This document shows positions 1-64,000 of a stretch of 64,000 bases of DNA, in pieces. Numbering within the stretch: position 1 is the stretch's first letter; every line of letters starts with the position of its first letter. A program made the translations under genes and the position numbers. The notes under the pieces were generated by a model that worked only from the letters and a program-made list of their open reading frames with translations, had not been told where the DNA came from and ran no database searches. Source of the stretch: Pseudomonas azadiae (lineage in GTDB: Bacteria; Pseudomonadota; Gammaproteobacteria; Pseudomonadales; Pseudomonadaceae). The DNA is taken from assembly GCF_019145355.1 (NCBI RefSeq), contig NZ_JAHSTY010000001.1:186001-250000 (forward strand), written 5' to 3'.

Positions 1-1138
1 ACCCTGGCCACCCGGCTGCCGTGCAACTGCCCACGCCGCTGACCAAGCTCAAGGAGCTGGCCAGCCAGCCCCTGACCAAGATCGCCCTGCTGCTGCCACA
101 GGACGGCCCTCTGGCCTCCGTCGGCAAAGCGTTGCGTGAAGGCTTCATGGCTGCGCACTACCAGGCTGAACAAGCCGGACAGAAGCCGCCGGTGATCGAG
201 TTCTACGACAGCTCGCGCCTGACTTCCATCGACGAGTTCTATGCCAAGGCCCAGGCCGCCGGTGTGCAACTGGTGGTCGGTCCGCTGGAAAAGCCATTGG
301 TCAAACAGCTCAGCGCACGCCCTCAATTGCCAATCACTACCCTGGCGCTGAACTACAGCGAGGGCGATCAAGGCCCGGCGCAGCTGTTCCAGTTCGGACT
401 GGCCGCTGAAGACGAAGCCCGCGAAGTCTCACGCCGCGCCCGTGCCGATGGCCTGCATCGCGCCGCAGCGATGGTGCCGCGTGGCGAATGGGGCGAGCGC
501 GTCTACAAGGCCTTCCGTCAGGATTGGGAAGCCAATGGCGGCACGGTGATGGGCGTTGAGTACGTTGATCAGCCGGTCGCCCTTGCCCAGCAGATCGCCG
601 ACCTGTTCCAGTTGCGTAAAAGTGAAGGCCGCGCCAAGAGCCTGCAAAGCACGGTCGGCACCGACGTCGCAGCGCAGCCATCGCGTCGCCAGGACATCGA
701 GTTCATCTTCCTGGCCGTGACACCGCAACTGGCCCAGCAGATCAAGCCGACCCTGAACTTCCAATACGCCGGTGATGTGCCGGTGTACGCCACGTCCCAC
801 GTGTTCAGCGCCAGCGGCGACAAGAACCAGTACTTGGACATGACCAACGTGATGTTCTGCGAAACCCCTTGGCTGCTCAATACCACCGACCCGCTGCGCA
901 ACCAGGTCGCTGCCCAATGGCCGCAAGCCAATGGCAGCCTCGGCCGCCTGTATGCGATGGGTGTCGACGCCTACCGCCTGGCGCCGCGTCTGGGGCAACT
1001 CAAGGCACTGCCGGACACCCGTATTGACGGTCTCTCGGGCAACCTGGGCATCAGCGCCAACCAGCGCGTTGATCGCCAGATGCCATGGGCCAAGTTTGTC
1101 GGCGGCGACATCCAACGCCTTCCAGACACCCCGCGCTG

Positions 1139-1139
<1 letters not shown>
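1..1139 (+). CDS. lpoA: Penicillin-binding protein activator LpoA, C-terminal part (5' end outside window)
   Basis: The reading frame is open from the left edge and stops at TGA 1137-1139, so this is the last ~378 codons of a longer gene; the GTG at 21 is an internal valine codon. The part seen is a periplasmic-binding-protein-like domain containing the segments IALLLPQDGPLASVG and VVGPLEKPLVKQL, typical of the C-terminal half of LpoA. In enterobacteria LpoA is an outer-membrane lipoprotein that stimulates the peptidoglycan synthase PBP1A; its lipobox would lie upstream and cannot be checked. The stop overlaps the yraN start (ATGA), and lpoA-yraN-gmhA-BON gene order is usual in Pseudomonas. 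Confidence 0.9.
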
Positions 1140-2773
<1,634 letters not shown>

Positions 2774-2795
2774 CGTGATCGACAGCCACAAAAAA

Positions 2796-2829
2796 GGGCG
2801 CCGTGCAGTGACTGCACGGCGCCCTTTTT
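2796..2829. terminator. Bidirectional rho-independent terminator
   Basis: A near-perfect GC-rich hairpin (GGGCGCCGTGCAGT paired with ACTGCACGGCGCCC) is preceded by an A-run and followed by a T-run, so it can end transcription of the BON lipoprotein gene (+) and of the convergent OmpA-family gene (-). Confidence 0.93.
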
Positions 2830-2841
2830 ATTGGCGATCGT

Positions 2842-3615
2842 TTACTGATATTGCGAGTACGGGTTGCCCTGGAACTGGTTGTTCTGCTGTGGCGCCTGTT
2901 GCTGGGCACCTGGCTGGCCGTACTGTTGACCCGGGATCGGGCCGAGGTTGACTTCCACACGACGGTTCTGCGCGCGACCGTTGACGTCGGCGTTGCTGGC
3001 GATCGGATTATCCGGGCCGGCACCGCGGGCGCTCAGGTTGGTCGGGCTCACGCCTTGGGAGGTCAGGTAATTGGCCACGCTCTGTGCACGACGTTGGGAC
3101 AGGTCCATGTTCAACTGGCGGCTACCCGTGCTGTCGGTGTAACCGACGATCTGGATAGTGTTCTGGTTGAACTGCTTGAGGGAGTTGGCCAGGTTGTTGA
3201 GCGGCTGGTAGAAGCTGCTGGCGATCGCATCCGAGTTGGTCGCGAAAGTGATGTTGCCCGGCATGATCAGCTTGATCTGGTCGCCCTGGCGCTGAACTTC
3301 CACACCGGTATTGGCCATGCTCTCACGCAGTTTCTTTTCCTGCTGGTCTGCGTAGTAGCCGTAGCCCGCAGCGCCGGCACCCGCCACCACCGCACCGATC
3401 AGCGCGCCCTTGCCACGGTGGTTGTGGTCGATGGCCGCACCGGCCAAGGCACCGGCCAGGGCCCCCAGGCCACCGTACTTGGCGGTCTTGCTCATACCGC
3501 CGGATTCATTGCTCGCCTGCCCCTGACCGCTGCCGTCATAGGGGTTAGGGGATGCGCAGCCGGACAACAAGGCTACGGCGGTAGCGACAACAAGCAGACG
3601 ACGCGAAGTGAACAT
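2842..3615 (-). CDS. OmpA-family lipoprotein (YiaD-like) with glycine-zipper segment
   Basis: This is a 257-residue protein. The N-terminal signal ends in LLSGC (Cys20), predicting an outer-membrane lipoprotein. Residues ~48-95 form a glycine-zipper region (GALAGALAGAAI, GAVVAGAGAAG), and ~110-225 an OmpA C-terminal peptidoglycan-binding domain with the signature YTDSTGS and the LSQRRAQSV helix. The C-terminal ~30 residues are Gln/Pro/Tyr-rich and low complexity. The architecture matches the YiaD/PA0833 type, which tethers the outer membrane to peptidoglycan. It is monocistronic and convergent with the BON gene. Confidence 0.88.
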   Translation of the reverse strand: MFTSRRLLVVATAVALLSGCASPNPYDGSGQGQASNESGGMSKTAKYGGLGALAGALAGAAIDHNHRGKGALIGAVVAGAGAAGYGYYADQQEKKLRESMANTGVEVQRQGDQIKLIMPGNITFATNSDAIASSFYQPLNNLANSLKQFNQNTIQIVGYTDSTGSRQLNMDLSQRRAQSVANYLTSQGVSPTNLSARGAGPDNPIASNADVNGRAQNRRVEVNLGPIPGQQYGQPGAQQQAPQQNNQFQGNPYSQYQ

Positions 3616-3858
3616 GAAGGGAGCTCCTACTTTTGCATTCTAAGGTGCAAAGGACATTGGCAATGGACCTGTGCCGAGTTTGGAACGCGACAAACGGTAA
3701 AAATTCCGTGGCCACACAAACCGTAGCAGACGCACGCTGAACACCACCTGAGTTTTTGCTACAAAGCGTGCCTGCCGTAGAGGATATGAGCCTGTGACGA
3801 CCCGCCTTTTGGTCACTACACCGGTTACCCGAGACGTAGCAATCGGCAGATCCACCAT

Positions 3859-5064
3859 TCACATCACCCCATCATACGTCCGAATGTTCTGCCGCAACGC
3901 CGCCAGAAAAGAGAAGGCATTCTCCACCCGCTCCCCCTCAAACCCCTGGTAGTAATTGTTCGCCGTCAACACCGTACCCGCACCGCGTTTGTTATCCGGG
4001 TGGAGGCAATAGGGAATCGATAAAAACCCACTGTCGAATGCGCTGAGTATCGCTTCGGACAAGTCGGCGTCACGCGCCAGCGTGCCTTCAATCAGTCGCC
4101 TTGATGCGTCCAGGATGCGCGCGTGCTCTTGCGCGTCGAACGGGACATCCGGCAACACACCCTTCGTGTGCAGGCAATAGCTGGCGTATTCCAATGCGGC
4201 GATGTTTTCTTCGATCCGAGGAATACGCCGTGACTCCACCGGCGTTTTTATGATCACGCGCTGCACGCCGGTGGATCGAATCATGCCGAGTGCATCGCCG
4301 GTGATCCGGCAAAACCCGCCCAGGGTCCGTGGAAAAAACCCCATGAACACGTAGCCGACGAAGTGGTAGCTGCCTGGCGCGAAGTATTCGCTGGCGAGTT
4401 GTTGCAAGGCCGTCACGGCGGCACGGTCCTGCACGGGCGAGGTGCCTTGGGCGTAGGAGAACGACAACGTCTTGATTCCGTGAGCGCGCAAAAACAAGCC
4501 CTCGAGAATGTTGAGCGCCACTAGAATGACCGGGTCGCACATCTGCCCCATCATGCAACCGGCGAAGCTCTCGATGTGGCTGTGCTCCACTCCTGCGCAA
4601 AGCACCTGACAGGCTTTTTCCCAGTGGCCGAAAGCCTCACGCAGCGGCGTACGGCTGTACGGCAGGCAATAGGAAATGGGCCCGCCCTCAGTGGTGGCCG
4701 AGCCGATTTCGACCATGCGCTCGAAGATGTGCAGCGGATCGGGCGAGCCATGGCGAATCTGCACCGGCAGGTGGTAGCGGGCATGAATCTGGTCGAGCAT
4801 CGCGCGGGTTTTCGCCGCTGGGTGATTCACGATCGGGTAGCCGTTAAGCATGGACGCGCTGTCGATCGCCCGTTGCGCCGCCTCAAGGTTATTCACTCGG
4901 GTGAACGCATCGAGGGTAATGGTGCATACGGTGTTCGCGCGACTGGCCGCCGTGGCGTCAAGCCCGGACTGCATCAGGCCGGGTTCGCTGAAGCCCATGC
5001 GCGGCTGGAGCACCGGGCCGTGCAGGTCAAACTGCTCAAGCACGTGGGTGTTGAAGTCGATCAT
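3859..5064 (-). CDS. Glutamate mutase large (epsilon) subunit, MutE/GlmE-like
   Basis: This 401-residue protein belongs to the methylaspartate (glutamate) mutase epsilon family, the TIM-barrel half of the adenosylcobalamin enzyme that interconverts L-glutamate and (2S,3S)-3-methylaspartate. Residues matching the substrate site known from the clostridial enzyme are in place: the arginine set R22 (LQPRMG), R56 (DAFTR) and R104 (QIRHGSPD), then E126, Y132 and Y136 in EGGPISYCLPY. The R22-R56 and R104-E126 spacings (34 and 22) equal those I recall for the clostridial protein. It is shorter than the ~480-residue clostridial form, mainly at both ends. It is third in an operon after the desaturase and the cobalamin-binding subunit (49-nt gap). 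No MutL reactivase or methylaspartase is nearby, so a biosynthetic role is more likely than fermentation. The substrate is inferred from conserved residues only. Confidence 0.85.
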   Translation of the reverse strand: MIDFNTHVLEQFDLHGPVLQPRMGFSEPGLMQSGLDATAASRANTVCTITLDAFTRVNNLEAAQRAIDSASMLNGYPIVNHPAAKTRAMLDQIHARYHLPVQIRHGSPDPLHIFERMVEIGSATTEGGPISYCLPYSRTPLREAFGHWEKACQVLCAGVEHSHIESFAGCMMGQMCDPVILVALNILEGLFLRAHGIKTLSFSYAQGTSPVQDRAAVTALQQLASEYFAPGSYHFVGYVFMGFFPRTLGGFCRITGDALGMIRSTGVQRVIIKTPVESRRIPRIEENIAALEYASYCLHTKGVLPDVPFDAQEHARILDASRRLIEGTLARDADLSEAILSAFDSGFLSIPYCLHPDNKRGAGTVLTANNYYQGFEGERVENAFSFLAALRQNIRTYDGVM

Positions 5065-5113
5065 GTCGGCAGGCCTTTTCCGGTCCCTGTGTTATCTGCC
5101 CCCGAGTACACGC

Positions 5114-5569
5114 TCATCGTGCGACCCGCTTTTCCAGGTAATGGGCAGGAAACAACTGTGCGCTGACGAGCGCCTGGAAGGCATCAAAACTGTTCGCCAC
5201 GCTGTCGTCGAACACCTCGTCAAACCCCGCGGCCCGAAGCGTATCGCTGTGCCGGGCGATGGTCTGGGCGTCGTTTTCAGTGCAGATTTTTCCACCGATG
5301 TAGAGTCCGTCGACGTGATGGGTCTCGCTGCGAATGCGCCGGGCGAGTTCGGCGCCCTCAAGGTAGCCGTGACCATTGACCGTGCTGATCACAACGATTG
5401 CGCAGCCATTGCGCTCAAGCCGCGCAATCACGTCGTCCATCGGCGTGTTGGGCCCCAGGTTTTCTACCTTGTAGCCCAGGTCATTGAGCAAGAATTCCAT
5501 GAACACCAGATTCCAGCTATGGGAGTCTGATGGCACGGTGCTGAGCAGTGCGGTTTTGTTGAACGTCAT
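5114..5569 (-). CDS. Glutamate mutase small (sigma) subunit, cobalamin-binding
   Basis: This is a 151-residue stand-alone B12-binding domain of the MutS/GlmS type, which carries adenosylcobalamin for the large subunit. The lower-ligand motif D15-x-H17 is present, but the usual D-x-H-x-x-G reads D-S-H-S-W-N, with Asn20 replacing Gly. The other cobalamin-binding segments are recognisable: S62-T-V-N-G-H-G (normally S-x-L...G) and Y90-I-G-G-K. The start at 5569 lies 14 nt after the desaturase stop, so the two genes are co-transcribed. Together with the large subunit downstream it would form the S2E2 mutase. Whether Asn20 affects B12 affinity is unknown. Confidence 0.85.
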   Translation of the reverse strand: MTFNKTALLSTVPSDSHSWNLVFMEFLLNDLGYKVENLGPNTPMDDVIARLERNGCAIVVISTVNGHGYLEGAELARRIRSETHHVDGLYIGGKICTENDAQTIARHSDTLRAAGFDEVFDDSVANSFDAFQALVSAQLFPAHYLEKRVAR

Positions 5570-5583
5570 CGTTAAAATCCCTT

Positions 5584-6708
5584 TTAAGTTTCTGTTCTGT
5601 TTGCGTAATACGGAAGTGCGTTCTGGAAGTTGCGAAAGTTGACGGTGACGGCGTTGATATAGCCCCAGTAATCGGCGTAGTTGGTCGGAAACGGTTTTGA
5701 GCCGTCGATCCTGTCGCGCTCGCGCGCGGTGATGTAATTGGGCCACTCTTTGGAACGGGGGCGCCGGTGGTGAAAGTCGTGGCACGGTGTATCGCCAACC
5801 ATCACGAACACGCGGATGAACAAATGGAAACCCAGCATTTTGATCAGCCAGACGCTGATGCAGGCGGTGCGGCGAACAGCGCCCGCAGCCTGCGGTATGC
5901 GTAACTCTTCACCAATGAATACGCCGGTCGTGCTTTCGCAGATGAAGTCGATACCGCGCCGTTCCAGGACCTCCACGCTGGGCCAGGTATGCTCGGCAGC
6001 CAGGCGGAACGTGGTGCTGATGTGATAGCCGGCGAACACCGGCACCACCCACGCCATGATGAAAAGATCGAAATGGCCCAAGGCTGCCGCCAGCAGACTG
6101 ATCGTGGCCCAGAAGCTTAGCGTCAGGGCGGCGACACGGCGGTTCGACGCGGTTGCGGTGCCCTTCACTCGGCTCCAGAACGAGCGCAGGATCGCCAGCG
6201 GTGACAGCGCCGTGCAGACCAGTTTGGTCCACATCGTGGTCACGCTGTCGGACGGTGTTAACCCCACCACCCCTTGCAAGTACGACAGGGTGTCGTCATC
6301 GTCGGTCAGCAGCGTTTTGGAACTGTGGTGCAGCGCGTGCTCGCGCTTATAGGTATCGAAAGGTTTGAGCATCAATACGCCGGAGATAATCCGGCCCACG
6401 GTCACGTTCGTTTCACGCTGTTCAAACACCATCTCATGGGCGCAGTTGTGGCAAATCATCACCTGCATCTGCTTGATACCGCCGGTGGCCAGTACAAAAC
6501 CCAGCACCCACAACATTACACTGCCGTGCACGTAACCGACGCCGGCCAACACCACGCCCGATGCAATCAATCCCGTTGAAACGAGGATATGGTGGATGGG
6601 TTTGAGCGTGCGAACCTGGTTAAGATCCTCAGGTAGAGGCTTGGCGGTCAGCCAGCTCAAAAATGGCTGTATGAACCCTGGAAGGGTGCGCATCGAGTTA
6701 CGTATCAT
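5584..6708 (-). CDS. Membrane histidine-box fatty-acid desaturase/hydroxylase-like enzyme
   Basis: This 374-residue membrane protein belongs to the PF00487-type superfamily of non-haem di-iron desaturases and hydroxylases. The three histidine boxes are intact: H87-N-C-A-H91, H124-A-L-H-H128 and H310-D-F-H-H314, with an extra A-E-H240. Hydrophobic segments lie at about 40-75, 105-115, 165-175, 195-235 and 285-305. The start ATG 6708 is preceded by AGAGGAAA; the open frame runs on to 6978 but would cross the divergent LysR gene. It is the first gene of the operon with the two mutase subunits. The usual substrates are acyl chains or sterols; here the partner genes suggest oxidation of an amino-acid-derived intermediate, which is inference. 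Confidence 0.8.
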   Translation of the reverse strand: MIRNSMRTLPGFIQPFLSWLTAKPLPEDLNQVRTLKPIHHILVSTGLIASGVVLAGVGYVHGSVMLWVLGFVLATGGIKQMQVMICHNCAHEMVFEQRETNVTVGRIISGVLMLKPFDTYKREHALHHSSKTLLTDDDDTLSYLQGVVGLTPSDSVTTMWTKLVCTALSPLAILRSFWSRVKGTATASNRRVAALTLSFWATISLLAAALGHFDLFIMAWVVPVFAGYHISTTFRLAAEHTWPSVEVLERRGIDFICESTTGVFIGEELRIPQAAGAVRRTACISVWLIKMLGFHLFIRVFVMVGDTPCHDFHHRRPRSKEWPNYITARERDRIDGSKPFPTNYADYWGYINAVTVNFRNFQNALPYYANRTET

Positions 6709-6765
6709 CCATGTTTCCTCTGCGGGTTCGCTCCATCGAAAAAAACTGTACCGTGGCCTCCCGTT

Positions 6766-6780
6766 ATTTCGAACAGAAAT
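6766..6780. promoter_or_regulatory. Candidate LysR-type operator between desaturase and regulator genes
   Basis: The divergent 112-nt intergenic region holds the inverted repeat ATTTC-GAACA-GAAAT, which includes a T-N11-A core typical of LysR-type binding sites. It sits 41 nt before the LysR gene start and 58 nt before the desaturase start, suitable for control of both directions. Seen only as a pattern. Confidence 0.45.
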
Positions 6781-6820
6781 ACGTGGGGATCGATTTTCCA
6801 TTTTTGAGTACGGCATCGAC

Positions 6821-7702
6821 GTGAACTGGGATGATCTGAAAGTTTTTATCTTCGTGGCCAAATCCAATAACGTGACCGAGGCGGGAAACTCGCTGAAAGT
6901 TTCGGCATCGACGGTGTCGCGCAAGATCGCCGCACTTGAGGATTCGCTCAGTACCGTGCTGTTCCTGAAAAAGACCAACGGCTATTTCCTGACGGAAGCC
7001 GGCAGAGCGTTGCTGCCACTGGCACTGGAGACCCAGGAGCGCTTCAAACTCATGGAGCGTCAGATGTCGCAGCCAAATGACCGGCTGGCCGGGCCGGTGC
7101 GCATCGATTGCCCGGAGCTGATGGGCACGCACCTGATCATTCCCGGGCTGGCGGACTTCCGTGCTCGATACCCCGAGATCAGCTTCGACTTCATCAATAC
7201 GGCGGTGTCGTCAAAACTCACGCAGAGCCATAGCGACATCATTATCCGACTGCGCAGGCCGGAAAACGGTAACTTCACCATGCGCCGGGTCGGCACGCTG
7301 ATGCAGGGGCTTTTCTGTTCCGACGGATATGCGGCCGCCAATAAACTGCCCGCGACGCCGGATGACCTGAAGGACCATCACCTGATTGGCTGGACCGAGG
7401 AGATGTCCTATATGCCGCTCGCGCAATGGCTCAATGAGGTGAGCGGCGAGCAGAAACCGTGGATGCGCGTGTCCAATCTCAATGCCCAGCTCAAGGCGGT
7501 GGAAGCTCACCTGGGGATCGCCGCGCTGCCAACCTATGTCGCACACCAGTCAGGCTTGCGCCAAGTCCTGGCCGACCGCCCGCTGCACAGCTCCGATATA
7601 TGGCTGCTGCGCAATCAGGCGACGCAGGGCGTGGGCCGCGTCGATCAAGTGGTGGACTACCTGACGGCGTTGTTCCAGAGCAAAACGGCAGAGATGCAAT
7701 AG
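6821..7702 (+). CDS. LysR-family transcriptional regulator
   Basis: This is a 293-residue regulator. The N-terminal winged HTH spans residues ~1-60 (NWDDLKVFIFVAKSNNVTEA, then SASTVSRKIAALE), followed by a co-inducer-binding domain from ~90 (GPVRIDCPELMGTHLIIPGL). The start is taken as GTG 6821 because V-NWDDLK aligns with the usual M-xWDDLR beginning; no good upstream ATG lies in the intergenic region, and extension to 6596 would run through the desaturase promoter. Subfamily members of this kind regulate adjacent divergent genes, here the desaturase-mutase operon. The effector is unknown. Confidence 0.85.
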   Translation: MNWDDLKVFIFVAKSNNVTEAGNSLKVSASTVSRKIAALEDSLSTVLFLKKTNGYFLTEAGRALLPLALETQERFKLMERQMSQPNDRLAGPVRIDCPELMGTHLIIPGLADFRARYPEISFDFINTAVSSKLTQSHSDIIIRLRRPENGNFTMRRVGTLMQGLFCSDGYAAANKLPATPDDLKDHHLIGWTEEMSYMPLAQWLNEVSGEQKPWMRVSNLNAQLKAVEAHLGIAALPTYVAHQSGLRQVLADRPLHSSDIWLLRNQATQGVGRVDQVVDYLTALFQSKTAEMQ

Positions 7703-7762
7703 CGTGCTGTGGATGAGGTAGTCCTGTAGTTGGAGGGCCTGGGCGTGGGTCATGCAACTTCC

Positions 7763-8401
7763 CTACAGCGGGCCGGTACGCAGGAAAATCCAAACCGCCA
7801 CCGCGATCAGCATCAATCCAAACACCGCGTTCTGGAACACCAGCAGCTTGGGCCGCGCCTGGATCAGCCTCTGCACGGACGAGCCCATCGATACCCAGAC
7901 GACATGGGCAAAAAAATTCAGCGAAATCAGCGCGGTGCTCAAGATCAGCACCGCGCTGCTGCTGGTCTCTCCTGAGGGCATGAAGGTGGAAAACATCACC
8001 AGCAGCATCACGATGCCCTGCACATTGCCCAATTGCACGACGATGCCGTCGCGAAACTGCAGGTGTATAGCTTTGTCTCCGGGCGCCTTCAGCGGACGAC
8101 GCAGCATGCGTACACCCAGCCACAGAATGTAGAAACTGCCGAGCACTTGCAGGACCCACACCAGCCGCGGGCTGTTCATCAGCGTGTGGTAAAGCCCCAG
8201 CCCGACCAGCACCGCCAACAGGAAGTAGGTGATGTCCAGGCCGACGATGAACCGCACCGAACGACGTACGCCGCTTTGTGCGCCGGATGTCGCAACCATC
8301 AAGTTGCCGGGCCCAGCACTAAGGGTCAGCGGGGCCATGGTTGACAGCCAAAGCAGCCAGTTGATGCTGAATATCTCTTGCACGTTGTTATCCTCGATCA
8401 C
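7763..8401 (-). CDS. LysE/RhtB-family amino-acid exporter
   Basis: This 212-residue inner-membrane protein has six predicted hydrophobic segments and the LysE/RhtB family signature near the N-terminus (TLSAGPGNLMVATSGAQSG, residues ~26-44). The family exports amino acids such as Lys, Thr and homoserine, and analogues of them. It is convergent with the LysR gene (60-nt gap) and has its own promoter region upstream of 8401. Its place beside the mutase-desaturase operon suggests it removes the pathway product or a toxic analogue, but physical adjacency is the only evidence. The start ATG 8401 gives the normal family length. Confidence 0.85.
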   Translation of the reverse strand: MIEDNNVQEIFSINWLLWLSTMAPLTLSAGPGNLMVATSGAQSGVRRSVRFIVGLDITYFLLAVLVGLGLYHTLMNSPRLVWVLQVLGSFYILWLGVRMLRRPLKAPGDKAIHLQFRDGIVVQLGNVQGIVMLLVMFSTFMPSGETSSSAVLILSTALISLNFFAHVVWVSMGSSVQRLIQARPKLLVFQNAVFGLMLIAVAVWIFLRTGPL

Positions 8402-8685
8402 GGCATGGACTGCACGTGCTCAAGTCTAATTGGCGGTCGCTTATAAGGTTATAGCGAAGAGCGCAAAGTGATATCCCATAAATGGGGTAAACGGGGCGGC
8501 GCTTGGGGTGACCAGCCAATATTCATCTGTGCTCCTGCGGGCGCTGTGGCATATTCGGCACAGCGTATGGGTAACGACAGTCCCGGCCCGAAAGGGAGCA
8601 CCGCCTGAGAACCAACTGCTAAACTTTCCCGGCGCCATTGCAGAACAATCCATGACCGCAACCATGCCGCGTTGGAGCGAGCCCC

Positions 8686-9276
8686 ATGGCGAATCAACTG
8701 ATCATTTGCGAGCACTGCGACTGCGTGTACGAGAAAGTCACGCTCGCCAAACATCAAAAAGCCGAATGCGTGCGTTGTGCCGGTGTGCTTCAGCGCTACA
8801 ACGGCCTGTCGGTGCAACAACGCCTGGCCTTGACCCTGACCGCCGCTGTGTTGTGGACCTTCGCCAACTTCTATCCGGTGATGAGTATCAGCCTGCAAGG
8901 CCTGAAAAATAGCGCCACCCTGTGGGATTCGGTGGTAGCGCTGAGCCTGGGGCCGATTACCTTTATTGCCTTGGTCGCCGCGATTTCCATCATCATCGCC
9001 CCGGTTTTCCAACTGTTGTTGCTGACGTGGGTGCTGAGTTTCGCCGTCTGGGGCAGACGCTCCCCCGCCTTCAAGCTGTGCATGCGCTGGCTGGAGGCCC
9101 TGAGGCCCTGGAGCATGCTGGAGGTGTGCCTGCTCGGCGCGATGGTGGCGGTGTTCAAGCTGGCCGGCATGCTGGATGTGATCCCCGGTATTGGCTTGTT
9201 TGCCCTGGCGGTGCTCAGCCTGTTGCTGATCCGCATTGCCGGGCGTGATGTACGCGACCTATGGGACACCGTATGA
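8686..9276 (+). CDS. pqiA: PqiA-type integral membrane protein, first of two (N-terminal half equivalent)
   Basis: This 196-residue protein starts with a rubredoxin-like zinc ribbon (C8-x2-C11 and C28-x2-C31) followed by four hydrophobic helices, the repeat unit of PqiA. In E. coli one PqiA of ~420 residues carries two such units; here the unit is a separate gene followed by a second copy. PqiA is the inner-membrane partner of the tunnel-forming MCE protein PqiB in inter-membrane lipid transport. GGAG is present 10 nt before ATG 8686. The stop overlaps the next start (ATGA). It is first in the pqiA1-pqiA2-pqiB-pqiC operon. Confidence 0.88.
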   Translation: MANQLIICEHCDCVYEKVTLAKHQKAECVRCAGVLQRYNGLSVQQRLALTLTAAVLWTFANFYPVMSISLQGLKNSATLWDSVVALSLGPITFIALVAAISIIIAPVFQLLLLTWVLSFAVWGRRSPAFKLCMRWLEALRPWSMLEVCLLGAMVAVFKLAGMLDVIPGIGLFALAVLSLLLIRIAGRDVRDLWDTV

Positions 9277-9917
9277 ACCCACCGCCGACAGCCCGCGAGC
9301 TTGACCTGTGCCTGTGTCACAGTTGCGGTCTGTCCGCCGACATCAGCAACGGCGCGCAGGACTGCGAGCGCTGTGGCGCCCCCCTGCACTCGCGCAAAGT
9401 CAATTCCCTGGTCCGCACCTGGGCCTACATGCTGGCGGCACTGGTCTTCTATGTGCCGGCCAACCTGTTGCCGGTGATGAACACCACCATGCTCGGTTCG
9501 GGTGCGGACAGCACCATCATGAGTGGGGTGTTGGAGTTCTGGCAGCATGGCGCGTGGGACATCGCGCTGATCATTTTCATCGCCAGCATCGCAGTGCCGG
9601 GGATCAAGTTCGTGTCGTTGACGCTGCTGCTGGTCACCGTGCAGCGCAATAGCGCCTGGGCGCGCAAGGAGCGCTCAAAAATGTTTCGGTTTGTCGAGCT
9701 GATCGGCTATTGGTCGATGCTCGATGTGATCGTGGTTGCCCTGGTGGCCGCGCTGGTGAAGTTCCAGGCGCTGGGCACCATCGAGCCGCGCCTGGGCATT
9801 CTGTTTTTCGGCCTGGTGGTGGTGTTTACCATGCTGGCCGCCATGAGCTTCGACCCGAGGCTGATCTGGGAAACCCCACCCACCAAGGAGACCTCGGATG
9901 ACGTCACCCACCCCTGA
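9273..9917 (+). CDS. pqiA: PqiA-type integral membrane protein, second of two (C-terminal half equivalent)
   Basis: This 214-residue second PqiA unit has cysteine pairs C15-x2-C18 and C31-x2-C34 followed by four hydrophobic segments (for example VRTWAYMLAALVFYVPANLL). The start at 9273 overlaps the stop of the first unit; an in-frame ATG at 9261 is inside the upstream gene and is less likely. The C-terminus overlaps the pqiB start by 20 nt, indicating tight coupling. With the preceding gene it should form a two-chain equivalent of full-length PqiA. Confidence 0.88.
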   Translation: MNPPPTARELDLCLCHSCGLSADISNGAQDCERCGAPLHSRKVNSLVRTWAYMLAALVFYVPANLLPVMNTTMLGSGADSTIMSGVLEFWQHGAWDIALIIFIASIAVPGIKFVSLTLLLVTVQRNSAWARKERSKMFRFVELIGYWSMLDVIVVALVAALVKFQALGTIEPRLGILFFGLVVVFTMLAAMSFDPRLIWETPPTKETSDDVTHP

Positions 9918-11553
9918 CAGGCCCCAGATCCCAGGCTCGCCTGCTATCAAAACCCGGCGCTTCAGCGTTTCGCTGGTCTGGATCGTACCCATCGTCGCGG
10001 TGCTGGTGGGGATTTCGCTGGTGGTCCACAGCGTGCTCCAGCAGGGCCCGACCATCACCCTCAATTTCAAGACCGGCAGCGGTTTGACGGCGAATAAAAC
10101 CGAGGTCAAATACCGCAACGTGGTGATTGGCCAGGTGACCGAGGTGGCCTTGAGCGATGACCAGAAAAGCGTCAACGCAACCGTGAAACTGGCCAAGCAA
10201 GCCGAAAGTTTCACCCGCGCCGACTCGCAGTTCTGGGTCGTACGTCCGCGCATCGGTGCCGGCGGCGTGTCGGGCATCGACACCCTGCTTTCCGGCGACT
10301 ACATCGGCGCCGACATCGGCCAGTCCGAGACCCGCGCCAAACAGTTTATCGGCCTGGAAAACCCACCGCCCATCACCTATGGCGAACCGGGCAAGCGCTT
10401 CACCTTGCACACCCAAGCCTTGGGCTCATTGGATATCGGCTCGCCGGTGTATTACCGCAAAATCGAAGTCGGCCAAGTCGTGGCCTACAAGCTGGACGCC
10501 GAAGGCAAGGGCGTCGACATCGAGGTGTTCGTGCATGCGCCCAACGATGTCTACGTCACCGAAAACACGCGTTTCTGGAACGCCAGCGGGGTCGATCTGA
10601 GCGTAGGCGCCAACGGCTTTGCCTTGAAAACCGAATCGCTGTCCTCCCTGCTGGTCGGCGGTATTGCATTCCTGGCCCCCCCCTACAGCCCCAACGACAA
10701 GCCGGCCGGTGAAGAGCGCACCTTTGAGCTGTTCGACGACCAGCTCAGCGCCCTCGCCCCGCCCAATGGCGAAGGGCAATATATGAGCCTGCGCTTCGAT
10801 CAGGCGTTACGCGGGCTCAAGGTCGGTGCACCGGTGGAATTCCTTGGGGTCGAGTTCGGCCGGGTGGTGTCGATCAACCTGGATTTCGACGCGAAGAAAC
10901 GCAGCTTTCCGCTCAATGTCGGCATCGTGATCTACCCGCAACTGCTTGGTCAGGCCCATACCAAATTGCTCAAGACGATGAATCATGACCCCAATGACGA
11001 AGCCGCCGGTGTGCGGCTGATCGGCTCGTTTATCGAAAACGGCCTGAGGGCCCAGGCGCGCAGCGGCAATTTGCTCACTGGCCAGCTGTACATCGCCCTG
11101 GATTTCTACCCGAAAGCCGAGAAGGTCGCGTTTGACCCCACACTGCGCCCGGTCAGCATTCCGACCATTCCCGGCAACCTGGAGCAACTGCAGGAAAAAC
11201 TCGAAAACATCGTCAACAAGATCAACCAACTGCCGATCGAGCGCATCGCCGGCAACCTCGACAGCAACCTTGTGGAATTGCGCAAAGGCCTGACCCAGTT
11301 CAACGCCAAGACCTTGCCGAGCGTCCAGAACACCCTGGCAGACGTGAGCAAGACATTGCAGTCGGCCAGTTCGACCCTGGCTGAAGACTCACCGCAACGT
11401 GAGCAGCTGACCCAGACCCTAGATGAATTGGGCCGCATGTCGCGCTCCTTGCGCGAGCTGTCGGACTACCTGGGTCGACACCCGGAGTCATTGATTCGCG
11501 GCCGCCCCGACAACGCCGCGCCCCTCGACCTGCAAGGACCACCGCGCAAATGA
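9898..11553 (+). CDS. pqiB: PqiB, MCE-domain inter-membrane lipid transport protein
   Basis: This is a 551-residue protein. One N-terminal transmembrane helix (~24-44, SLVWIVPIVAVLVGISLVV) is followed by three MCE domains at about 47-140, 162-225 and 285-395, and a C-terminal helical region (~425-530) that in E. coli PqiB forms the long coiled-coil needle across the periplasm. Size and domain number match PqiB rather than MlaD (one MCE) or YebT/LetB (seven). The start overlaps pqiA2 and the stop overlaps the pqiC region. The proposed substrate class is phospholipid; this is known for the family, not shown here. Confidence 0.92.
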   Translation: MTSPTPDRPQIPGSPAIKTRRFSVSLVWIVPIVAVLVGISLVVHSVLQQGPTITLNFKTGSGLTANKTEVKYRNVVIGQVTEVALSDDQKSVNATVKLAKQAESFTRADSQFWVVRPRIGAGGVSGIDTLLSGDYIGADIGQSETRAKQFIGLENPPPITYGEPGKRFTLHTQALGSLDIGSPVYYRKIEVGQVVAYKLDAEGKGVDIEVFVHAPNDVYVTENTRFWNASGVDLSVGANGFALKTESLSSLLVGGIAFLAPPYSPNDKPAGEERTFELFDDQLSALAPPNGEGQYMSLRFDQALRGLKVGAPVEFLGVEFGRVVSINLDFDAKKRSFPLNVGIVIYPQLLGQAHTKLLKTMNHDPNDEAAGVRLIGSFIENGLRAQARSGNLLTGQLYIALDFYPKAEKVAFDPTLRPVSIPTIPGNLEQLQEKLENIVNKINQLPIERIAGNLDSNLVELRKGLTQFNAKTLPSVQNTLADVSKTLQSASSTLAEDSPQREQLTQTLDELGRMSRSLRELSDYLGRHPESLIRGRPDNAAPLDLQGPPRK

Positions 11554-11570
11554 ACCGTGGAGCAAGCGCC

Positions 11571-12131
11571 ATGACGTTACCGTTGAAGATCACCCTGCTC
11601 AGCGCATTACTCGCATTGGCGGCATGCAGCAGCACACCTATCAGTTTTCACACCCTCACCCCGGCACAATGGAGCAACACCACGGGAAACGACGCGGGTG
11701 CGATCCGCATTGAAAGCGTCGTTGTGCCGCCGCAAGTCGACCGACCGCAGATCGTGATTCGCCAAGGCAACAGTGGCGTGACGATCCTCGATACCCAGTG
11801 GTGGGCGGCCAGCCTGGTGGATGAATTGAGAAGCGCGCTGGTGGACCAATTTGCCAGCAGCCATGCCCGGCAACCGATGTTGTTACGCCTGGAAGTTCAG
11901 CGCTTTGACTCCGTGCCTGGTCAGTACGCACTGTTCGACGTCAAGTGGCGCCTGCGGCCCGCCGCCGCCAGCGATCGTGCGCCGCTGACCTGCCGTACCA
12001 CCCTGCAGTCCCCGGCGGGCCCGGGCATTGACGACCTGGTACTCGCCCACCAGAACAACCTCAAACGCTTCGCGGCGCAGGTTCGCCAGGTAGTCGACAG
12101 CTCATCGGGCCAGTGCCCGAGCGTTCCGTAG
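11571..12131 (+). CDS. pqiC: PqiC-like lipoprotein (DUF330/ABC-type transport auxiliary)
   Basis: This is a 186-residue outer-membrane lipoprotein with signal and lipobox ALAAC (Cys19). Members of this family cap the PqiB needle at the outer membrane. I chose ATG 11571 because GGAG lies 9 nt upstream and the signal peptide then begins normally; an in-frame ATG at 11550, overlapping the pqiB stop, would add seven residues (MNRGASA). It is the last gene of the pqi operon and is convergent with the MalT-like regulator, only 10 nt away, with no obvious terminator between them. Confidence 0.85.
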   Translation: MTLPLKITLLSALLALAACSSTPISFHTLTPAQWSNTTGNDAGAIRIESVVVPPQVDRPQIVIRQGNSGVTILDTQWWAASLVDELRSALVDQFASSHARQPMLLRLEVQRFDSVPGQYALFDVKWRLRPAAASDRAPLTCRTTLQSPAGPGIDDLVLAHQNNLKRFAAQVRQVVDSSSGQCPSVP

Positions 12132-12141
12132 ACCACAGGGT

Positions 12142-14904
12142 TTACCCCAGCAGGCCCATTGCCTTGGCACGCGCCACCGCCTGGGTACGCCGTTCTACGC
12201 CTAACTTGCTGTTGATGTGGCTGGCGTGGGTTTTCACGGTGTGCAGTGAGATGAACAGCTGGTTACTGATTTCCTGATTGGAACAACCTTGGGCAATCAG
12301 TTTCAGCACCGCCAACTCACGTGTACTCAAGGTTTCGTGAGCCTGCCCGGCCTCAGCTACCACCACCGCCGGCAGCAGTGCCAGCAGACTCTGGTTCAGC
12401 AGGCCGTGTGAATTTTTGCCCAGTTGTTCGCGCATCCAGCCTGGGTGCCCTTCCAGCAAGCGCTGGAAGGGTTGCAGGGCACCGCCGTCGCCGGCGCCGA
12501 GGGCCTGGGCCAACACCAGGCGCGCCTTGGCCTCCTGGCCACTTTCCAGAAGCAGTTGCGTCTGCTGGGTCAGCGCAATCAGGGCGATCATCTGGCGACC
12601 GCTGTTGTGGGCCTGTTGCGCCAACGCTTCAAGCCGCTGCAATGCCGCGTCAGGTTGATGCCGGATGGCATCCAGCGTCGCTTGCTGCAGCTCGATGTGC
12701 TGGGGCAGATGCGGGTGGAATTCGGGCGCAGCGGCGGCCTGCTCGCCGTTGTAGGTTTGCGCCAGGCGGGTCAGCCAGGCGTCGGCCAGGTCGGTGCGGC
12801 CCTGGGCCAGCCATAACTCGCATTTGATCAGGGTGATCATCGCCAGGTAGTAGATCGGCGGAACGTCCCAGATGTGCATCAGCCGCTCGGCCTCGGCGAG
12901 TTCGGCGAAGGCTCTGGCGAAGTCACCGCGACGGCCTTCGAAACTGGCGATCACGCAGTGCCCGATCAACACACTGATGTCGCGGCAAGCGCGCGCTTCG
13001 GCGAGGCCGACGCGCAAGCGGGCGAGACCGGCTTCAGGCTGGAAGCGCAACAGCAGCAAGTAACCTTCATAGAGCGATAACCGCGCACGCACCGCATACA
13101 ACCGCTGCGGTGCCAGGCCGTGCAGGCGCTGCAGGCCCTGACGCACTTCGTCCAGGGAACGCAGGATTTCGCCGCGCGCTTGCAACACCCGCGCCCGGTC
13201 GTAATGGGCCAGGGCCTCGAACAACGGGTTGCCGACGCGCTGCGCCAACTCGAGGGATTCGCGATTCAAGCCGCGCGCACGCCACAGGTCGGCATCGACA
13301 ATGGCCAGGTTGGAGAGCGTGGAAAGGCACATCAAGCGCTGGCCGTAACGCCGTTGCGGCAAGCTTTCCAGTGCCTCGCTGCAATAGCGCAGGGTCAGCT
13401 CGCGATCGCCCCGGCCCCGGGCAATGATCCCGCTCAGCGCCAGCCACTGGGCCAGCATCGATTTTTGCGCGGTGGCCGACGGTGCCGGCAGGAAGCGGCT
13501 GAGGTAGCTGGACAGTTCTTCCGCCGCATCCAATTGGCAGGCCAGGCCCAGTGCCCAGCTATAGAGCACGATCAAGCGCGGAGTGCTGATCAGCAGGCTG
13601 TCGGGCAAGTCCATTTTCCAACGCAGCAGCATGCCCACATTCTGCTCGGCCAGCAGTTGTTCTTCGGACAGGTTCTGCACCAGGTTGGCCGCCACATCCA
13701 GGTGCCCGGCGCGCAACGCCTGCTCCACCGCATCGTCGATCAAGCCCTGGGCATTGAACCAGCGGCACGCGCGCAGGTGCAGGCTGGCCGCCGGCAGCAC
13801 ATTGCTGCTTGCGCGCCGCGTGCGTAGCAGGTCGGAAAACAAGTGGTGATAACGGTACCAGTGACCCTGCTCGTCCAGGGGCACCAGAAACACTTGATGG
13901 GCTTGCAGGTAACGCAGAATTTCGGCGCTGTCATGGGCTTCGCGCACCGCGTCGCAGAGTCCGCTGCAAAACCGGTCCTGAGGCGCTGTGTCGTACAGGA
14001 ACGCCTGTACTTCGGCCGGCAGGCAATCGATCACTTCTTCGAGCAAGTAATCGCGGATCAGCCCTTCGCCGCCGTTCAGGCTCTGGGGCAAGGCGCCGTC
14101 GCCGCCGGCCTCGGAGGCGGCCAGCAACCAGAAACGCAGGCCGGCGACCCAGCCTTCGCTGCGGCGGATAAGATTGTCGAGGGCTTCGCCGCGCAACGAA
14201 CTGCTGTGGCGATCCAGCACGGCCAGGGATTCGCTGTGCGTCAGGCGCAGGTCTTGTTCGTGCAACTCCAACAGATGACGCGACAAACGCAGCCGCGCCA
14301 GATGCCAGTCCGGGCGCTGGCGGCTGGTGACCAGAACGACCAGACCATCAGGCAAATGGTTGAGGAAAAACTGCAGGCAACGGTCGAGCACCGGCCCTTG
14401 GGCCAGATGGTAGTCGTCCAGCACCAGCAACAGCGGCGCGCGGGTGGACAGGTGCAGGGTCAGCTCATCGAGCAGGCCATCCAGCCATTCTTCGAAAGCA
14501 AAGGGCTGATGACGTTGGCGCATTTTCAGCAGGCCCAGGGACTGGGCGCCGAGTTGCGGGAAGAATTGTTGCAAACCCTCAAGCAGGCGCTCGAGGAAAC
14601 GGCCGGGGTCGTTGTCTCGCGGGCTCAGGCCCAGCCACAGGCTTTGCCAATGGGCCGGCAAGCCCTGGCAGAACTCCACCGCCAATGAACTCTTGCCAAA
14701 ACCCGCCGGTGCGCTGACCAGCAGCAATCGCCCTTGCAGCCCGGCGCTCAGACGTTCGCACAGGCGAGGTCGCAGCACGTAGCCATCAGGCAAGGGGGGC
14801 CTGTAGAAGCGGCCTTCCAGGGTTGGGATTACCACACCGGCAGGCCCTTGGATTCGGGACAGATCAGTCATCGCCGGGCTCTTGTAGAAGGCTGTTGTCG
14901 GCAT
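12142..14904 (-). CDS. MalT-like LuxR-family ATP-dependent regulator (LAL type)
   Basis: This is a 920-residue regulator. A Walker A motif lies at 65-73 (SAPAGFGKS), followed by an AAA/STAND NTPase region with LLLVLDDYH as Walker B, a long TPR-rich middle, and a C-terminal LuxR HTH from ~859 (LSTRELAVLKLIAQGCSNQE, then HTVKTHASHINSKLGV). The architecture equals MalT, which becomes an activator on binding inducer and ATP. Downstream in the other transcription unit lie the DUF1329, DUF1302 and acyl-CoA ligase genes, all on the same strand, so it probably controls them. ATG 14904 is used; ATG 14871 (MTDLSRIQG) is a reasonable alternative. Inducer unknown. Confidence 0.88.
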   Translation of the reverse strand: MPTTAFYKSPAMTDLSRIQGPAGVVIPTLEGRFYRPPLPDGYVLRPRLCERLSAGLQGRLLLVSAPAGFGKSSLAVEFCQGLPAHWQSLWLGLSPRDNDPGRFLERLLEGLQQFFPQLGAQSLGLLKMRQRHQPFAFEEWLDGLLDELTLHLSTRAPLLLVLDDYHLAQGPVLDRCLQFFLNHLPDGLVVLVTSRQRPDWHLARLRLSRHLLELHEQDLRLTHSESLAVLDRHSSSLRGEALDNLIRRSEGWVAGLRFWLLAASEAGGDGALPQSLNGGEGLIRDYLLEEVIDCLPAEVQAFLYDTAPQDRFCSGLCDAVREAHDSAEILRYLQAHQVFLVPLDEQGHWYRYHHLFSDLLRTRRASSNVLPAASLHLRACRWFNAQGLIDDAVEQALRAGHLDVAANLVQNLSEEQLLAEQNVGMLLRWKMDLPDSLLISTPRLIVLYSWALGLACQLDAAEELSSYLSRFLPAPSATAQKSMLAQWLALSGIIARGRGDRELTLRYCSEALESLPQRRYGQRLMCLSTLSNLAIVDADLWRARGLNRESLELAQRVGNPLFEALAHYDRARVLQARGEILRSLDEVRQGLQRLHGLAPQRLYAVRARLSLYEGYLLLLRFQPEAGLARLRVGLAEARACRDISVLIGHCVIASFEGRRGDFARAFAELAEAERLMHIWDVPPIYYLAMITLIKCELWLAQGRTDLADAWLTRLAQTYNGEQAAAAPEFHPHLPQHIELQQATLDAIRHQPDAALQRLEALAQQAHNSGRQMIALIALTQQTQLLLESGQEAKARLVLAQALGAGDGGALQPFQRLLEGHPGWMREQLGKNSHGLLNQSLLALLPAVVVAEAGQAHETLSTRELAVLKLIAQGCSNQEISNQLFISLHTVKTHASHINSKLGVERRTQAVARAKAMGLLG

Positions 14905-14986
14905 TGCAGATGTCCGCAGACTAGCGGTAAAAGCGGCAGGTTTGTAGGTTTTTACTGAATCTCACTGAAAAGACTGCGACAAAAAA

Positions 14987-15277
14987 TGTGGGAGCTGGCT
15001 TGCCTGAGATTGCGTCGCCTCGGTGTTTCAGTGATACCGAGGTGATGCTATCGCAGCATAGGTATCTACACATCTTTGTAGTGAGCGGGCTTGCCCCGCG
15101 CTGGGTGGCGAAGCCGCCCCAATAAAGGCATCGCCGAGCTTCAGGTAGAATCCGGTCGCCTGGTTTGGGGCGGCTTCGCCACCCAGCGCGGGACAAGCCC
15201 GCTCACTACAGGAAGATTTTTCAGTCGTTGAGAGTTGTGTAGATATCCATGCTATCGCAGGCAAGCCAGCTCCCACA
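14987..15277. repeat. Outer REP pair (GTGGGAGCTGGCTTGCC type), interrupted
   Basis: The left arm at 14987 reads TGTGGGAGCTGGCTTGCCTG, and the right arm ending at 15277 is its inverse. Nearer the centre GGTATCTACACA (15061-15072) and TGTGTAGATATCC (15235-15247) also pair, showing that this was one hairpin-forming REPIN. The middle is occupied by a second, different REP pair (15077-15210). Together with it this fills most of the 407-nt gap between the regulator gene and the DUF1329 gene. Confidence 0.85.
15077..15210. repeat. Inner REP pair (GTAGTGAGCGGGCTTGCC type) nested in the outer pair
   Basis: TGTAGTGAGCGGGCTTGCCC at 15077, continued by CGCGCTGGGTGGCGAAGCCG, is mirrored at 15167-15210. 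The arms belong to a different REP family from the outer pair and also occur at 24430 and 41060 in this window. Its position inside the outer element indicates it arrived later. Confidence 0.85.
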
Positions 15278-15311
15278 GGAGCCAGCTGCCACTTTGGCGC
15301 GTTAATGCAGC

Positions 15312-16676
15312 TTAGCGAACACCGGCCTGGCGCAGGGCCGCCGGGGAGAAGTCGGCGGTCGTGGCTGTGAAGCCAAAATCATAGGCGCGCTTCTCTTCGT
15401 TCTTCATGCCCAGGGCCAGGTAGCGACCGGACTGCAGGTCGTAGAGCGTTTCGAGGGCATACCACGGCACTTGTTTGTCGTAGTAGTTCTCCGAATGCGC
15501 TTCTGCCACGCGCCATAGCTGGCCACGACCGTCGTAGTGATCGATCACAGCCGCTTGCCAGGTGTCTTCGTCAATGTAGAAGTCACGTTTGGCATAGATG
15601 TGGCGCTGGCCTTCCTTCAAGGTGGCAACCACGTGCCAGACGCGGCGCAGCTCGTAGCGCGTCAGGTCCTGGTTGATGTGGCCGGCCTTGATGATGTCGG
15701 CGTACTTGAGCTTTGGATCGTCGATCTTGTGGCTGTTGGCGGCGATGTATATCTCTTTCTTGCCTTCCAGCTTCCAGTCGTAGCGATCCGGCGCACCGTT
15801 GTACATATCCAGGTTGTCGGAGGTACGCAGCCCGTCAGCGGCAGTACCCGGCCCGTCATAGGACACTTGCGGCGCCCGACGCACACGGCGCTGACCGGCG
15901 TTGTAGACCCACGCCGAACGCGGCTCCTTCACCTGGTCCAGGGTTTCGTGCACCAGCAATACGCCACCGGCCAGACGCGCCGGCGCGGTGACTTCCTGCT
16001 TGAAGTAGAACAGCACGTTGCCCGGATTCTTCGGATCGAAATCCTTCATCTTGTCGCGGAACACAAACTGATCCTGGAAGTACACCAGGCTGTAGGAGCC
16101 GTTGGTCTGCGGCGTGGCCTGGGTTACCAGACGAGTCACGCTGCCGCCGCGATAACGCGTGATGTGGTTCCAGATCACCTCCACGCCGGTTTTCGGGATC
16201 GGGAACGGCACGGCCGTCTCGAAATTTTCCAGGCCGTTGCCGCCGGACACCAGATTGGTGCTGGTGGCGTTTTTCTTGATCGAGGCAAAGACTTGCGCAG
16301 GCACGGTGGCGCCACGGTGAGTCGGATACACCGGCATCTTGAACGAGTCCGGGTAACGCTTGAACATCGCGTACTGCCCCGGCGCCAGCTTGTCCTTGTA
16401 CTGCTCGACGTTCTGCGCGGTGATGGTGAACTGCGGTTGTTCACTGGCGTACGGGTTCGCCAGGAAGCCTTTGGCGTCCACGGCGCCGGCAGTGGCGGGC
16501 ATCGGCGACCATTTAGGGATAGTGCCGGCCGCATTACCCGCCATTTCGGCGCCCATCGGCGTCAAGGTGGTGCCCAGCTTGGCGGCTTCATCCGCCGACA
16601 CTGCCGCCATGACGTTGCTCGCCAGGATCGACAGTCCCAACACACCCACGTGCAACAGACTTTTAGTTATTTTCAT
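15312..16676 (-). CDS. DUF1329 outer-envelope protein
   Basis: This is a 454-residue exported protein with a Sec signal of about 24 residues (ending SNVMA-A) and a DUF1329 domain over nearly the full length (LolA/LolB-like fold in related proteins). Internal landmarks are IPKTGVEVIWNHITRYRGGS and VLLVHETLDQVKEPRSAWVY. The start ATG 16676 follows GAAGAGCAG. It lies 44 nt after the DUF1302 gene in the same operon; the two families occur together in many proteobacteria and are thought to handle hydrophobic molecules at the outer membrane. The precise function is not known. Confidence 0.85.
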   Translation of the reverse strand: MKITKSLLHVGVLGLSILASNVMAAVSADEAAKLGTTLTPMGAEMAGNAAGTIPKWSPMPATAGAVDAKGFLANPYASEQPQFTITAQNVEQYKDKLAPGQYAMFKRYPDSFKMPVYPTHRGATVPAQVFASIKKNATSTNLVSGGNGLENFETAVPFPIPKTGVEVIWNHITRYRGGSVTRLVTQATPQTNGSYSLVYFQDQFVFRDKMKDFDPKNPGNVLFYFKQEVTAPARLAGGVLLVHETLDQVKEPRSAWVYNAGQRRVRRAPQVSYDGPGTAADGLRTSDNLDMYNGAPDRYDWKLEGKKEIYIAANSHKIDDPKLKYADIIKAGHINQDLTRYELRRVWHVVATLKEGQRHIYAKRDFYIDEDTWQAAVIDHYDGRGQLWRVAEAHSENYYDKQVPWYALETLYDLQSGRYLALGMKNEEKRAYDFGFTATTADFSPAALRQAGVR

Positions 16677-16720
16677 ACTCTGCTCTTCCTGAAAATACAT
16701 GCACTTGAAATAGCGTGTGC

Positions 16721-18580
16721 TTAGAAGTTCGCGCCGAAGCTCAGGGCGACGAAGTCGCGGTCATCCACCGTGCTGAACTTGCCACCAAAGAAGTTGGTGT
16801 AAGCCAGGCTGGCGGTGTAGGTGTTCTGGTACTCGGCGTCCAGGCCCAGGCTGACCGCCTTGCGACCTTCTTCAAAGTTACCGCCAGGGCCCGGCGAATA
16901 GCCTTTGACGTCATGGGACCAGGCCACGTTTGGCTTGAGGTTGACGCCGGCGAACACGTCTGGATATTCCCAGATGGCGCGCGCGCGGTAGCCCCAGGAG
17001 GTTGCGGTGGTGTAGCCGTCGTTATTGCAGTTAGTGTTCAAGCCGGCGGCGTTGGGCAAGCCGGCGCCGGTAGCGGTCGAGTTGTTCAGGGCGTTACAGA
17101 AGCCACCCGGCAGGCTGCCTGGGCCAAATACCGGATCGCGGCCATAACGGGCTTCGGATTTGCTTTCCAGGCCGCCCACGTGGGTCACGCCGATTTCACC
17201 GACGGTTGTCAGGCGGCTGGCGCCCATGACTTGGTCGAAGAAGTGCGTGAAGGTGGTCTGGAATTGGGTGACTTCCTTGCGCTTGTATCCGTGCAGATCC
17301 TGGCCTGGCGAGCCTTTGAGCACCGACGCATTGCCGAAGCCGGGAATCGGTGTCACACCGGCGAAGAGAATATCGGTGGTGCTCAGTTGTACCGGCGCGT
17401 TCGGCCGATAGCTCAGTTCACCACTCCAGGCGGTGCCGGTAGGCAAGGTGGTGGAGAAGCTCAAGCCGTACAGACGGATGTCCTCCGGGTACTCGACGAA
17501 GTAATTCGAGCTGCCGGCCACGATTAACGGACGCAAGGCGCCCAACGGGCCCAGTGGCCGGGTGTACGCAGCGGAAGGCGCGCCTTGGGCGCTGAAGATC
17601 GGCGCACGGCTGTGGTAGTTCATGAAGTAGGCGCCGAACTCGGTGTCCAGCGGCTCGAAGTTGTAGTGCATGGCCATGCCGAACTGGCCGCTGTCGCGCG
17701 CGTCCCGATCCGGGCCACGACGTACCAGCACGCCCTCGCTGTTGACGTCCACGCCCAGAGCGTTCAACGTTGGCAACGCCGCGCCAGGAATGGTGGAACG
17801 CTTGTTCAATACACGCAGGTTATCGCTGCAACCATCCGAGATCACGTCCGGCTGCGAGAAGAACGTACCGCAGTTATCGGTAACAGTCTGGTCCCACTCC
17901 AGTTGGTAAAATGCCTCCGCCGACAGGTTATCCGTCAAGGTCTGCGATACATAGAACATGTTGACCGGAATCAGGCCTTCCTTGATTTCGGCACCCGGCC
18001 GCCGGAAAGCCGACACATCGATCGGATTGATGGAGTTGATGCCGCCGCCGATGAAGGTGCTTTCACCCCAGCTCACCACCTGCTTGCCGAAGCGCACGTT
18101 GCCTGGCTGATCGGCAATGGAATAGTTGTGGTACACGAACGCGTCGAGAATCTGGCCGCCCGAGGACTTGGCGCCCTCTTTGCGATTGCTGTCACTGATG
18201 TCCTTGAACTCACGGCTTTCATCCTTGAGTTCGAAGTCATACCAGTACTTGCCACGCACAAACATGCCGGTGTCGCCGTATTTCAGCTCCAGGTCATGAA
18301 TACCCTTGAAGATCTTCGAGAACGTTTCGCCTCGCTTGAAATTCAAGTGACCGTCATCGGAAGTCTGGGACAGGCCCCGGCCGCCGTTGTTGGCACCAAT
18401 CAGGTCGCGGTTAGGCTTGGCCGTGGACCAGCTCGCCCCCACCGAAAGCGACGAGTCGAAACTCCCTTCGATTTCACCGATATTGAAACTGACGCCGAAT
18501 GCGGGCCCGGCGAGCGTAGAAGCGAGACTGACGGCCAGGGGCAGTCTTGCCCGGCGCCAGAACTGGTTTACTTGGGTCAT
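16721..18580 (-). CDS. DUF1302 outer-membrane beta-barrel protein
   Basis: This 619-residue protein has a signal peptide (cleavage near ...AGPAFG-VS, residue ~30), alternating hydrophobic strands and a C-terminal Phe (ALSFGANF), which is the outer-membrane insertion signature. The N-terminus after cleavage (FNIGEIEGSFDSSLSVGASW) is typical of DUF1302. GGAGTAGCG precedes ATG 18580. It is first of the DUF1302-DUF1329 pair. Likely a channel or docking barrel for hydrophobic substrates; together with the acyl-CoA ligase upstream on the same strand it suggests uptake or processing of a fatty-acyl-type compound, which is inference. Confidence 0.85.
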   Translation of the reverse strand: MTQVNQFWRRARLPLAVSLASTLAGPAFGVSFNIGEIEGSFDSSLSVGASWSTAKPNRDLIGANNGGRGLSQTSDDGHLNFKRGETFSKIFKGIHDLELKYGDTGMFVRGKYWYDFELKDESREFKDISDSNRKEGAKSSGGQILDAFVYHNYSIADQPGNVRFGKQVVSWGESTFIGGGINSINPIDVSAFRRPGAEIKEGLIPVNMFYVSQTLTDNLSAEAFYQLEWDQTVTDNCGTFFSQPDVISDGCSDNLRVLNKRSTIPGAALPTLNALGVDVNSEGVLVRRGPDRDARDSGQFGMAMHYNFEPLDTEFGAYFMNYHSRAPIFSAQGAPSAAYTRPLGPLGALRPLIVAGSSNYFVEYPEDIRLYGLSFSTTLPTGTAWSGELSYRPNAPVQLSTTDILFAGVTPIPGFGNASVLKGSPGQDLHGYKRKEVTQFQTTFTHFFDQVMGASRLTTVGEIGVTHVGGLESKSEARYGRDPVFGPGSLPGGFCNALNNSTATGAGLPNAAGLNTNCNNDGYTTATSWGYRARAIWEYPDVFAGVNLKPNVAWSHDVKGYSPGPGGNFEEGRKAVSLGLDAEYQNTYTASLAYTNFFGGKFSTVDDRDFVALSFGANF

Positions 18581-18911
18581 CGACGCTACTCCATGTGCAT
18601 TATTGTTATGGCAGTGAGTACTTTTCGTGATGCTTGTAACGGCCGGAATACAACGATTCCAATGCCGCTCGGCAACCAGGCTCCCTTGGCCCGAAGCGAA
18701 ACATCCTTGAAAAACTCTGGAAGGGACTATAGCCAGCAGGGAGTAGTGCTTGATCCCTCTAAAGTGTGATTTGCATCACCGACCCGTCTGCCACGCCCCT
18801 TTCGCCATGTCGGCGAAGGCCGACGCGGGAAGGATGGCTGAAAATTCGCAAATCACAAGTAGAGCGGCGAGATAGAGCATTGCCGTGCCCGAATGGGCAC
18901 GGCGAGGGGCA
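18581..18911. other. Intergenic region between acyl-CoA ligase and DUF1302 genes
   Basis: This 331-nt stretch has no supported gene. It should hold the promoter of the DUF1302-DUF1329 operon. Near its left end GCCGTGCCCgaatGGGCACGGC (18882-18903) forms a hairpin just after the ligase stop on the minus strand, without a clear T-run. Confidence 0.6.
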
Positions 18912-20594
18912 TCAGAGGGTGGACAGGAACGTGCTGTTGTTGGCCTGCCATTCGATGATGTCAATGCGGATACGTTTTTTGTCGAGCTTGCCGACACTGG
19001 TCTTGGGAATTTCAGTAACAACGGCGATCTGGCTCGGAATCGCCCACTTGCTCAAATGGCCGAGCTCCACGAACGGTTTGAGGTGCTCCTTGAGCTCGCG
19101 GGCCCCTATCACATGGCCATCACGCACCACCAGCAGGGCAAACGGGCGCTCGCCCCACTGCGGATCGGCGATGCCTACCACCGCTACTTCGCGTACCGCC
19201 GGGTGACGGCTGACCAGGTCTTCGAGGGCCAGGGACGAGATCCATTCGCCGCCGGTCTTGATCACATCCTTGATGCGGTCGCGGATATCGATCACGCCAA
19301 AGGCGTCCAGCGTGGCGACGTCGCCGGTGTGCATCCAGCCGCCGGCCCATAGTTCGGCGCCCTTCTGCGGCTCCCGGTAATACCCTTCGGTCAGCCACGG
19401 CGCGCGCAGCACCAGCTCGCCCTGAGACTCGCCGTCGGCGGGCAGAAAGTTGCCCTCGCCGTCCATGATCGCCGCTTCCACCAAGGGCCCGGGCACACCG
19501 GCCTTGATGCGGTAAGTGGTGCGTTCATCCTCGGTGCCGGCCATCAGCTCTTCGTTAAGGTGGGCGCAGGACACCAGCGGCCCGGTTTCGGACATGCCGT
19601 AGGCCGCGGTCAACTGAATGCCCCGGGCTTTGGACGCTTCATACAGCGTACGGTTGAGCGCGCTGCCGCCAATGACGATTTTCCAGCCGCCGAAATCCAC
19701 GTCCTGGGCAGCCTTGGCGTTGAGTAACATTTGCAGGATGGTCGGCACGCAGTGGGAAAAGGTGACCTTCTCTTTGCGCCACAGCGCCACCAGGTATTCA
19801 GGGTCGTAGCGGCCGGGGTAAACCTGTTTCAGACCCAGCATGGTGGCCACGTAAGGCAAGCCCCAGGCATGCACGTGGAACATTGGCGTGATCGGCATGT
19901 ACACGTCGTTGGTGCCCAGCAGGCGCACGCTGTCGACGCTGCCCATGATGGTCGCCACGCCGATGGTGTGCAGCACCAGTTGGCGATGGGTGAAGTACAC
20001 GCCCTTGGGGTTGCCGGTGGTACCCGTGGTGTAGAAGGTGGTGGCGACGGAGTGTTCGTCGAAGTCCTGGAAGTCGTATGTCGGGCTGGCGGCGGCGAGC
20101 AGGGTTTCGTACTCGCCCACCAGGTCGGGCAGCTCGGCGGTCCTGGATTCGCCGTCGGTGAGCAGCAGGGTCTTGTCGACGGTGGTGAGCTGCCCGGCGA
20201 TGGCTTGGTAAAGCCCCACGAACTCACTGTTGACCAGCACGAAGCGGTCTTCGGCGTGGTTCATGGTGTACAGGATCTGTTCCGGCGACAGGCGCACGTT
20301 GATGGTGTGGATCACCGCGCCGATCATCGGGATGGCAAACATGCATTCCAGGTAGCGATGGCTGTCCCAGTCCATCACCGCCACTGTATCACCGGCCTTG
20401 ACCCCGGCCGCGGTCAGCACATTGGCCAGGCGCGCGACCCGTTCGATCAGGGTCGGGTAGGTGTAGCGCAGTTTGTCGCGGTAGACGATTTCCCGGGTCT
20501 TCTCGTAGCGGGTCCCGGACATCAGCAGGCGCTTGATCAAGAGCGGGTATTGATACGCACCTTCGGCGGGCGGAATGACACGGGTCTGCAACAT
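18912..20594 (-). CDS. Medium-/long-chain fatty-acid--CoA ligase (AMP-binding)
   Basis: This is a 560-residue ANL-superfamily enzyme that activates a carboxylic acid with ATP and CoA. Motifs seen: P-loop YTTGTTGNPKGV (~residue 193), AYGMSETGP (~334), HTGDVATLDAFGVIDIRDR (~420) and the C-terminal SVGKLDKKRIR lysine (~542). Sequence style resembles the AlkK/medium-chain group. It lies upstream of the DUF1302-DUF1329 genes on the same strand; similar gene groups occur in other pseudomonads. Substrate chain length cannot be read from sequence. Confidence 0.88.
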   Translation of the reverse strand: MLQTRVIPPAEGAYQYPLLIKRLLMSGTRYEKTREIVYRDKLRYTYPTLIERVARLANVLTAAGVKAGDTVAVMDWDSHRYLECMFAIPMIGAVIHTINVRLSPEQILYTMNHAEDRFVLVNSEFVGLYQAIAGQLTTVDKTLLLTDGESRTAELPDLVGEYETLLAAASPTYDFQDFDEHSVATTFYTTGTTGNPKGVYFTHRQLVLHTIGVATIMGSVDSVRLLGTNDVYMPITPMFHVHAWGLPYVATMLGLKQVYPGRYDPEYLVALWRKEKVTFSHCVPTILQMLLNAKAAQDVDFGGWKIVIGGSALNRTLYEASKARGIQLTAAYGMSETGPLVSCAHLNEELMAGTEDERTTYRIKAGVPGPLVEAAIMDGEGNFLPADGESQGELVLRAPWLTEGYYREPQKGAELWAGGWMHTGDVATLDAFGVIDIRDRIKDVIKTGGEWISSLALEDLVSRHPAVREVAVVGIADPQWGERPFALLVVRDGHVIGARELKEHLKPFVELGHLSKWAIPSQIAVVTEIPKTSVGKLDKKRIRIDIIEWQANNSTFLSTL

Positions 20595-20741
20595 ACGAAT
20601 CCCTTTTATGACTGCACGGTCTTGGCTTGAAGACCTGCACTTTAGAGACCTTATGTTTCAGCCAAATCAGCCAAAGGAATGATTTGTAGGAGGCAGTGAA
20701 TGCTAGCTTTAAGCCATCGTCATGATTCTGCGAACATCCAA

Positions 20742-20831
20742 TGTGGAAGCTGGCTTGCCTGCGATGGCGGTGTACCAGTCAATGGAGATGCAGGCTGATA
20801 CATGGCCATCGCAGGCAAGCCAGCTCCCACA
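20742..20831. repeat. REPIN (GTGGGAGCTGGCTTGCC type)
   Basis: Inverted arms TGTGGAAGCTGGCTTGCCTG and its mirror ending at 20831 flank ~45 nt. The left arm has one G-to-A change. It sits between the start of the acyl-CoA ligase gene and the end of the exporter gene. Confidence 0.9.
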
Positions 20832-20859
20832 TTTTGGCCGTGCCACTCAAGAACTGTGT

Positions 20860-21492
20860 CTATTTCATGCTGGTAAAGGCCAACTTCACGCCGATGGCAA
20901 TCAACACCGCTCCCATCGTCCGATCAAACCAATGCCCCATCCGCGCGAACCCGGCGCGCACGCGCTGCTGGCTGAAGAGCATGGCCACCAGGCAGAACCA
21001 CAGCGCCGTCGCCACCGCCAGGTACACACCGTAACCGGCCTGGATCGCCAGCGGCGTGTGCGGGTTGATCACCACGGTGAACAGGGAGAGGAAGAACAAC
21101 GTAGCCTTGGGGTTCAAGCCATTGGTCACGAAGCCTGCGGTAAACGCGCCGCGCGGGGTGCGTTCGCCCGCTTCGCGGTGCAATTCTCCCTCGGCCGCAG
21201 GCTTGGCTGGCTGCGCGCGCAGGGCTTTGAAGCCGATATACAGCAGGTATGCCGCCGCGGCCCATTTCAACGCATTGAACAGCACGATGGACTGGGACAC
21301 GATCAAGCCGATACCGAGCAGCGAGTAGCCCACATGCAGAAAAATCGCCGAGCCCACGCCCAGTGCGGTCCAGGTCCCGGCGCGGCGGCCGTGGGTCACG
21401 CTTTCACGTACCACCACCGCGAAATCCGGGCCGGGGCTGGCCACCGCCAACAGGTGAATCAGGGCTACGGTCAAAAACTCGGCGGCGTACAT
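20860..21492 (-). CDS. LysE/RhtB-family transporter
   Basis: This 210-residue inner-membrane protein has six hydrophobic segments and the family signature LLAVASPGPDFAVVVRESV (~12-30). It probably exports an amino acid or derivative. I use ATG 21492, which has GGGAG five bases upstream; ATG 21504 (MGVS...) is in frame but overlaps that ribosome-binding site. The protein is distinct from the LysE at 7763-8401. It is divergent from the hydroxyacid dehydrogenase gene. Substrate unknown. Confidence 0.85.
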   Translation of the reverse strand: MYAAEFLTVALIHLLAVASPGPDFAVVVRESVTHGRRAGTWTALGVGSAIFLHVGYSLLGIGLIVSQSIVLFNALKWAAAAYLLYIGFKALRAQPAKPAAEGELHREAGERTPRGAFTAGFVTNGLNPKATLFFLSLFTVVINPHTPLAIQAGYGVYLAVATALWFCLVAMLFSQQRVRAGFARMGHWFDRTMGAVLIAIGVKLAFTSMK

Positions 21493-21577
21493 GCTCACTC
21501 CCATTACGTAACGGATTATTTCATCTGGTAGGCTCGGCAGATTACGCCTTCGAACCCTGTCGCAAAAGGTACAGTTG

Positions 21578-22543
21578 ATGCCGAACAATCGCCGCGCCGT
21601 CTTCCTTGATCACCCGTCTCTGGACCTGGGAGACCTTGACCTCAGCGAACTGCGCGACAGCTTCAGCGCGCTTGAGCTATTCGAGCAGACGACCGCGCAG
21701 AATGTGCTCGAACGCCTCCAAGGCGCCCAAGTGGCAATCAGCAACAAAATCCCACTCAACGGTGAAACACTGGCTGCCTGCCCGGAACTCAAGCTGATCC
21801 TGGTGTCGGCCACCGGCACCAACAATATCGACCTTGACGCCGCCCGCGCCCATGGCATCTGCGTCAGCAACTGCCAGGGCTACGGCACGCCGTCGGTGGC
21901 GCAGCACACGATCATGCTGTTGCTCAACCTGACGACACGCTTGAAGGACTATCAACGGGACGTGAGCGCCGGCAAGTGGCAGGAGGCCAAGCAGTTCTGC
22001 CTGCTGGACCACCCGATTGTCGAGTTGCAAGGCAAAACCCTCGGTCTGCTGGGCCATGGTGAACTGGGCAGTGCCGTCGCGCGCCTGGCCGAAGCCTTTG
22101 GCATGCGCGTACTGCTCGGCGCAATCCCCGGGCGCCCTGCTCGCACTGATCGCGTGCCGCTGGACGAACTGTTGGCGCAGGTCGACGCGCTGACCTTGCA
22201 CTGTCCGCTCAACGAACACACCCGCGATTTTATCGGCGCCCGTGAACTGGCGCTGCTCAAGCCCGGCGCGTTTGTGGTGAACACCGCACGCGGCGGCTTG
22301 ATCAACGAACAGGCGCTGGCGGATGCGTTGCGCAGTGGCCACTTGGGCGGCGCGGCGACTGATGTGCTGAGTGTGGAACCACCGGTCAACGGCAACCCGC
22401 TGCTGGCCGGTGATATTCCTCGGCTGATCGTTACGCCGCACAACGCCTGGGGCAGCCGCGAAGCGCGCCAGCGCATCGTCGGCCAGTTGGCGGAAAACGC
22501 CCGAGGCTTTTTCAGCGGCGCCCCGCTGCGCGTCGTGAGTTGA
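21578..22543 (+). CDS. D-2-hydroxyacid dehydrogenase (glycerate dehydrogenase/HprA-like)
   Basis: This 321-residue NAD(P)-dependent enzyme is of the D-isomer-specific 2-hydroxyacid dehydrogenase family. The Rossmann motif GLLGHGELGSAV is at ~148-159, the catalytic Arg lies in NTARGGLINEQAL (~233), and the catalytic His is in VTPHNAWGS (~286). It resembles hydroxypyruvate reductase/glycerate dehydrogenase, but the substrate is not fixed by sequence. ATG 21578 is chosen; the preceding codon is TTG, and AAAGG lies about 10 nt upstream. Confidence 0.85.
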   Translation: MPNNRRAVFLDHPSLDLGDLDLSELRDSFSALELFEQTTAQNVLERLQGAQVAISNKIPLNGETLAACPELKLILVSATGTNNIDLDAARAHGICVSNCQGYGTPSVAQHTIMLLLNLTTRLKDYQRDVSAGKWQEAKQFCLLDHPIVELQGKTLGLLGHGELGSAVARLAEAFGMRVLLGAIPGRPARTDRVPLDELLAQVDALTLHCPLNEHTRDFIGARELALLKPGAFVVNTARGGLINEQALADALRSGHLGGAATDVLSVEPPVNGNPLLAGDIPRLIVTPHNAWGSREARQRIVGQLAENARGFFSGAPLRVVS

Positions 22544-22573
22544 TAAACTGCGCCCCTTTTCAAGGAGCAGACC

Positions 22574-23572
22574 ATGGATCCGCGCAGTGAAGTACTGCTT
22601 CGCCAGGCCGAACTTTTTCAGGGCAAGCTGCTGCTGGTGGGTTTGCCTGCCGATGATTTACTGGGGCGCTTGCCCGACGCTCACGGCTGGTGCTGGCATG
22701 CCGGCGACCAGGCAGCGCTTGACGCCCGCTTTCCGGAGCGCAGCCAGTTCGGCGTGAACGTGCCCGAGCGCGAGTTTGACGCGGCGGTGATCTTCCTGCC
22801 CAAGTCCAAGGAACTCACCGACTACCTGCTCAATGCGGTGGCCGCGCGCCTGCCCGGCGCCGAGCTGTTCCTGGTGGGGGAGAAAAAAGGCGGCATCGAA
22901 AGCGCCGCCAAGCAACTGGCCCCCTTCGGCAAGCCGCGCAAACTCGACAGCGCGCGGCATTGCCAGCTGTGGCAAATCACCGTGGCCAACGCTCCGCAGG
23001 CCGTCGAGCTGGAGAGCCTGGCGCAGGTCTTCGAAGTGCCCTTGGCCGAAGGCCCTTTGAAAGTAGTGAGTTTGCCGGGTGTGTTCAGCCACGGCCGTCT
23101 GGATCGCGGCACCGAGTTGTTGCTGCAGCATCTGGACAAGCTGCCCAGCGGCCATCTGCTGGACTTCGGTTGCGGCGCCGGCGTGCTGGGCGCGGCAGTC
23201 AAGCGGCGCTACCCGCACAACACCGTGACGATGCTGGATGTGGATGCGTTTGCCGCCGCCAGCAGCCGCCTGACCCTGGCCGCCAACGGCCTGGAAGCCG
23301 AGGTGCTGACCGGTGATGGCATCGACGCGGCACCGCAGGGTTTGAACGCGATTCTGACCAACCCGCCGTTCCATGTGGGCGTACACACCGACTATTTCGC
23401 CACGGAGAATCTTCTGCGAAAGGCCGGCAAACACCTGGCAAAAGGCGGCGAACTGCGCTTGGTCGCGAACAGTTTTCTCAAGTACCAGCCCTTGATCGAA
23501 GAGCACTTGGGCATCTGTGCGATCAAGGCCGAAGGCAACGGTTTTCGCATCTACCGGGCCAAACGCGGCTGA
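22574..23572 (+). CDS. rsmC: 16S rRNA (guanine1207-N2)-methyltransferase RsmC
   Basis: This 332-residue protein has the two-domain RsmC layout: a degenerate N-terminal methyltransferase-like domain and a C-terminal catalytic one, with the SAM loop [10 protein letters not shown] (~196-205) and the N-P-P-F motif in [15 protein letters not shown] (~258). It methylates G1207 of 16S rRNA in the 30S subunit. The start is preceded by AAGGAG. It lies 30 nt after the hydroxyacid dehydrogenase gene and may be co-transcribed with it. Confidence 0.9.
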
Positions 23573-23629
23573 GGCCCGTTTGAAAAAGAACGCTTGCCGA
23601 ACGGGTTTTGCCTAGGCAGAATCCGCTCC

Positions 23630-23822
23630 GTCCTAGGGGAGTAGTCTCCCACGAGCGCCACGCTCGTCCGGCATACGTCAACATACTTGGTCAACAGACC
23701 ATGGCGTATGCGACCCAGGAGTCCGCACAGACGGACCGGGGTTTGACAAGACCTATGACACGCACACCTTACCCGGGGCGGGAAGGCTGTACGTGTCATA
23801 GCCGTGTCGACCCGCCCCTGGA
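23630..23822 (+). promoter_or_regulatory. yybP-ykoY manganese riboswitch
   Basis: The leader contains the conserved elements of this class in order: GGGGAGTAG near the 5' end (23637), GTTTGACAAGACCTATGACA (23741), ACCTTACCCGGGGCGGGAAG (23766), and a closing CCGCCCCT that can pair back with AGGGG. It ends about 10 nt before the UPF0016 gene, whose family is a common Mn2+-exporter partner. Mn2+ binding would be expected to turn expression on. Confidence 0.88.
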
Positions 23823-23832
23823 AACCTACCTG

Positions 23833-24417
23833 ATGCTGGATTCACTGCTCGTTCCCACCGCAATCGTTGCCTTGGCCGAAATCGGCGACAAGACGCAACT
23901 GCTCGCGCTCATCCTTGCCGCACGCTTTCGCAAACCCTGGCCGATCATCGCCGGCATCGTTGCCGCGACCCTGGCCAACCATGCGGCCGCCGGTGCCGTG
24001 GGTGCCTGGTTCGGAAGTTTCTTCTCGGATGCGGTGTTGCATTGGATCCTCGCAGCGAGCTTCTGCGCCACGGCGCTCTGGACCCTGGTGCCGGACAAAC
24101 TCGACGAGGATGAAGCCAGTACCAGCCGCAAATTCGGGCCGTTCCTGACCACGCTGATCGCGTTTTTTCTGGCCGAAATCGGTGATAAGACACAAATTGC
24201 CACGGTGATGCTGGCGGCGCAGTACCCAGAGTTGTGGCTGGTGATCATCGGGACGACCGTGGGCATGTTGATTGCGAACGTGCCGGTGGTGTTGGCGGGG
24301 AATTTTGCGGCGGAGAAATTGCCGTTGACCTTGATACGTCGACTCGCGGCGACCGCGTTTTTCATTCTGGCGGTTGTGGCGGTGTACAAGGCTATGCAAA
24401 GCAGCGGGTGGATCTAA
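23833..24417 (+). CDS. UPF0016/GDT1 (TMEM165-like) manganese exporter
   Basis: This is a 194-residue membrane protein made of two homologous halves, each with the metal-site motif E-I-G-D-K-T (AEIGDKTQLLALILAARF at ~12, AEIGDKTQIATVMLAAQY at ~116) and about three helices. UPF0016 proteins (MneA, Gdt1, TMEM165) move Mn2+ or Ca2+ across membranes. The Mn riboswitch directly upstream supports Mn2+ efflux. ATG 23833 was chosen because the riboswitch ends just before it; the frame stays open back to 23608 but that would translate the riboswitch. Confidence 0.92.
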   Translation: MLDSLLVPTAIVALAEIGDKTQLLALILAARFRKPWPIIAGIVAATLANHAAAGAVGAWFGSFFSDAVLHWILAASFCATALWTLVPDKLDEDEASTSRKFGPFLTTLIAFFLAEIGDKTQIATVMLAAQYPELWLVIIGTTVGMLIANVPVVLAGNFAAEKLPLTLIRRLAATAFFILAVVAVYKAMQSSGWI

Positions 24418-24429
24418 GGCGCTCAGTTC

Positions 24430-24475
24430 TGTAGTGAGCGGGCTTGCCCCGCGCGAGGCAAGCTCGCTCACTACA
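24430..24475. repeat. Compact REP hairpin (GTAGTGAGCGGGCTTGCC type)
   Basis: TGTAGTGAGCGGGCTTGCCC is joined almost directly to its inverse GGCAAGCTCGCTCACTACA, a shortened pair. It lies between the convergent UPF0016 and M48 genes and may serve as a transcription end. Confidence 0.85.
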
Positions 24476-24501
24476 AATCCAGCCATGTGCTTATCGGTGG
24501 A

Positions 24502-25320
24502 TCAGGATTTTTTGGCCTGCTGGTACAGCGGCATCACCTTCGGAATCGCCGCCTGCAACGAGGCAATCCGGCTGTCGGACGCCGGGTGAGTACTCATGAA
24601 CTCCGGTGGCGAACCTTCCGAAGCCTTGGCCATCTTGTTCCACAGCGTGATCGCCGCGTTCGGGTTGTAACCGGCGCGGGCCGACAGCTCCAGGCCGATC
24701 AAGTCGGCTTCGTTTTCGTTGCTGCGGCTGTTGGGCAAGGTCATGCCGTAGTTGGCCACGGTATCGGCCAGCGCCAGACTGTCCTGGCCGAGGCCGAACA
24801 ACGCACCGGCACCCTGCTTGGCCATCTCGATCCCATATGCCTTTGACATGGCTTCACGGCCATGTTCACGCAAGGCGTGGGCGATTTCATGGCCCATCAC
24901 CGCCGCCAGCTCGTCATCGGTAAGCTTGAGGTTATCGATCAAGCCGCTGTACACGAAGATCTTGCCGCCAGGCCCGCAGTTGGCGTTCATCTCGTCGCTC
25001 TTGATCAGGTTCACTTCCCACTTCCATTGCGCCGCATCGGGGCGGAAGGTGGGCGCCTGGGCAATCAGCCGCTTGGCAATGGCCTGCACGCGCTTGGCGT
25101 TGGCGCTGGTCTTGTCCAACTGACCCTTGCTGCTGGCTTCGCCCAGGGTCTGCTGGTAGGACTGTGCATACATCTGGTCGACTTCCTGACTCGACAGCAT
25201 GCTGAACATGTACTGCTTGCGCTCGACCCCAACGGCACCGCCGCTGGTGGTATTGACCGACTGACAACCAGCCAGCAGCATCGCCGCAACCAACCCACTT
25301 ACCGCCAATGACTTCTTCAT
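24502..25320 (-). CDS. M48-family metallopeptidase lipoprotein (LoiP/YcaL-like)
   Basis: This is a 272-residue protein with signal and lipobox LLAGC (Cys19) and an M48 zinc protease domain with H144-E-I-A-H148 and a third ligand in NENEADLIGLELSARAGY (~200). LoiP and YcaL are outer-membrane lipoprotein proteases that take part in envelope protein quality control. The start ATG 25320 (MKKSLAVSG) gives a clean signal peptide. It is monocistronic. Confidence 0.88.
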   Translation of the reverse strand: MKKSLAVSGLVAAMLLAGCQSVNTTSGGAVGVERKQYMFSMLSSQEVDQMYAQSYQQTLGEASSKGQLDKTSANAKRVQAIAKRLIAQAPTFRPDAAQWKWEVNLIKSDEMNANCGPGGKIFVYSGLIDNLKLTDDELAAVMGHEIAHALREHGREAMSKAYGIEMAKQGAGALFGLGQDSLALADTVANYGMTLPNSRSNENEADLIGLELSARAGYNPNAAITLWNKMAKASEGSPPEFMSTHPASDSRIASLQAAIPKVMPLYQQAKKS

Positions 25321-25496
25321 GAACACGCTCCCTGAAAACATGGCGGCTATCGTAGGCTCAGAATTGTATCGGCGCCAGATACACCAGAGGTTTAAACGCT
25401 GTTTTTCGGATACATTTCACTGATCAACTGGTGGAACGGCAGCGGCGATTGACCCACCCGTTCAAGGTTCAGGTTTTTTTGGCTACCCGAGGGCCC

Positions 25497-25570
25497 TATC
25501 GCAGGCAAGCCAGCTCCCACATTTGACCCGTGTTCACAGATCGAAAGGTGGGAGCTGGCTTGCCTGCGAT
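25497..25570. repeat. REP pair in reversed (tail-to-tail) orientation
   Basis: ATCGCAGGCAAGCCAGCTCC comes first and GGAGCTGGCTTGCCTGCGAT second, separated by ~25 nt, so the arms face the opposite way to those in the other pairs of this window. It lies in the 283-nt gap between the SRAP and M48 genes. Confidence 0.85.
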
Positions 25571-25603
25571 GAAGCCGGTCGACTCAGCGAAAAACGCAAT
25601 GAT

Positions 25604-26224
25604 TCAAGCCGGGGTCAGGCATTCCGGCCCGTTGAGCTTGGGATCATTGACAAGGTTGGCCAGGACCCGCTCGCGCAGCGCAGCAGGCTCGCTGGCCAGC
25701 AAGCCTTGCAACACCGGCAGCGGCGTCTCGGGATTGAGCCAGGCTGCCTGCCCCGCTGCATCCAGAATCAATGGCCGGCGCTGGCTCTGTGCTGCTTGCG
25801 TCACCACCGCCGTGCTCAGCCACACCTGTTCCTGCACCGGGTACGCTTCCCAGATCGCCGCAAAAAACAACGCGGAGCCCTCCCCCGGCGTCAGCCAGTA
25901 CGGGCGTTTGCGCTGGGTGCCGCGCCATTCGTAGAAGCCGTTGGCGGGCAGCAGGCAACGGCGCTGGCGGAACGCTTCGCGAAACATCGGTTGTTCGGCC
26001 AGGGTTTCGGCGCGGGCGTGGGCCGGCGTGCGCGAAAGATCAGTCAGCCACGGCGGCGTCAGCCCCCAGCGAGCGCGGGCCAGGGTGCGCTGGCCGTCGG
26101 TGGCGCGCTGGATCAGCACCGAATCATTCGGGGAGATGTTCCATTGGGCCTGCTGATCGGCCGGGAAGCCCGGCAAGGCCGCAAAGGCAGGATTCCAGCG
26201 AAACAGGGCATAACGTCCACACAT
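25604..26224 (-). CDS. SRAP-domain protein (YedK/HMCES family) with altered active site
   Basis: This is a 206-residue member of the SOS-response-associated peptidase family, whose Cys2 forms a thiazolidine crosslink with abasic sites in single-stranded DNA. Cys2 (M-C-G-R-Y) and the glutamate E99 (GFYEW) are present. The residue matching YedK Asn75 is His69 (AHARAET instead of NARVET), and that matching His160 is Ser147 (SQRRPLIL instead of HDRRPLVL). This leaves two of the four catalytic positions changed. The start must be ATG 26224 because Cys2 needs to follow Met1. It is monocistronic between REP elements and the DUF2007 gene. Confidence 0.85.
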   Translation of the reverse strand: MCGRYALFRWNPAFAALPGFPADQQAQWNISPNDSVLIQRATDGQRTLARARWGLTPPWLTDLSRTPAHARAETLAEQPMFREAFRQRRCLLPANGFYEWRGTQRKRPYWLTPGEGSALFFAAIWEAYPVQEQVWLSTAVVTQAAQSQRRPLILDAAGQAAWLNPETPLPVLQGLLASEPAALRERVLANLVNDPKLNGPECLTPA

Positions 26225-26260
26225 GGGGCAACACGACTCTTGGGTAAACCGACGGACAGC

Positions 26261-26521
26261 CTAACAGACCAGCACGTCGGGGAAGCTGTCGGGTTCATCG
26301 CCCGGTACGGGTTGCGCGCCGATGTACGCTGTGATCAGTTCACGGGCGCAGGCGGCCTGGTCGTTATCCACCTCCAGGCCCAGCAGGCCGAAGATGGGCA
26401 GCTCGCCAGTGCCGCCGAGCAAATGGCGACCCACCAGATGCGCCTCGATCCCTTCGCTGGCGAGCATCTGTTGCAGCAGCTCGCCTTCCATCAGGTTTTC
26501 CGGTTCGTAGATTCGCTGCAT
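26261..26521 (-). CDS. DUF2007-type small protein (putative signal-transducing protein)
   Basis: This 86-residue protein has the DUF2007 pattern MxxIYEPENLMEGELLQQMLASEG, then a short second half with GELPIFGLLGLEV. The fold is ferredoxin-like and resembles the N-terminal part of PII-related proteins; no biochemical role is known to me. The start ATG 26521 lies 11 nt downstream of the CPXCG protein stop on the same strand, so the two small genes probably form an operon. Confidence 0.8.
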   Translation of the reverse strand: MQRIYEPENLMEGELLQQMLASEGIEAHLVGRHLLGGTGELPIFGLLGLEVDNDQAACARELITAYIGAQPVPGDEPDSFPDVLVC

Positions 26522-26532
26522 CGGCGTACCTG

Positions 26533-26715
26533 TTATTCGTTTTCGTTGCGGGTTTCGAGCATCCACTCGTCGCCATGCACCTGCAGGTCGAACGTGATGG
26601 GGCGGCAGCACACCTGGCAGTCTTCTATATAGACTTGGTCCCCACCAGACAAATCCACCGTGGTCTCGACCTGTTCACCACAATAAGGGCAATCGTACGT
26701 AGCAGTTTCCAGCAT
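26533..26715 (-). CDS. CPXCG-motif cysteine-rich small protein
   Basis: This 60-residue zinc-ribbon-like protein has the cysteine pairs C-P-Y-C-G (~9-13) and C-x2-C-C (~33-36). The family is named for its CPXCG motif and has no assigned role. GGAGG lies five bases upstream of ATG 26715, which is clearly better than the in-frame ATG at 26727. Followed by the DUF2007 gene. Confidence 0.85.
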
Positions 26716-26845
26716 CGCAGCCTCCAAGGTGACTTGTGCGTATAATCGCCGGTCTATTTACAGGGTTATCGTTCGGCTGAGCCCATTACTCAGGCGCACC
26801 CTGGTATTTACTTCTACTTACCCTAGCCGTTTCTAACAAGAGAGC

Positions 26846-28012
26846 ATGATGGGCGAATTCGATACCATCCGACCTTACAACGACAGCGAAGTCCCGGCAG
26901 TGCTGGCACGTCTGTTCAGAGACAAGGCCTTTCTGGACATCCTGACCCACTTTCGCTTCCCGCGCTTTGCCGGTGCCCTGGGCTGGGTGCTCAAGCCGAT
27001 GATTGCCCGAAAACTGCGCCGTGAATTCGCCGGCGTCACCACCGTGGCCACGCTGCAGGACAAAGTCGAATACTACGTCGATCACACCATTGACCGGGCG
27101 ACCGACGGCGTGACCTACACCGGCGTCGAGCAGCTCAAGTCCGGTACCGCTTACCTGTTCCTGGCCAACCACCGCGATATCGTGATGGACCCGGCCTTCG
27201 TCAACTATGCGGTGTACCACGCTGGCCTGCCGACACCCAGGATCGCCATCGGCGACAACCTGCTGCAAAAGCCGTTCGTCAGCGACCTGATGCGCCTGAA
27301 CAAGAGCTTTATCGTGCACCGCTCGATCACGGGGCGTAAGGAAAAGATGGCCGCGTTCAATCTGCTGTCGGCCTACATCAATCACTCGATCCGCAACGAT
27401 GGCCAATCGATCTGGATCGCCCAGGCCGAAGGGCGTGCCAAGGATGGGGATGATCGCACCGAGTCGGCGATCCTCAAGATGTTCCACGTCAGCCGCAAGG
27501 ACGAGCCGTTCGCCGAGGTGATCCAGTCGTTGAACCTGACGCCGGTGTCCATCAGCTACGAGTACGACCCCTGCGATACCGCCAAGGCGCGCGAGTTGTA
27601 TATCCGCGCCACCACGGGCACCTACTGCAAGGCGCCCGGCGAGGATGACGTGAGTATTGCCCTTGGCATCACCGGCTACAAGGGCCGGGTCCACATCAAC
27701 TTCGCACCGCCGATCACCGAGCGTTTCGAAGATACCAAGCTGTTGGCCGTGGAAATGGACCGGCAGATTCTCGGCGGTTACCGCCTGTTTCCGGTGCATT
27801 ACCTGGCGTATGCACAATGGAGCGACGCCGACCCGCAACTGCAGGTACCGACGGCGGCCGAGATATTCCCGGCGGACGAACTGGCCAAGGCGAAGGCGGA
27901 ATGGGAGCGCCGCCTGAATGAATGCCCCGCCGAGCACCGACCGTACCTGGTGGTGCAATATGCAACGCCGGTGCGCAATCAATATCGGGTCAAGGCCGGG
28001 ATTCCCCTGTAA
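26846..28012 (+). CDS. Glycerophosphate acyltransferase-like protein (PlsC/PlsB fold)
   Basis: This 388-residue protein has the acyltransferase motif I N-H-R-D-I-V-M-D (NHxxxxD; ~108-115) and later motifs FIVHRSITGRKE and WIAQAEGRAKDGDD (the E-G-R block). The family transfers an acyl chain from acyl-ACP or acyl-CoA to a glycerolipid precursor; the acceptor here is not known. It is longer than typical PlsC (~240) and shorter than PlsB (~800). No membrane helix stands out. It is monocistronic, with AAGAGAG before ATG 26846. Confidence 0.8.
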   Translation: MMGEFDTIRPYNDSEVPAVLARLFRDKAFLDILTHFRFPRFAGALGWVLKPMIARKLRREFAGVTTVATLQDKVEYYVDHTIDRATDGVTYTGVEQLKSGTAYLFLANHRDIVMDPAFVNYAVYHAGLPTPRIAIGDNLLQKPFVSDLMRLNKSFIVHRSITGRKEKMAAFNLLSAYINHSIRNDGQSIWIAQAEGRAKDGDDRTESAILKMFHVSRKDEPFAEVIQSLNLTPVSISYEYDPCDTAKARELYIRATTGTYCKAPGEDDVSIALGITGYKGRVHINFAPPITERFEDTKLLAVEMDRQILGGYRLFPVHYLAYAQWSDADPQLQVPTAAEIFPADELAKAKAEWERRLNECPAEHRPYLVVQYATPVRNQYRVKAGIPL

Positions 28013-28026
28013 CACCGATCAAAAAA

Positions 28027-28046
28027 TGTGGGAGCCAGCTCCCACA
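28027..28046. repeat. Minimal REP remnant / terminator hairpin
   Basis: TGTGGGAGC-CA-GCTCCCACA is a perfect 9-bp hairpin preceded by A6 and followed by TTT. It equals the two outer tips of a GTGGGAGCTGGC REP pair with the middle deleted. It probably ends transcription of the acyltransferase gene. Confidence 0.8.
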
Positions 28047-28063
28047 TTTGTTTTGCGGTGTTT

Positions 28064-28321
28064 TTACAAGCGGGTGCTAAGCCAGGAAGTGGCCAATGCC
28101 AGCCCCAGGCACGCAAACCCGACGCGATAAGCCAGGCGATGCGCCCGTTCGGTGCGCACATCCAGGAACAACATTGGCTGGTCGATCGCGCGGTCTTCGC
28201 TTTGCGCGCTCAGGTCGGCCATCGCGCGCTGTTCGTGCAGGCGGGTGATGAACAGCAGCGCCGCCCCTGGGCAGGCCACCGCTAAAGCAACAACGTTGAT
28301 CAACAGTGCGGGCAAGGCCAT
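28064..28321 (-). CDS. Small membrane protein, unknown
   Basis: This 85-residue protein has two hydrophobic segments (~5-25, LLINVVALAVACPGAALLFI, and ~68-82, GFACLGLALATSW) separated by a charged ~40-residue loop, so it is probably a two-helix inner-membrane protein with the loop on one side. I do not recognise the family. It has its own promoter region (28322-28502), divergent from the next small gene. Confidence 0.65.
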   Translation of the reverse strand: MALPALLINVVALAVACPGAALLFITRLHEQRAMADLSAQSEDRAIDQPMLFLDVRTERAHRLAYRVGFACLGLALATSWLSTRL

Positions 28322-28502
28322 TGTAAACCTCGGTAGAACAGTGCCGGGGTATCGGTTCAGCTACAAAACGGAACGATAGTGGCCTGCGCCGCCTGAAACG
28401 TTCCTCCCCTTGGACGACAACTGTATCCAGTAATTTACAGCGTCACCTGAACGTCACCTTAACAGTCCACTCTGTTGCCCTTCGACGCTTTAGGAGCTTG
28501 TC

Positions 28503-28712
28503 ATGCTGCACGCGCAAAACCAGGATCGGTTGTATCTGATCGCCCAGAGCGACGAGCAAGAGGCGCTGATCGGCGGCCTGGCGTTCAACGTGCAGGACCG
28601 CCACTGGCTGGTGTATTGCGCCCTTGGCGGGCATCAGCATGCGGACTTGCCGGAGACGGATCTGTTGACGGGGGTGAGCCTGCTGGATTTCTGTATCGAC
28701 ACCGCCGCGTAA
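28503..28712 (+). CDS. Small soluble protein, unknown
   Basis: This is a 69-residue acidic protein beginning MLHAQNQDRLYLIAQSDEQ. TAGGAG lies about 6 nt upstream of ATG 28503, and a strong terminator follows 18 nt after the stop, which supports expression. There are no cysteine pairs, signal or membrane helix. Family not recognised. Confidence 0.65.
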   Translation: MLHAQNQDRLYLIAQSDEQEALIGGLAFNVQDRHWLVYCALGGHQHADLPETDLLTGVSLLDFCIDTAA

Positions 28713-28730
28713 AACCGCAGGCGAAAAAAA

Positions 28731-28760
28731 ACCGGGCTCATCACTGATGCCCGGTTTTTT
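28731..28760. terminator. Bidirectional rho-independent terminator
   Basis: A-run, ACCGGGC-tcatcactgat-GCCCGGT, T-run. It serves the 69-residue protein gene (+) and yajG (-), which are convergent. Confidence 0.92.
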
Positions 28761-28770
28761 ACAGGATCGG

Positions 28771-29358
28771 TTATTGCGCGCTGAGCAGCGAACCGATGCT
28801 TGGGTCCTTGAACAGACGGGTCAAGGCGTCACTCAGGACATCGCTGACCAGCTTGGTGTTGGTGTCCTGGTTGGGCGACATGCCGAAACGCTGGTTCAGC
28901 GACGCTGCGTAGCGACCACTGTAACGGCGGGTACCGGCGGAGACGTCTGACTTGAAGGTCGCGCCGATGGAGGCTTCGGTCACGTAAAGGCCCTCTTTGG
29001 GCGACTGATACTTCAATTCAGCCAGGGTGACGGTCAACTGCGGAGCGCCCGGCGCGTTGGCGCTGGGCGTGAACCCCAGCAAGCGCACGGCAGCTTCAGC
29101 CTGGGCCTGCAGCTTGGGCAGCACGTCCTGAGCGTTCACCGAAATCAGCGCAGTCTCCGGGTACAGGCCGCCGCGCGAGCCGAGCGTAGGCGATGGGCGA
29201 CCATCGACCACACGCACCGACACCGGCTGGCCGTGCCCCACGGGGGCCAGTTGCGTGGTGATTTTCGGCTCCGGGGTCAGTTGTTGCGGGCTGTTGGCGC
29301 AGCCAACCAGGGTCAAACTGGTCACAGTGATCAAACCGAACAACAGGCGTTGCAACAT
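28771..29358 (-). CDS. yajG: YajG-family lipoprotein
   Basis: This is a 195-residue protein with signal and lipobox LTLVGC (Cys20), followed by the YajG domain (SVRVVDGRPSPTLGSRGGLY at ~48). The function is unknown; it is an envelope lipoprotein. ATG 29358 is preceded by GGAGAGAAG; the open frame to 29508 would add a stretch without a signal peptide. Confidence 0.85.
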   Translation of the reverse strand: MLQRLLFGLITVTSLTLVGCANSPQQLTPEPKITTQLAPVGHGQPVSVRVVDGRPSPTLGSRGGLYPETALISVNAQDVLPKLQAQAEAAVRLLGFTPSANAPGAPQLTVTLAELKYQSPKEGLYVTEASIGATFKSDVSAGTRRYSGRYAASLNQRFGMSPNQDTNTKLVSDVLSDALTRLFKDPSIGSLLSAQ

Positions 29359-29552
29359 GCGCTTCTCTCCAGAAATCAGGTACCGACAGGCCGGCAGTAT
29401 AGCGGGGCGCCACTGCGGGGAACCAGCATCAGTTACAACCTGTGACCCCTTCCCTCGGGAGCGGTTCGATGTCACCGATATGTCACATCCGTTACATGGG
29501 CCCGTCATCCTGGGCAGGCATGCTTGGCCTTAATTTCAGGAGGCTGATCACC

Positions 29553-29786
29553 ATGCATTTTCTCTGGTCATTGTTCACGCGCAAGCCCGCCCTTCGCCAG
29601 TTCGCCCTGCTTGATGCGCAAGGCCGTTGCCAGGCCTTCAAAGAGTGCAGCCAGCCCCCCGCAGGCGAGCGCTGGGTGGAAATCGCTGAAATCCGCCTGA
29701 GCTGGATGCACCATCCGCTGCCGGCGCGTGCACGCGTCAGCCCAAGCCCGGCGCGGTCGCAACGGCACCAGCCGTTGGCCGCCTGA
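29553..29786 (+). CDS. Small basic protein, unknown
   Basis: This 77-residue protein begins MHFLWSLFTRKPALRQFALLD. A perfect AGGAGG stands 9 nt before ATG 29553, the best ribosome-binding site in the region, which supports translation. The C-terminal half is rich in Arg, His and Pro. Family not recognised. It is divergent from yajG. Confidence 0.6.
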   Translation: MHFLWSLFTRKPALRQFALLDAQGRCQAFKECSQPPAGERWVEIAEIRLSWMHHPLPARARVSPSPARSQRHQPLAA

Positions 29787-30509
29787 CCGAACAGCTAATA
29801 AAAGTCATAAAACACCCCCATTTCCCTGGCGTTCTTCGCTACAATCTCCCCCCGATTATAAGGACGTCTCCTGATCGGGCCTCGCAGCATCGTTAATGCC
29901 TCGGCATTAGCCCCAAGAATCGCCCACAGAGAGCCGCCCACACAGATCGTGTGAAGCTGGCGCGCTTGCTGTATTCCTTGCAAACCACCCGCCTTTACCG
30001 AATCTGCCAGAGCTGCCATTGCGCTCGGCCACTTGAGTTGTTTGCCCGTTTTGCCGTGTCGGCAAAGGTGTTGCGGGCCAGGTGCCAGACGGGGGCAGCC
30101 CTTTTTTGAGGTTCACGTCTTCAAAAGAGCGTGAAAAAACGGGTATTCACAACTTCACAAGAGTGTGGCGAGCAAATGAATAGTTTGGCGTTTGTACAAG
30201 CACCATCAGCGTCTGGAACAGCCCAACCCCACAGGACCGAGTACGCCTCGACAACCGGAGCTTGAGCCTGTCCGCTACGGATTGATTGCACGAATCGCAC
30301 GCTTTGACCATAAGTCGAATTGCCACAGGCGCCCATGAATGCGTTCATAGGCAGATTAGCTGGCAGCAAGCGTGCGCTGAACATGCAAAGATTGCGAATC
30401 GGACATGGCGATCCTGGCCATGGGTAACCTGGGGCAACACGTGAACCGCCCCGTCACTCCTGGCAGCCATGCCGTCAATTTGGTGCTGCAGATTTTGGAG
30501 ACGCGTTAA
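29787..30509 (+). other. Long non-coding stretch upstream of mqo, rich in hairpins
   Basis: These 723 nt hold no gene I can support. Inverted repeats seen: TAATGCCtcGGCATTA (29894-29909), TTGCCGtgtCGGCAA (30051-30065), a bulged GC stem ending in CTTTTTTG (30073-30107) like a terminator, GCCcATGAAtgcgTTCATaGGC (30331-30352) and CATGGC...GCCATG (30404-30422). It could contain the mqo promoter plus a long leader, a small RNA, or both. An 87-codon minus-strand ORF (30121-30384) overlaps these repeats and lacks a signal or recognisable domain. Confidence 0.5.
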
Positions 30510-32018
30510 ATGGCGCATAACGAAGCAGTCGACGTAGTACTGGTAGGGGCCGGCATCATGAGTGCCACCCTGGCCGTGCTGCTCAAAGAGCTCGACCCCG
30601 GCCTCAAGCTGGAAGTCGTTGAGCTGATGGATTCGGGTGCCGCGGAAAGTTCCAACCCGTGGAACAACGCCGGTACCGGCCACGCCGGGCTGTGTGAGCT
30701 GAACTACACACCGCAGGCCGCCGATGGCTCCATCGACATCAAGAAAGCCGTCCACATCAACACCCAGTTCGAGGTGTCGAAGCAGTTCTGGGCGTACCTG
30801 ACCCAAAAGGGCACCTTTGGCTCGTCCAAGTCTTTTATCAGTCCGGTGCCGCACCTGAGCTTCGTGCAGGGCGACAAAGGCGTGTCTTTCCTCAAGAAGC
30901 GCTTTGAAACCCTCAGCCGGCACCACGCGTTTTCGGACATGCACTACACCGAAGACCGTGGCGAGATGGCCGAGTGGATGCCGCTGATGATGCCGGGGCG
31001 CCCGCTCGATGAAAAAATCGCGGCCACGCGTGTCATGAACGGCACCGACGTGAACTTTGGCGCACTGACGATTCAACTGCTCAGCCACCTGACCAGTTCG
31101 CCGGATGCCCAGGTCAAGTACTGCAAGCGCGTTACCGGCCTCAAGCGCAACGGCGCCGGCTGGACGGTCAGCATCAAGGACGTCAACAGCGGCAACAGCC
31201 GTGAAGTGGATGCCAAATTCGTGTTCCTGGGCGCCGGTGGCGCGGCGCTGCCGCTGCTGCAAGCCTCGGGCATCGAAGAAAGCAAAGGTTTTGGCGGCTT
31301 CCCGGTCAGCGGCCAATGGCTGCGTTGCGACAACCCGGAAGTGGTCAAGCATCACCAGGCCAAGGTCTACAGCCAGGCCGCCGTGGGCTCGCCGCCGATG
31401 TCGGTGCCGCACCTGGACACCCGCGTGGTAGATGGCAAGAAGTCCCTGCTGTTCGGGCCATACGCCGGATTCACCACCAAGTTCCTCAAGCACGGCTCGT
31501 TCATGGACCTGCCACTGTCGATTCGCGCCGGCAACATCGGCCCGATGCTGGCCGTGGCGCGGGACAACATGGACCTGACCAAGTACCTGGTCAGCGAAGT
31601 GCGCCAATCCATGGAACAGCGTCTGGAATCCCTGCGCCGTTTCTACCCTGAGGCGAAAGCCGAAGACTGGCGCCTGGAAGTGGCCGGGCAACGGGTGCAG
31701 ATCATCAAGAAAGACCCGAAAAAAGGCGGCGTGCTGCAATTCGGCACCGAACTGGTAGCGGCCAAGGACGGCTCGCTGGCGGCACTGCTGGGCGCATCCC
31801 CGGGTGCTTCGGTGACCGTTTCGATCATGCTCGAACTGATCGAGCGCTGCTTCCCGGAAAAAGCTGCCGGTGAGTGGGCGGCCAAGCTGCACGAGATCTT
31901 CCCGGCCCGCGAGAAAGTCCTGGAGACGGATGCCGAGCTGTATCGCAAGATCAACACGCAGAACAACATCAGCCTGGAACTGGTTGAGCCTGCCGCCGAG
32001 ACCGAGAGCTACGCTTGA
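30510..32018 (+). CDS. mqo: Malate:quinone oxidoreductase
   Basis: This 502-residue peripheral membrane flavoprotein oxidises malate to oxaloacetate and passes electrons to ubiquinone. The FAD-binding G-A-G-I-M-S is at 13-18, and the family-specific [20 protein letters not shown] follows at ~50; [20 protein letters not shown] is also characteristic. The length matches the family. GGAG is ~11 nt upstream of ATG 30510. Its terminator has been split by an insertion sequence (see 32048-33527). Confidence 0.95.
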
Positions 32019-32090
32019 AGTCTTGACGGCAAAAAAAACGCCCCTCGCAGACTGTGTGAAAACCTGGCAATCTGCGTCGCGGTTTAAGAG

Positions 32091-32125
32091 AATGCCCCGT
32101 ATCGAAAGATACGGGGCATTTTTGT
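32091..32125. terminator. Hairpin with T-run just inside the left end of the IS
   Basis: AATGCCCCGTATC-gaaa-GATACGGGGCATT followed by TTTTG, a perfect 13-bp stem. The transposase ATG (32127) starts 2 nt after the T-run, so the hairpin would stop outside transcription from entering the transposase gene and leaves no room for a ribosome-binding site. Confidence 0.85.
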
Positions 32126-32126
32126 T

Positions 32127-33430
32127 ATGGCTTACATCCAGGGTCAAGCGCGCGATCAGACCAGCCTTTTTCCGGTTTCGCTGGAAGATTTAATCCCTGA
32201 GGATCACCTCGTTCGCGTGATTGATGCCTTCGTTGCCAAGCTCGATCTCATACGCTTGGGGTTCGACAAGGCGGTACCCAAAAGCACAGGCCGCCCCTCT
32301 TACGATCCGGCAGATCAGCTCAAGCTCTATCTGTACGGCTATTTCCAGCGTATCCGCTCCTCTCGTCGTCTCGAAGCCGAGTGCCAGCGCAACATCGAAG
32401 TCATGTGGTTACTCAACCGCCTCAAACCCGATTTCAAGACCATTGCCGACTTTCGCAAGGACAACAAACAAGCGTTCAGTGCAACGTGTCGGGTCTTCGT
32501 TCAGTTCTGCCGTACGGTCGGTTTGATTACTGGCGACCTGGTTGCCATTGATGGCAGTAAATTTCAGGCGGTAGCCTCTTCGCGGCGCCATCTGAACGTG
32601 AAACAGCTTAAGCGCCAGCAGGAAAAGCTGGATAAGCGCATCGTCCAATATCTGGCCGAACTGGATGAGGCCGATAAAGCCGAAGCGGGTGAAACCATTG
32701 ACCGTAGCGCCATCAAGACAGCGCTGGAGCAACTTGAAGCCCGGCAACTGAACAACCTGACCTGCCAGGCGCTGATGAAGTCGATGGGGATCGAGCAGTT
32801 CAACACCGGCGAAAGCGATGCCCGAATGATGCGCACGCCCAAAGGCCCGCGGGTGGCTTATAACGTACAAACCGCCGTGGACGCTGAACACTGCTTGATC
32901 CTGCATCACGACGTGACACAAGACGGCAACGATACGCAGCAACTTGAGCCCATGGCCAAGGCTGCCAAAGAACAGTTGCAGCAGAGCGAACTGAGCGTGA
33001 CCGCCGATGCGGGCTACTCCAATGGCAAGCAGTTCCAGGCGTGTGAAGAGGCGGGCATTACGGCGTATGTATCGCCCAACCGAGCAGTTAACCCCCGTAG
33101 CAAGGAGAAGGAACTCTTCGAGCGAGAAGATTTTACTTACGATGCGCAGCAGGATCAGTACCGATGCCCTGCTGGCAAACTGCTGACGCTCAAACAGCTG
33201 AATAAATGGAGCAGCGCATGCAGGCAAATCCCGAAATGATGGTGAGCCGAAGGTCAATCGTTGAGCACCCCTTCGGCAACCTTAAGCAATGGCTGTTTGG
33301 AAACGGCCGCTTCCTGCTGCGACAGTGCGAGGGGGCAAGAGCGGAAATGGCCTTGGCAGTGAGCGCCTACAACCTCAAAAGAGCGATCAATGTGCTGGGT
33401 GTACGTCGAATGATGGAGTTGATGGGCTGA
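32127..33430 (+). pseudogene. IS1182-family transposase, broken by internal deletion and frameshift
   Basis: The first 370-codon frame (32127-33239) begins MAYIQGQARDQTSLFPVSLE and carries the first two DDE positions (VAIDGSKFQAVAS, VTADAGYSNGKQF). Near 33206 the reading jumps frame: the true continuation is the frame 33206-33430, MEQRMQANPEMMVSRRSIVE, which holds the catalytic Glu (SIVEHPFGNLKQW). Between them the cysteine-rich segment of intact relatives, which normally follows YRCPAGK...L, is missing, so ~100-150 nt were lost. IS1182 relatives are near 480 residues. Confidence 0.88.
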
Positions 33431-33442
33431 AAAGCCTTTTTT
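33425..33442 (+). terminator. Transposase terminator
   Basis: GGCT-gaaa-AGCC followed by TTTTTT begins in the last codons of the transposase remnant. Confidence 0.6.
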
Positions 33443-33462
33443 CGCCTGTTACCTGCACAAAA

Positions 33463-33493
33463 GCAAACGCCCCGAACAAGTCGGGGCGTTTGC
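33463..33493. terminator. Hairpin near the right end of the IS
   Basis: GCAAACGCCCCGA-acaag-TCGGGGCGTTTGC is a perfect 13-bp stem inside the element. With the hairpin at 32091 it insulates both ends of the IS from outside transcription. Confidence 0.75.
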
Positions 33494-33557
33494 TTAGGCC
33501 GCCTTCAGCGTGTTTTCACACAGTCTGCTCGGGGCGTTTTTTCATGGGCGCGGAAAA

Positions 33558-33845
33558 TCAGCCGCGGGCGTTATTGATCAGCTCAATGTACTCAGCGGCG
33601 TTGCGCTGGTCCTTGATCAGGTCGACGAACGTCTGGCCCTGCTCATCCTTGCCATCGAGGTCCAGGCCGGCCTCCTTGAAAAAGCCCAGGAAACGCTCGA
33701 AATCGTCGATGCGCAGGCCACGGTAGGCCTTGATCAGTTTGTGCAGGGAGGGTGAAGTTGCGTCGACCGGCTCGAAGTCCAGGAACAACTTGATCTGATC
33801 GTCGCCGATTTCGTCGCCAATCACCTGTTTCTTATCTTTACGCAT
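33558..33845 (-). CDS. PA4642-family small protein, unknown role
   Basis: This 95-residue acidic protein begins MRKDKKQVIGDEIGDDQIK and matches a family conserved next to mqo in pseudomonads (PA4642 in P. aeruginosa, from memory). It is predicted soluble and mostly helical, without known motifs. ATG 33845 fits the conserved N-terminus; the frame is open further upstream without support. It is convergent with mqo across the IS. Confidence 0.8.
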   Translation of the reverse strand: MRKDKKQVIGDEIGDDQIKLFLDFEPVDATSPSLHKLIKAYRGLRIDDFERFLGFFKEAGLDLDGKDEQGQTFVDLIKDQRNAAEYIELINNARG

Positions 33846-33926
33846 TACCGACTCCAGCCTGCGGACATTACACGGGGAGAGAAGTCTACCTGCCAGACAC
33901 CACCTTCGAAAACAACCAAACACTCC

Positions 33927-34013
33927 TGTGGGAGCTGGCTTGCCTGCGATAGCAGTGTGTCAGCCGACTCATCTGTTACTGATTCACCGCTCGCAGGCAA
34001 GCCAGCTCCCACA
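33927..34013. repeat. REPIN (GTGGGAGCTGGCTTGCC type)
   Basis: TGTGGGAGCTGGCTTGCCTG and its inverse ending at 34013 flank a ~45-nt variable centre. It lies between the PA4642-like gene and the exported 162-residue protein gene. Confidence 0.92.
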
Positions 34014-34052
34014 GGGAAATGCATTCACAGGGCTGGGCCTGCATCGACTGGA

Positions 34053-34541
34053 TTACTTGGCGCGAACAGCGCCGGTATGCAGGTCGGCCCAGATATGCCC
34101 ATTGGCATAGCTGAGAAACTGTACATACACCGTGTCATTGCGCAGCAAATCAACGATGACTTGGTATTGGGCAAGGGGGTAAGACAAGGTCAAGGTTTTG
34201 CTCTTGTCGTCGTACACCGGCTTTTTCAGGCTTTTGCTCTCGGCGTCAAAATTGAGCACCACCTGGCTAATGCTCGCGCCTTTGTTCAGGGACTTGCCCT
34301 TGAGGCGGATCACCAGCGGCGAGGTCACCGGGATCGGTTGCTGGTTGGACTGGCGCTGGTTGCCCACCACCACCGCGTACTCAGTGACCTGCAGCAATTG
34401 CTGCTGGTCAGGGGTTTCAGTACGCACGGTGAGGTCGTCGGGCGGCAGGAACTGGCTGTGCATCAGCGCCGGTGCGGCGGCCAGAGGCAAACTCAGGGTC
34501 AGCGCCAGGGCGGCGCAGGTGCGTATCAAAAACAGGTTCAT
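34053..34541 (-). CDS. Exported protein of unknown function
   Basis: This is a 162-residue protein with a signal peptide of about 20-22 residues (LFLIRTCAALALTLSLPLAAA). The mature part looks like a beta-rich periplasmic domain (QVVLNFDAESKSLKKPVYDD). The start ATG 34541 gives the signal; the longer frame to 34646 overlaps the cupin gene. It is downstream of the hpt-cupin genes on the same strand, a conserved order in Pseudomonas. Family not recognised beyond that. Confidence 0.75.
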   Translation of the reverse strand: MNLFLIRTCAALALTLSLPLAAAPALMHSQFLPPDDLTVRTETPDQQQLLQVTEYAVVVGNQRQSNQQPIPVTSPLVIRLKGKSLNKGASISQVVLNFDAESKSLKKPVYDDKSKTLTLSYPLAQYQVIVDLLRNDTVYVQFLSYANGHIWADLHTGAVRAK

Positions 34542-34576
34542 GGGCCGCTCCGTGCGAGGTAGCCCAGCACTGTAGC

Positions 34577-35044
34577 TCAATCGAACTGGGCGAGCATCCA
34601 GCGTTGATACTCGGCCACGCCCGCATCGCCTTCGCGCGGCGCCCACTCAGCCAGTTCGCCCTCGCCCACCGGACGATAAGGCCCGGCCTTGCATTCGAAC
34701 ATCACGGTGTCAGGCGCCAGCACCACCAGGCCATGAAACACGCCGGGCGGCAGATCGACGCCGGAACATTCACCGCCCGCCTGCATCACGCGCCTGGCGA
34801 GCACTTCGCCGGTTTCGCTGAACACCAGCAGGCCCAGGCTACCCTGGACCACCAGCAAGGTCTCAGCTTTGTCCGCGCTCAGGTGCCGATGCGGCGGCAC
34901 ATACGTGCTGGGTTGCAAGCCCACGGCCAAGCGATGGCACGGCTCGTCCATCTGGTGGAAGTTGTGGTGATGCCGCCCACGGGGGCTGGCGGCCGCTTTC
35001 TCGGCCAGTTCGGCAAACAATGTCTGATCAAGAAAGCGGGTCAT
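34577..35044 (-). CDS. WbuC-family cupin metalloprotein
   Basis: This 155-residue cupin has RGRHHHNFH near residue 22, PPHRHLSADKAETLLVVQGS (the HxH...E metal set, ~50-65) and a second motif PPGVFHGLVVL (~98). WbuC-like proteins are found in O-antigen loci and elsewhere; no reaction is established. It lies 3 nt after the hpt stop, so it is translationally linked to hpt. Confidence 0.8.
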   Translation of the reverse strand: MTRFLDQTLFAELAEKAAASPRGRHHHNFHQMDEPCHRLAVGLQPSTYVPPHRHLSADKAETLLVVQGSLGLLVFSETGEVLARRVMQAGGECSGVDLPPGVFHGLVVLAPDTVMFECKAGPYRPVGEGELAEWAPREGDAGVAEYQRWMLAQFD

Positions 35045-35047
35045 GGC

Positions 35048-35605
35048 TTACATCCCTTTGACGGCGAAAATCCCGTTGGCGTTGCGCCAGTAGCCTTTGT
35101 AGTCCATGCCGTAACCGAAGATGTAGCGGTCAATGCACGGCAAGCCTACGTAATCGGCCTTAAGATCCGGGCGCGCCTTGCGGTCGTGGTCTTTGTCGAT
35201 CAGCACGGCAGTGTGCACTTTACGCGCACCGGCGTGTTTGCAGAAGTCGATGATCGCGCCCAAGGTGTGACCTTCGTCGAGGATGTCGTCGATGATCAGC
35301 ACGTCGCGGTCGATGAACGACACTTCCGGCTTGGCTTTCCAGAACAGGTCGCCGCCGGTGGTTTCGTTGCGATAGCGGGTGGCGTGCAGGTAGGACGCTT
35401 CCAGCGGGAATTGCAGATGAGTCAGCAATTTACCGGCGAAAATCAAACCACCGTTCATCACACAGAAAACCACTGGGTTGGTGTCGGCCATTTCGCGGGT
35501 GATGTGTGCGCCGACCTTGGCGATCGCTTCTTCGACTTGCGCTTCGGTGTACAGGCAGTCAGCCTCGCGCATGATTTGACGGATATGCTCGAGATCAGCG
35601 GACAT
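35048..35605 (-). CDS. hpt: Hypoxanthine-guanine phosphoribosyltransferase
   Basis: This 185-residue type I phosphoribosyltransferase has the PRPP-binding signature VLIIDDILDEGHTLGAI (~95-111) and the flexible-loop region YLHATRYRNETTGGD (~66-80). It salvages hypoxanthine and guanine to IMP and GMP. ATG 35605 (MSADLEHIRQ) is preceded by GGAGAGCGCC. It is divergent from upp, so purine and pyrimidine salvage genes share one intergenic region (35606-35768). Confidence 0.92.
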   Translation of the reverse strand: MSADLEHIRQIMREADCLYTEAQVEEAIAKVGAHITREMADTNPVVFCVMNGGLIFAGKLLTHLQFPLEASYLHATRYRNETTGGDLFWKAKPEVSFIDRDVLIIDDILDEGHTLGAIIDFCKHAGARKVHTAVLIDKDHDRKARPDLKADYVGLPCIDRYIFGYGMDYKGYWRNANGIFAVKGM

Positions 35606-35768
35606 GGCGCTCTCCAAGGGGTGCTGTGGCAAGAAAAGCGGGCGAAGGTACGCTTCTCATGCGCTCCGAGCAAGCCTTTATGGACTAACGTAGGTGATGT
35701 CTATAGGACAACACCCTCGGATAGATTAATCTAGGCCGGTTTTTTTGCCCGCCGCCGGAGCCTTTCCC

Positions 35769-36407
35769 ATGCCCACTCGCGAGATCCGCCACCCGCTGAT
35801 CCGACACAAGCTCGGCCTTATGCGCCGCGCCGACATTAGCACGAAGAATTTCCGTGAGCTTGCTCAGGAAGTCGGAGCGTTGCTCACTTACGAAGCCACC
35901 AAGGATCTGCCCTTGGAAACCTACGATATTCAAGGCTGGGCCGGCACCGTCCAGGTCGAGAAAATCGCCGGTAAGAAAATCACCGTCGTGCCTATCCTGC
36001 GCGCCGGTATCGGCATGCTCGAAGGCGTCCTCAGCCTGATCCCGGGCGCCAAGGTCAGCGCCGTGGGCGTGGCCCGCAACGAACAAACCTTGCAGGCCCA
36101 CACCTACCTGGAAAAACTCGTCCCGGAAATCGATGAACGCCTGGCGATGATCATCGACCCGATGCTCGCCACCGGCAGCTCCATGGTCGCCACCATCGAC
36201 CTGCTGAAAAAAGCCGGCTGCAAGGACATCCGCGCCATGGTGCTGGTGGCCGCGCCGGAAGGTATCGCCGCCGTCGAAAAAGCCCACCCGGACGTGCAGA
36301 TCTACACGGCGTCCATCGACGAACGCTTGAACGAACACGGCTACATCATCCCAGGCCTTGGCGATGCCGGTGACAAGATCTTCGGCACCAAGCAGAAGGA
36401 CGGTTGA
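35769..36407 (+). CDS. upp: Uracil phosphoribosyltransferase
   Basis: This 212-residue enzyme converts uracil and PRPP to UMP. The PRPP motif [12 protein letters not shown] (~130-141) and the uracil-binding C-terminus [17 protein letters not shown] are both present. The start ATG 35769 gives the family length. Two bases separate its stop from the uraA start. Confidence 0.95.
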
Positions 36408-36409
36408 GC

Positions 36410-37684
36410 ATGCAGGATGAATTCAACGACCCGCTTTGGCGCCAGATCCTGTCTGGCGCACAAATGCTCTTCGTGGCATTTGGGGCGCTGGTGTTGATGC
36501 CGCTGATCACAGGTCTTGATCCAAACGTCGCACTGTTCACCGCAGGCCTGGGTACGTTGCTGTTCCAGGTCGTCACAGGGCGCCAGGTGCCGGTTTTCCT
36601 GGCATCGAGCTTTGCCTTCATTACCCCGATCATTCTCGCCAAGGGCCAGTTCGGCCTCGCGGCGACCATGGGCGGGGTGATGGCGGCCGGTTTCGTCTAT
36701 ACGTTCCTGGGCTTGGCGGTGAAGATCAAAGGCACCGGTTTTATCGACCGGCTGCTGCCGCCTGTGGTGATCGGGCCGGTGATCATTTCCATCGGCCTGG
36801 CCATGGCGCCGATTGCCGCGAACATGGCAATGGGCAAGTCCGGCGACGGTGCCGAGCTGATCCATTACCAGACTGCCATGATGATTTCGATGCCGGCGCT
36901 GCTCACCACTTTGATCGTCGCGGTATTCGGCAAGGGCATTTTCCGCCTGGTGCCGATCATTTCCGGCGTGCTGGTGGGTTTTGCCATGGCGTTCTACTTT
37001 GGCGTGGTCGACACGGCGAAGATCGCCGCCGCGCCCTGGTTCGCCCTGCCCCATTTCACCGCGCCGGAATTCAACTGGCAGGCGATCCTGTTTATCGTCC
37101 CGGTGGCCCTCGCCCCGGCGATCGAACACATTGGCGGCGTGATTGCCGTCGGCAGCGTGACCGGTCGCGACTACCTGAAGAAGCCCGGCCTGCACCGCAC
37201 CCTGCTGGGTGACGGCATTGCCACCACGGCCGCCGGCCTGTTTGGCGGCCCACCGAACACCACCTACGCCGAAGTGACCGGTGCGGTGATGCTGACCAAG
37301 AACTACAACCCGAAGATCATGACCTGGGCGGCGGTGTTTGCCATCAGCCTGGCGTTTATCGGTAAGTTCGGGGCATTGCTGCAGAGCATTCCGGTGCCGG
37401 TGATGGGCGGGATTCTGTGCCTGCTGTTCGGTTCGATTGCAGCGGTGGGCATGAACACCCTGATCCGCCACAGGATCGACCTCGGCGAGGCGCGCAACCT
37501 GGTGATTGTGTCGGTGACCCTGGTATTCGGGATTGGCGGTGTGCTGGTCGGTACCGGCGACGGCCCGGATGATTTCGGCCTCAAGGGCATCGCCCTGTGT
37601 GCGGTGGTGGCGATCGGGTTGAACCTGTTGCTGCCGGGCAATGATGGTTGGAAGAACAAGAAGCCGGATGAACCACTACTTTAA
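36410..37684 (+). CDS. uraA: Uracil permease (NCS2 family)
   Basis: This 424-residue inner-membrane uracil:proton symporter has ~14 hydrophobic segments and the NCS2 substrate motifs APAIEHIGGVIAVGSVTGRD (~237) and FGGPPNTTYAEVTGAV (~278). It works with upp, with which it forms an operon. ATG 36410 has AAGGA about 10 nt upstream. Confidence 0.94.
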   Translation: MQDEFNDPLWRQILSGAQMLFVAFGALVLMPLITGLDPNVALFTAGLGTLLFQVVTGRQVPVFLASSFAFITPIILAKGQFGLAATMGGVMAAGFVYTFLGLAVKIKGTGFIDRLLPPVVIGPVIISIGLAMAPIAANMAMGKSGDGAELIHYQTAMMISMPALLTTLIVAVFGKGIFRLVPIISGVLVGFAMAFYFGVVDTAKIAAAPWFALPHFTAPEFNWQAILFIVPVALAPAIEHIGGVIAVGSVTGRDYLKKPGLHRTLLGDGIATTAAGLFGGPPNTTYAEVTGAVMLTKNYNPKIMTWAAVFAISLAFIGKFGALLQSIPVPVMGGILCLLFGSIAAVGMNTLIRHRIDLGEARNLVIVSVTLVFGIGGVLVGTGDGPDDFGLKGIALCAVVAIGLNLLLPGNDGWKNKKPDEPLL

Positions 37685-37703
37685 CCGACGCAACGCGAAT
37701 CAG

Positions 37704-37789
37704 TGTGGGAGCTGGCTTGCCTGCGATGGCGGTGTAACAGGCGACATATCTGTCGTTTGATATACTTCGCTGGCAAGCCAGCTCCCACA
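37704..37789. repeat. REPIN (GTGGGAGCTGGCTTGCC type)
   Basis: TGTGGGAGCTGGCTTGCCTG and its inverse, ending at 37789, lie between the convergent uraA and hisC genes. The right arm has lost part of the GCAGG step (CGCTGGCAAGCC). Confidence 0.92.
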
Positions 37790-37806
37790 TTTGATTTCAG
37801 CGTCTG

Positions 37807-38859
37807 TTAAAGCTCGCCGAGCCCATCGATCAACGCCTGGTTCTGCTCCGGCGTACCGATGCTGATCCGCAGGAACTGCGCAATCCGCGCCTGTTTGAAG
37901 TGCCGCACAATCACCCCTTGCTCACGCAATTTGGCCGCCAGGCCGGCTGCGTCGTGTCGTGGGTGGCGCGCAAAGATGAAGTTGGCCGCCGACGGCAACA
38001 CCTCAAAGCCCTTGGCCTCAAGCTGAGCGACTACCGTGTCGCGGCTATCGATGACCAATCGGCAGGTTTTCTCGAAGTACTCGCGGTCGTCAAACGCGGC
38101 CGCCGCGCCAACAATCGCCAAGCGATCCAGCGGATAGGAGTTGAAGCTGTTCTTGACCCGCTCCAGCGCCTCGATCAGGTCCGGATGGCCCACGGCCAGG
38201 CCCACACGCAAACCGGCCAGTGAGCGCGATTTGGACAGGGTCTGGGTCACCAGCAGGTTGGGGTAGCGGTCCACCAGACTGATGGCCGTCTCGCCACCGA
38301 AGTCGATATAGGCTTCATCCACTACCACTACCGAGTCCGGGCTGGCCTTGAGGATCTGTTCCACTGCGTCCAGCGCCAGCACGCAGCCGGTCGGCGCGTT
38401 CGGGTTGGGGAAGATGATCCCGCCGTTGGGCTTGGCATAGTCTGCCACGCGGATCTGGAACTGCTCGTCCAGCGGCACCGGGTCGGACTTTATGCCATAG
38501 AGGCCGCAGTAAACCGGGTAGAAGCTGTAGCTGATATCCGGGAAGAGCAGTGGCAAATCGTGCTGGAACAGGCCATGGAAGATGTGCGCGAGGACCTCGT
38601 CGGAACCATTGCCGAGGAACACTTTGCCGGCGTCGATCCCGTAATACCTGGCCACCGCTTGCTTGAGCAGGTCGCTGTTGGGGTCCGGGTACAGGCGCAG
38701 GTTGTCGTTCAACTCGGCCTGCATCGCGGCCAACGCCTTCGGCGAAGGCCCATAGGGGTTTTCATTGGTGTTGAGCTTGACCAGTTTGGTCAGTTTCGGT
38801 TGTTCGCCGGGTACGTAAGGCACGAGGTTCTTGACGAAGGGGCTCCAGAATTTGCTCAT
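37807..38859 (-). CDS. hisC: Histidinol-phosphate aminotransferase
   Basis: This 350-residue fold-type I PLP enzyme converts imidazole-acetol phosphate to histidinol phosphate. The PLP lysine is in [16 protein letters not shown] (~residue 214) and the family NENPYGPSP at ~30. It starts 3 nt after the hisD stop, and the two are translationally coupled. Confidence 0.94.
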
Positions 38860-38862
38860 GTC

Positions 38863-40182
38863 TCAGTTCCCCTCTTCAAGAATGCGGTATTCGGCACTGC
38901 GGGCGTGGGCGCTCAGCGATTCGCCACGGGCCAGGACCGAAGCAGTCTTGCCCAGTTCGGAAGCGCCTTGTGGCGAGCAGAAAATTATCGACGAGCGCTT
39001 CTGGAAGTCATACACCCCCAGCGGCGACGAGAAACGCGCGGTGCCTGAGGTCGGCAGCACGTGGTTGGGGCCCGCGCAGTAGTCGCCCAGGGCTTCGCTG
39101 GTATGGCGGCCCATGAAGATCGCGCCGGCGTGACGAATCGACGGCAACCAGGCTTGCGGGTCAGCCACGGACAATTCCAGGTGTTCCGGGGCGATACGGT
39201 TGGCCACTTCGATGGCCTGTTCCATGTCGCGCACCTGGATCAACGCGCCACGGCCATTGATCGACTTCTCGATGATTTCGGCGCGGTCCATGGTGGGCAG
39301 CAGTTTGTCGATGCTGGCCGCGACTTTGTCGAGGAACTCGGCGTCGGGGCTGACCAGGATCGCCTGGGCGTCTTCGTCGTGCTCGGCCTGGGAAAACAGG
39401 TCCATGGCGATCCAGTCCGGGTCGGTCTGGCCATCGCACACCACCAGGATTTCCGACGGGCCGGCGATCATATCGATCCCCACTTGGCCAAACACGTGAC
39501 GCTTGGCGGTGGCGACGTAGATGTTGCCGGGGCCGACCACTTTGTCGACCTTCGGCACGCTTTCGGTGCCATAGGCCAGGGCCGCGACGGCCTGGGCGCC
39601 ACCGATGGTGAAGACCCGGTCGACACCGGCAATACAGGCAGCCGCCAGCACCAGTTCGTTGATTTCACCGCGCGGGGTCGGCACGACCATGACCACTTCG
39701 GTCACGCCCGCCACTTTGGCCGGAATAGCATTCATCAGTACCGACGAGGGGTAGGAGGCCTTACCGCCCGGCACGTACAGGCCCGCGCGGTCCAGCGGCG
39801 TGACCTTCTGGCCCAGCACGGTGCCGTCGGCCTCGGTGTAGCTCCAGGACTCCTGTTTCTGTTTTTCGTGGTAGCTGCGCACCCGCGCGGCCGCCACTTC
39901 GAGGGCTTCGCGCTGCGGCGCGGTGATGCGCGTCAGGGCCAGTTCCAGGCGTTCACGTGGCAGGATCAGGTCGGACATGGACTGCACGTCCAGGCCGTCG
40001 AACTGGCGGGTGAAGTCCACCAGCGCCGCGTCACCGCGTTCGCGCACGGCCTTGATGATATCGAGCACGCGCAGGTTGACCGAATCGTCGGACACGCTTT
40101 CCCAGCTCAGCAGATGATCCAGATGATGGGCGAAATCCGGATCGGCAGCGTTGAGTCGGGCAATTGCAGTGGACGTGGTCAT
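38863..40182 (-). CDS. hisD: Histidinol dehydrogenase
   Basis: This 439-residue Zn2+-dependent enzyme oxidises histidinol to histidine in two NAD+ steps. Family landmarks: [20 protein letters not shown] (~131), [16 protein letters not shown] (~217), [10 protein letters not shown] and [10 protein letters not shown]. It lies between hisG (126-nt gap) and hisC. Confidence 0.95.
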
Positions 40183-40308
40183 AGCGAGGGCCTCATAGGA
40201 TTGGCAAAAACTCAGGCGCCCTAAACTACCGTTCGCTCCGCTTGGGCACCTGAGAATTCTGGCTATGAGGCGGATAGACGGGCGCAGCTTGTGAGCTACG
40301 CGGGTGAG

Positions 40309-40944
40309 TCAACCGCGGTGTCGAGACTCCACTGCTTTGCGCAGGGTGTCGATCAACGCCTGGATACGGGCGTGTTGCATTTTCATCGAAGCTTTGTTGA
40401 CGATCAGGCGGGAGCTGATGTCGGCAATGAAATCCTGGGGTTCCAGGCCGTTGGCGCGCAGGGTGTTGCCGGTGTCGACCACGTCGATGATCTTGTCGGC
40501 CAGGCCGATCAGCGGCGCCAACTCCATCGAACCGTAGAGCTTGATGATATCGACCTGACGGCCTTGTTCGGCGTAATAGCGCTTGGCAACGTTGACGAAC
40601 TTGGTTGCCACGCGCAGGCGCCCTTTTGGCTCGACGTCGCCGACACGGCCGGCGGTCATCAGCTTGCACAGGGCGATACGCAGGTCCAAGGGTTCGTACA
40701 GACCCTGGCCGCCGTATTCCATCAGCACGTCTTTACCGGCGACGCCCAGGTCGGCCGCGCCATGTTCAACATAGGTCGGCACGTCGGTAGCCCGCACAAT
40801 CAACAGGCGAACATCGTCCTGGGTCGTGGGGATGATCAGCTTGCGGCTCTTGTCCGGATTCTCGGTCGGCACGATGCCCGCTTCAGCCAGAAGCGGCAGC
40901 GTATCGTCAAGGATGCGGCCCTTGGACAGTGCGATGGTCAACAT
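40309..40944 (-). CDS. hisG: ATP phosphoribosyltransferase, short form
   Basis: This 211-residue short HisG catalyses the first step of histidine synthesis (ATP + PRPP). Begins [24 protein letters not shown] loop [16 protein letters not shown] at ~155. Short-form HisG normally needs the regulatory subunit HisZ, which is not in this window. It is separated from murA by a REPIN. Confidence 0.94.
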
Positions 40945-41059
40945 GGGAAACGTTAATCCTTCATCAGGCTATTGCTGTCCGGTCGCAAACGGCGCCAGAC
41001 ACAGATCGAGGCCATTACAGCCTCGATTTGAAACAGATTCAGCATACCGCCCGGTGCCT

Positions 41060-41153
41060 TGTAGTGAGCGGGCTTGCCCCGCGCTGGGTTGCGTAGCGCC
41101 CCCCAAAACGGGACTGCTGCGCAGTCCAGCGCGGGGCAAGCCCGCTCACTACA
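41060..41153. repeat. REPIN (GTAGTGAGCGGGCTTGCC type)
   Basis: TGTAGTGAGCGGGCTTGCCC and its exact inverse flank ~30 nt between murA and hisG, two genes on the same strand. As a strong hairpin it may lower read-through from murA into hisG. Confidence 0.92.
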
Positions 41154-41167
41154 ATGACAGTGGTCGG

Positions 41168-42457
<1,290 letters not shown>

Positions 42458-42697
42458 TCAGGTGCGCTCGGCCCAGGCCGCGCGGCTGAAAAATTTCATA
42501 GTGACCGCATGGATGCTGCCATCGGTGATCCACGGGTTCAAATGGGCATAGATCTGCTGCTGACGCTTGACCGGGCTAAGTGCCGCCAGTTCATCGCTAA
42601 TCACGTTCAGCTGGAAGTTGCAGCCTTCGCCTTCAACTTCTACGGTCGTTTCGGGCAGCTTTCCTTCAAGAAAGCTCTTAACTTCTAGGGCCTGCAT
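42458..42697 (-). CDS. ibaG: BolA-family protein IbaG
   Basis: This 79-residue BolA/IbaA-type protein is located directly upstream of murA, as IbaG (YrbA) is in many gammaproteobacteria. Such proteins partner with monothiol glutaredoxins in iron-sulphur handling and acid tolerance. The conserved core INAHLNPWITDGSIHAVTMKFF-like segment reads IYAHLNPWITDGSIHAVTMK. ATG 42697 follows AGAGGTTGAGC; a TTG two codons upstream is possible. Confidence 0.85.
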   Translation of the reverse strand: MQALEVKSFLEGKLPETTVEVEGEGCNFQLNVISDELAALSPVKRQQQIYAHLNPWITDGSIHAVTMKFFSRAAWAERT

Positions 42698-42743
42698 GCT
42701 CAACCTCTATCGGCGCCCAGTGCGCGCGGGTCGCACATCATAC

Positions 42744-42795
42744 AAAAAAGCCCCGCGCCTGCGAACCCCGCATGGCAGGACTCTGACGGGGGGCT
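42744..42795 (-). terminator. Terminator after the mla operon
   Basis: On the minus strand AGCCCC...GGGGCT is followed by TTTTTTGT, just after mlaB and before ibaG. The loop is long and contains a secondary GCGGGG. Confidence 0.7.
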
Positions 42796-42811
42796 TCTCT
42801 AATAATGTGTA

Positions 42812-43117
42812 TTAAGGATGCGTCAACAGCTCGGTCAAACCGGAAACCTCGGCAATTTCTCGCATGTCTTCAGGCATCGCGCGGATGCTGACGGGCTTTT
42901 TGGCCGCCTCGGCATCACGCATGAAGCACAGCAGCAATGACAAACCGACACTGCTGGACTTGGTCACCGCCGAACAATCCAGCACCAACGCAGGTGCAGT
43001 GCTGGTCTTGATCAGTGCCTGGCCCTGCTTGCGCAGGCCAGGACCGGTGCGGTAGTCCAGCACGCCGCTGATGAACAGCTCGCCTGCGTCGCCGAGACGA
43101 ACAGCCGACTCGGTCAT
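42812..43117 (-). CDS. mlaB: MlaB, STAS-domain subunit of the Mla transporter
   Basis: This 101-residue STAS-domain protein binds the ATPase MlaF on the cytoplasmic side of the MlaFEDB complex and supports its stability. The conserved loop VLDCSAVTKSSSVGLSLLL (~48-66) contains the STAS core. It is last in mlaFEDCB; the start overlaps the mlaC stop (ATGA). Confidence 0.9.
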   Translation of the reverse strand: MTESAVRLGDAGELFISGVLDYRTGPGLRKQGQALIKTSTAPALVLDCSAVTKSSSVGLSLLLCFMRDAEAAKKPVSIRAMPEDMREIAEVSGLTELLTHP

Positions 43118-43761
43118 TGCGCGGGCTTCCCGGCAGCTTTATCGGTTTCTTCCTTGGCTTTGGCGACTTCGCCGGCCCAGCCATTGATGGTTTTGTCCAG
43201 GTCGTTGCCGTTGCGCTGCATGGCATCGGCGAACTGGTCACGGAACAGCTTGCCAATGTTGATGCCGTTGATAATCACGTTACGCAACTTCCACTCGCCG
43301 TTGACCTTCTCCAGCGTGTATTGCACCGGGTAGACAGCGCCGTTGTTGCCCTTGACGCTCATGTTCACGCTGGTGCGATCGCCTGACTCATCGCCGGCCG
43401 GTGCAACGGTAATGCCCTGGTTGTTGTACTCAAGCAGCGCGTTACCGTAGAACTGGAACAGGCCTTTCTTGAAGTTTTCCTGGAAGGTCTGCATCTGCGC
43501 AGGCGTTGCCTTGCGAGAGTACTTGACCGTCATGATGCTGCGTGAGATGCCCTCGGCATCGACCACCGGGCCAACAATCGTGTTGAGCGCGTTGTAGAAC
43601 TGGGTGGGGTCCTGTTTGTACTTTTCCTTGTTGGCTGACAGGTCAGCCAACATCTTGTTGGTCGTGTCCTGCACCAGTTCGTGTGCAGAACCTGCTGCGT
43701 TGGCCATCAAAGGCAGCGCTGCAAGCAGTACCAGAAGGCCACGTCGCAAGGTAGAGATCAT
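43114..43761 (-). CDS. mlaC: MlaC, periplasmic phospholipid carrier
   Basis: This 215-residue protein has a Sec signal (~22 residues, LLVLLAALPLMANAA-G) and the Tol2/MlaC fold, including ISRSIMTVKYSRKATPAQMQ and the VNGEWKLRNVIINGINIGK strand. It shuttles phospholipids between the outer-membrane and inner-membrane Mla complexes. ATG 43761 has AGGA 9 nt upstream; ATG 43776 would place five residues before the signal and overlap mlaD. Confidence 0.92.
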   Translation of the reverse strand: MISTLRRGLLVLLAALPLMANAAGSAHELVQDTTNKMLADLSANKEKYKQDPTQFYNALNTIVGPVVDAEGISRSIMTVKYSRKATPAQMQTFQENFKKGLFQFYGNALLEYNNQGITVAPAGDESGDRTSVNMSVKGNNGAVYPVQYTLEKVNGEWKLRNVIINGINIGKLFRDQFADAMQRNGNDLDKTINGWAGEVAKAKEETDKAAGKPAQ

Positions 43762-43772
43762 GTACAGATTCC

Positions 43773-44240
43773 TCATTTGGCGTCTTTGTTGACCGTATTA
43801 AGCAGGAATTTACCGATCAGGTCTTCAAGCACCAGCGACGACTGTGTGTCGTGGATTGTCGAGCCATCCTTGAGCAGGGCTGTTTCCCCGCCCACGCTGA
43901 CACCGATGTATTTCTCGCCCAGCAGACCCGCGGTGAGGATAGATGCAGTGGAGTCGGTCGGCAGGTTATCTACCTTCTTATCCAGTTGCATGGTCACTCG
44001 ACCGGTGAAGCTGTCGCGGTCCAGATCGATTGCCGTGACCTTGCCGATCGTCACACCGGCCATGGTCACTTTAGCTCTGACAGTCAAACCGGCGATATTG
44101 TCGAAGTACGCGTAAAGTTTATAGGTATCGGCGGTGGGGCTGGCCGACAGGCCGCTGACTCGCAGGGCCAACAACAATAAAGCCAGGATGCCAGCCAGCA
44201 AGAAAAGGCCGACACCGATTTCCACAGTGCGGTTTTGCAT
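43773..44240 (-). CDS. mlaD: MlaD, single-MCE-domain subunit
   Basis: This 155-residue protein has one N-terminal transmembrane helix (EIGVGLFLLAGILALLLLAL, ~7-26) and one MCE domain (~40-118, including GLTVRAKVTMAGVTIGKV). MlaD forms the hexameric periplasmic ring of MlaFEDB. The stop lies in front of mlaC and the start is joined to the mlaE stop. Confidence 0.94.
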   Translation of the reverse strand: MQNRTVEIGVGLFLLAGILALLLLALRVSGLSASPTADTYKLYAYFDNIAGLTVRAKVTMAGVTIGKVTAIDLDRDSFTGRVTMQLDKKVDNLPTDSTASILTAGLLGEKYIGVSVGGETALLKDGSTIHDTQSSLVLEDLIGKFLLNTVNKDAK

Positions 44241-45037
44241 CAGAAATCTCCAAACATCAAGGCGGTCAAAATGAAGTCAAGGCCCAGTACCGCCAGCGAG
44301 GCGTATACAACGGTCTTGGTGGTGGCACGACTGATCCCTTCTGAGGTGGGTTCACAGTCGTAGCCTTGGAATACGGCGATCCAGGTCACTACAAAGGCGA
44401 AGACAATGCTCTTTATGATGCCGTTGAGCACGTCACCGCTGAAGGTCACGCTGTTTTGCATGTTGCCCCAGTAAGAGCCTTCGTAGACGCCCAACCAGTC
44501 AACCGCCACCCACGAACCGCCCCATATACCCACCACGCTGAAGATCATTGCCAGCAGAGGCAGGGAAATGAAGCCGGCCCACAGGCGTGGCGCGACAATA
44601 TACTTGAGCGGGTCCACGCCGATCATTTCCAGGCTGGACAATTGCTCAGTGGACTTCATGTTGCCGATTTCGGCGGTCAGCGCAGAACCGGCGCGGCCCG
44701 CAAACAGCAACGCCGTGACCACCGGCCCCAGCTCACGCAACAGCGTCAGCGCGACCATCTGCCCGACTGCCTGCTCCGAACCGTAGCCGGACAGGATATT
44801 GAAGCCCTGCAACGCCAGCACCATGCCGATGAAAATCCCTGAAACCACAATAATCACCAGGGACATCACGCCGACTGAGTGCAGTTGCTTGATCAGCAGC
44901 CCAAAGCCGCCACCGATGCCACCGCGGCCGAGCAAGGCGTGAAACAGGAAAATCGTCGAACGGCCCAGCACTTCGACAATGTCGATGCCCGAGCGACCGA
45001 AAAGGCGAACCTTCTCGATGAGAGATGTCTTGCGCAT
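44240..45037 (-). CDS. mlaE: MlaE, permease subunit
   Basis: This 265-residue inner-membrane permease has five to six hydrophobic segments and conserved TALLFAGRAGSALTAEIGNM and RLWAGFISLPLLAMIF. It forms the transmembrane core of the Mla ABC complex that maintains outer-membrane lipid asymmetry. It shares a base with both neighbours, showing tight coupling. Confidence 0.95.
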   Translation of the reverse strand: MRKTSLIEKVRLFGRSGIDIVEVLGRSTIFLFHALLGRGGIGGGFGLLIKQLHSVGVMSLVIIVVSGIFIGMVLALQGFNILSGYGSEQAVGQMVALTLLRELGPVVTALLFAGRAGSALTAEIGNMKSTEQLSSLEMIGVDPLKYIVAPRLWAGFISLPLLAMIFSVVGIWGGSWVAVDWLGVYEGSYWGNMQNSVTFSGDVLNGIIKSIVFAFVVTWIAVFQGYDCEPTSEGISRATTKTVVYASLAVLGLDFILTALMFGDF

Positions 45038-45846
45038 CAGCGCTTCCCCAGAAGATCTGAGCGGTAATCCGCTGCCGGAAAGTGAAAAGGCACAGGGCCA
45101 TCGGGATCGCCGGTCATGAATTGGCGGATTCGCGGGTTGTCGGCGTTCATCAGTTCCTCTGGCGTGCCCTGCCCCAGCACCTGGCCATCGCCTACTACAT
45201 AAAGGTAATCCGCAATGCTTGCGGTTTCTGCAAGATCATGGGAAACCACGATGCTGGTGATGCCCAGCGCGTCGTTGAGCAGGCGGATCAGACGCACCAG
45301 CACGCCCATCGCGATGGGATCCTGACCGACAAAAGGCTCGTCGTACATCAGTATCTGCGGGTCAAGGGCGATGGCACGCGCCAGGGCGACCCTACGCTTC
45401 ATGCCGCCGGACAGTTCGTCGGGCATCAGGTTGATGGCACCGCGAAGCCCTACGGCCTGCAGTTTCAGCAACACAATGTCACGAATCATTTCGTCAGACA
45501 GCTGGGTATGCACCCGCAGCGGAAAAGCCACGTTCTCGAACACATCGAGGTCGGTGAACAGTGCACCGCTCTGGAACAGTACGCCCATGTGCTTGCGCGC
45601 ATCGAACAGATCGCTGCGCGAGAGCGTGGGCAGGTTCTGGCCGTTGACCCATACTTCGCCGGCGCTGGGACGCAATTGCATGCCCATCAGGCGCAACAGG
45701 GTGGTCTTGCCGCTACCGGAAGGCCCCATGATGCCCGTGACTTTACCGCGGGGAATGCGGATATCGACGTTATTGAAGATGCTGCGCGTCCCGCGCTTGA
45801 AGGACAGACCCTTCAGCTCGACCGCGTAGGCGTTATCGGCACTCAT
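45037..45846 (-). CDS. mlaF: MlaF, ATPase subunit
   Basis: This is a 269-residue ABC ATPase with Walker A GPSGSGKTT (~41-49), Q-loop FQSGALF, signature LSGGMKRRVALARA (~145) and Walker B ILMYDEPFVGQDP. It is first in mlaFEDCB. The outer-membrane partner MlaA is not in this window. It is divergent from kdsD. Confidence 0.95.
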   Translation of the reverse strand: MSADNAYAVELKGLSFKRGTRSIFNNVDIRIPRGKVTGIMGPSGSGKTTLLRLMGMQLRPSAGEVWVNGQNLPTLSRSDLFDARKHMGVLFQSGALFTDLDVFENVAFPLRVHTQLSDEMIRDIVLLKLQAVGLRGAINLMPDELSGGMKRRVALARAIALDPQILMYDEPFVGQDPIAMGVLVRLIRLLNDALGITSIVVSHDLAETASIADYLYVVGDGQVLGQGTPEELMNADNPRIRQFMTGDPDGPVPFHFPAADYRSDLLGKR

Positions 45847-46154
45847 CTAAACTCCTTGGGATGCAGCCTTTCACTCAGACACCACACTTGCGACAAACGT
45901 TTGCAACGCTTGTGCAATTGCTGCGCAATAGTTGCCGCATGGGCAGGGCGGACCGAACTGGCGGCGAACTATATCACTGCTCGTACAAGGCGCCCAAGGC
46001 CGGAACAGCGCTAGTTCAGATTGCAGACAGGGAAAAAACGTGGCTTGGGATGAATCTCACGCGCATCGCGCATAAACCCTGACGAACTTGCGTGAGGGAA
46101 TTGATCATTACAGCTATAATCGCCGACTTTTCGTCAGGCTATACGATTTCAGAC
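45847..46154. other. Divergent promoter region between mlaF and kdsD
   Basis: This 308-nt gap has no supported gene. It must carry the promoters for the mla operon (leftward) and the kds-lpt operon (rightward). AT-rich GCTATAATCGCC at 46112 resembles a -10 element (TATAAT) for kdsD, with TTGATC 46100 as a weak -35. No clear operator was seen. Confidence 0.5.
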
Positions 46155-47129
46155 ATGAGCCAATCCAGCGACCTTATTCAATCCGCGCAACGCACCATCC
46201 GCCTTGAGCTTGAAGCCGTAGAGGGCTTGCTGGCCCATATCGACGCAGATTTCGTACGCGCCTGCGAGATGATTTTGGCCAGCAAGGGGCGCGTGGTCGT
46301 GGTCGGCATGGGCAAGTCGGGTCACGTCGGCAACAAGATAGCCGCTACCCTGGCCAGCACCGGGACTACCGCGTTCTTCGTACACCCGGCCGAGGCCAGC
46401 CACGGCGACATGGGCATGATCACCAAGGACGATATCATCCTGGCACTGTCGAACTCCGGCACCACCAACGAAATCGTGACCCTGCTGCCTCTGATCAAGC
46501 GCCTGGGCATCCAGATGATCAGCGTCACCGGCAACCCTGAATCGACGCTGGCCAAGGCCGCCGAAGTGAACCTTAACGTTCACGTGGCCCATGAGGCCTG
46601 CCCGCTGAACCTGGCGCCGACCTCTTCCACCACCGCCGCGCTGGTCATGGGCGACGCCCTGGCCGTGGCGCTGCTGGAAGCCCGCGGGTTTACCGCTGAG
46701 GACTTCGCGTTTTCCCACCCGGGCGGCGCCCTGGGCCGTCGCTTGCTGTTGAAAGTTGAAAACGTCATGCACTCGGGCGATGAATTGCCCCACGTCCAGC
46801 GCGGCACCCTGCTCAAAAACGCACTGATGGAAATGACCCTCAAACGTCTGGGCATGACCGTGATATTGGAGTCTGATGGCCGCCTGGCCGGGGTTTTCAC
46901 CGACGGCGATCTACGCCGCACGCTGGATCGCAACCTCGACATCCAGACGGCAACCATTGATGAAGTCATGACCCCACAGGGCAAGACTGCACGCCCCGAC
47001 ATGCTTGCAGCCGAAGCGCTGAAGATCATGGAAGACAGCAAAATACTTGCGCTGGTGGTCGTCGATGGCGAAAACCACCCCATTGGCGCCTTGAACATGC
47101 ACGACTTGCTGCGTGCGGGAGTGATGTAG
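46155..47129 (+). CDS. kdsD: Arabinose-5-phosphate isomerase KdsD
   Basis: This 324-residue protein has an N-terminal SIS domain (VGMGKSGHVGNKIAATLAST at ~53) and two C-terminal CBS domains (~210-324). It converts ribulose 5-phosphate to arabinose 5-phosphate for Kdo synthesis. ATG 46155 (MSQSSDLIQS) fits the family; the frame extends to 46092 through the promoter. Its stop is directly followed by the kdsC ATG. Confidence 0.94.
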   Translation: MSQSSDLIQSAQRTIRLELEAVEGLLAHIDADFVRACEMILASKGRVVVVGMGKSGHVGNKIAATLASTGTTAFFVHPAEASHGDMGMITKDDIILALSNSGTTNEIVTLLPLIKRLGIQMISVTGNPESTLAKAAEVNLNVHVAHEACPLNLAPTSSTTAALVMGDALAVALLEARGFTAEDFAFSHPGGALGRRLLLKVENVMHSGDELPHVQRGTLLKNALMEMTLKRLGMTVILESDGRLAGVFTDGDLRRTLDRNLDIQTATIDEVMTPQGKTARPDMLAAEALKIMEDSKILALVVVDGENHPIGALNMHDLLRAGVM

Positions 47130-47654
47130 ATGAGCAACGACCTGTTGCAACGCGGCAAGAACATCAAGCTGGCGATTTTCGACGTTGACGGCGTACTGAC
47201 CGATGGCCGCCTGTATTTCCTCGAAGACGGCAGCGAGTTCAAAACCTTCAACACCCTGGACGGCCAAGGCATCAAGATGCTGATGGCGGCGGGCGTGCAA
47301 ACGGCGATTATCAGCGGCCGAAAGACACCCGTTGTGGAACGCCGCGCACAAAACCTGGGAATTGCTCACCTGTATCAGGGCCGCGAGGATAAACTGGTGG
47401 TCCTGGACGAGCTTCTTGGCCAACTCAACCTAAGCTATGAGCAGGTCGCCTACCTGGGCGACGACCTTCCCGACCTGCCGGTGATTCGCCGAGTGGGCCT
47501 GGGCATGGCCGTCGCCAATGCGGCGGCGTTTGTTCGCGAGCACGCCCATGGCATCACCACCGCCCGTGGCGGTGAAGGCGCCGCCCGCGAGTTCTGCGAG
47601 CTGATCCTGCGTGCCCAGGGCAGCCTTGAAGCGGCCCACGCCGCCTACTTATAG
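47130..47654 (+). CDS. kdsC: 3-deoxy-D-manno-octulosonate-8-phosphate phosphatase KdsC
   Basis: This 174-residue HAD-family phosphatase has the nucleophile motif D18-V-D20-G-V-L-T-D and the distal YLGDDLPDLPV (~108). It removes phosphate from Kdo 8-phosphate. It lies in the kdsD-kdsC-lptCAB order, which couples Kdo synthesis with LPS export. Confidence 0.94.
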   Translation: MSNDLLQRGKNIKLAIFDVDGVLTDGRLYFLEDGSEFKTFNTLDGQGIKMLMAAGVQTAIISGRKTPVVERRAQNLGIAHLYQGREDKLVVLDELLGQLNLSYEQVAYLGDDLPDLPVIRRVGLGMAVANAAAFVREHAHGITTARGGEGAAREFCELILRAQGSLEAAHAAYL

Positions 47655-47662
47655 AGCGTTTT

Positions 47663-48235
47663 ATGCTGAGCAAAAAGATTCGCAACTTCCTGCTATTCGG
47701 GGTCATCGCCGCGCTGTTCCTGGCGGTGGGCTACTGGAATATCAGCCCGGAGCGCTTTCTCGACCAGCCTGCTGCGCAGGTTGACGAAGGTACTATCGAC
47801 TATTACGCCACCAATGCCAGGAGCGTGCAGTTCCTGCCTGATGGCAAAGTGCAGTACGAGATGACCTCGGACAAGGTCGAGCATGTCAAAGCCAGCGAAA
47901 TCACGCTGCTGACCAACCCCGACATGAACATTTACCGCGGCACCGAGTTCCCGTGGCACGTCACCAGCAAGCGTGGCGAGGTCAACCCGGACGGTACCGA
48001 GGTGGAACTGATCGATTCGGTGCGCGTTGCGCGCACTGACGATAAAAACCGCGACACCGTGATTACCAGCAGTCGCATGACCGTATTCCCACAGAAGCAA
48101 TATGCGCAGACCGAGCAAGACGTTAGAATCGACGGCGCTGGCGGTGTATCGACTGGCAAGGGAATGAAAGCGTATTTGAAAGAAAGCAGGATACACCTGC
48201 TATCGAACGTAAGAGGACAGTATGAGGCTCGTTAA
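47663..48235 (+). CDS. lptC: LptC, LPS export bridge protein
   Basis: This is a 190-residue protein with one N-terminal transmembrane helix (FLLFGVIAALFLAVGYW, ~9-25) followed by a periplasmic beta-jellyroll (DUF1239/OstA-like) that hands LPS from LptBFG to LptA. The C-terminus overlaps the lptA start by 14 nt. Confidence 0.92.
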   Translation: MLSKKIRNFLLFGVIAALFLAVGYWNISPERFLDQPAAQVDEGTIDYYATNARSVQFLPDGKVQYEMTSDKVEHVKASEITLLTNPDMNIYRGTEFPWHVTSKRGEVNPDGTEVELIDSVRVARTDDKNRDTVITSSRMTVFPQKQYAQTEQDVRIDGAGGVSTGKGMKAYLKESRIHLLSNVRGQYEAR

Positions 48236-48754
48236 AACTCTCCCTATTTTGCTCGGCCTGGGCGCAGTACTGGGAAGCGTGAGCGCCTGGGCTCTGCCGA
48301 ACGATAGCCAGCAGCCGATCCACATTTCGGCTGACGATGCGCAGCTCGATGACAAGCAAGGCGTCGCCACCTATACAGGCGGCGTGATCATCACTCAGGG
48401 CTCGATGAAGATCACCGGTAACACGGTGACGCTGACGCGTACCGCGGCAGGCGACATCGATGTCGTGACCTCTGTCGGCAACCTTGCCTACTTCGAACAG
48501 AAGCAAAAGGCAGAAGATCCCGGCCCGATGAAAGGCTATGGCAAGACCATCCAGTACCACGCGCAGCAGAATCGCATCGTCCTGATCGACCAGGCCAAGG
48601 TCCTCAGCGCCGACGGCAACTCGACCGAAGGCGAGAAGATCGTTTACAACACCCAGACCCAGGTCGCGCAGGCGGGCCGCGCCAACGGCACCAAGGTCAG
48701 CGCACCGCGCCCACGCATCGACATGGTTATCCAGCCGAAGAAGAAGGCCGAGTA

Positions 48755-48755
<1 letters not shown>
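48222..48755 (+). CDS. lptA: LptA, periplasmic LPS-transport protein
   Basis: This is a 177-residue protein with a signal peptide (~23 residues, ending VSAWA-L) and an OstA/LptA domain ([20 protein letters not shown], ~32-51). It polymerises end to end to form the LPS bridge between the membranes. The start overlaps lptC and the stop overlaps the lptB ATG. Confidence 0.93.
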
Positions 48756-49480
<725 letters not shown>

Positions 49481-49678
49481 GCCTGCCTGTTTGAAAAAGG
49501 CGGTGGAAGACCGTTTGCCAACGTGTGCGGGAGTCAATGAAAACCTCCGGATTTTTATTGTTACCGCGCTCTAGGCAAAGCCCCCGATATCAGGCATATA
49601 ATTTGCTTATGTTTGGCGCTCACGCGCCCTGTCGTGGATGGCGCATTGCGCCGGCGAATAAGGTGTTAAGCCCCTGCC

Positions 49679-51172
49679 ATGAAACCATCGCTAGTCCTGA
49701 GAATGGGCCAGCAGCTGACGATGACACCGCAGCTGCAACAGGCCATCCGCCTGCTCCAATTGTCGACCCTGGACCTGCAACAGGAAATCCAGGAGGCCCT
49801 GGAATCCAATCCGATGCTCGAACGCCAGGAAGAAGGCGACGACTTCGATAATGCAGACCCACTGGCCGACAACATCGAGCAAAAACCCAATTCCGACGTG
49901 CAGGAACCCTCCTACCAGGAAACCGCCCCAACGGTGGACAACCTTGAGGAAGGCGACTGGAACGAACGCATTCCCAACGAACTTCCCGTCGACACCGCCT
50001 GGGAAGACGTCTACCAGACCAGCGCCAGCAGCCTGCCCAGCAATGACGATGACGAGTGGGACTTCACCACCCGCACTTCGGTTGGCGAGAGCTTGCAGAG
50101 CCACTTGCTGTGGCAACTGAACCTTGCTCCGATGTCGGACACCGATCGCTTGATCGCCGTGACCCTGATCGACTGCATCAACAATCAGGGCTACCTGGAC
50201 GAGACGCTTGAGGAAATCCTCGAGGCATTCGACCCGGAGCTCGATATCGAGCTGGACGAAATCGAAGCCGTCCTGCACCGCATCCAGCAATTCGAGCCCG
50301 CCGGTATCGGCGCGCGCAATCTCAGCGAATGCCTGCTGCTGCAACTGCGCCAGTTGCCGGCCAAGACCGCTTGGCTCGCCGAAGCCCAGCGCCTGGTCAC
50401 CGATTATATCGACCTGCTGGGCAGCCGCGACTACAGCCAGTTGATGCGCCGCATGAAGCTCAAGGAAGACGACCTGCGCCAGGTCATCGAGCTGGTACAG
50501 AGCCTCAACCCGCGCCCCGGTTCGCAGATCGAGTCAAGCGAAGCTGAATACGTCGTACCGGACGTGATCGTGCGCAAGGACAACGAGCGCTGGCTGGTGG
50601 AGTTGAACCAGGAGTCGGTGCCGCGCCTGCGCGTCAACCCGCAATATGCCGGTTTTGTGCGCCGCGCCGATACCAGCGCCGACAATACCTTCATGCGTAA
50701 CCAGTTGCAGGAAGCGCGCTGGTTCATCAAGAGCCTGCAAAGCCGCAACGAAACCCTGATGAAAGTCGCCACCCAGATCGTCGAGCATCAGCGCGGCTTT
50801 CTGGAATATGGCGACGAAGCGATGAAACCGCTGGTGCTGCATGACATCGCCGAGGCGGTAGGCATGCACGAATCGACGATTTCCCGGGTGACGACGCAAA
50901 AATTCATGCATACCCCGCGGGGCATATATGAGCTGAAATACTTTTTCTCAAGCCATGTGAGCACCTCCGAAGGCGGCGAATGCTCGTCCACGGCGATCCG
51001 CGCGATCATCAAAAAACTGGTTGCTGCGGAAAATCAGAAAAAGCCATTGAGTGACAGTAAGATCGCTGGTTTACTGGAGGCACAAGGCATTCAGGTCGCC
51101 CGTCGAACCGTCGCCAAGTACCGCGAATCCCTCGGGATCGCGCCTTCCAGCGAGCGTAAGCGTTTGATGTGA
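49679..51172 (+). CDS. rpoN: RNA polymerase sigma-54 factor
   Basis: This is a 497-residue protein. Region I (~1-50) is Gln/Leu-rich ([20 protein letters not shown]) and contacts the activator; region II (~55-125) is strongly acidic; the core-binding domain follows; then the HTH ([12 protein letters not shown]) and the RpoN box [10 protein letters not shown] (~474-483). It recognises -24/-12 promoters. The next genes, hpf-ptsN-rapZ-ptsO, form the conserved rpoN operon. Confidence 0.97.
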
Positions 51173-51248
51173 CGGGCGGGCCACAGCGTTCCAGTGGCAG
51201 GTATTCCTTACCTGCCGCTTTATGCACTGGCAACGAAGGAGAAGCTGT

Positions 51249-51554
51249 ATGCAAGTCAACATCAGTGGACACCATGTGGAAGTCACCCCTCCAATGCGCG
51301 AATACGTCGAGCAGAAGCTGAAGAAGCTTGAAGGACATTTCGACAAGATCACCAACGTGCAGGTCATCATGAAGGTCGATAAGCTTCAGCAGAAAATCGA
51401 GGCGACCCTCCAGATTCCCGGTGGCGAAGTGGTTGCTAATGCCGAGCATGAAGACATGTATGCATCGATCGACTTGCTCACCGACAAGCTTGACCGCCAA
51501 CTCAAAAAGCATAAGGAAAAGAATCTGCACCTGATGCAAGGTACAGGTCGTTAA
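51249..51554 (+). CDS. hpf: Ribosome hibernation-promoting factor (short HPF/YfiA-like)
   Basis: This 101-residue ribosome-associated factor has the short form, without the C-terminal dimerisation domain of long HPF. Begins MQVNISGHHVEVTPPMREYV; basic residues of the second half (KLDRQLKKHKEKN) contact rRNA. GAAGGAGAAGC lies before ATG 51249. In the rpoN operon. Confidence 0.93.
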   Translation: MQVNISGHHVEVTPPMREYVEQKLKKLEGHFDKITNVQVIMKVDKLQQKIEATLQIPGGEVVANAEHEDMYASIDLLTDKLDRQLKKHKEKNLHLMQGTGR

Positions 51555-51564
51555 CTCTCCCCCC

Positions 51565-52029
51565 ATGATCCGACTTGAAACCATCCTGACCCCCGGCCGT
51601 TCCCTTGTGAACGTGCCGGGCGGCAGTAAAAAGCGCGCCCTCGAACAAATTGCCAACCTGATCAGCAGCCAAGTGCCTGAGCTGGAAATGCAAGATGTCT
51701 TCGAGGCCCTGATTGCTCGTGAAAAACTCGGTTCTACCGGTTTTGGCAACGGCATCGCCATTCCCCACTGCCGCCTCAAAGGCTGCGAGACACCGGTCAG
51801 CGCGCTGCTGCACCTGGACGCTCCCATTGATTTCGATGCCATCGACGGTGCGCCGGTCGACCTGCTGTTCGTACTGTTGGTCCCGCAAGCTGCCACCGAT
51901 GCACACCTGGAACTGCTTCGGCAGATCGCCAGCATGCTCGACCGCAAGGAAGTACGCGACAAACTGCGCAGTGCCAGCAGCAACGAGGCGCTGTACCAGG
52001 TTGTCCTGGATGAACAGAGCGGGCAGTAA
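51565..52029 (+). CDS. ptsN: PtsN, EIIA-Ntr of the nitrogen phosphotransferase system
   Basis: This 154-residue EIIA-type 2 domain carries the phosphorylated histidine at H68 ([10 protein letters not shown]). It regulates potassium and nitrogen-linked processes in response to phosphorylation by PtsP and PtsO. It lies between hpf and rapZ. Confidence 0.94.
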
Positions 52030-52031
52030 TC

Positions 52032-52889
52032 ATGCGTTTGATCATCGTCAGCGGCCGTTCTGGCTCGGGTAAAAGCACCGCTCTCAATGTTCTTGAGGAC
52101 AACGGTTTCTACTGTATCGACAACCTGCCCGCCGGCCTGCTGCCGGAACTGGCCGAGCGCGCGCTGATCCACACGGAGCTGGCGCAGCCGCTGGTCGCGG
52201 TTTCGATTGATGCACGCAACCTGCCAAGCCACCTCTCACGCTTCCCTGAACTGCTCGAGGAAGTGCGCGCCAAGCACATCCATTGCGATGTGCTGTATCT
52301 GGACGCCGACGAAGAAACCTTGCTCAAACGCTTCTCCGAGACCCGCCGGCGCCACCCCCTCAGCAGCACCCAGCGTTCGCTGGCCGAAGCCATCGAAGAC
52401 GAAACCAAGCTGCTGGGGCCGATCATTGACCTGGCCGACCTCAAGATCAACACCACCAGCCTCAACCTGTACCAGTTGCGCGATGCCATCAAGCTGCGCC
52501 TGCTGAACCAGCCGGAGCCAGGCACGGCGTTTCTCGTCGAGTCGTTTGGCTTCAAGCGGGGCATGCCGGTGGATGCCGACCTGGTGTTCGATGTGCGTTG
52601 CTTGCCGAACCCCTACTGGAAGCCGGAGCTGCGTGAACAGTCCGGGTTGGACCAGCCGGTGGCCGATTACCTGGCCGCGCAACCGGATGTGGAGGAGATG
52701 TTCCAGGACATTTCCAGCTACCTGCTCAAATGGCTGCCGCGCTTCGCCGCCAGTAATCGGGCCTATGTCACCATTGCCATCGGCTGCACCGGCGGTCACC
52801 ACCGCTCCGTGTACCTGACCGAACGCCTGGGCCAGGTGCTGCAAAAAACCCTCAAGAATGTCCAGGTCCGCCACCGCGACCTTAGCTGA
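52032..52889 (+). CDS. rapZ: RapZ RNase adapter / nucleotide-binding protein
   Basis: This is a 285-residue protein with an N-terminal Walker A G8-R-S-G-S-G-K-S15 and the C-terminal domain with [19 protein letters not shown] (~247). In E. coli RapZ guides glmZ small RNA to RNase E to control glucosamine-6-phosphate synthesis. It is 2 nt from the ptsN stop. Confidence 0.94.
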
Positions 52890-52905
52890 AAGGAACACCG
52901 CCGCG

Positions 52906-53178
52906 ATGCCCGCTCTGGAAATTGAAATCATCAACAAGCTGGGCCTTCACGCCCGCGCCTCGGCCAAATTCGTGGGTGTGGCCGGCCAGTTTCCCTGCCA
53001 GATCCGCGCTGGGCGTACACCGGATTCCATGGTCGATGGAAAGAGCATCATGGCCATGATGATGCTGGCGGCCGGCAAAGGCACCAGGATTCACTTGAAG
53101 ACGGAGGGTGAGCACGAACAGGAAGCAATGGAGGCCTTAGTGGCGTTGATCAACAACTACTTTGATGAGGGTGAGTGA
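52906..53178 (+). CDS. ptsO: PtsO (NPr), HPr-like phosphocarrier
   Basis: This 90-residue HPr-family protein has the phosphorylation site H15 in NKLGLHARASAKFV and the GKSIMAMMMLAAG segment. It relays phosphate from PtsP to PtsN. AAAGGAACACC lies before ATG 52906. It is the last gene of the rpoN operon and is convergent with the ZIP transporter gene. Confidence 0.94.
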   Translation: MPALEIEIINKLGLHARASAKFVGVAGQFPCQIRAGRTPDSMVDGKSIMAMMMLAAGKGTRIHLKTEGEHEQEAMEALVALINNYFDEGE

Positions 53179-53216
53179 ACTCACCCTTTCGAGACGGGCA
53201 TGAGGTCGCAACGACT

Positions 53217-54110
53217 TCAGCCCAACGCGGTATCCATCACCATCATCAAGCAAAAACCAATACACAGCCCAAGGCTGGCGAGCTTTTCGTGACCATTGCG
53301 CCGCGATTCAGGAATGACTTCGTGAGTGACCACCAGCAGCATCGCACCGGCGGCCAGGGCCAGGCCCAAAGGCAACAGCACCTCGGCCAGGCTTACCAAC
53401 CACGCGCAGAGCACGGCAAACACCGGCTCCACCAGACCTGACGCAGCGCCGATCAAGAACGCCTTGACCCGTGACATCCCTGCCCCGGCCAATACCAGCG
53501 CAATCACCAGCCCTTCCGGCACATCCTGCAACGCAATGCCCATGGCCAGGCTGTCGGCATCCGGCATGCCGCCACCGGCGGAGACGCCCACCGCCATGCC
53601 TTCCGGAATGTTGTGAGCAATGATGGCAAACACGAACAGCCAGATGCGCGGCGGGATCACCGGTTTGTCCGGCGTGCCCACCAGCATTTCCGGGCTGGCA
53701 CCGGAGACCTTGCGATCAACCAGGTACAGCCCGAATGCCCCGCACATAATGCCGAAACTGATCAAGCCACTCGCGCCCCAGGGCGACAGCCCAAGGCTCT
53801 CGGCCGCGGCAATGCCCGGCACGATCAGCGAGAACGCCGTCGCCGCCAGCATCACCCCGGCACCAAAACCGAGCAACATATCGCTCAGCGCTACCGGCAT
53901 GCGCCGGATGAGCAGCACCGGAACGGCACCAAGCGCCGTGCCGAGCGCGCAGATGGCCCCGCCCTGCAGGGCGCGCAGTATGCGCGGTTCCAGGTCCAGC
54001 CAGGCCAGCCCGTGAGCCACCAGCAATGCAGAACCTGCCAATAGCAGCAGCGAGCCAAACGCATAACGAAACATTCGCCCGCTGCTGATCGCCAGTGTTT
54101 CAGTGCCCAT
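53217..54110 (-). CDS. ZIP-family metal transporter
   Basis: This 297-residue membrane protein has about eight hydrophobic segments and the two ZIP metal-site motifs HNIPEGMAVGVSAG (~195) and QDVPEGLVIALVLAG (~222). ZIP proteins import divalent metals such as Zn, Fe or Mn. It lies 32 nt after sodA on the same strand, at the end of the fagA-fumC-orfX-sodA group; Mn2+ supply for the Mn-SOD would be a sensible role, which is inference. Confidence 0.85.
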   Translation of the reverse strand: MGTETLAISSGRMFRYAFGSLLLLAGSALLVAHGLAWLDLEPRILRALQGGAICALGTALGAVPVLLIRRMPVALSDMLLGFGAGVMLAATAFSLIVPGIAAAESLGLSPWGASGLISFGIMCGAFGLYLVDRKVSGASPEMLVGTPDKPVIPPRIWLFVFAIIAHNIPEGMAVGVSAGGGMPDADSLAMGIALQDVPEGLVIALVLAGAGMSRVKAFLIGAASGLVEPVFAVLCAWLVSLAEVLLPLGLALAAGAMLLVVTHEVIPESRRNGHEKLASLGLCIGFCLMMVMDTALG

Positions 54111-54142
54111 ATTCGGCCTTAGATCGTGTTATGAGGTTAAAG

Positions 54143-54754
<612 letters not shown>

Positions 54755-54755
54755 A

Positions 54756-55184
54756 TCAATGTGCTCCGTAGAGGGAAGTGGTCGGTTGCACCGCAGCGCC
54801 ACCCAGCAAGCGATGGGTGCGCGGGTACTCGCCGTGATCGCTGATGAAGTTCAGGAGCTCGACGTAAGTCTTGCTGCTCTGACGCAAGGCCGCTTCGCGC
54901 AATGGCGCGCTCAAACGCGAGTCCTGCATGGTCTGCAACAGACGCTGGTGAATGGCGCAGAGGTATTCGGCGCTTTCTTCCGGCTGGTTCAGGCGCAGGT
55001 GCAGGTCCGCAAGGTTATGGTGGGAAATGACGCAGGCCGCCACCGCTTCGTCGGCGTCCGCCCAGCGTTCGAACAACACTTGCGCCAGGGCCAGGGCTTG
55101 CAAGTAAGCCTCGCGAGCATCCACCAGTTCGCCCGCCATAAAGCAGCGATTGGCCCGTTCGATCGTGCGTTTCCAGTGCTCCAT
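54756..55184 (-). CDS. OrfX of the fumC-sodA operon, unknown function
   Basis: This 142-residue, mostly helical protein starts [20 protein letters not shown] and contains TPR-like repeats ([39 protein letters not shown]). It corresponds to orfX, found between fumC and sodA in pseudomonads; its function is not known to me. Positions in the operon: 27 nt after fumC and 1 nt before sodA. Confidence 0.85.
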
Positions 55185-55211
55185 GGTGAGCCTCCAAAGC
55201 AGGGTCGGTGA

Positions 55212-56588
55212 TTACACGCCGCCGGCGGTGAGCTTTTCCGGATCCAGCAGGATTTCCAGTTGGCTGCGCGGCAAGTCGGTGTGCTCGAGGGCGACATCAA
55301 TCACCGGACGGCCCTGCTGATAGGCCGTCTTGGCAATCTCGGCAGCCTTTTGGTAACCGATGATCGGGTTCAGTGCGGTGACCAGGATCGGGTTGCGCGA
55401 TAACGCCTCCTTGAGCTTGGCTTCATTGACCTTGAAGCTGGCGATGGCCTTGTCCGCCAGCAAACGGCTGGCATTGGCCAGCAATTCGAGACTGCTGAGC
55501 AGGTTCTGGGCGATGATCGGCAGCATTACGTTCAGCTCGAAATTGCCCGATTGGCCGGCGACGGTGATCACCGTGTCGTTGCCGATGACCTGCGCGGCGA
55601 CCATGGCGGTGGCTTCCGGGATCACCGGATTGACCTTGCCGGGCATGATCGAGGAGCCCGGCTGCAGGGCTTCCAGTTCGATCTCGCCGAGGCCGGCGAG
55701 CGGGCCGGAGTTCATCCAGCGCAGGTCGTTGGCGATCTTCATCAGCGACACAGCGGTGGCTTTCAACTGACCGGAGACAGCAACGGCGGTGTCCTGGGAG
55801 CCGATCAGCGCAAACAGGTTCTTGCCGGGGGTGAAGGTCACGCCAGTCAAGGTGCTTAGTTGCTGGCTGAAACGCGCGGCGAACTCGGGGTGTGCGTTGA
55901 TTCCCGTGCCGACCGCCGTGCCACCCTGGGCCAGCGCCTGCAGGCTCGGCAGCAGGTCCTGCAAATGCCCGATGTTGGCCTTGAGCTGTTGCGCCCAGCC
56001 ATTGAGCACCTGGCTCATGCGCACCGGCATGGCGTCCATCAAGTGCGTGCGCCCGGTCTTGATGAACGGGTGGACCTGTTCGGCCTTCTGCTCGATCACC
56101 TGAACCAAGTGCAGCAACGCCGGCAGCGTGTGCTCATGCAGCACCAGCGCGGCGCTGACGTGGATCGTGGTCGGAATGATGTCGTTGCTGCTTTGGCCGC
56201 AGTTCACGTGATCGTTGGGGTTGACCGCCTCGCCCAGCAGACGGGTCGCGAGGGTCGCAATGACCTCGTTGGCATTCATGTTGGAGCTGGTGCCGGAGCC
56301 GGTCTGGAAGATATCCACCGGGAAGTGCCGCATGAAATCGCCTTGGAGCAAACCTTGGGCGGCATCGACGATAGCCTTGCCCTGCCCTGCGCTGATTTGC
56401 TTGAGGTCGACGTTGACCTTGGCGGCAGCGGCCTTGGCCAGGATCAGCGCGCGAATGAATTGCGCCGGCATGGGTTGGTTACTGATCGGAAAGTTGTTCA
56501 CCGCGCGCTGGGTCTGGGCGCCGTACAAAGCCTCGGCGGGCACCTGCAGTTCGCCCATGCTGTCGCGTTCGATACGGGTATTACTCAT
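55212..56588 (-). CDS. fumC: Class II fumarase (iron-independent)
   Basis: This 458-residue fumarate hydratase of the oxidative-stress-tolerant class has the superfamily signature GSSIMPGKVNPVIPEA (~317) and SGTSSNMNANEVIA (~98). It replaces the iron-sulphur fumarase when iron is scarce. GGAGGATCC... context: the sequence CATCGGAGG at 56586 contains the ATG, which overlaps the end of fagA by 8 nt. Begins MSNTRIERDSMGELQV. Confidence 0.95.
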   Translation of the reverse strand: MSNTRIERDSMGELQVPAEALYGAQTQRAVNNFPISNQPMPAQFIRALILAKAAAAKVNVDLKQISAGQGKAIVDAAQGLLQGDFMRHFPVDIFQTGSGTSSNMNANEVIATLATRLLGEAVNPNDHVNCGQSSNDIIPTTIHVSAALVLHEHTLPALLHLVQVIEQKAEQVHPFIKTGRTHLMDAMPVRMSQVLNGWAQQLKANIGHLQDLLPSLQALAQGGTAVGTGINAHPEFAARFSQQLSTLTGVTFTPGKNLFALIGSQDTAVAVSGQLKATAVSLMKIANDLRWMNSGPLAGLGEIELEALQPGSSIMPGKVNPVIPEATAMVAAQVIGNDTVITVAGQSGNFELNVMLPIIAQNLLSSLELLANASRLLADKAIASFKVNEAKLKEALSRNPILVTALNPIIGYQKAAEIAKTAYQQGRPVIDVALEHTDLPRSQLEILLDPEKLTAGGV

Positions 56589-56976
56589 CGGAGGATCCTT
56601 GGACCAGGTCAGTAACGGAAAGGGAGGGCAGCAATTGGCACGTAGCCAATTGCCAGGCAAAGGTCTGCCAACGCTTGAGGCGGCAGGCACAGTGGGAGAG
56701 CTTTTCCAGGTCGCGCAGTGGACGCCAGGCCTGATCCAGGCACATGGAACGCCAATGCCAGGGCAGCGCGATATCGCTGGCGGTGTCGAGCAGCAGGCGG
56801 AATGCGGTTTCAGCGATCGTCCACGGATGGGTGGCGGTGCAACACGCCAGGTAGCGGCCCTCATTGAGGTAATGTTCGATCAGGCGCGGCTCGTTGGGGT
56901 CAAGACCGCAGCGAATCTGGCGACTCATCCAGCGCCAGCTCTCAAGATAAGGATCCTCATGCAGGACAGGCTTCAT
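56581..56976 (-). CDS. fagA: FagA-like protein, first gene of the Fur-controlled operon
   Basis: This is a 131-residue protein beginning MKPVLHEDPYLESWRWMSRQ. It matches FagA (Fur-associated gene A) of Pseudomonas in position directly before fumC. No catalytic motif is recognised; there are Cys-containing segments (LACCTATHP, SHCACRLKRW). ATG 56976 is used; an ATG at 56985 would add three residues. Downstream of a Fur-like site. Confidence 0.85.
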   Translation of the reverse strand: MKPVLHEDPYLESWRWMSRQIRCGLDPNEPRLIEHYLNEGRYLACCTATHPWTIAETAFRLLLDTASDIALPWHWRSMCLDQAWRPLRDLEKLSHCACRLKRWQTFAWQLATCQLLPSLSVTDLVQGSSDE

Positions 56977-56994
56977 GATCCACACTCATTCGGT

Positions 56995-57022
56995 AATGAG
57001 ATTTATTATTAAATGATATTAA
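56995..57022 (-). promoter_or_regulatory. Probable Fur box / promoter of fagA-fumC-orfX-sodA
   Basis: A very AT-rich island, AATGAGATTTATTATTAAAT, continuing to GATATTAAGAATC, lies 19-46 nt before the fagA start. On the minus strand it matches 11 of 19 positions of the Fur consensus GATAATGATAATCATTATC, with overlapping partial matches. Fur control of this operon is established in P. aeruginosa. Confidence 0.7.
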
Positions 57023-57067
57023 GAATCAAAACAAGAGTGATGTATTAATCCCCGTTCCATACACGCA

Positions 57068-57104
57068 AAAAAAAGCGCGCCATCTACAAGATGGCGCGCC
57101 TTGG
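57068..57104 (-). terminator. Rho-independent terminator of pmbA
   Basis: On the minus strand GCGCGCCATC-ttgta-GATGGCGCGC is followed by a run of eight T, directly after the pmbA stop. Confidence 0.92.
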
Positions 57105-57121
57105 GTGAAGCGTTGGAAAGA

Positions 57122-58468
57122 TCAGCTACCGGCAACGGTCATCCGCTCGATCAACACTGAACCCGTGCGAATGTTGCTGCGCAGTTCCAAGTCATTGCCC
57201 ACTGCGACGATCTGCTTGAACATGTCGCGCATGTTGCCAGCGATGGTCACCTCCTGGACGGCAAATTGAATCTCGCCGTTTTCCACCCAGAAACCCGCAG
57301 CACCTCGGGAATAGTCACCGGTGACCATGTTCAAGCCATGGCCCATCAATTCGGTCACCAGCAGGCCACGCCCCATGCGCCGCAACAGCGCCGCCTGGTC
57401 TTCGTCGCCATGGGTGACGAACAGGTTGTGCACGCCCCCGGCGTTGGCAGTGCTTGGCAGGCCGAGTTTGCGACCGGAGTAGGTGCCCAATACGTAGGAG
57501 ACCAACTCGCCGTTCTCGACAAACGGCTTGGCGTAAGTCGCCAGGCCATCGCCGTCGAACGAGGTGCTGCCCATGGCGCGCATCAAATGCGGGCGTTCAT
57601 CGAGGGTCAGCCACTCGGGAAACAGCTTCTGGCCAATCGCACCTTCGAGAAACGAAGATTTGCGGTACAGATTGCCACCGGAAATCGCCCCCAGGAAACT
57701 GCCGAACAAGCCACCGGCCAGCTCTGCGGAAAACAGCACCGGCACTTCACAGGTTGGCACCGGGCGCGCGCCCAGGCGACTCGCCGCACGTTGCGCGGCA
57801 CGCTGGCCAATGCTGACCGGATCGGCGAGCAGGTCACCCTGGCGGTTCACGTCGTACCAGTAATCGCGCTGCATCTGGCCATTGGCCTCGGCGATCATCA
57901 CGCAGCTCAGGCTATGACGGGTGGACGCATAGCCACCGATGAAACCATGGCTGTTGCCGTACACGCGGCAGCCCTGATGGGTACTCAACGTGGTGCCATC
58001 AGCGTTCTTGATGCGGGGATCGGCGTCGAACGCCGCCGCTTCGCAGGTCAACGCCTGTTCGATGGCTTGCTCGGGCGTGATGTCCCAGGCATGGAACAGA
58101 TCGAAATCCTTCAGGTCCTTGGCCATCAGCGCCTTGTCGGCCAAGCCCGAGCTTTCATCTTCAGAAGTGTGCTTGGCGATCGCCAATGCAGCGGCCACGG
58201 TTTCGCGGATCGCCTCCGGGCCACTGGCCGAGGTACTGGCCGACCCTTTGCGCTGCCCTGCATACAAGGTGATCCCGAACCCTTGGTCACGATTGAACTC
58301 AACGGTCTCCACTTCCCGCTGGCGCACCGATGTCGACAGTCCTTGCTCCAGCGACACCGCCACTTCACAGGCACTGGCCCCTTGGCGCTTGGCCTCGGCA
58401 AGGATCTGCTCGACTTGTTCCTGCAGTGCCGGTAACGCTTGCGGACCGACGCTTTGGGCTGCACTCAT
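57122..58468 (-). CDS. pmbA: PmbA/TldE, metalloprotease-partner subunit
   Basis: This is a 448-residue member of the TldD/PmbA family that lacks the HExxxH zinc motif found in TldD. It forms the TldD-TldE heterodimer that degrades unfolded peptides, matures microcin B17 and processes CcdA in E. coli. C-terminal landmarks: GHGLNMVTGDYSRGAAGFWV. ATG 58468 has GGAGAAAACC upstream; ATG 58480 would overlap that site. Confidence 0.93.
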   Translation of the reverse strand: MSAAQSVGPQALPALQEQVEQILAEAKRQGASACEVAVSLEQGLSTSVRQREVETVEFNRDQGFGITLYAGQRKGSASTSASGPEAIRETVAAALAIAKHTSEDESSGLADKALMAKDLKDFDLFHAWDITPEQAIEQALTCEAAAFDADPRIKNADGTTLSTHQGCRVYGNSHGFIGGYASTRHSLSCVMIAEANGQMQRDYWYDVNRQGDLLADPVSIGQRAAQRAASRLGARPVPTCEVPVLFSAELAGGLFGSFLGAISGGNLYRKSSFLEGAIGQKLFPEWLTLDERPHLMRAMGSTSFDGDGLATYAKPFVENGELVSYVLGTYSGRKLGLPSTANAGGVHNLFVTHGDEDQAALLRRMGRGLLVTELMGHGLNMVTGDYSRGAAGFWVENGEIQFAVQEVTIAGNMRDMFKQIVAVGNDLELRSNIRTGSVLIERMTVAGS

Positions 58469-58576
58469 GGTTTTCTCCACTCAAATTCTGCTTTCGGTTA
58501 AGGCCATCGAGCGACCGGGCCGGACAAGCGGCCCCCGACTGGTTATCATGGCGGCGTTTCTTTGCGGACTGCCACC

Positions 58577-59098
58577 ATGGTTGATTCTTACGACGACTCC
58601 CTCGATGGGGAGAAAAGCAAGACCCAGGTCAAACGTGAGCTGCATGCTCTGGTTGACCTTGGCGAGCGCCTTATAACGCTCAAGAAAGATTTGATTGCAA
58701 AACTGCCATTGACCGACGAAATGCGCCGGGCCCTGGAAGATGCGCCCAAGCACACCGCGAATATCGCGCGCAAACGGCACATCATGTTTATCGGCAAACT
58801 GATGCGCGATCAGGACACTGACGCCATTCTGGCCTTGCTTGATCAAACCGATGCCTCCACTCGCCAGTACAACGAACGCTTCCATAACCTGGAGCGTTGG
58901 CGTGACCGCCTGATCGCGGGCGATGACGCGGTGCTGGAGAAATTCGTGCTGGACTATCCGGATGCGGACCGCCAGCAACTGCGCTCCCTGATCCGTCAGG
59001 CCCAGCACGAGCAGGCGCATAACAAAGCGCCGGCCACCAGCCGTAAAATCTTCAAGTACATCCGAGAGCTGGACGAGACTCAACGCGGCCTGCGCTGA
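58577..59098 (+). CDS. darP: DarP (YjgA), ribosome biogenesis factor
   Basis: This 173-residue helical protein of the DUF615/YjgA family is associated with late 50S ribosome assembly in E. coli. Landmarks: [19 protein letters not shown] and [22 protein letters not shown] 58577 ([11 protein letters not shown]) gives the family length; the frame also opens at 58562. It lies divergent from pmbA and convergent with tldD. Confidence 0.92.
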
Positions 59099-59109
59099 TC
59101 CTCTTCCCC

Positions 59110-59130
59110 GGGTGGCGGTCTTCGCCACCC
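59110..59130. terminator. Hairpin between convergent darP and tldD
   Basis: GGGTGGCG-gtctt-CGCCACCC forms an 8-bp stem midway in the 45-nt gap. There is no T-run, so termination is probable but weak. Confidence 0.5.
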
Positions 59131-59143
59131 GAAGCTCCACGGC

Positions 59144-60586
59144 TTACGACCCCGTGCCACCCACGGTGATCGCATCAATCTTCAGTGTTGGCTGGCCGAC
59201 GCCCACCGGCACCGACTGCCCATCCTTACCGCACGTGCCCACGCCGCTGTCCAGCGACAGATCGTTGCCGACCATCGACACCTTGCTCATCGCTTCCGGA
59301 CCGTTACCGATCAACGTTGCCCCTTTGACCGGCGCGGTAATCTTGCCGTCTTCGATCAGGTACGCCTCGCTGGTGGAAAACACGAACTTGCCGCTGGTGA
59401 TATCCACCTGGCCGCCACCGAGGTTGGCGCAGTAGATGCCGCGTTTTACCGAAGCGATGATTTCCGCCGGATCGCTTTCGCCACCGAGCATGTAGGTATT
59501 GGTCATGCGTGGCATCGGCAGGTGCGCATAAGATTCGCGGCGGCCGTTACCGGTGCGCGCCACGCCCATCAGGCGAGCGTTGAGCTTGTCTTGCATATAG
59601 CCCTTGAGCACGCCGTTTTCGATCAGGGTGGTGCACTCGGTCGGCGTACCCTCATCATCCACGCTCAGCGAGCCACGGCGCCCGGCCAGGGTGCCGTCAT
59701 CGACGATGGTGCAGAGCTTGGACGCAACCATTTCGCCCATGCGTCCGCTGTAGGCCGAGCTGCCCTTGCGGTTGAAGTCCCCTTCCAGGCCATGCCCGAC
59801 CGCTTCGTGCAGCAGCACGCCGGACCAGCCCGAACCCAGCACCACCGGCAGCGTACCCGCCGGTGCCGGAATCGCTTCCAGGTTGACCAGCGCCTGGCGC
59901 AGCGCTTCACGGGCATACCCCATGGCACGGTCATCACTGAGGAAATAACGGTAGTCGGTACGCCCGCCACCACCATGGCCACCGCGCTCGCGGCGGCCGT
60001 TCTGCTCGACGATCACACTGACGTTGAAACGCACCAGCGGCCGTACATCCGCCGCCAGGCCGCCATCGGTGGACGCCACCAGGATACGTTCCCACACACC
60101 GGCCATGCTCACCGTGACCTGCTGGATACGCGGGTCCAGGGCACGGGTGGCCGCGTCGACACGCTTGAGCAGCTCGACCTTTTCCGCACGGCTGATCACT
60201 TCCAGTGGGTTATCCGGCGCGTACAACTGGGCCACGTCCTGAGTGCTGAACGCCTGCACCGTGCCGTTTTGCCCGGCGCGGGAGATCGAGCGCGCAGCAC
60301 GCGCCGCCAGGCCCAAGGCTTCCAGCGTGATCGCGTTGCTGTAGGCGAATCCGGTTTTCTCACCGGATTGCGCGCGCACGCCGACCCCCTGATCGAGATT
60401 GAAACTGCCTTCCTTGACGATCCCGTCTTCCAGGGACCAGGACTCGGAGATCTGGCCCTGGAAATACAGATCGGCCGCGTCAATGCCCGGCCCGGCCAGA
60501 TCGCCGAGCACGGTTTGCAGACTTTCGATGGTCACGCCACCGGGTGCCAGGAGATGTTCACTGACTGAGGACAACAACTCGCTCAT
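59144..60586 (-). CDS. tldD: TldD metalloprotease subunit
   Basis: This 480-residue partner of PmbA carries the zinc motif H-E-A-V-G-H ([14 protein letters not shown], ~residue 257) in the active subunit. The proposed substrates are unfolded peptides entering through the narrow cavity of the heterodimer. ATG 60586 ([13 protein letters not shown]) is preferred; the frame continues to 60862 inside the nitrilase gene. It lies 16 nt after the nitrilase stop, so the two may be co-transcribed. Confidence 0.94.
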
Positions 60587-60602
60587 AGGTATGGCCTTAA
60601 AT

Positions 60603-61451
60603 TCATCGTTCCGAAGCAGGCCGCTGTGCGCCCTGCGAGAAAAAGCGCCGATGGTTGACCACCGGCATGCGCGCCCGAATCGACGCCTGTTCACTGCTAT
60701 CGCGCTCGGCCAACAACACCGCTTCGCCTCTGTCCTGCTGTGCCAGCACCCGCCCCCACGGGTCGACGATTGCCGCGTGCCCGTGGGTTTCCCGTGGGCC
60801 TGGATGCACGCCGCCCTGGGCCGCCGCCAGCAGGTAGCACTGGGTTTCGATAGCCCGTGCACGAATCAGCACATCCCAATGCGCAGCACCGGTGACCGCG
60901 GTGAAGGCCGAAGGCGCCGTAATCAACTCGGCCCCTGCAGCGCGCAGCTCGCTGTATAACTCGGGGAAGCGCAGGTCGTAGCATACCGTCAGCCCCAGAC
61001 GGCCGACCGGTGTATCCGCTACCACCACATTCCCCCCGAAAGCATAGTCGTCGGATTCGCGATAACGACCGCGAGCGTCCGCGACATCGACATCAAACAA
61101 ATGCAGCTTGTCGTAACGGGCAACGATTTCGCCGCGATCATCGATCAGCAGCGAGCAGGCATTGGGCTTGGCATGCGGTTGATCCCTGGGCGGCAACGGC
61201 AACGTGCCCGCCACTATCCATAAGGTGAGGTCGCGGGCGGCCTGTTTCAACCATGGCACGATCGGGCCATCGCCCAGCGCTTCGGCGCGGCCGATATCGG
61301 CCACGTCGCGGCGGCCCATGGCGGCGAAGTTTTCCGGCAGCACCGCCAACTTCGCCCCACCCGCCGCTGCTTGTTCCAGCAGACGCCGGGCCTGGGCCAG
61401 GTTGGCCAGCACATCGCTCTGGCTGACCATTTGAATCACGGCAAAGGACAT
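60603..61451 (-). CDS. Carbon-nitrogen hydrolase (nitrilase family, Nit1/YbeM-like)
   Basis: This 282-residue nitrilase-superfamily amidase has the catalytic triad E40 (LPENF), K115 (YDKLHLFD) and C157 ([12 protein letters not shown]). The closest known types are deaminated-glutathione amidase and omega-amidase, but the substrate is not proved by sequence. ATG 61451 (MSFAVIQM) is chosen over 61475. It lies between the YhdP-like gene and tldD, usual in Pseudomonas. Confidence 0.9.
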
Positions 61452-61499
61452 GGGCCGACACTCCCTGAAAGACATGCGGCCATGCTACTCCACAGGCTC

Positions 61500-64000
61500 T
61501 CAGTTTGGCTTTTCAAATGGCTTGTCGAAGGTGATTTTCGGGTCCTTCCATGGGCCTTCCACCTTGTATTGCACGCTGGCGAAGCGCGCAACACGGTCGC
61601 CGATCAGCTTGTCGATCAGGAACAATGCACCGCCAATGGCCGGCGCGCCCACGATCAGCGCGGCGATCGGCAGGTTATTGGTGACCGGCAGGGTGACCAG
61701 CAGCTTGGCGTCAACCCGATCAGCGACCAGGTCCAGGGTGCCGTTGAGCTCCAGGTTGGTCGATGGCCCGGTCATGGTGATCGGTTCACGGGTCACGAAC
61801 ACACCATCACTGGCAGCCAGCAAGCCTTTGACCCGGTCATAGCTCAAGCCCTTGCCGAGCAAGTCGGAAAAGTCCAGGCGCAACCGGCGCCCGATGGAGT
61901 TGAAGTTCAGCAGGCCGAACACCCGCAGGGCCCGGGCTCCGCCTTCCACCTCTACGAACTGACCGTTGCGAAAGGCCGCATCCAGGCTGCCGGAGAAACG
62001 CTTGGGCCCTACATAGGCCGGCGAACCGGGCCAGCGACCATCCACGTCCAGGTGGAAATCCTGGCTGGTGACGGTCGGTGCATAACCCCATCCCTTGAGT
62101 ACATCGCCGATATTCTTGCCGTCCAAGCGGCCCTTGTACCAACTGCTGCTGGCACCCGCGGCGCCTTCCCAACCACCGGCTCCCTTGAGCTGCATGCCTT
62201 TGAGGCCCAGGTCCAGGTTATTGAAGGCCAGCCCCTTGGCGGTCGGGCGGATTTTCAGCGACCAGGCACCCACCAGGTCCGGGCCCTGGAACAACTGGTC
62301 AATGGCGATATTCAGCGCCGGAATATCCTTTGGATCGATACTCGCCAAGGGGTCCGGAGCGTTTTCGTCCGCCTGCACCGTCGGGTCCACCGCCGGCAGT
62401 TTCACGTATTGCAGGTTGATCGCAATCGGTGCGCCCTTGGCGTCCGGCAGGTTGACCGTGCCCTTGGCTTGCTGGCTGTCGAGCTGCAAGCCCCACGCCG
62501 CCTGCTTGCGATCCAATTGCAAGTTCACCCGATCAAACTGGGTGCCAAAACCGGTCAGCTTGCCCACCTTGAAATCAGCGCCGCTAAGCAATTGCTTGGC
62601 ACTGCCACCTGGGTCGTTCCCGGCGTACTGGTTAACGAGCTTTCTCCAGGGGTCGATATCCAGTTCCGACAGCACGCCGCGAATACGCAAGCCCCTGCCA
62701 CCTGGCAGCACGGCATCGCCATCACCGAGGAACAACTCACCTCGGCCGTCATTGAATTTATCCGGCGGCGCGGCGAAGGTGAAATTCGCCAGTTCGCCAT
62801 AATCGAACCAATAGCGGCGCTCGGCGCCCTGCAGGGTCATGCGAAATACGCTGTCACGGCCCTGGCTGGCTGGCATGCCGAACGGCGCGGGCAAATCCAC
62901 CGTCACGCCCTTGAGGTTCGAGCTGACCATCAGTTGGCTGTCGGCGCCGCTCAAGTCCAGTTGCAACTGGTAGGGAATATCACCGGAGACCGGCAACGGC
63001 TGAGTGACGTTCAGCCAATCCGTCAGCCGCTTGACCGTCACCTGGCCCTTGGCAACCACGCGCGTACTGACAGTGCCCGGCTTGCCGTCGGCAAAGATCT
63101 GCGCGGTGATCGGTCGGTCGAACGCCTGGGCCGTGATGTTCTGGCCACTGAGGCCCTTGGTACTGTCAAAGCGGAAATCGCCCTTGAGCTGGGTCAGGTC
63201 AAGGGTGGGCTCGGCCAATTGCAGGCGCGCCTTATCGGTTTTGAAGTCCACCACGATTTTCGGCTCGGCGCCTTTGGTCAACGGAATGTCAAGGTCGAGA
63301 TTGCCTTGCAGATCGCCCTCACCTTTCCAGCCGGCAAACGTCGATGCCGTGCCGATCGGTGCTTCCTGAAGGATCTTCAAACCATCGCCCAAACCGCCGG
63401 CAAAACCACCCGTCAGCAACAGGTGGCTGTCCTTACCGGCAGGTGCGTGGGGAATATTGACGTAGATGTCCTTGACCTTGGTGTCGAGCAATTGGCCCTT
63501 GCTGGCCAGTATGCGTACACCGCTCTCTTCGACGAACACTTCACCCGCGACCTTGTTCACATGCGGCCAGCCCGGCTGGAACGCCAGTTCGGCGTCACGC
63601 ACCTTGAAGAACAGGCTGATATTGCGCGAAGCCGGCAACGCGTCGTGGTTCAGCGAACCCTGGTACTGGAAGAAGCCCTGGTCCACCGCGCCCTTGAGAA
63701 TCGCGGTGCGCAACCATTCATCCAGCGCCGGGCTCAATACCGCCGGCAGGTACTTGGGGGTGAAGCGCCCGTCGCCGTCGACCATGCCGACGCGCAGGTC
63801 CATGTAGTCTTCCTGGCTGTGGTCGAAATGCAGGCGAATCAGGAAGTCGGCGGCGATCTTGCCCTCCTCGCCCAGCACCTTGATATACGGGGCGATCAGC
63901 GTGAAGCCCTGCTTGTCCAGCTTCCAGGTCAGGCGTGCATTGGCCTGGAGGTACTGCCAGGGCTTGGCGAAGATCGGGTCGAGGTGCAGGGAGAAGTCCT
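61500..64000 (-). CDS. yhdP: YhdP-like (AsmA-family) large envelope protein, C-terminal part (5' end outside window)
   Basis: The frame is open to the right edge; this is the last ~833 residues of a protein that in relatives has about 1270. The visible part is beta-rich with repeated DUF3971/AsmA-like segments, and the C-terminus contains the AsmA-type block FRNGQFVEVEGGARALRVFG, then LLNFNSIGRRLRLDFSDLLG. YhdP forms a long periplasmic bridge for phospholipid transport to the outer membrane in E. coli. The N-terminal transmembrane helix lies outside. The internal GTG at 63878 is not the start. Confidence 0.88.
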   Translation of the reverse strand, partial: DFSLHLDPIFAKPWQYLQANARLTWKLDKQGFTLIAPYIKVLGEEGKIAADFLIRLHFDHSQEDYMDLRVGMVDGDGRFTPKYLPAVLSPALDEWLRTAILKGAVDQGFFQYQGSLNHDALPASRNISLFFKVRDAELAFQPGWPHVNKVAGEVFVEESGVRILASKGQLLDTKVKDIYVNIPHAPAGKDSHLLLTGGFAGGLGDGLKILQEAPIGTASTFAGWKGEGDLQGNLDLDIPLTKGAEPKIVVDFKTDKARLQLAEPTLDLTQLKGDFRFDSTKGLSGQNITAQAFDRPITAQIFADGKPGTVSTRVVAKGQVTVKRLTDWLNVTQPLPVSGDIPYQLQLDLSGADSQLMVSSNLKGVTVDLPAPFGMPASQGRDSVFRMTLQGAERRYWFDYGELANFTFAAPPDKFNDGRGELFLGDGDAVLPGGRGLRIRGVLSELDIDPWRKLVNQYAGNDPGGSAKQLLSGADFKVGKLTGFGTQFDRVNLQLDRKQAAWGLQLDSQQAKGTVNLPDAKGAPIAINLQYVKLPAVDPTVQADENAPDPLASIDPKDIPALNIAIDQLFQGPDLVGAWSLKIRPTAKGLAFNNLDLGLKGMQLKGAGGWEGAAGASSSWYKGRLDGKNIGDVLKGWGYAPTVTSQDFHLDVDGRWPGSPAYVGPKRFSGSLDAAFRNGQFVEVEGGARALRVFGLLNFNSIGRRLRLDFSDLLGKGLSYDRVKGLLAASDGVFVTREPITMTGPSTNLELNGTLDLVADRVDAKLLVTLPVTNNLPIAALIVGAPAIGGALFLIDKLIGDRVARFASVQYKVEGPWKDPKITFDKPFEKPN

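What the first reader, a model, noticed from the sequence alone, without database searches (positions are those of the whole stretch)
3859..8401. Compact glutamate mutase + membrane di-iron oxygenase + LysR + amino-acid exporter cluster
An operon of a PF00487-type histidine-box enzyme and both subunits of a B12-dependent glutamate mutase is divergent from a LysR gene and followed by a LysE/RhtB exporter. Fermentative partners (methylaspartase, MutL) are missing. Outside fermentation, mutase-made 3-methylaspartate is used for natural-product building blocks. The set reads as make, oxidise, sense and export a non-protein amino acid. I know of no described pathway with this gene content.
Basis: partly seen in the sequence, partly recalled or inferred. 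Interest (0 to 1): 0.85.

Follow-up and report, generated by a model that had tools for sequence, protein, structure and literature searches.

The report
Mutase–desaturase amino-acid cassette in Pseudomonas
A small cluster of genes in a Pseudomonas looks like a compact recipe for making an unusual oxidised amino acid from glutamate and pumping it out, and some related strains that lack the recipe keep the pump and its regulator, which hints that the product is toxic to bacteria.

Summary
Window 3815-8505 carries a membrane di-iron (PF00487) enzyme, both glutamate-mutase subunits, a divergent LysR and a LysE exporter. A sixth gene, a quinone-oxidoreductase-like reductase (MDR), is present in 14 of 16 mutase-bearing loci but nearly all deleted here.

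In 398 Pseudomonas genomes the desaturase and the close mutase ortholog occur in the same 11, all with LysE; the trio is also linked in Leisingera.

The mutase keeps the glutamate-mutase active site and falls outside the catabolic type; the genome shows no MutL and no methylaspartase domain above cut-off. Best reading: glutamate to 3-methylaspartate, then oxidation and export. The product is unknown; 3-methyleneaspartate is one candidate.

Fourteen further genomes keep LysE+LysR without intact mutase or desaturase. Seven sit inside the mutase-bearing clade, two of them with remnants of the lost genes. This fits a self-resistance module, but a general exporter is not excluded.

My paper searches found no description of this gene set. 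All function is inferred; nothing was assayed.

The parts
3815..8505 (.). whole cassette: the block shared with P. poae L010, which has other flanks
   Evidence: blastn L099 vs L010, homology ends at L099 5816 and 10506; window flank genes gave no tblastn match in the 16-21 kb of L002-L010
3859..5064 (-). glmE-like: AdoCbl-dependent glutamate mutase E subunit, natural-product type
   Evidence: PF06368 212.8 bits; residues equivalent to R100, R149, E171, Y177, Y181, K326, E330 kept; AF2 model pLDDT 91.0, best PDB match glutamate mutase 1cb7_B TMq 0.82
5114..5569 (-). glmS-like: B12-binding S subunit, motif DSHSWN instead of DCHAVG
   Evidence: PF02310 35.1 bits; DxHxWN form also in a Streptomyces PKS locus and a Methylobacter locus and in L053
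5584..6708 (-). PF00487 membrane di-iron oxygenase/desaturase, putative oxidase of the mutase product
   Evidence: PF00487 66.6 bits; H87, H91, H124, H127, H128, H240, H295, H310, H313, H314 invariant in 30 of 30 aligned; AF2 pLDDT 94.9
6765..6781 (-). palindrome TATTTC-N5-GAAATA, likely LysR operator in the divergent gap (the T-N11-A rule for LysR sites is recalled)
   Evidence: 0-1 mismatches within 120 bp upstream of LysR in 18 of 18 main-clade loci; 4-6 mismatches at best in the 11 more divergent loci
6821..7702 (+). LysR-family regulator, divergent from the oxygenase operon
   Evidence: PF00126, PF03466; start set by comparison with orthologs
7703..7753 (-). place of a deleted MDR (quinone-oxidoreductase-like) gene; only the start and a short scar are left
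   Evidence: L010 6375-7348 has no counterpart; intact MDR is PF08240/PF00107 in L010
7763..8401 (-). LysE/RhtB-family exporter
   Evidence: PF01810 70.8 bits; match at E 1e-40 in 25 of 398 Pseudomonas genomes
8402..8505 (-). upstream region of lysE, conserved
   Evidence: judged by eye on an alignment of 29 loci, weaker in L106-L112

Best explanation
The cassette makes and exports a free, oxidised non-protein amino acid. Step 1 (inferred from active-site conservation): GlmES with AdoCbl turns L-glutamate into (2S,3S)-3-methylaspartate. Step 2 (inferred from operon structure and relatives): the PF00487 membrane di-iron enzyme oxidises it with O2, by desaturation or hydroxylation. The bold specific candidate is 3-methyleneaspartate, a Michael acceptor whose racemate is cited as an aspartate-aminotransferase inhibitor. 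Step 3: LysE exports it. LysR, through a conserved palindrome, probably controls the operon and itself. The MDR reductase, lost here, goes with production (14 of 16 mutase-bearing loci, 1 of 7 near losers) and is probably an accessory tailoring or protective step inside the producer. LysE+LysR form a self-resistance module that outlives the biosynthetic genes. The presence and linkage of the genes are shown; substrate, product, toxicity and regulation are inferred.
For: Oxygenase (E 1e-30) and close GlmE ortholog in the same 11 of 398 genomes, all 11 with LysE. Linkage in Leisingera, GlmE 60% and oxygenase 65% identical, with an MDR, a LysR (38%), an EamA exporter and a group II PLP decarboxylase. 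Active-site residues invariant in the 120 listed homologs aligned, of 1468 found. Outside the catabolic mutase type, in the branch with a Streptomyces PKS-type locus; VinH/VinI of vicenistatin supply 3-methylaspartate (PMC11284099, passages). AdoCbl supply: CobO/BtuR family match, 214 bits. Two of three plasmid relatives of the oxygenase sit beside AzlC-type exporters. Exporter+regulator present where biosynthesis is lost, LysE dN/dS 0.00-0.18 in eight pairs covering seven losers.
Against: No substrate or product is shown. PF00487 is the fatty acid desaturase family, and PDB sequence and fold searches gave nothing informative for this enzyme. Seven more divergent genomes carry LysE+LysR with no trace of mutase or oxygenase, so the pair may have a general export role. 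Four of the seven near losers (L102-L105) also show no remnant. Losers were found by searching for LysE, so losses that also removed LysE were not counted. The palindrome is not found upstream of lysE. A class-wide scan found only the own genome (1 of 369).
Confidence: 0.6

Rival explanations
1. The oxygenase acts first, on glutamate or another amino acid, and the mutase rearranges an already oxidised amino acid; the product is not derived from 3-methylaspartate as such.
For: The oxygenase gene is first in the operon. Its best NCBIfam match is the L-arginine hydroxylase GntB, far under cut-off (49.3 of 380 bits).
Against: The mutase active site is as in glutamate mutase. Gene order does not tell reaction order.
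Confidence: 0.18
2. LysE+LysR is an older general amino-acid export pair (as LysE/LysG), next to which the mutase-oxygenase genes were recruited; its presence where the biosynthetic genes are missing is not resistance to this product. This rival touches only the resistance part of the best explanation.
For: Seven genomes in a separate clade have only the pair, with no remnant found. A LysG-LysE pair is described (PMC5648196, title and start of abstract in the listing).
Against: In the 15 Pseudomonas mutase-bearing loci the pair is part of the block. In the seven near losers the pair and the palindrome are kept, and L045 and L098 hold remnants of lost biosynthetic genes.
Confidence: 0.35
3. The PF00487 enzyme is a lipid desaturase and the mutase serves an unrelated or catabolic purpose; the neighbourhood is coincidental.
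For: PF00487 is the fatty acid desaturase family.
Against: Same 11 of 398 genomes; linked in Leisingera; no MutL match and no methylaspartase C-domain match above cut-off in the genome.
Confidence: 0.04

Closest known systems
VinH/VinI glutamate mutase of vicenistatin biosynthesis (and similar macrolactam clusters)
   Same: Mutase used for biosynthesis; a Streptomyces plasmid locus that looks of this kind (AMP-binding protein, type III PLP enzyme, GlmS, GlmE, PKS) falls with the window opposite the two catabolic mutases
   Different: No adenylation enzyme, carrier protein or PKS among the genes of the cassette; a membrane di-iron oxygenase and an amino-acid exporter instead. Vicenistatin facts from PMC11284099 passages; no VinI sequence was compared
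AMB and FVG antimetabolite clusters of Pseudomonas
   Same: Small clusters for a free non-protein amino acid with LysE-type transporters (PMC4357302 passages; PMC8064604 passages); the FVG authors infer repeated horizontal transfer
   Different: AMB uses NRPSs and Fe/2-oxoglutarate oxygenases, and its paper has 0 occurrences of 'glutamate mutase' and 'desaturase'; the FVG paper was not searched for these words
GntB of guanitoxin biosynthesis
   Same: Transmembrane enzyme of a free-amino-acid pathway (PMC10367076 passage), named L-arginine gamma hydroxylase in NCBIfam NF041365; that it is of the PF00487 type is recalled
   Different: 49.3 bits against a cut-off of 380
Catabolic methylaspartate pathway (GlmES, MutL, methylaspartate ammonia-lyase)
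   Same: The same two mutase subunit families
   Different: E. coli and Gemmobacter plasmid loci carry methylaspartate ammonia-lyase, and E. coli also glutamate mutase L; their GlmE score 864.5 and 688.4 bits against 137.2 here

Membership tests
Catabolic glutamate mutase (TIGR01503 / methylaspartate pathway) | GlmE above the equivalog cut-off (390.1 bits) | tested here: not met
   137.2 bits; catabolic controls 864.5 and 688.4
Catabolic glutamate mutase (TIGR01503 / methylaspartate pathway) | MutL and methylaspartate ammonia-lyase in the genome | tested here: not met
   MutL no match; PF07476 one partial match 25.7 bits, under cut-off 27; the N-terminal methylaspartase domain was not searched
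Glutamate mutase, natural-product type | E subunit on the natural-product side of the family tree | tested here: met
   32 rows chosen by me (26 of 120 listed homologs, the window, 5 from loci), rooted on two catabolic enzymes; the other 30, a Streptomyces PKS-type locus included, on the other side, 100/100. Three such enzymes also fail TIGR01503 (153, 185, 166 bits)
Glutamate mutase, natural-product type | Substrate-binding residues of glutamate mutase | tested here: met
   R100, R149, E171, Y177, Y181, K326, E330 equivalents invariant in the 120 listed homologs; R22 taken as R66 by motif only. Roles of R66, R100, R149, E171, Y177 from PMC10947579 passages; roles of Y181, K326, E330 recalled
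Glutamate mutase, natural-product type | DxHxxG cobalamin-binding motif of the S subunit (recalled) | tested here: not met
   DSHSWN; D and H kept, G replaced, as in the Streptomyces and Methylobacter S subunits
Glutamate mutase, natural-product type | Converts L-glutamate to 3-methylaspartate | not testable with these tools
   needs enzyme assay
Membrane di-iron PF00487 enzyme | Histidine boxes | tested here: met
   HxxxH, HxxHH and HxxHH invariant in 30 of 30 aligned: the window and 29 of the 39 proteins found
GntB arginine hydroxylase | NF041365 cut-off 380 bits | tested here: not met
   49.3 bits
LysE exporter with LysR-type regulator | Pfam LysE above cut-off and linked LysR | tested here: met
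   70.8 bits, cut-off 25.6; pair linked in the 29 Pseudomonas loci compared
Self-resistance exporter | Confers tolerance to the cluster's product | not testable with these tools
   only the retention pattern is known

The most novel reading that the evidence does not exclude
A previously undescribed class of bacterial antimetabolite: a free, Michael-acceptor amino acid such as 3-methyleneaspartate, made in two steps from glutamate by a B12 radical mutase and a membrane di-iron desaturase, carried on a compact cassette whose exporter and regulator persist in related strains as a resistance module after production is lost.
Probability: 0.25. Interest if true: 0.85.

Novelty: new variant of a known kind. 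Interest (0 to 1): 0.62.

Why it matters
If right, three core genes suffice to turn glutamate into an oxidised branched amino acid without an assembly line. It would pair B12 radical chemistry with a membrane di-iron oxygenase acting on a small amino acid, and give a natural system for watching producers become resistant non-producers in one genus. The small size makes every step directly testable.

Tried and rejected
Rejected: glutamate fermentation or the methylaspartate pathway. Rejected: a cobalamin riboswitch in the window (whole-window Rfam scan at gathering threshold gave only a manganese riboswitch at 23623-23744). Rejected after checking: MDR as part of the retained resistance module, because only 1 of 7 near losers (L098) keeps it.

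Not fruitful: PDB sequence and fold search for the oxygenase. Repeats within window 3600-8700 (only short pairs). An empty site in relatives: 11 of 29 genomes searched, the own one included, matched the right flank; in the four relatives fetched for this, homology to the window begins at 8681-8695, so nothing of the left flank is beside it. Class-wide scan at E 1e-40 (1 of 369, the own genome). Scan of Leisingera's family at E 1e-60 (1 of 295, Leisingera itself). The lysE upstream region lacks the palindrome (best 4-6 mismatches in 160 bp). The random control (19 of 5000 windows of 120 nt with 2 mismatches or fewer) was drawn from the same loci and so includes the motif itself.

Paper searches for the gene set, related enzymes, methyleneaspartate and methylaspartate mutase in Pseudomonas brought up no description (one search listed 40 of 96 papers, 15 of 18); subscription papers are mostly not held.

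Weak points in my own numbers: I dropped the L098/L010 MDR value and the L106/L108, L109/L108 and L111/L109 pairs (LysE dN/dS 0.21-0.53, LysR 0.30-0.81) as probably out of register because of gaps; I did not check that. Pairwise dN/dS also includes time before the loss. In one search only 7 candidates were scored in nearly all listed genomes, so 25 of 398 may be a lower bound. Gene maps are longest ORFs, not a gene finder. MFS, VapC, GNAT and PqiA names are my reading of sequences, not a search.
Full report
What is there. The window lies in a genome of 6.1 Mb that I take as Pseudomonas: the genome listed as same genus with a 19910-base contig (G136) matches the P. poae record L010 in contig length. 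Comparison with orthologs sets the LysR start at the GTG at 6821, leaving a 112-bp gap to the oxygenase. LysE lies beyond LysR and is convergent with it, so it does not follow the mutase operon.

A missing sixth gene. In other Pseudomonas a quinone-oxidoreductase-like MDR gene (PF08240/PF00107; nearest NCBIfam NADPH:quinone reductase, 258 of 348 bits) sits between LysE and LysR. It is present in 14 of the 16 distinct mutase-bearing loci compared and absent from the window and from L006. In the window nearly the whole gene is gone, leaving its start and a short scar at 7703-7753.

Conservation together. In 398 Pseudomonas genomes GlmE matched in 23: 11 close orthologs (75-100% identity, own genome included), 11 genomes with a 43-46% identical relative in a different cluster (one of them split over two contigs), and one remnant (G205). 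The oxygenase matched at E 1e-30 in 12 of 398: the same 11, plus one remnant (G247). LysE matched at E 1e-40 in 25 of 398, including all 11. Leisingera ANG59 has oxygenase, GlmS and GlmE (65, 58 and 60% identity) with an MDR (46%), a LysR (38%), an EamA exporter and a group II PLP decarboxylase. The decarboxylase scores below cut-off for known types (best 205.9 of 900 bits, diaminobutyrate decarboxylase). Wider scans found little: 1 of 369 genomes of the class (the own one) and 1 of 295 of Leisingera's family (itself). In the protein database 14 GlmE/oxygenase pairs, down to 45-46% GlmE identity, share the same longest-contig length, which suggests but does not prove linkage. The block has sharp ends against P. 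poae L010, whose flanks differ, so it seems to move; I noticed no mobility gene beside it (ORF list only, no search) and no clear end repeats in the window.

The mutase. The residues matching Clostridium R100, R149, E171, Y177, Y181, K326 and E330 are kept and invariant in the 120 listed homologs aligned, of 1468 found. PMC10947579 (passages) gives R66, R100, R149, E171 and Y177 as substrate-binding; R22 is taken as R66 from its motif only. The AlphaFold model (pLDDT 91.0) matches glutamate mutase best (1cb7_B, TMq 0.82). The enzyme fails the catabolic equivalog (137 of 390 bits), as do three other non-catabolic enzymes tested (153, 185, 166 bits), while two catabolic ones pass. A tree of 32 chosen rows puts it with the other 29 non-catabolic rows opposite the catabolic pair, 100/100. 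The GlmS motif is DSHSWN rather than DCHAVG, but DxHxWN is also found in a Streptomyces PKS-type locus, a Methylobacter plasmid locus and L053, so it seems to mark the branch rather than a defect. In vicenistatin biosynthesis such a mutase supplies (2S,3S)-3-methylaspartate and disruption of vinI abolishes production (PMC11284099, passages). The genome has a CobO/BtuR-type adenosyltransferase match (214 bits), no MutL match and no methylaspartase C-domain match above cut-off.

The oxygenase. The histidine boxes are invariant in 30 of 30 aligned rows and the model is confident (pLDDT 94.9), but PDB comparison was uninformative. The best NCBIfam match is the arginine hydroxylase GntB (49.3 of 380 bits). 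Three plasmid records carry relatives (25.5-28.5% identity): in Klebsiella and Paraburkholderia it stands beside AzlC-type amino-acid exporters, in Agrobacterium vitis about 3 kb from an EamA transporter and near other oxidases. This favours an amino-acid substrate but is three loci only.

Exporter and regulator outlive production. Fourteen genomes carry LysE+LysR without intact mutase or oxygenase. Seven lie inside the mutase-bearing clade of a LysR+LysE tree. Within that clade the tree needs 7 changes of state; over all 29 rows it needs 8, at least 6 forced by well-supported branches, and the label is no more clustered than chance (83 of 500 shuffles as low). A single origin of the seven is rejected (p-AU 1e-108, with the group chosen after seeing the tree). 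Two of the seven keep remnants of lost biosynthetic genes: L045 has the start of the oxygenase joined to the end of GlmE, and L098 the first 214 bp of the oxygenase plus an intact MDR; L101 keeps an MDR tail; L102-L105 show no remnant. Breakpoints of L103 and L105 are nearly identical, and the left ones of L101 and L104 lie close by, so some of these may share one deletion spread by recombination; my own count is at least four independent losses. MDR does not behave like the exporter: only L098 of the seven keeps it, so it goes with production. LysE dN/dS between losers and near mutase-bearing relatives is 0.00-0.18 (eight pairs, seven losers), against 0.05-0.06 in four pairs of bearers, consistent with continued selection. 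The palindrome TATTTC-N5-GAAATA upstream of LysR is kept in 18 of 18 main-clade loci, losers included. Against a resistance reading: the other seven genomes form a separate clade with no remnants, LysE was the search query, and the palindrome is not found upstream of lysE.

How it most likely works. Glutamate to 3-methylaspartate by GlmES, oxidation by the membrane di-iron enzyme, export by LysE, control by LysR. The position of the oxidation is open. Desaturation to 3-methyleneaspartate is a bold but testable guess: beta-methylene-DL-aspartate is cited as an aspartate aminotransferase inhibitor (reference titles in PMC12162812), membrane di-iron enzymes desaturate (recalled), and an MDR reductase might act on such a double bond in the producer. 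A carboxylate is, however, a poor substrate for known quinone-oxidoreductase-type enzymes (recalled), which weighs against that last part.

Known or new. Free amino-acid antimetabolites with LysE exporters are known in Pseudomonas: AMB (PMC4357302, passages, where the authors speculate that AmbA serves resistance) and FVG (PMC8064604, passages). The combination found here was not described in any paper that my searches brought up. I file it as a new variant of a known kind: a glutamate-mutase-dependent natural-product cluster with a new tailoring enzyme and no assembly line.

Noticed in passing
L046-L055 (unnamed Pseudomonas genomes): A second glutamate-mutase cluster, in 11 of 398 Pseudomonas genomes (10 loci fetched; families read on L049 as example): luciferase-like monooxygenase, two ATP-grasp ligases (one above cut-off for NF005543, with a far-under-cut-off match to dapdiamide A synthase), GlmS, GlmE, a PanB-like enzyme, a GntR/aminotransferase regulator and a conserved 498-aa protein with no Pfam or NCBIfam match. 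Looks like a peptide natural-product locus.
   Followed up: partly
L062 12892-17246: Methylobacter plasmid with GlmS, GlmE, a protein annotated asparagine synthetase A, a hypothetical protein of about 505 aa (not compared with the 498-aa one) and an EamA transporter; its place in the GlmE tree is unresolved.
   Followed up: no
L005 4917-5004 and 11250-11381, with matches in L103, L105, L006: Stretches of about 90-130 bp, 75-85% alike, recur upstream of LysE and downstream of GlmE in this group of loci; they could favour deletion or movement of the block.
   Followed up: no
L101, L104: A gene that reads like a VapC toxin (by eye, no search), with a possible antitoxin in L104, lies upstream of LysR where sister loci have the mutase operon.
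   Followed up: no
L009 / L100: Leisingera version carries a group II PLP decarboxylase and an EamA exporter, with no LysE match, so its end product may be a decarboxylated amine or beta-amino acid.
   Followed up: partly
window 23623-23744: Manganese riboswitch (yybP-ykoY), 54.5 bits; ordinary.
   Followed up: no
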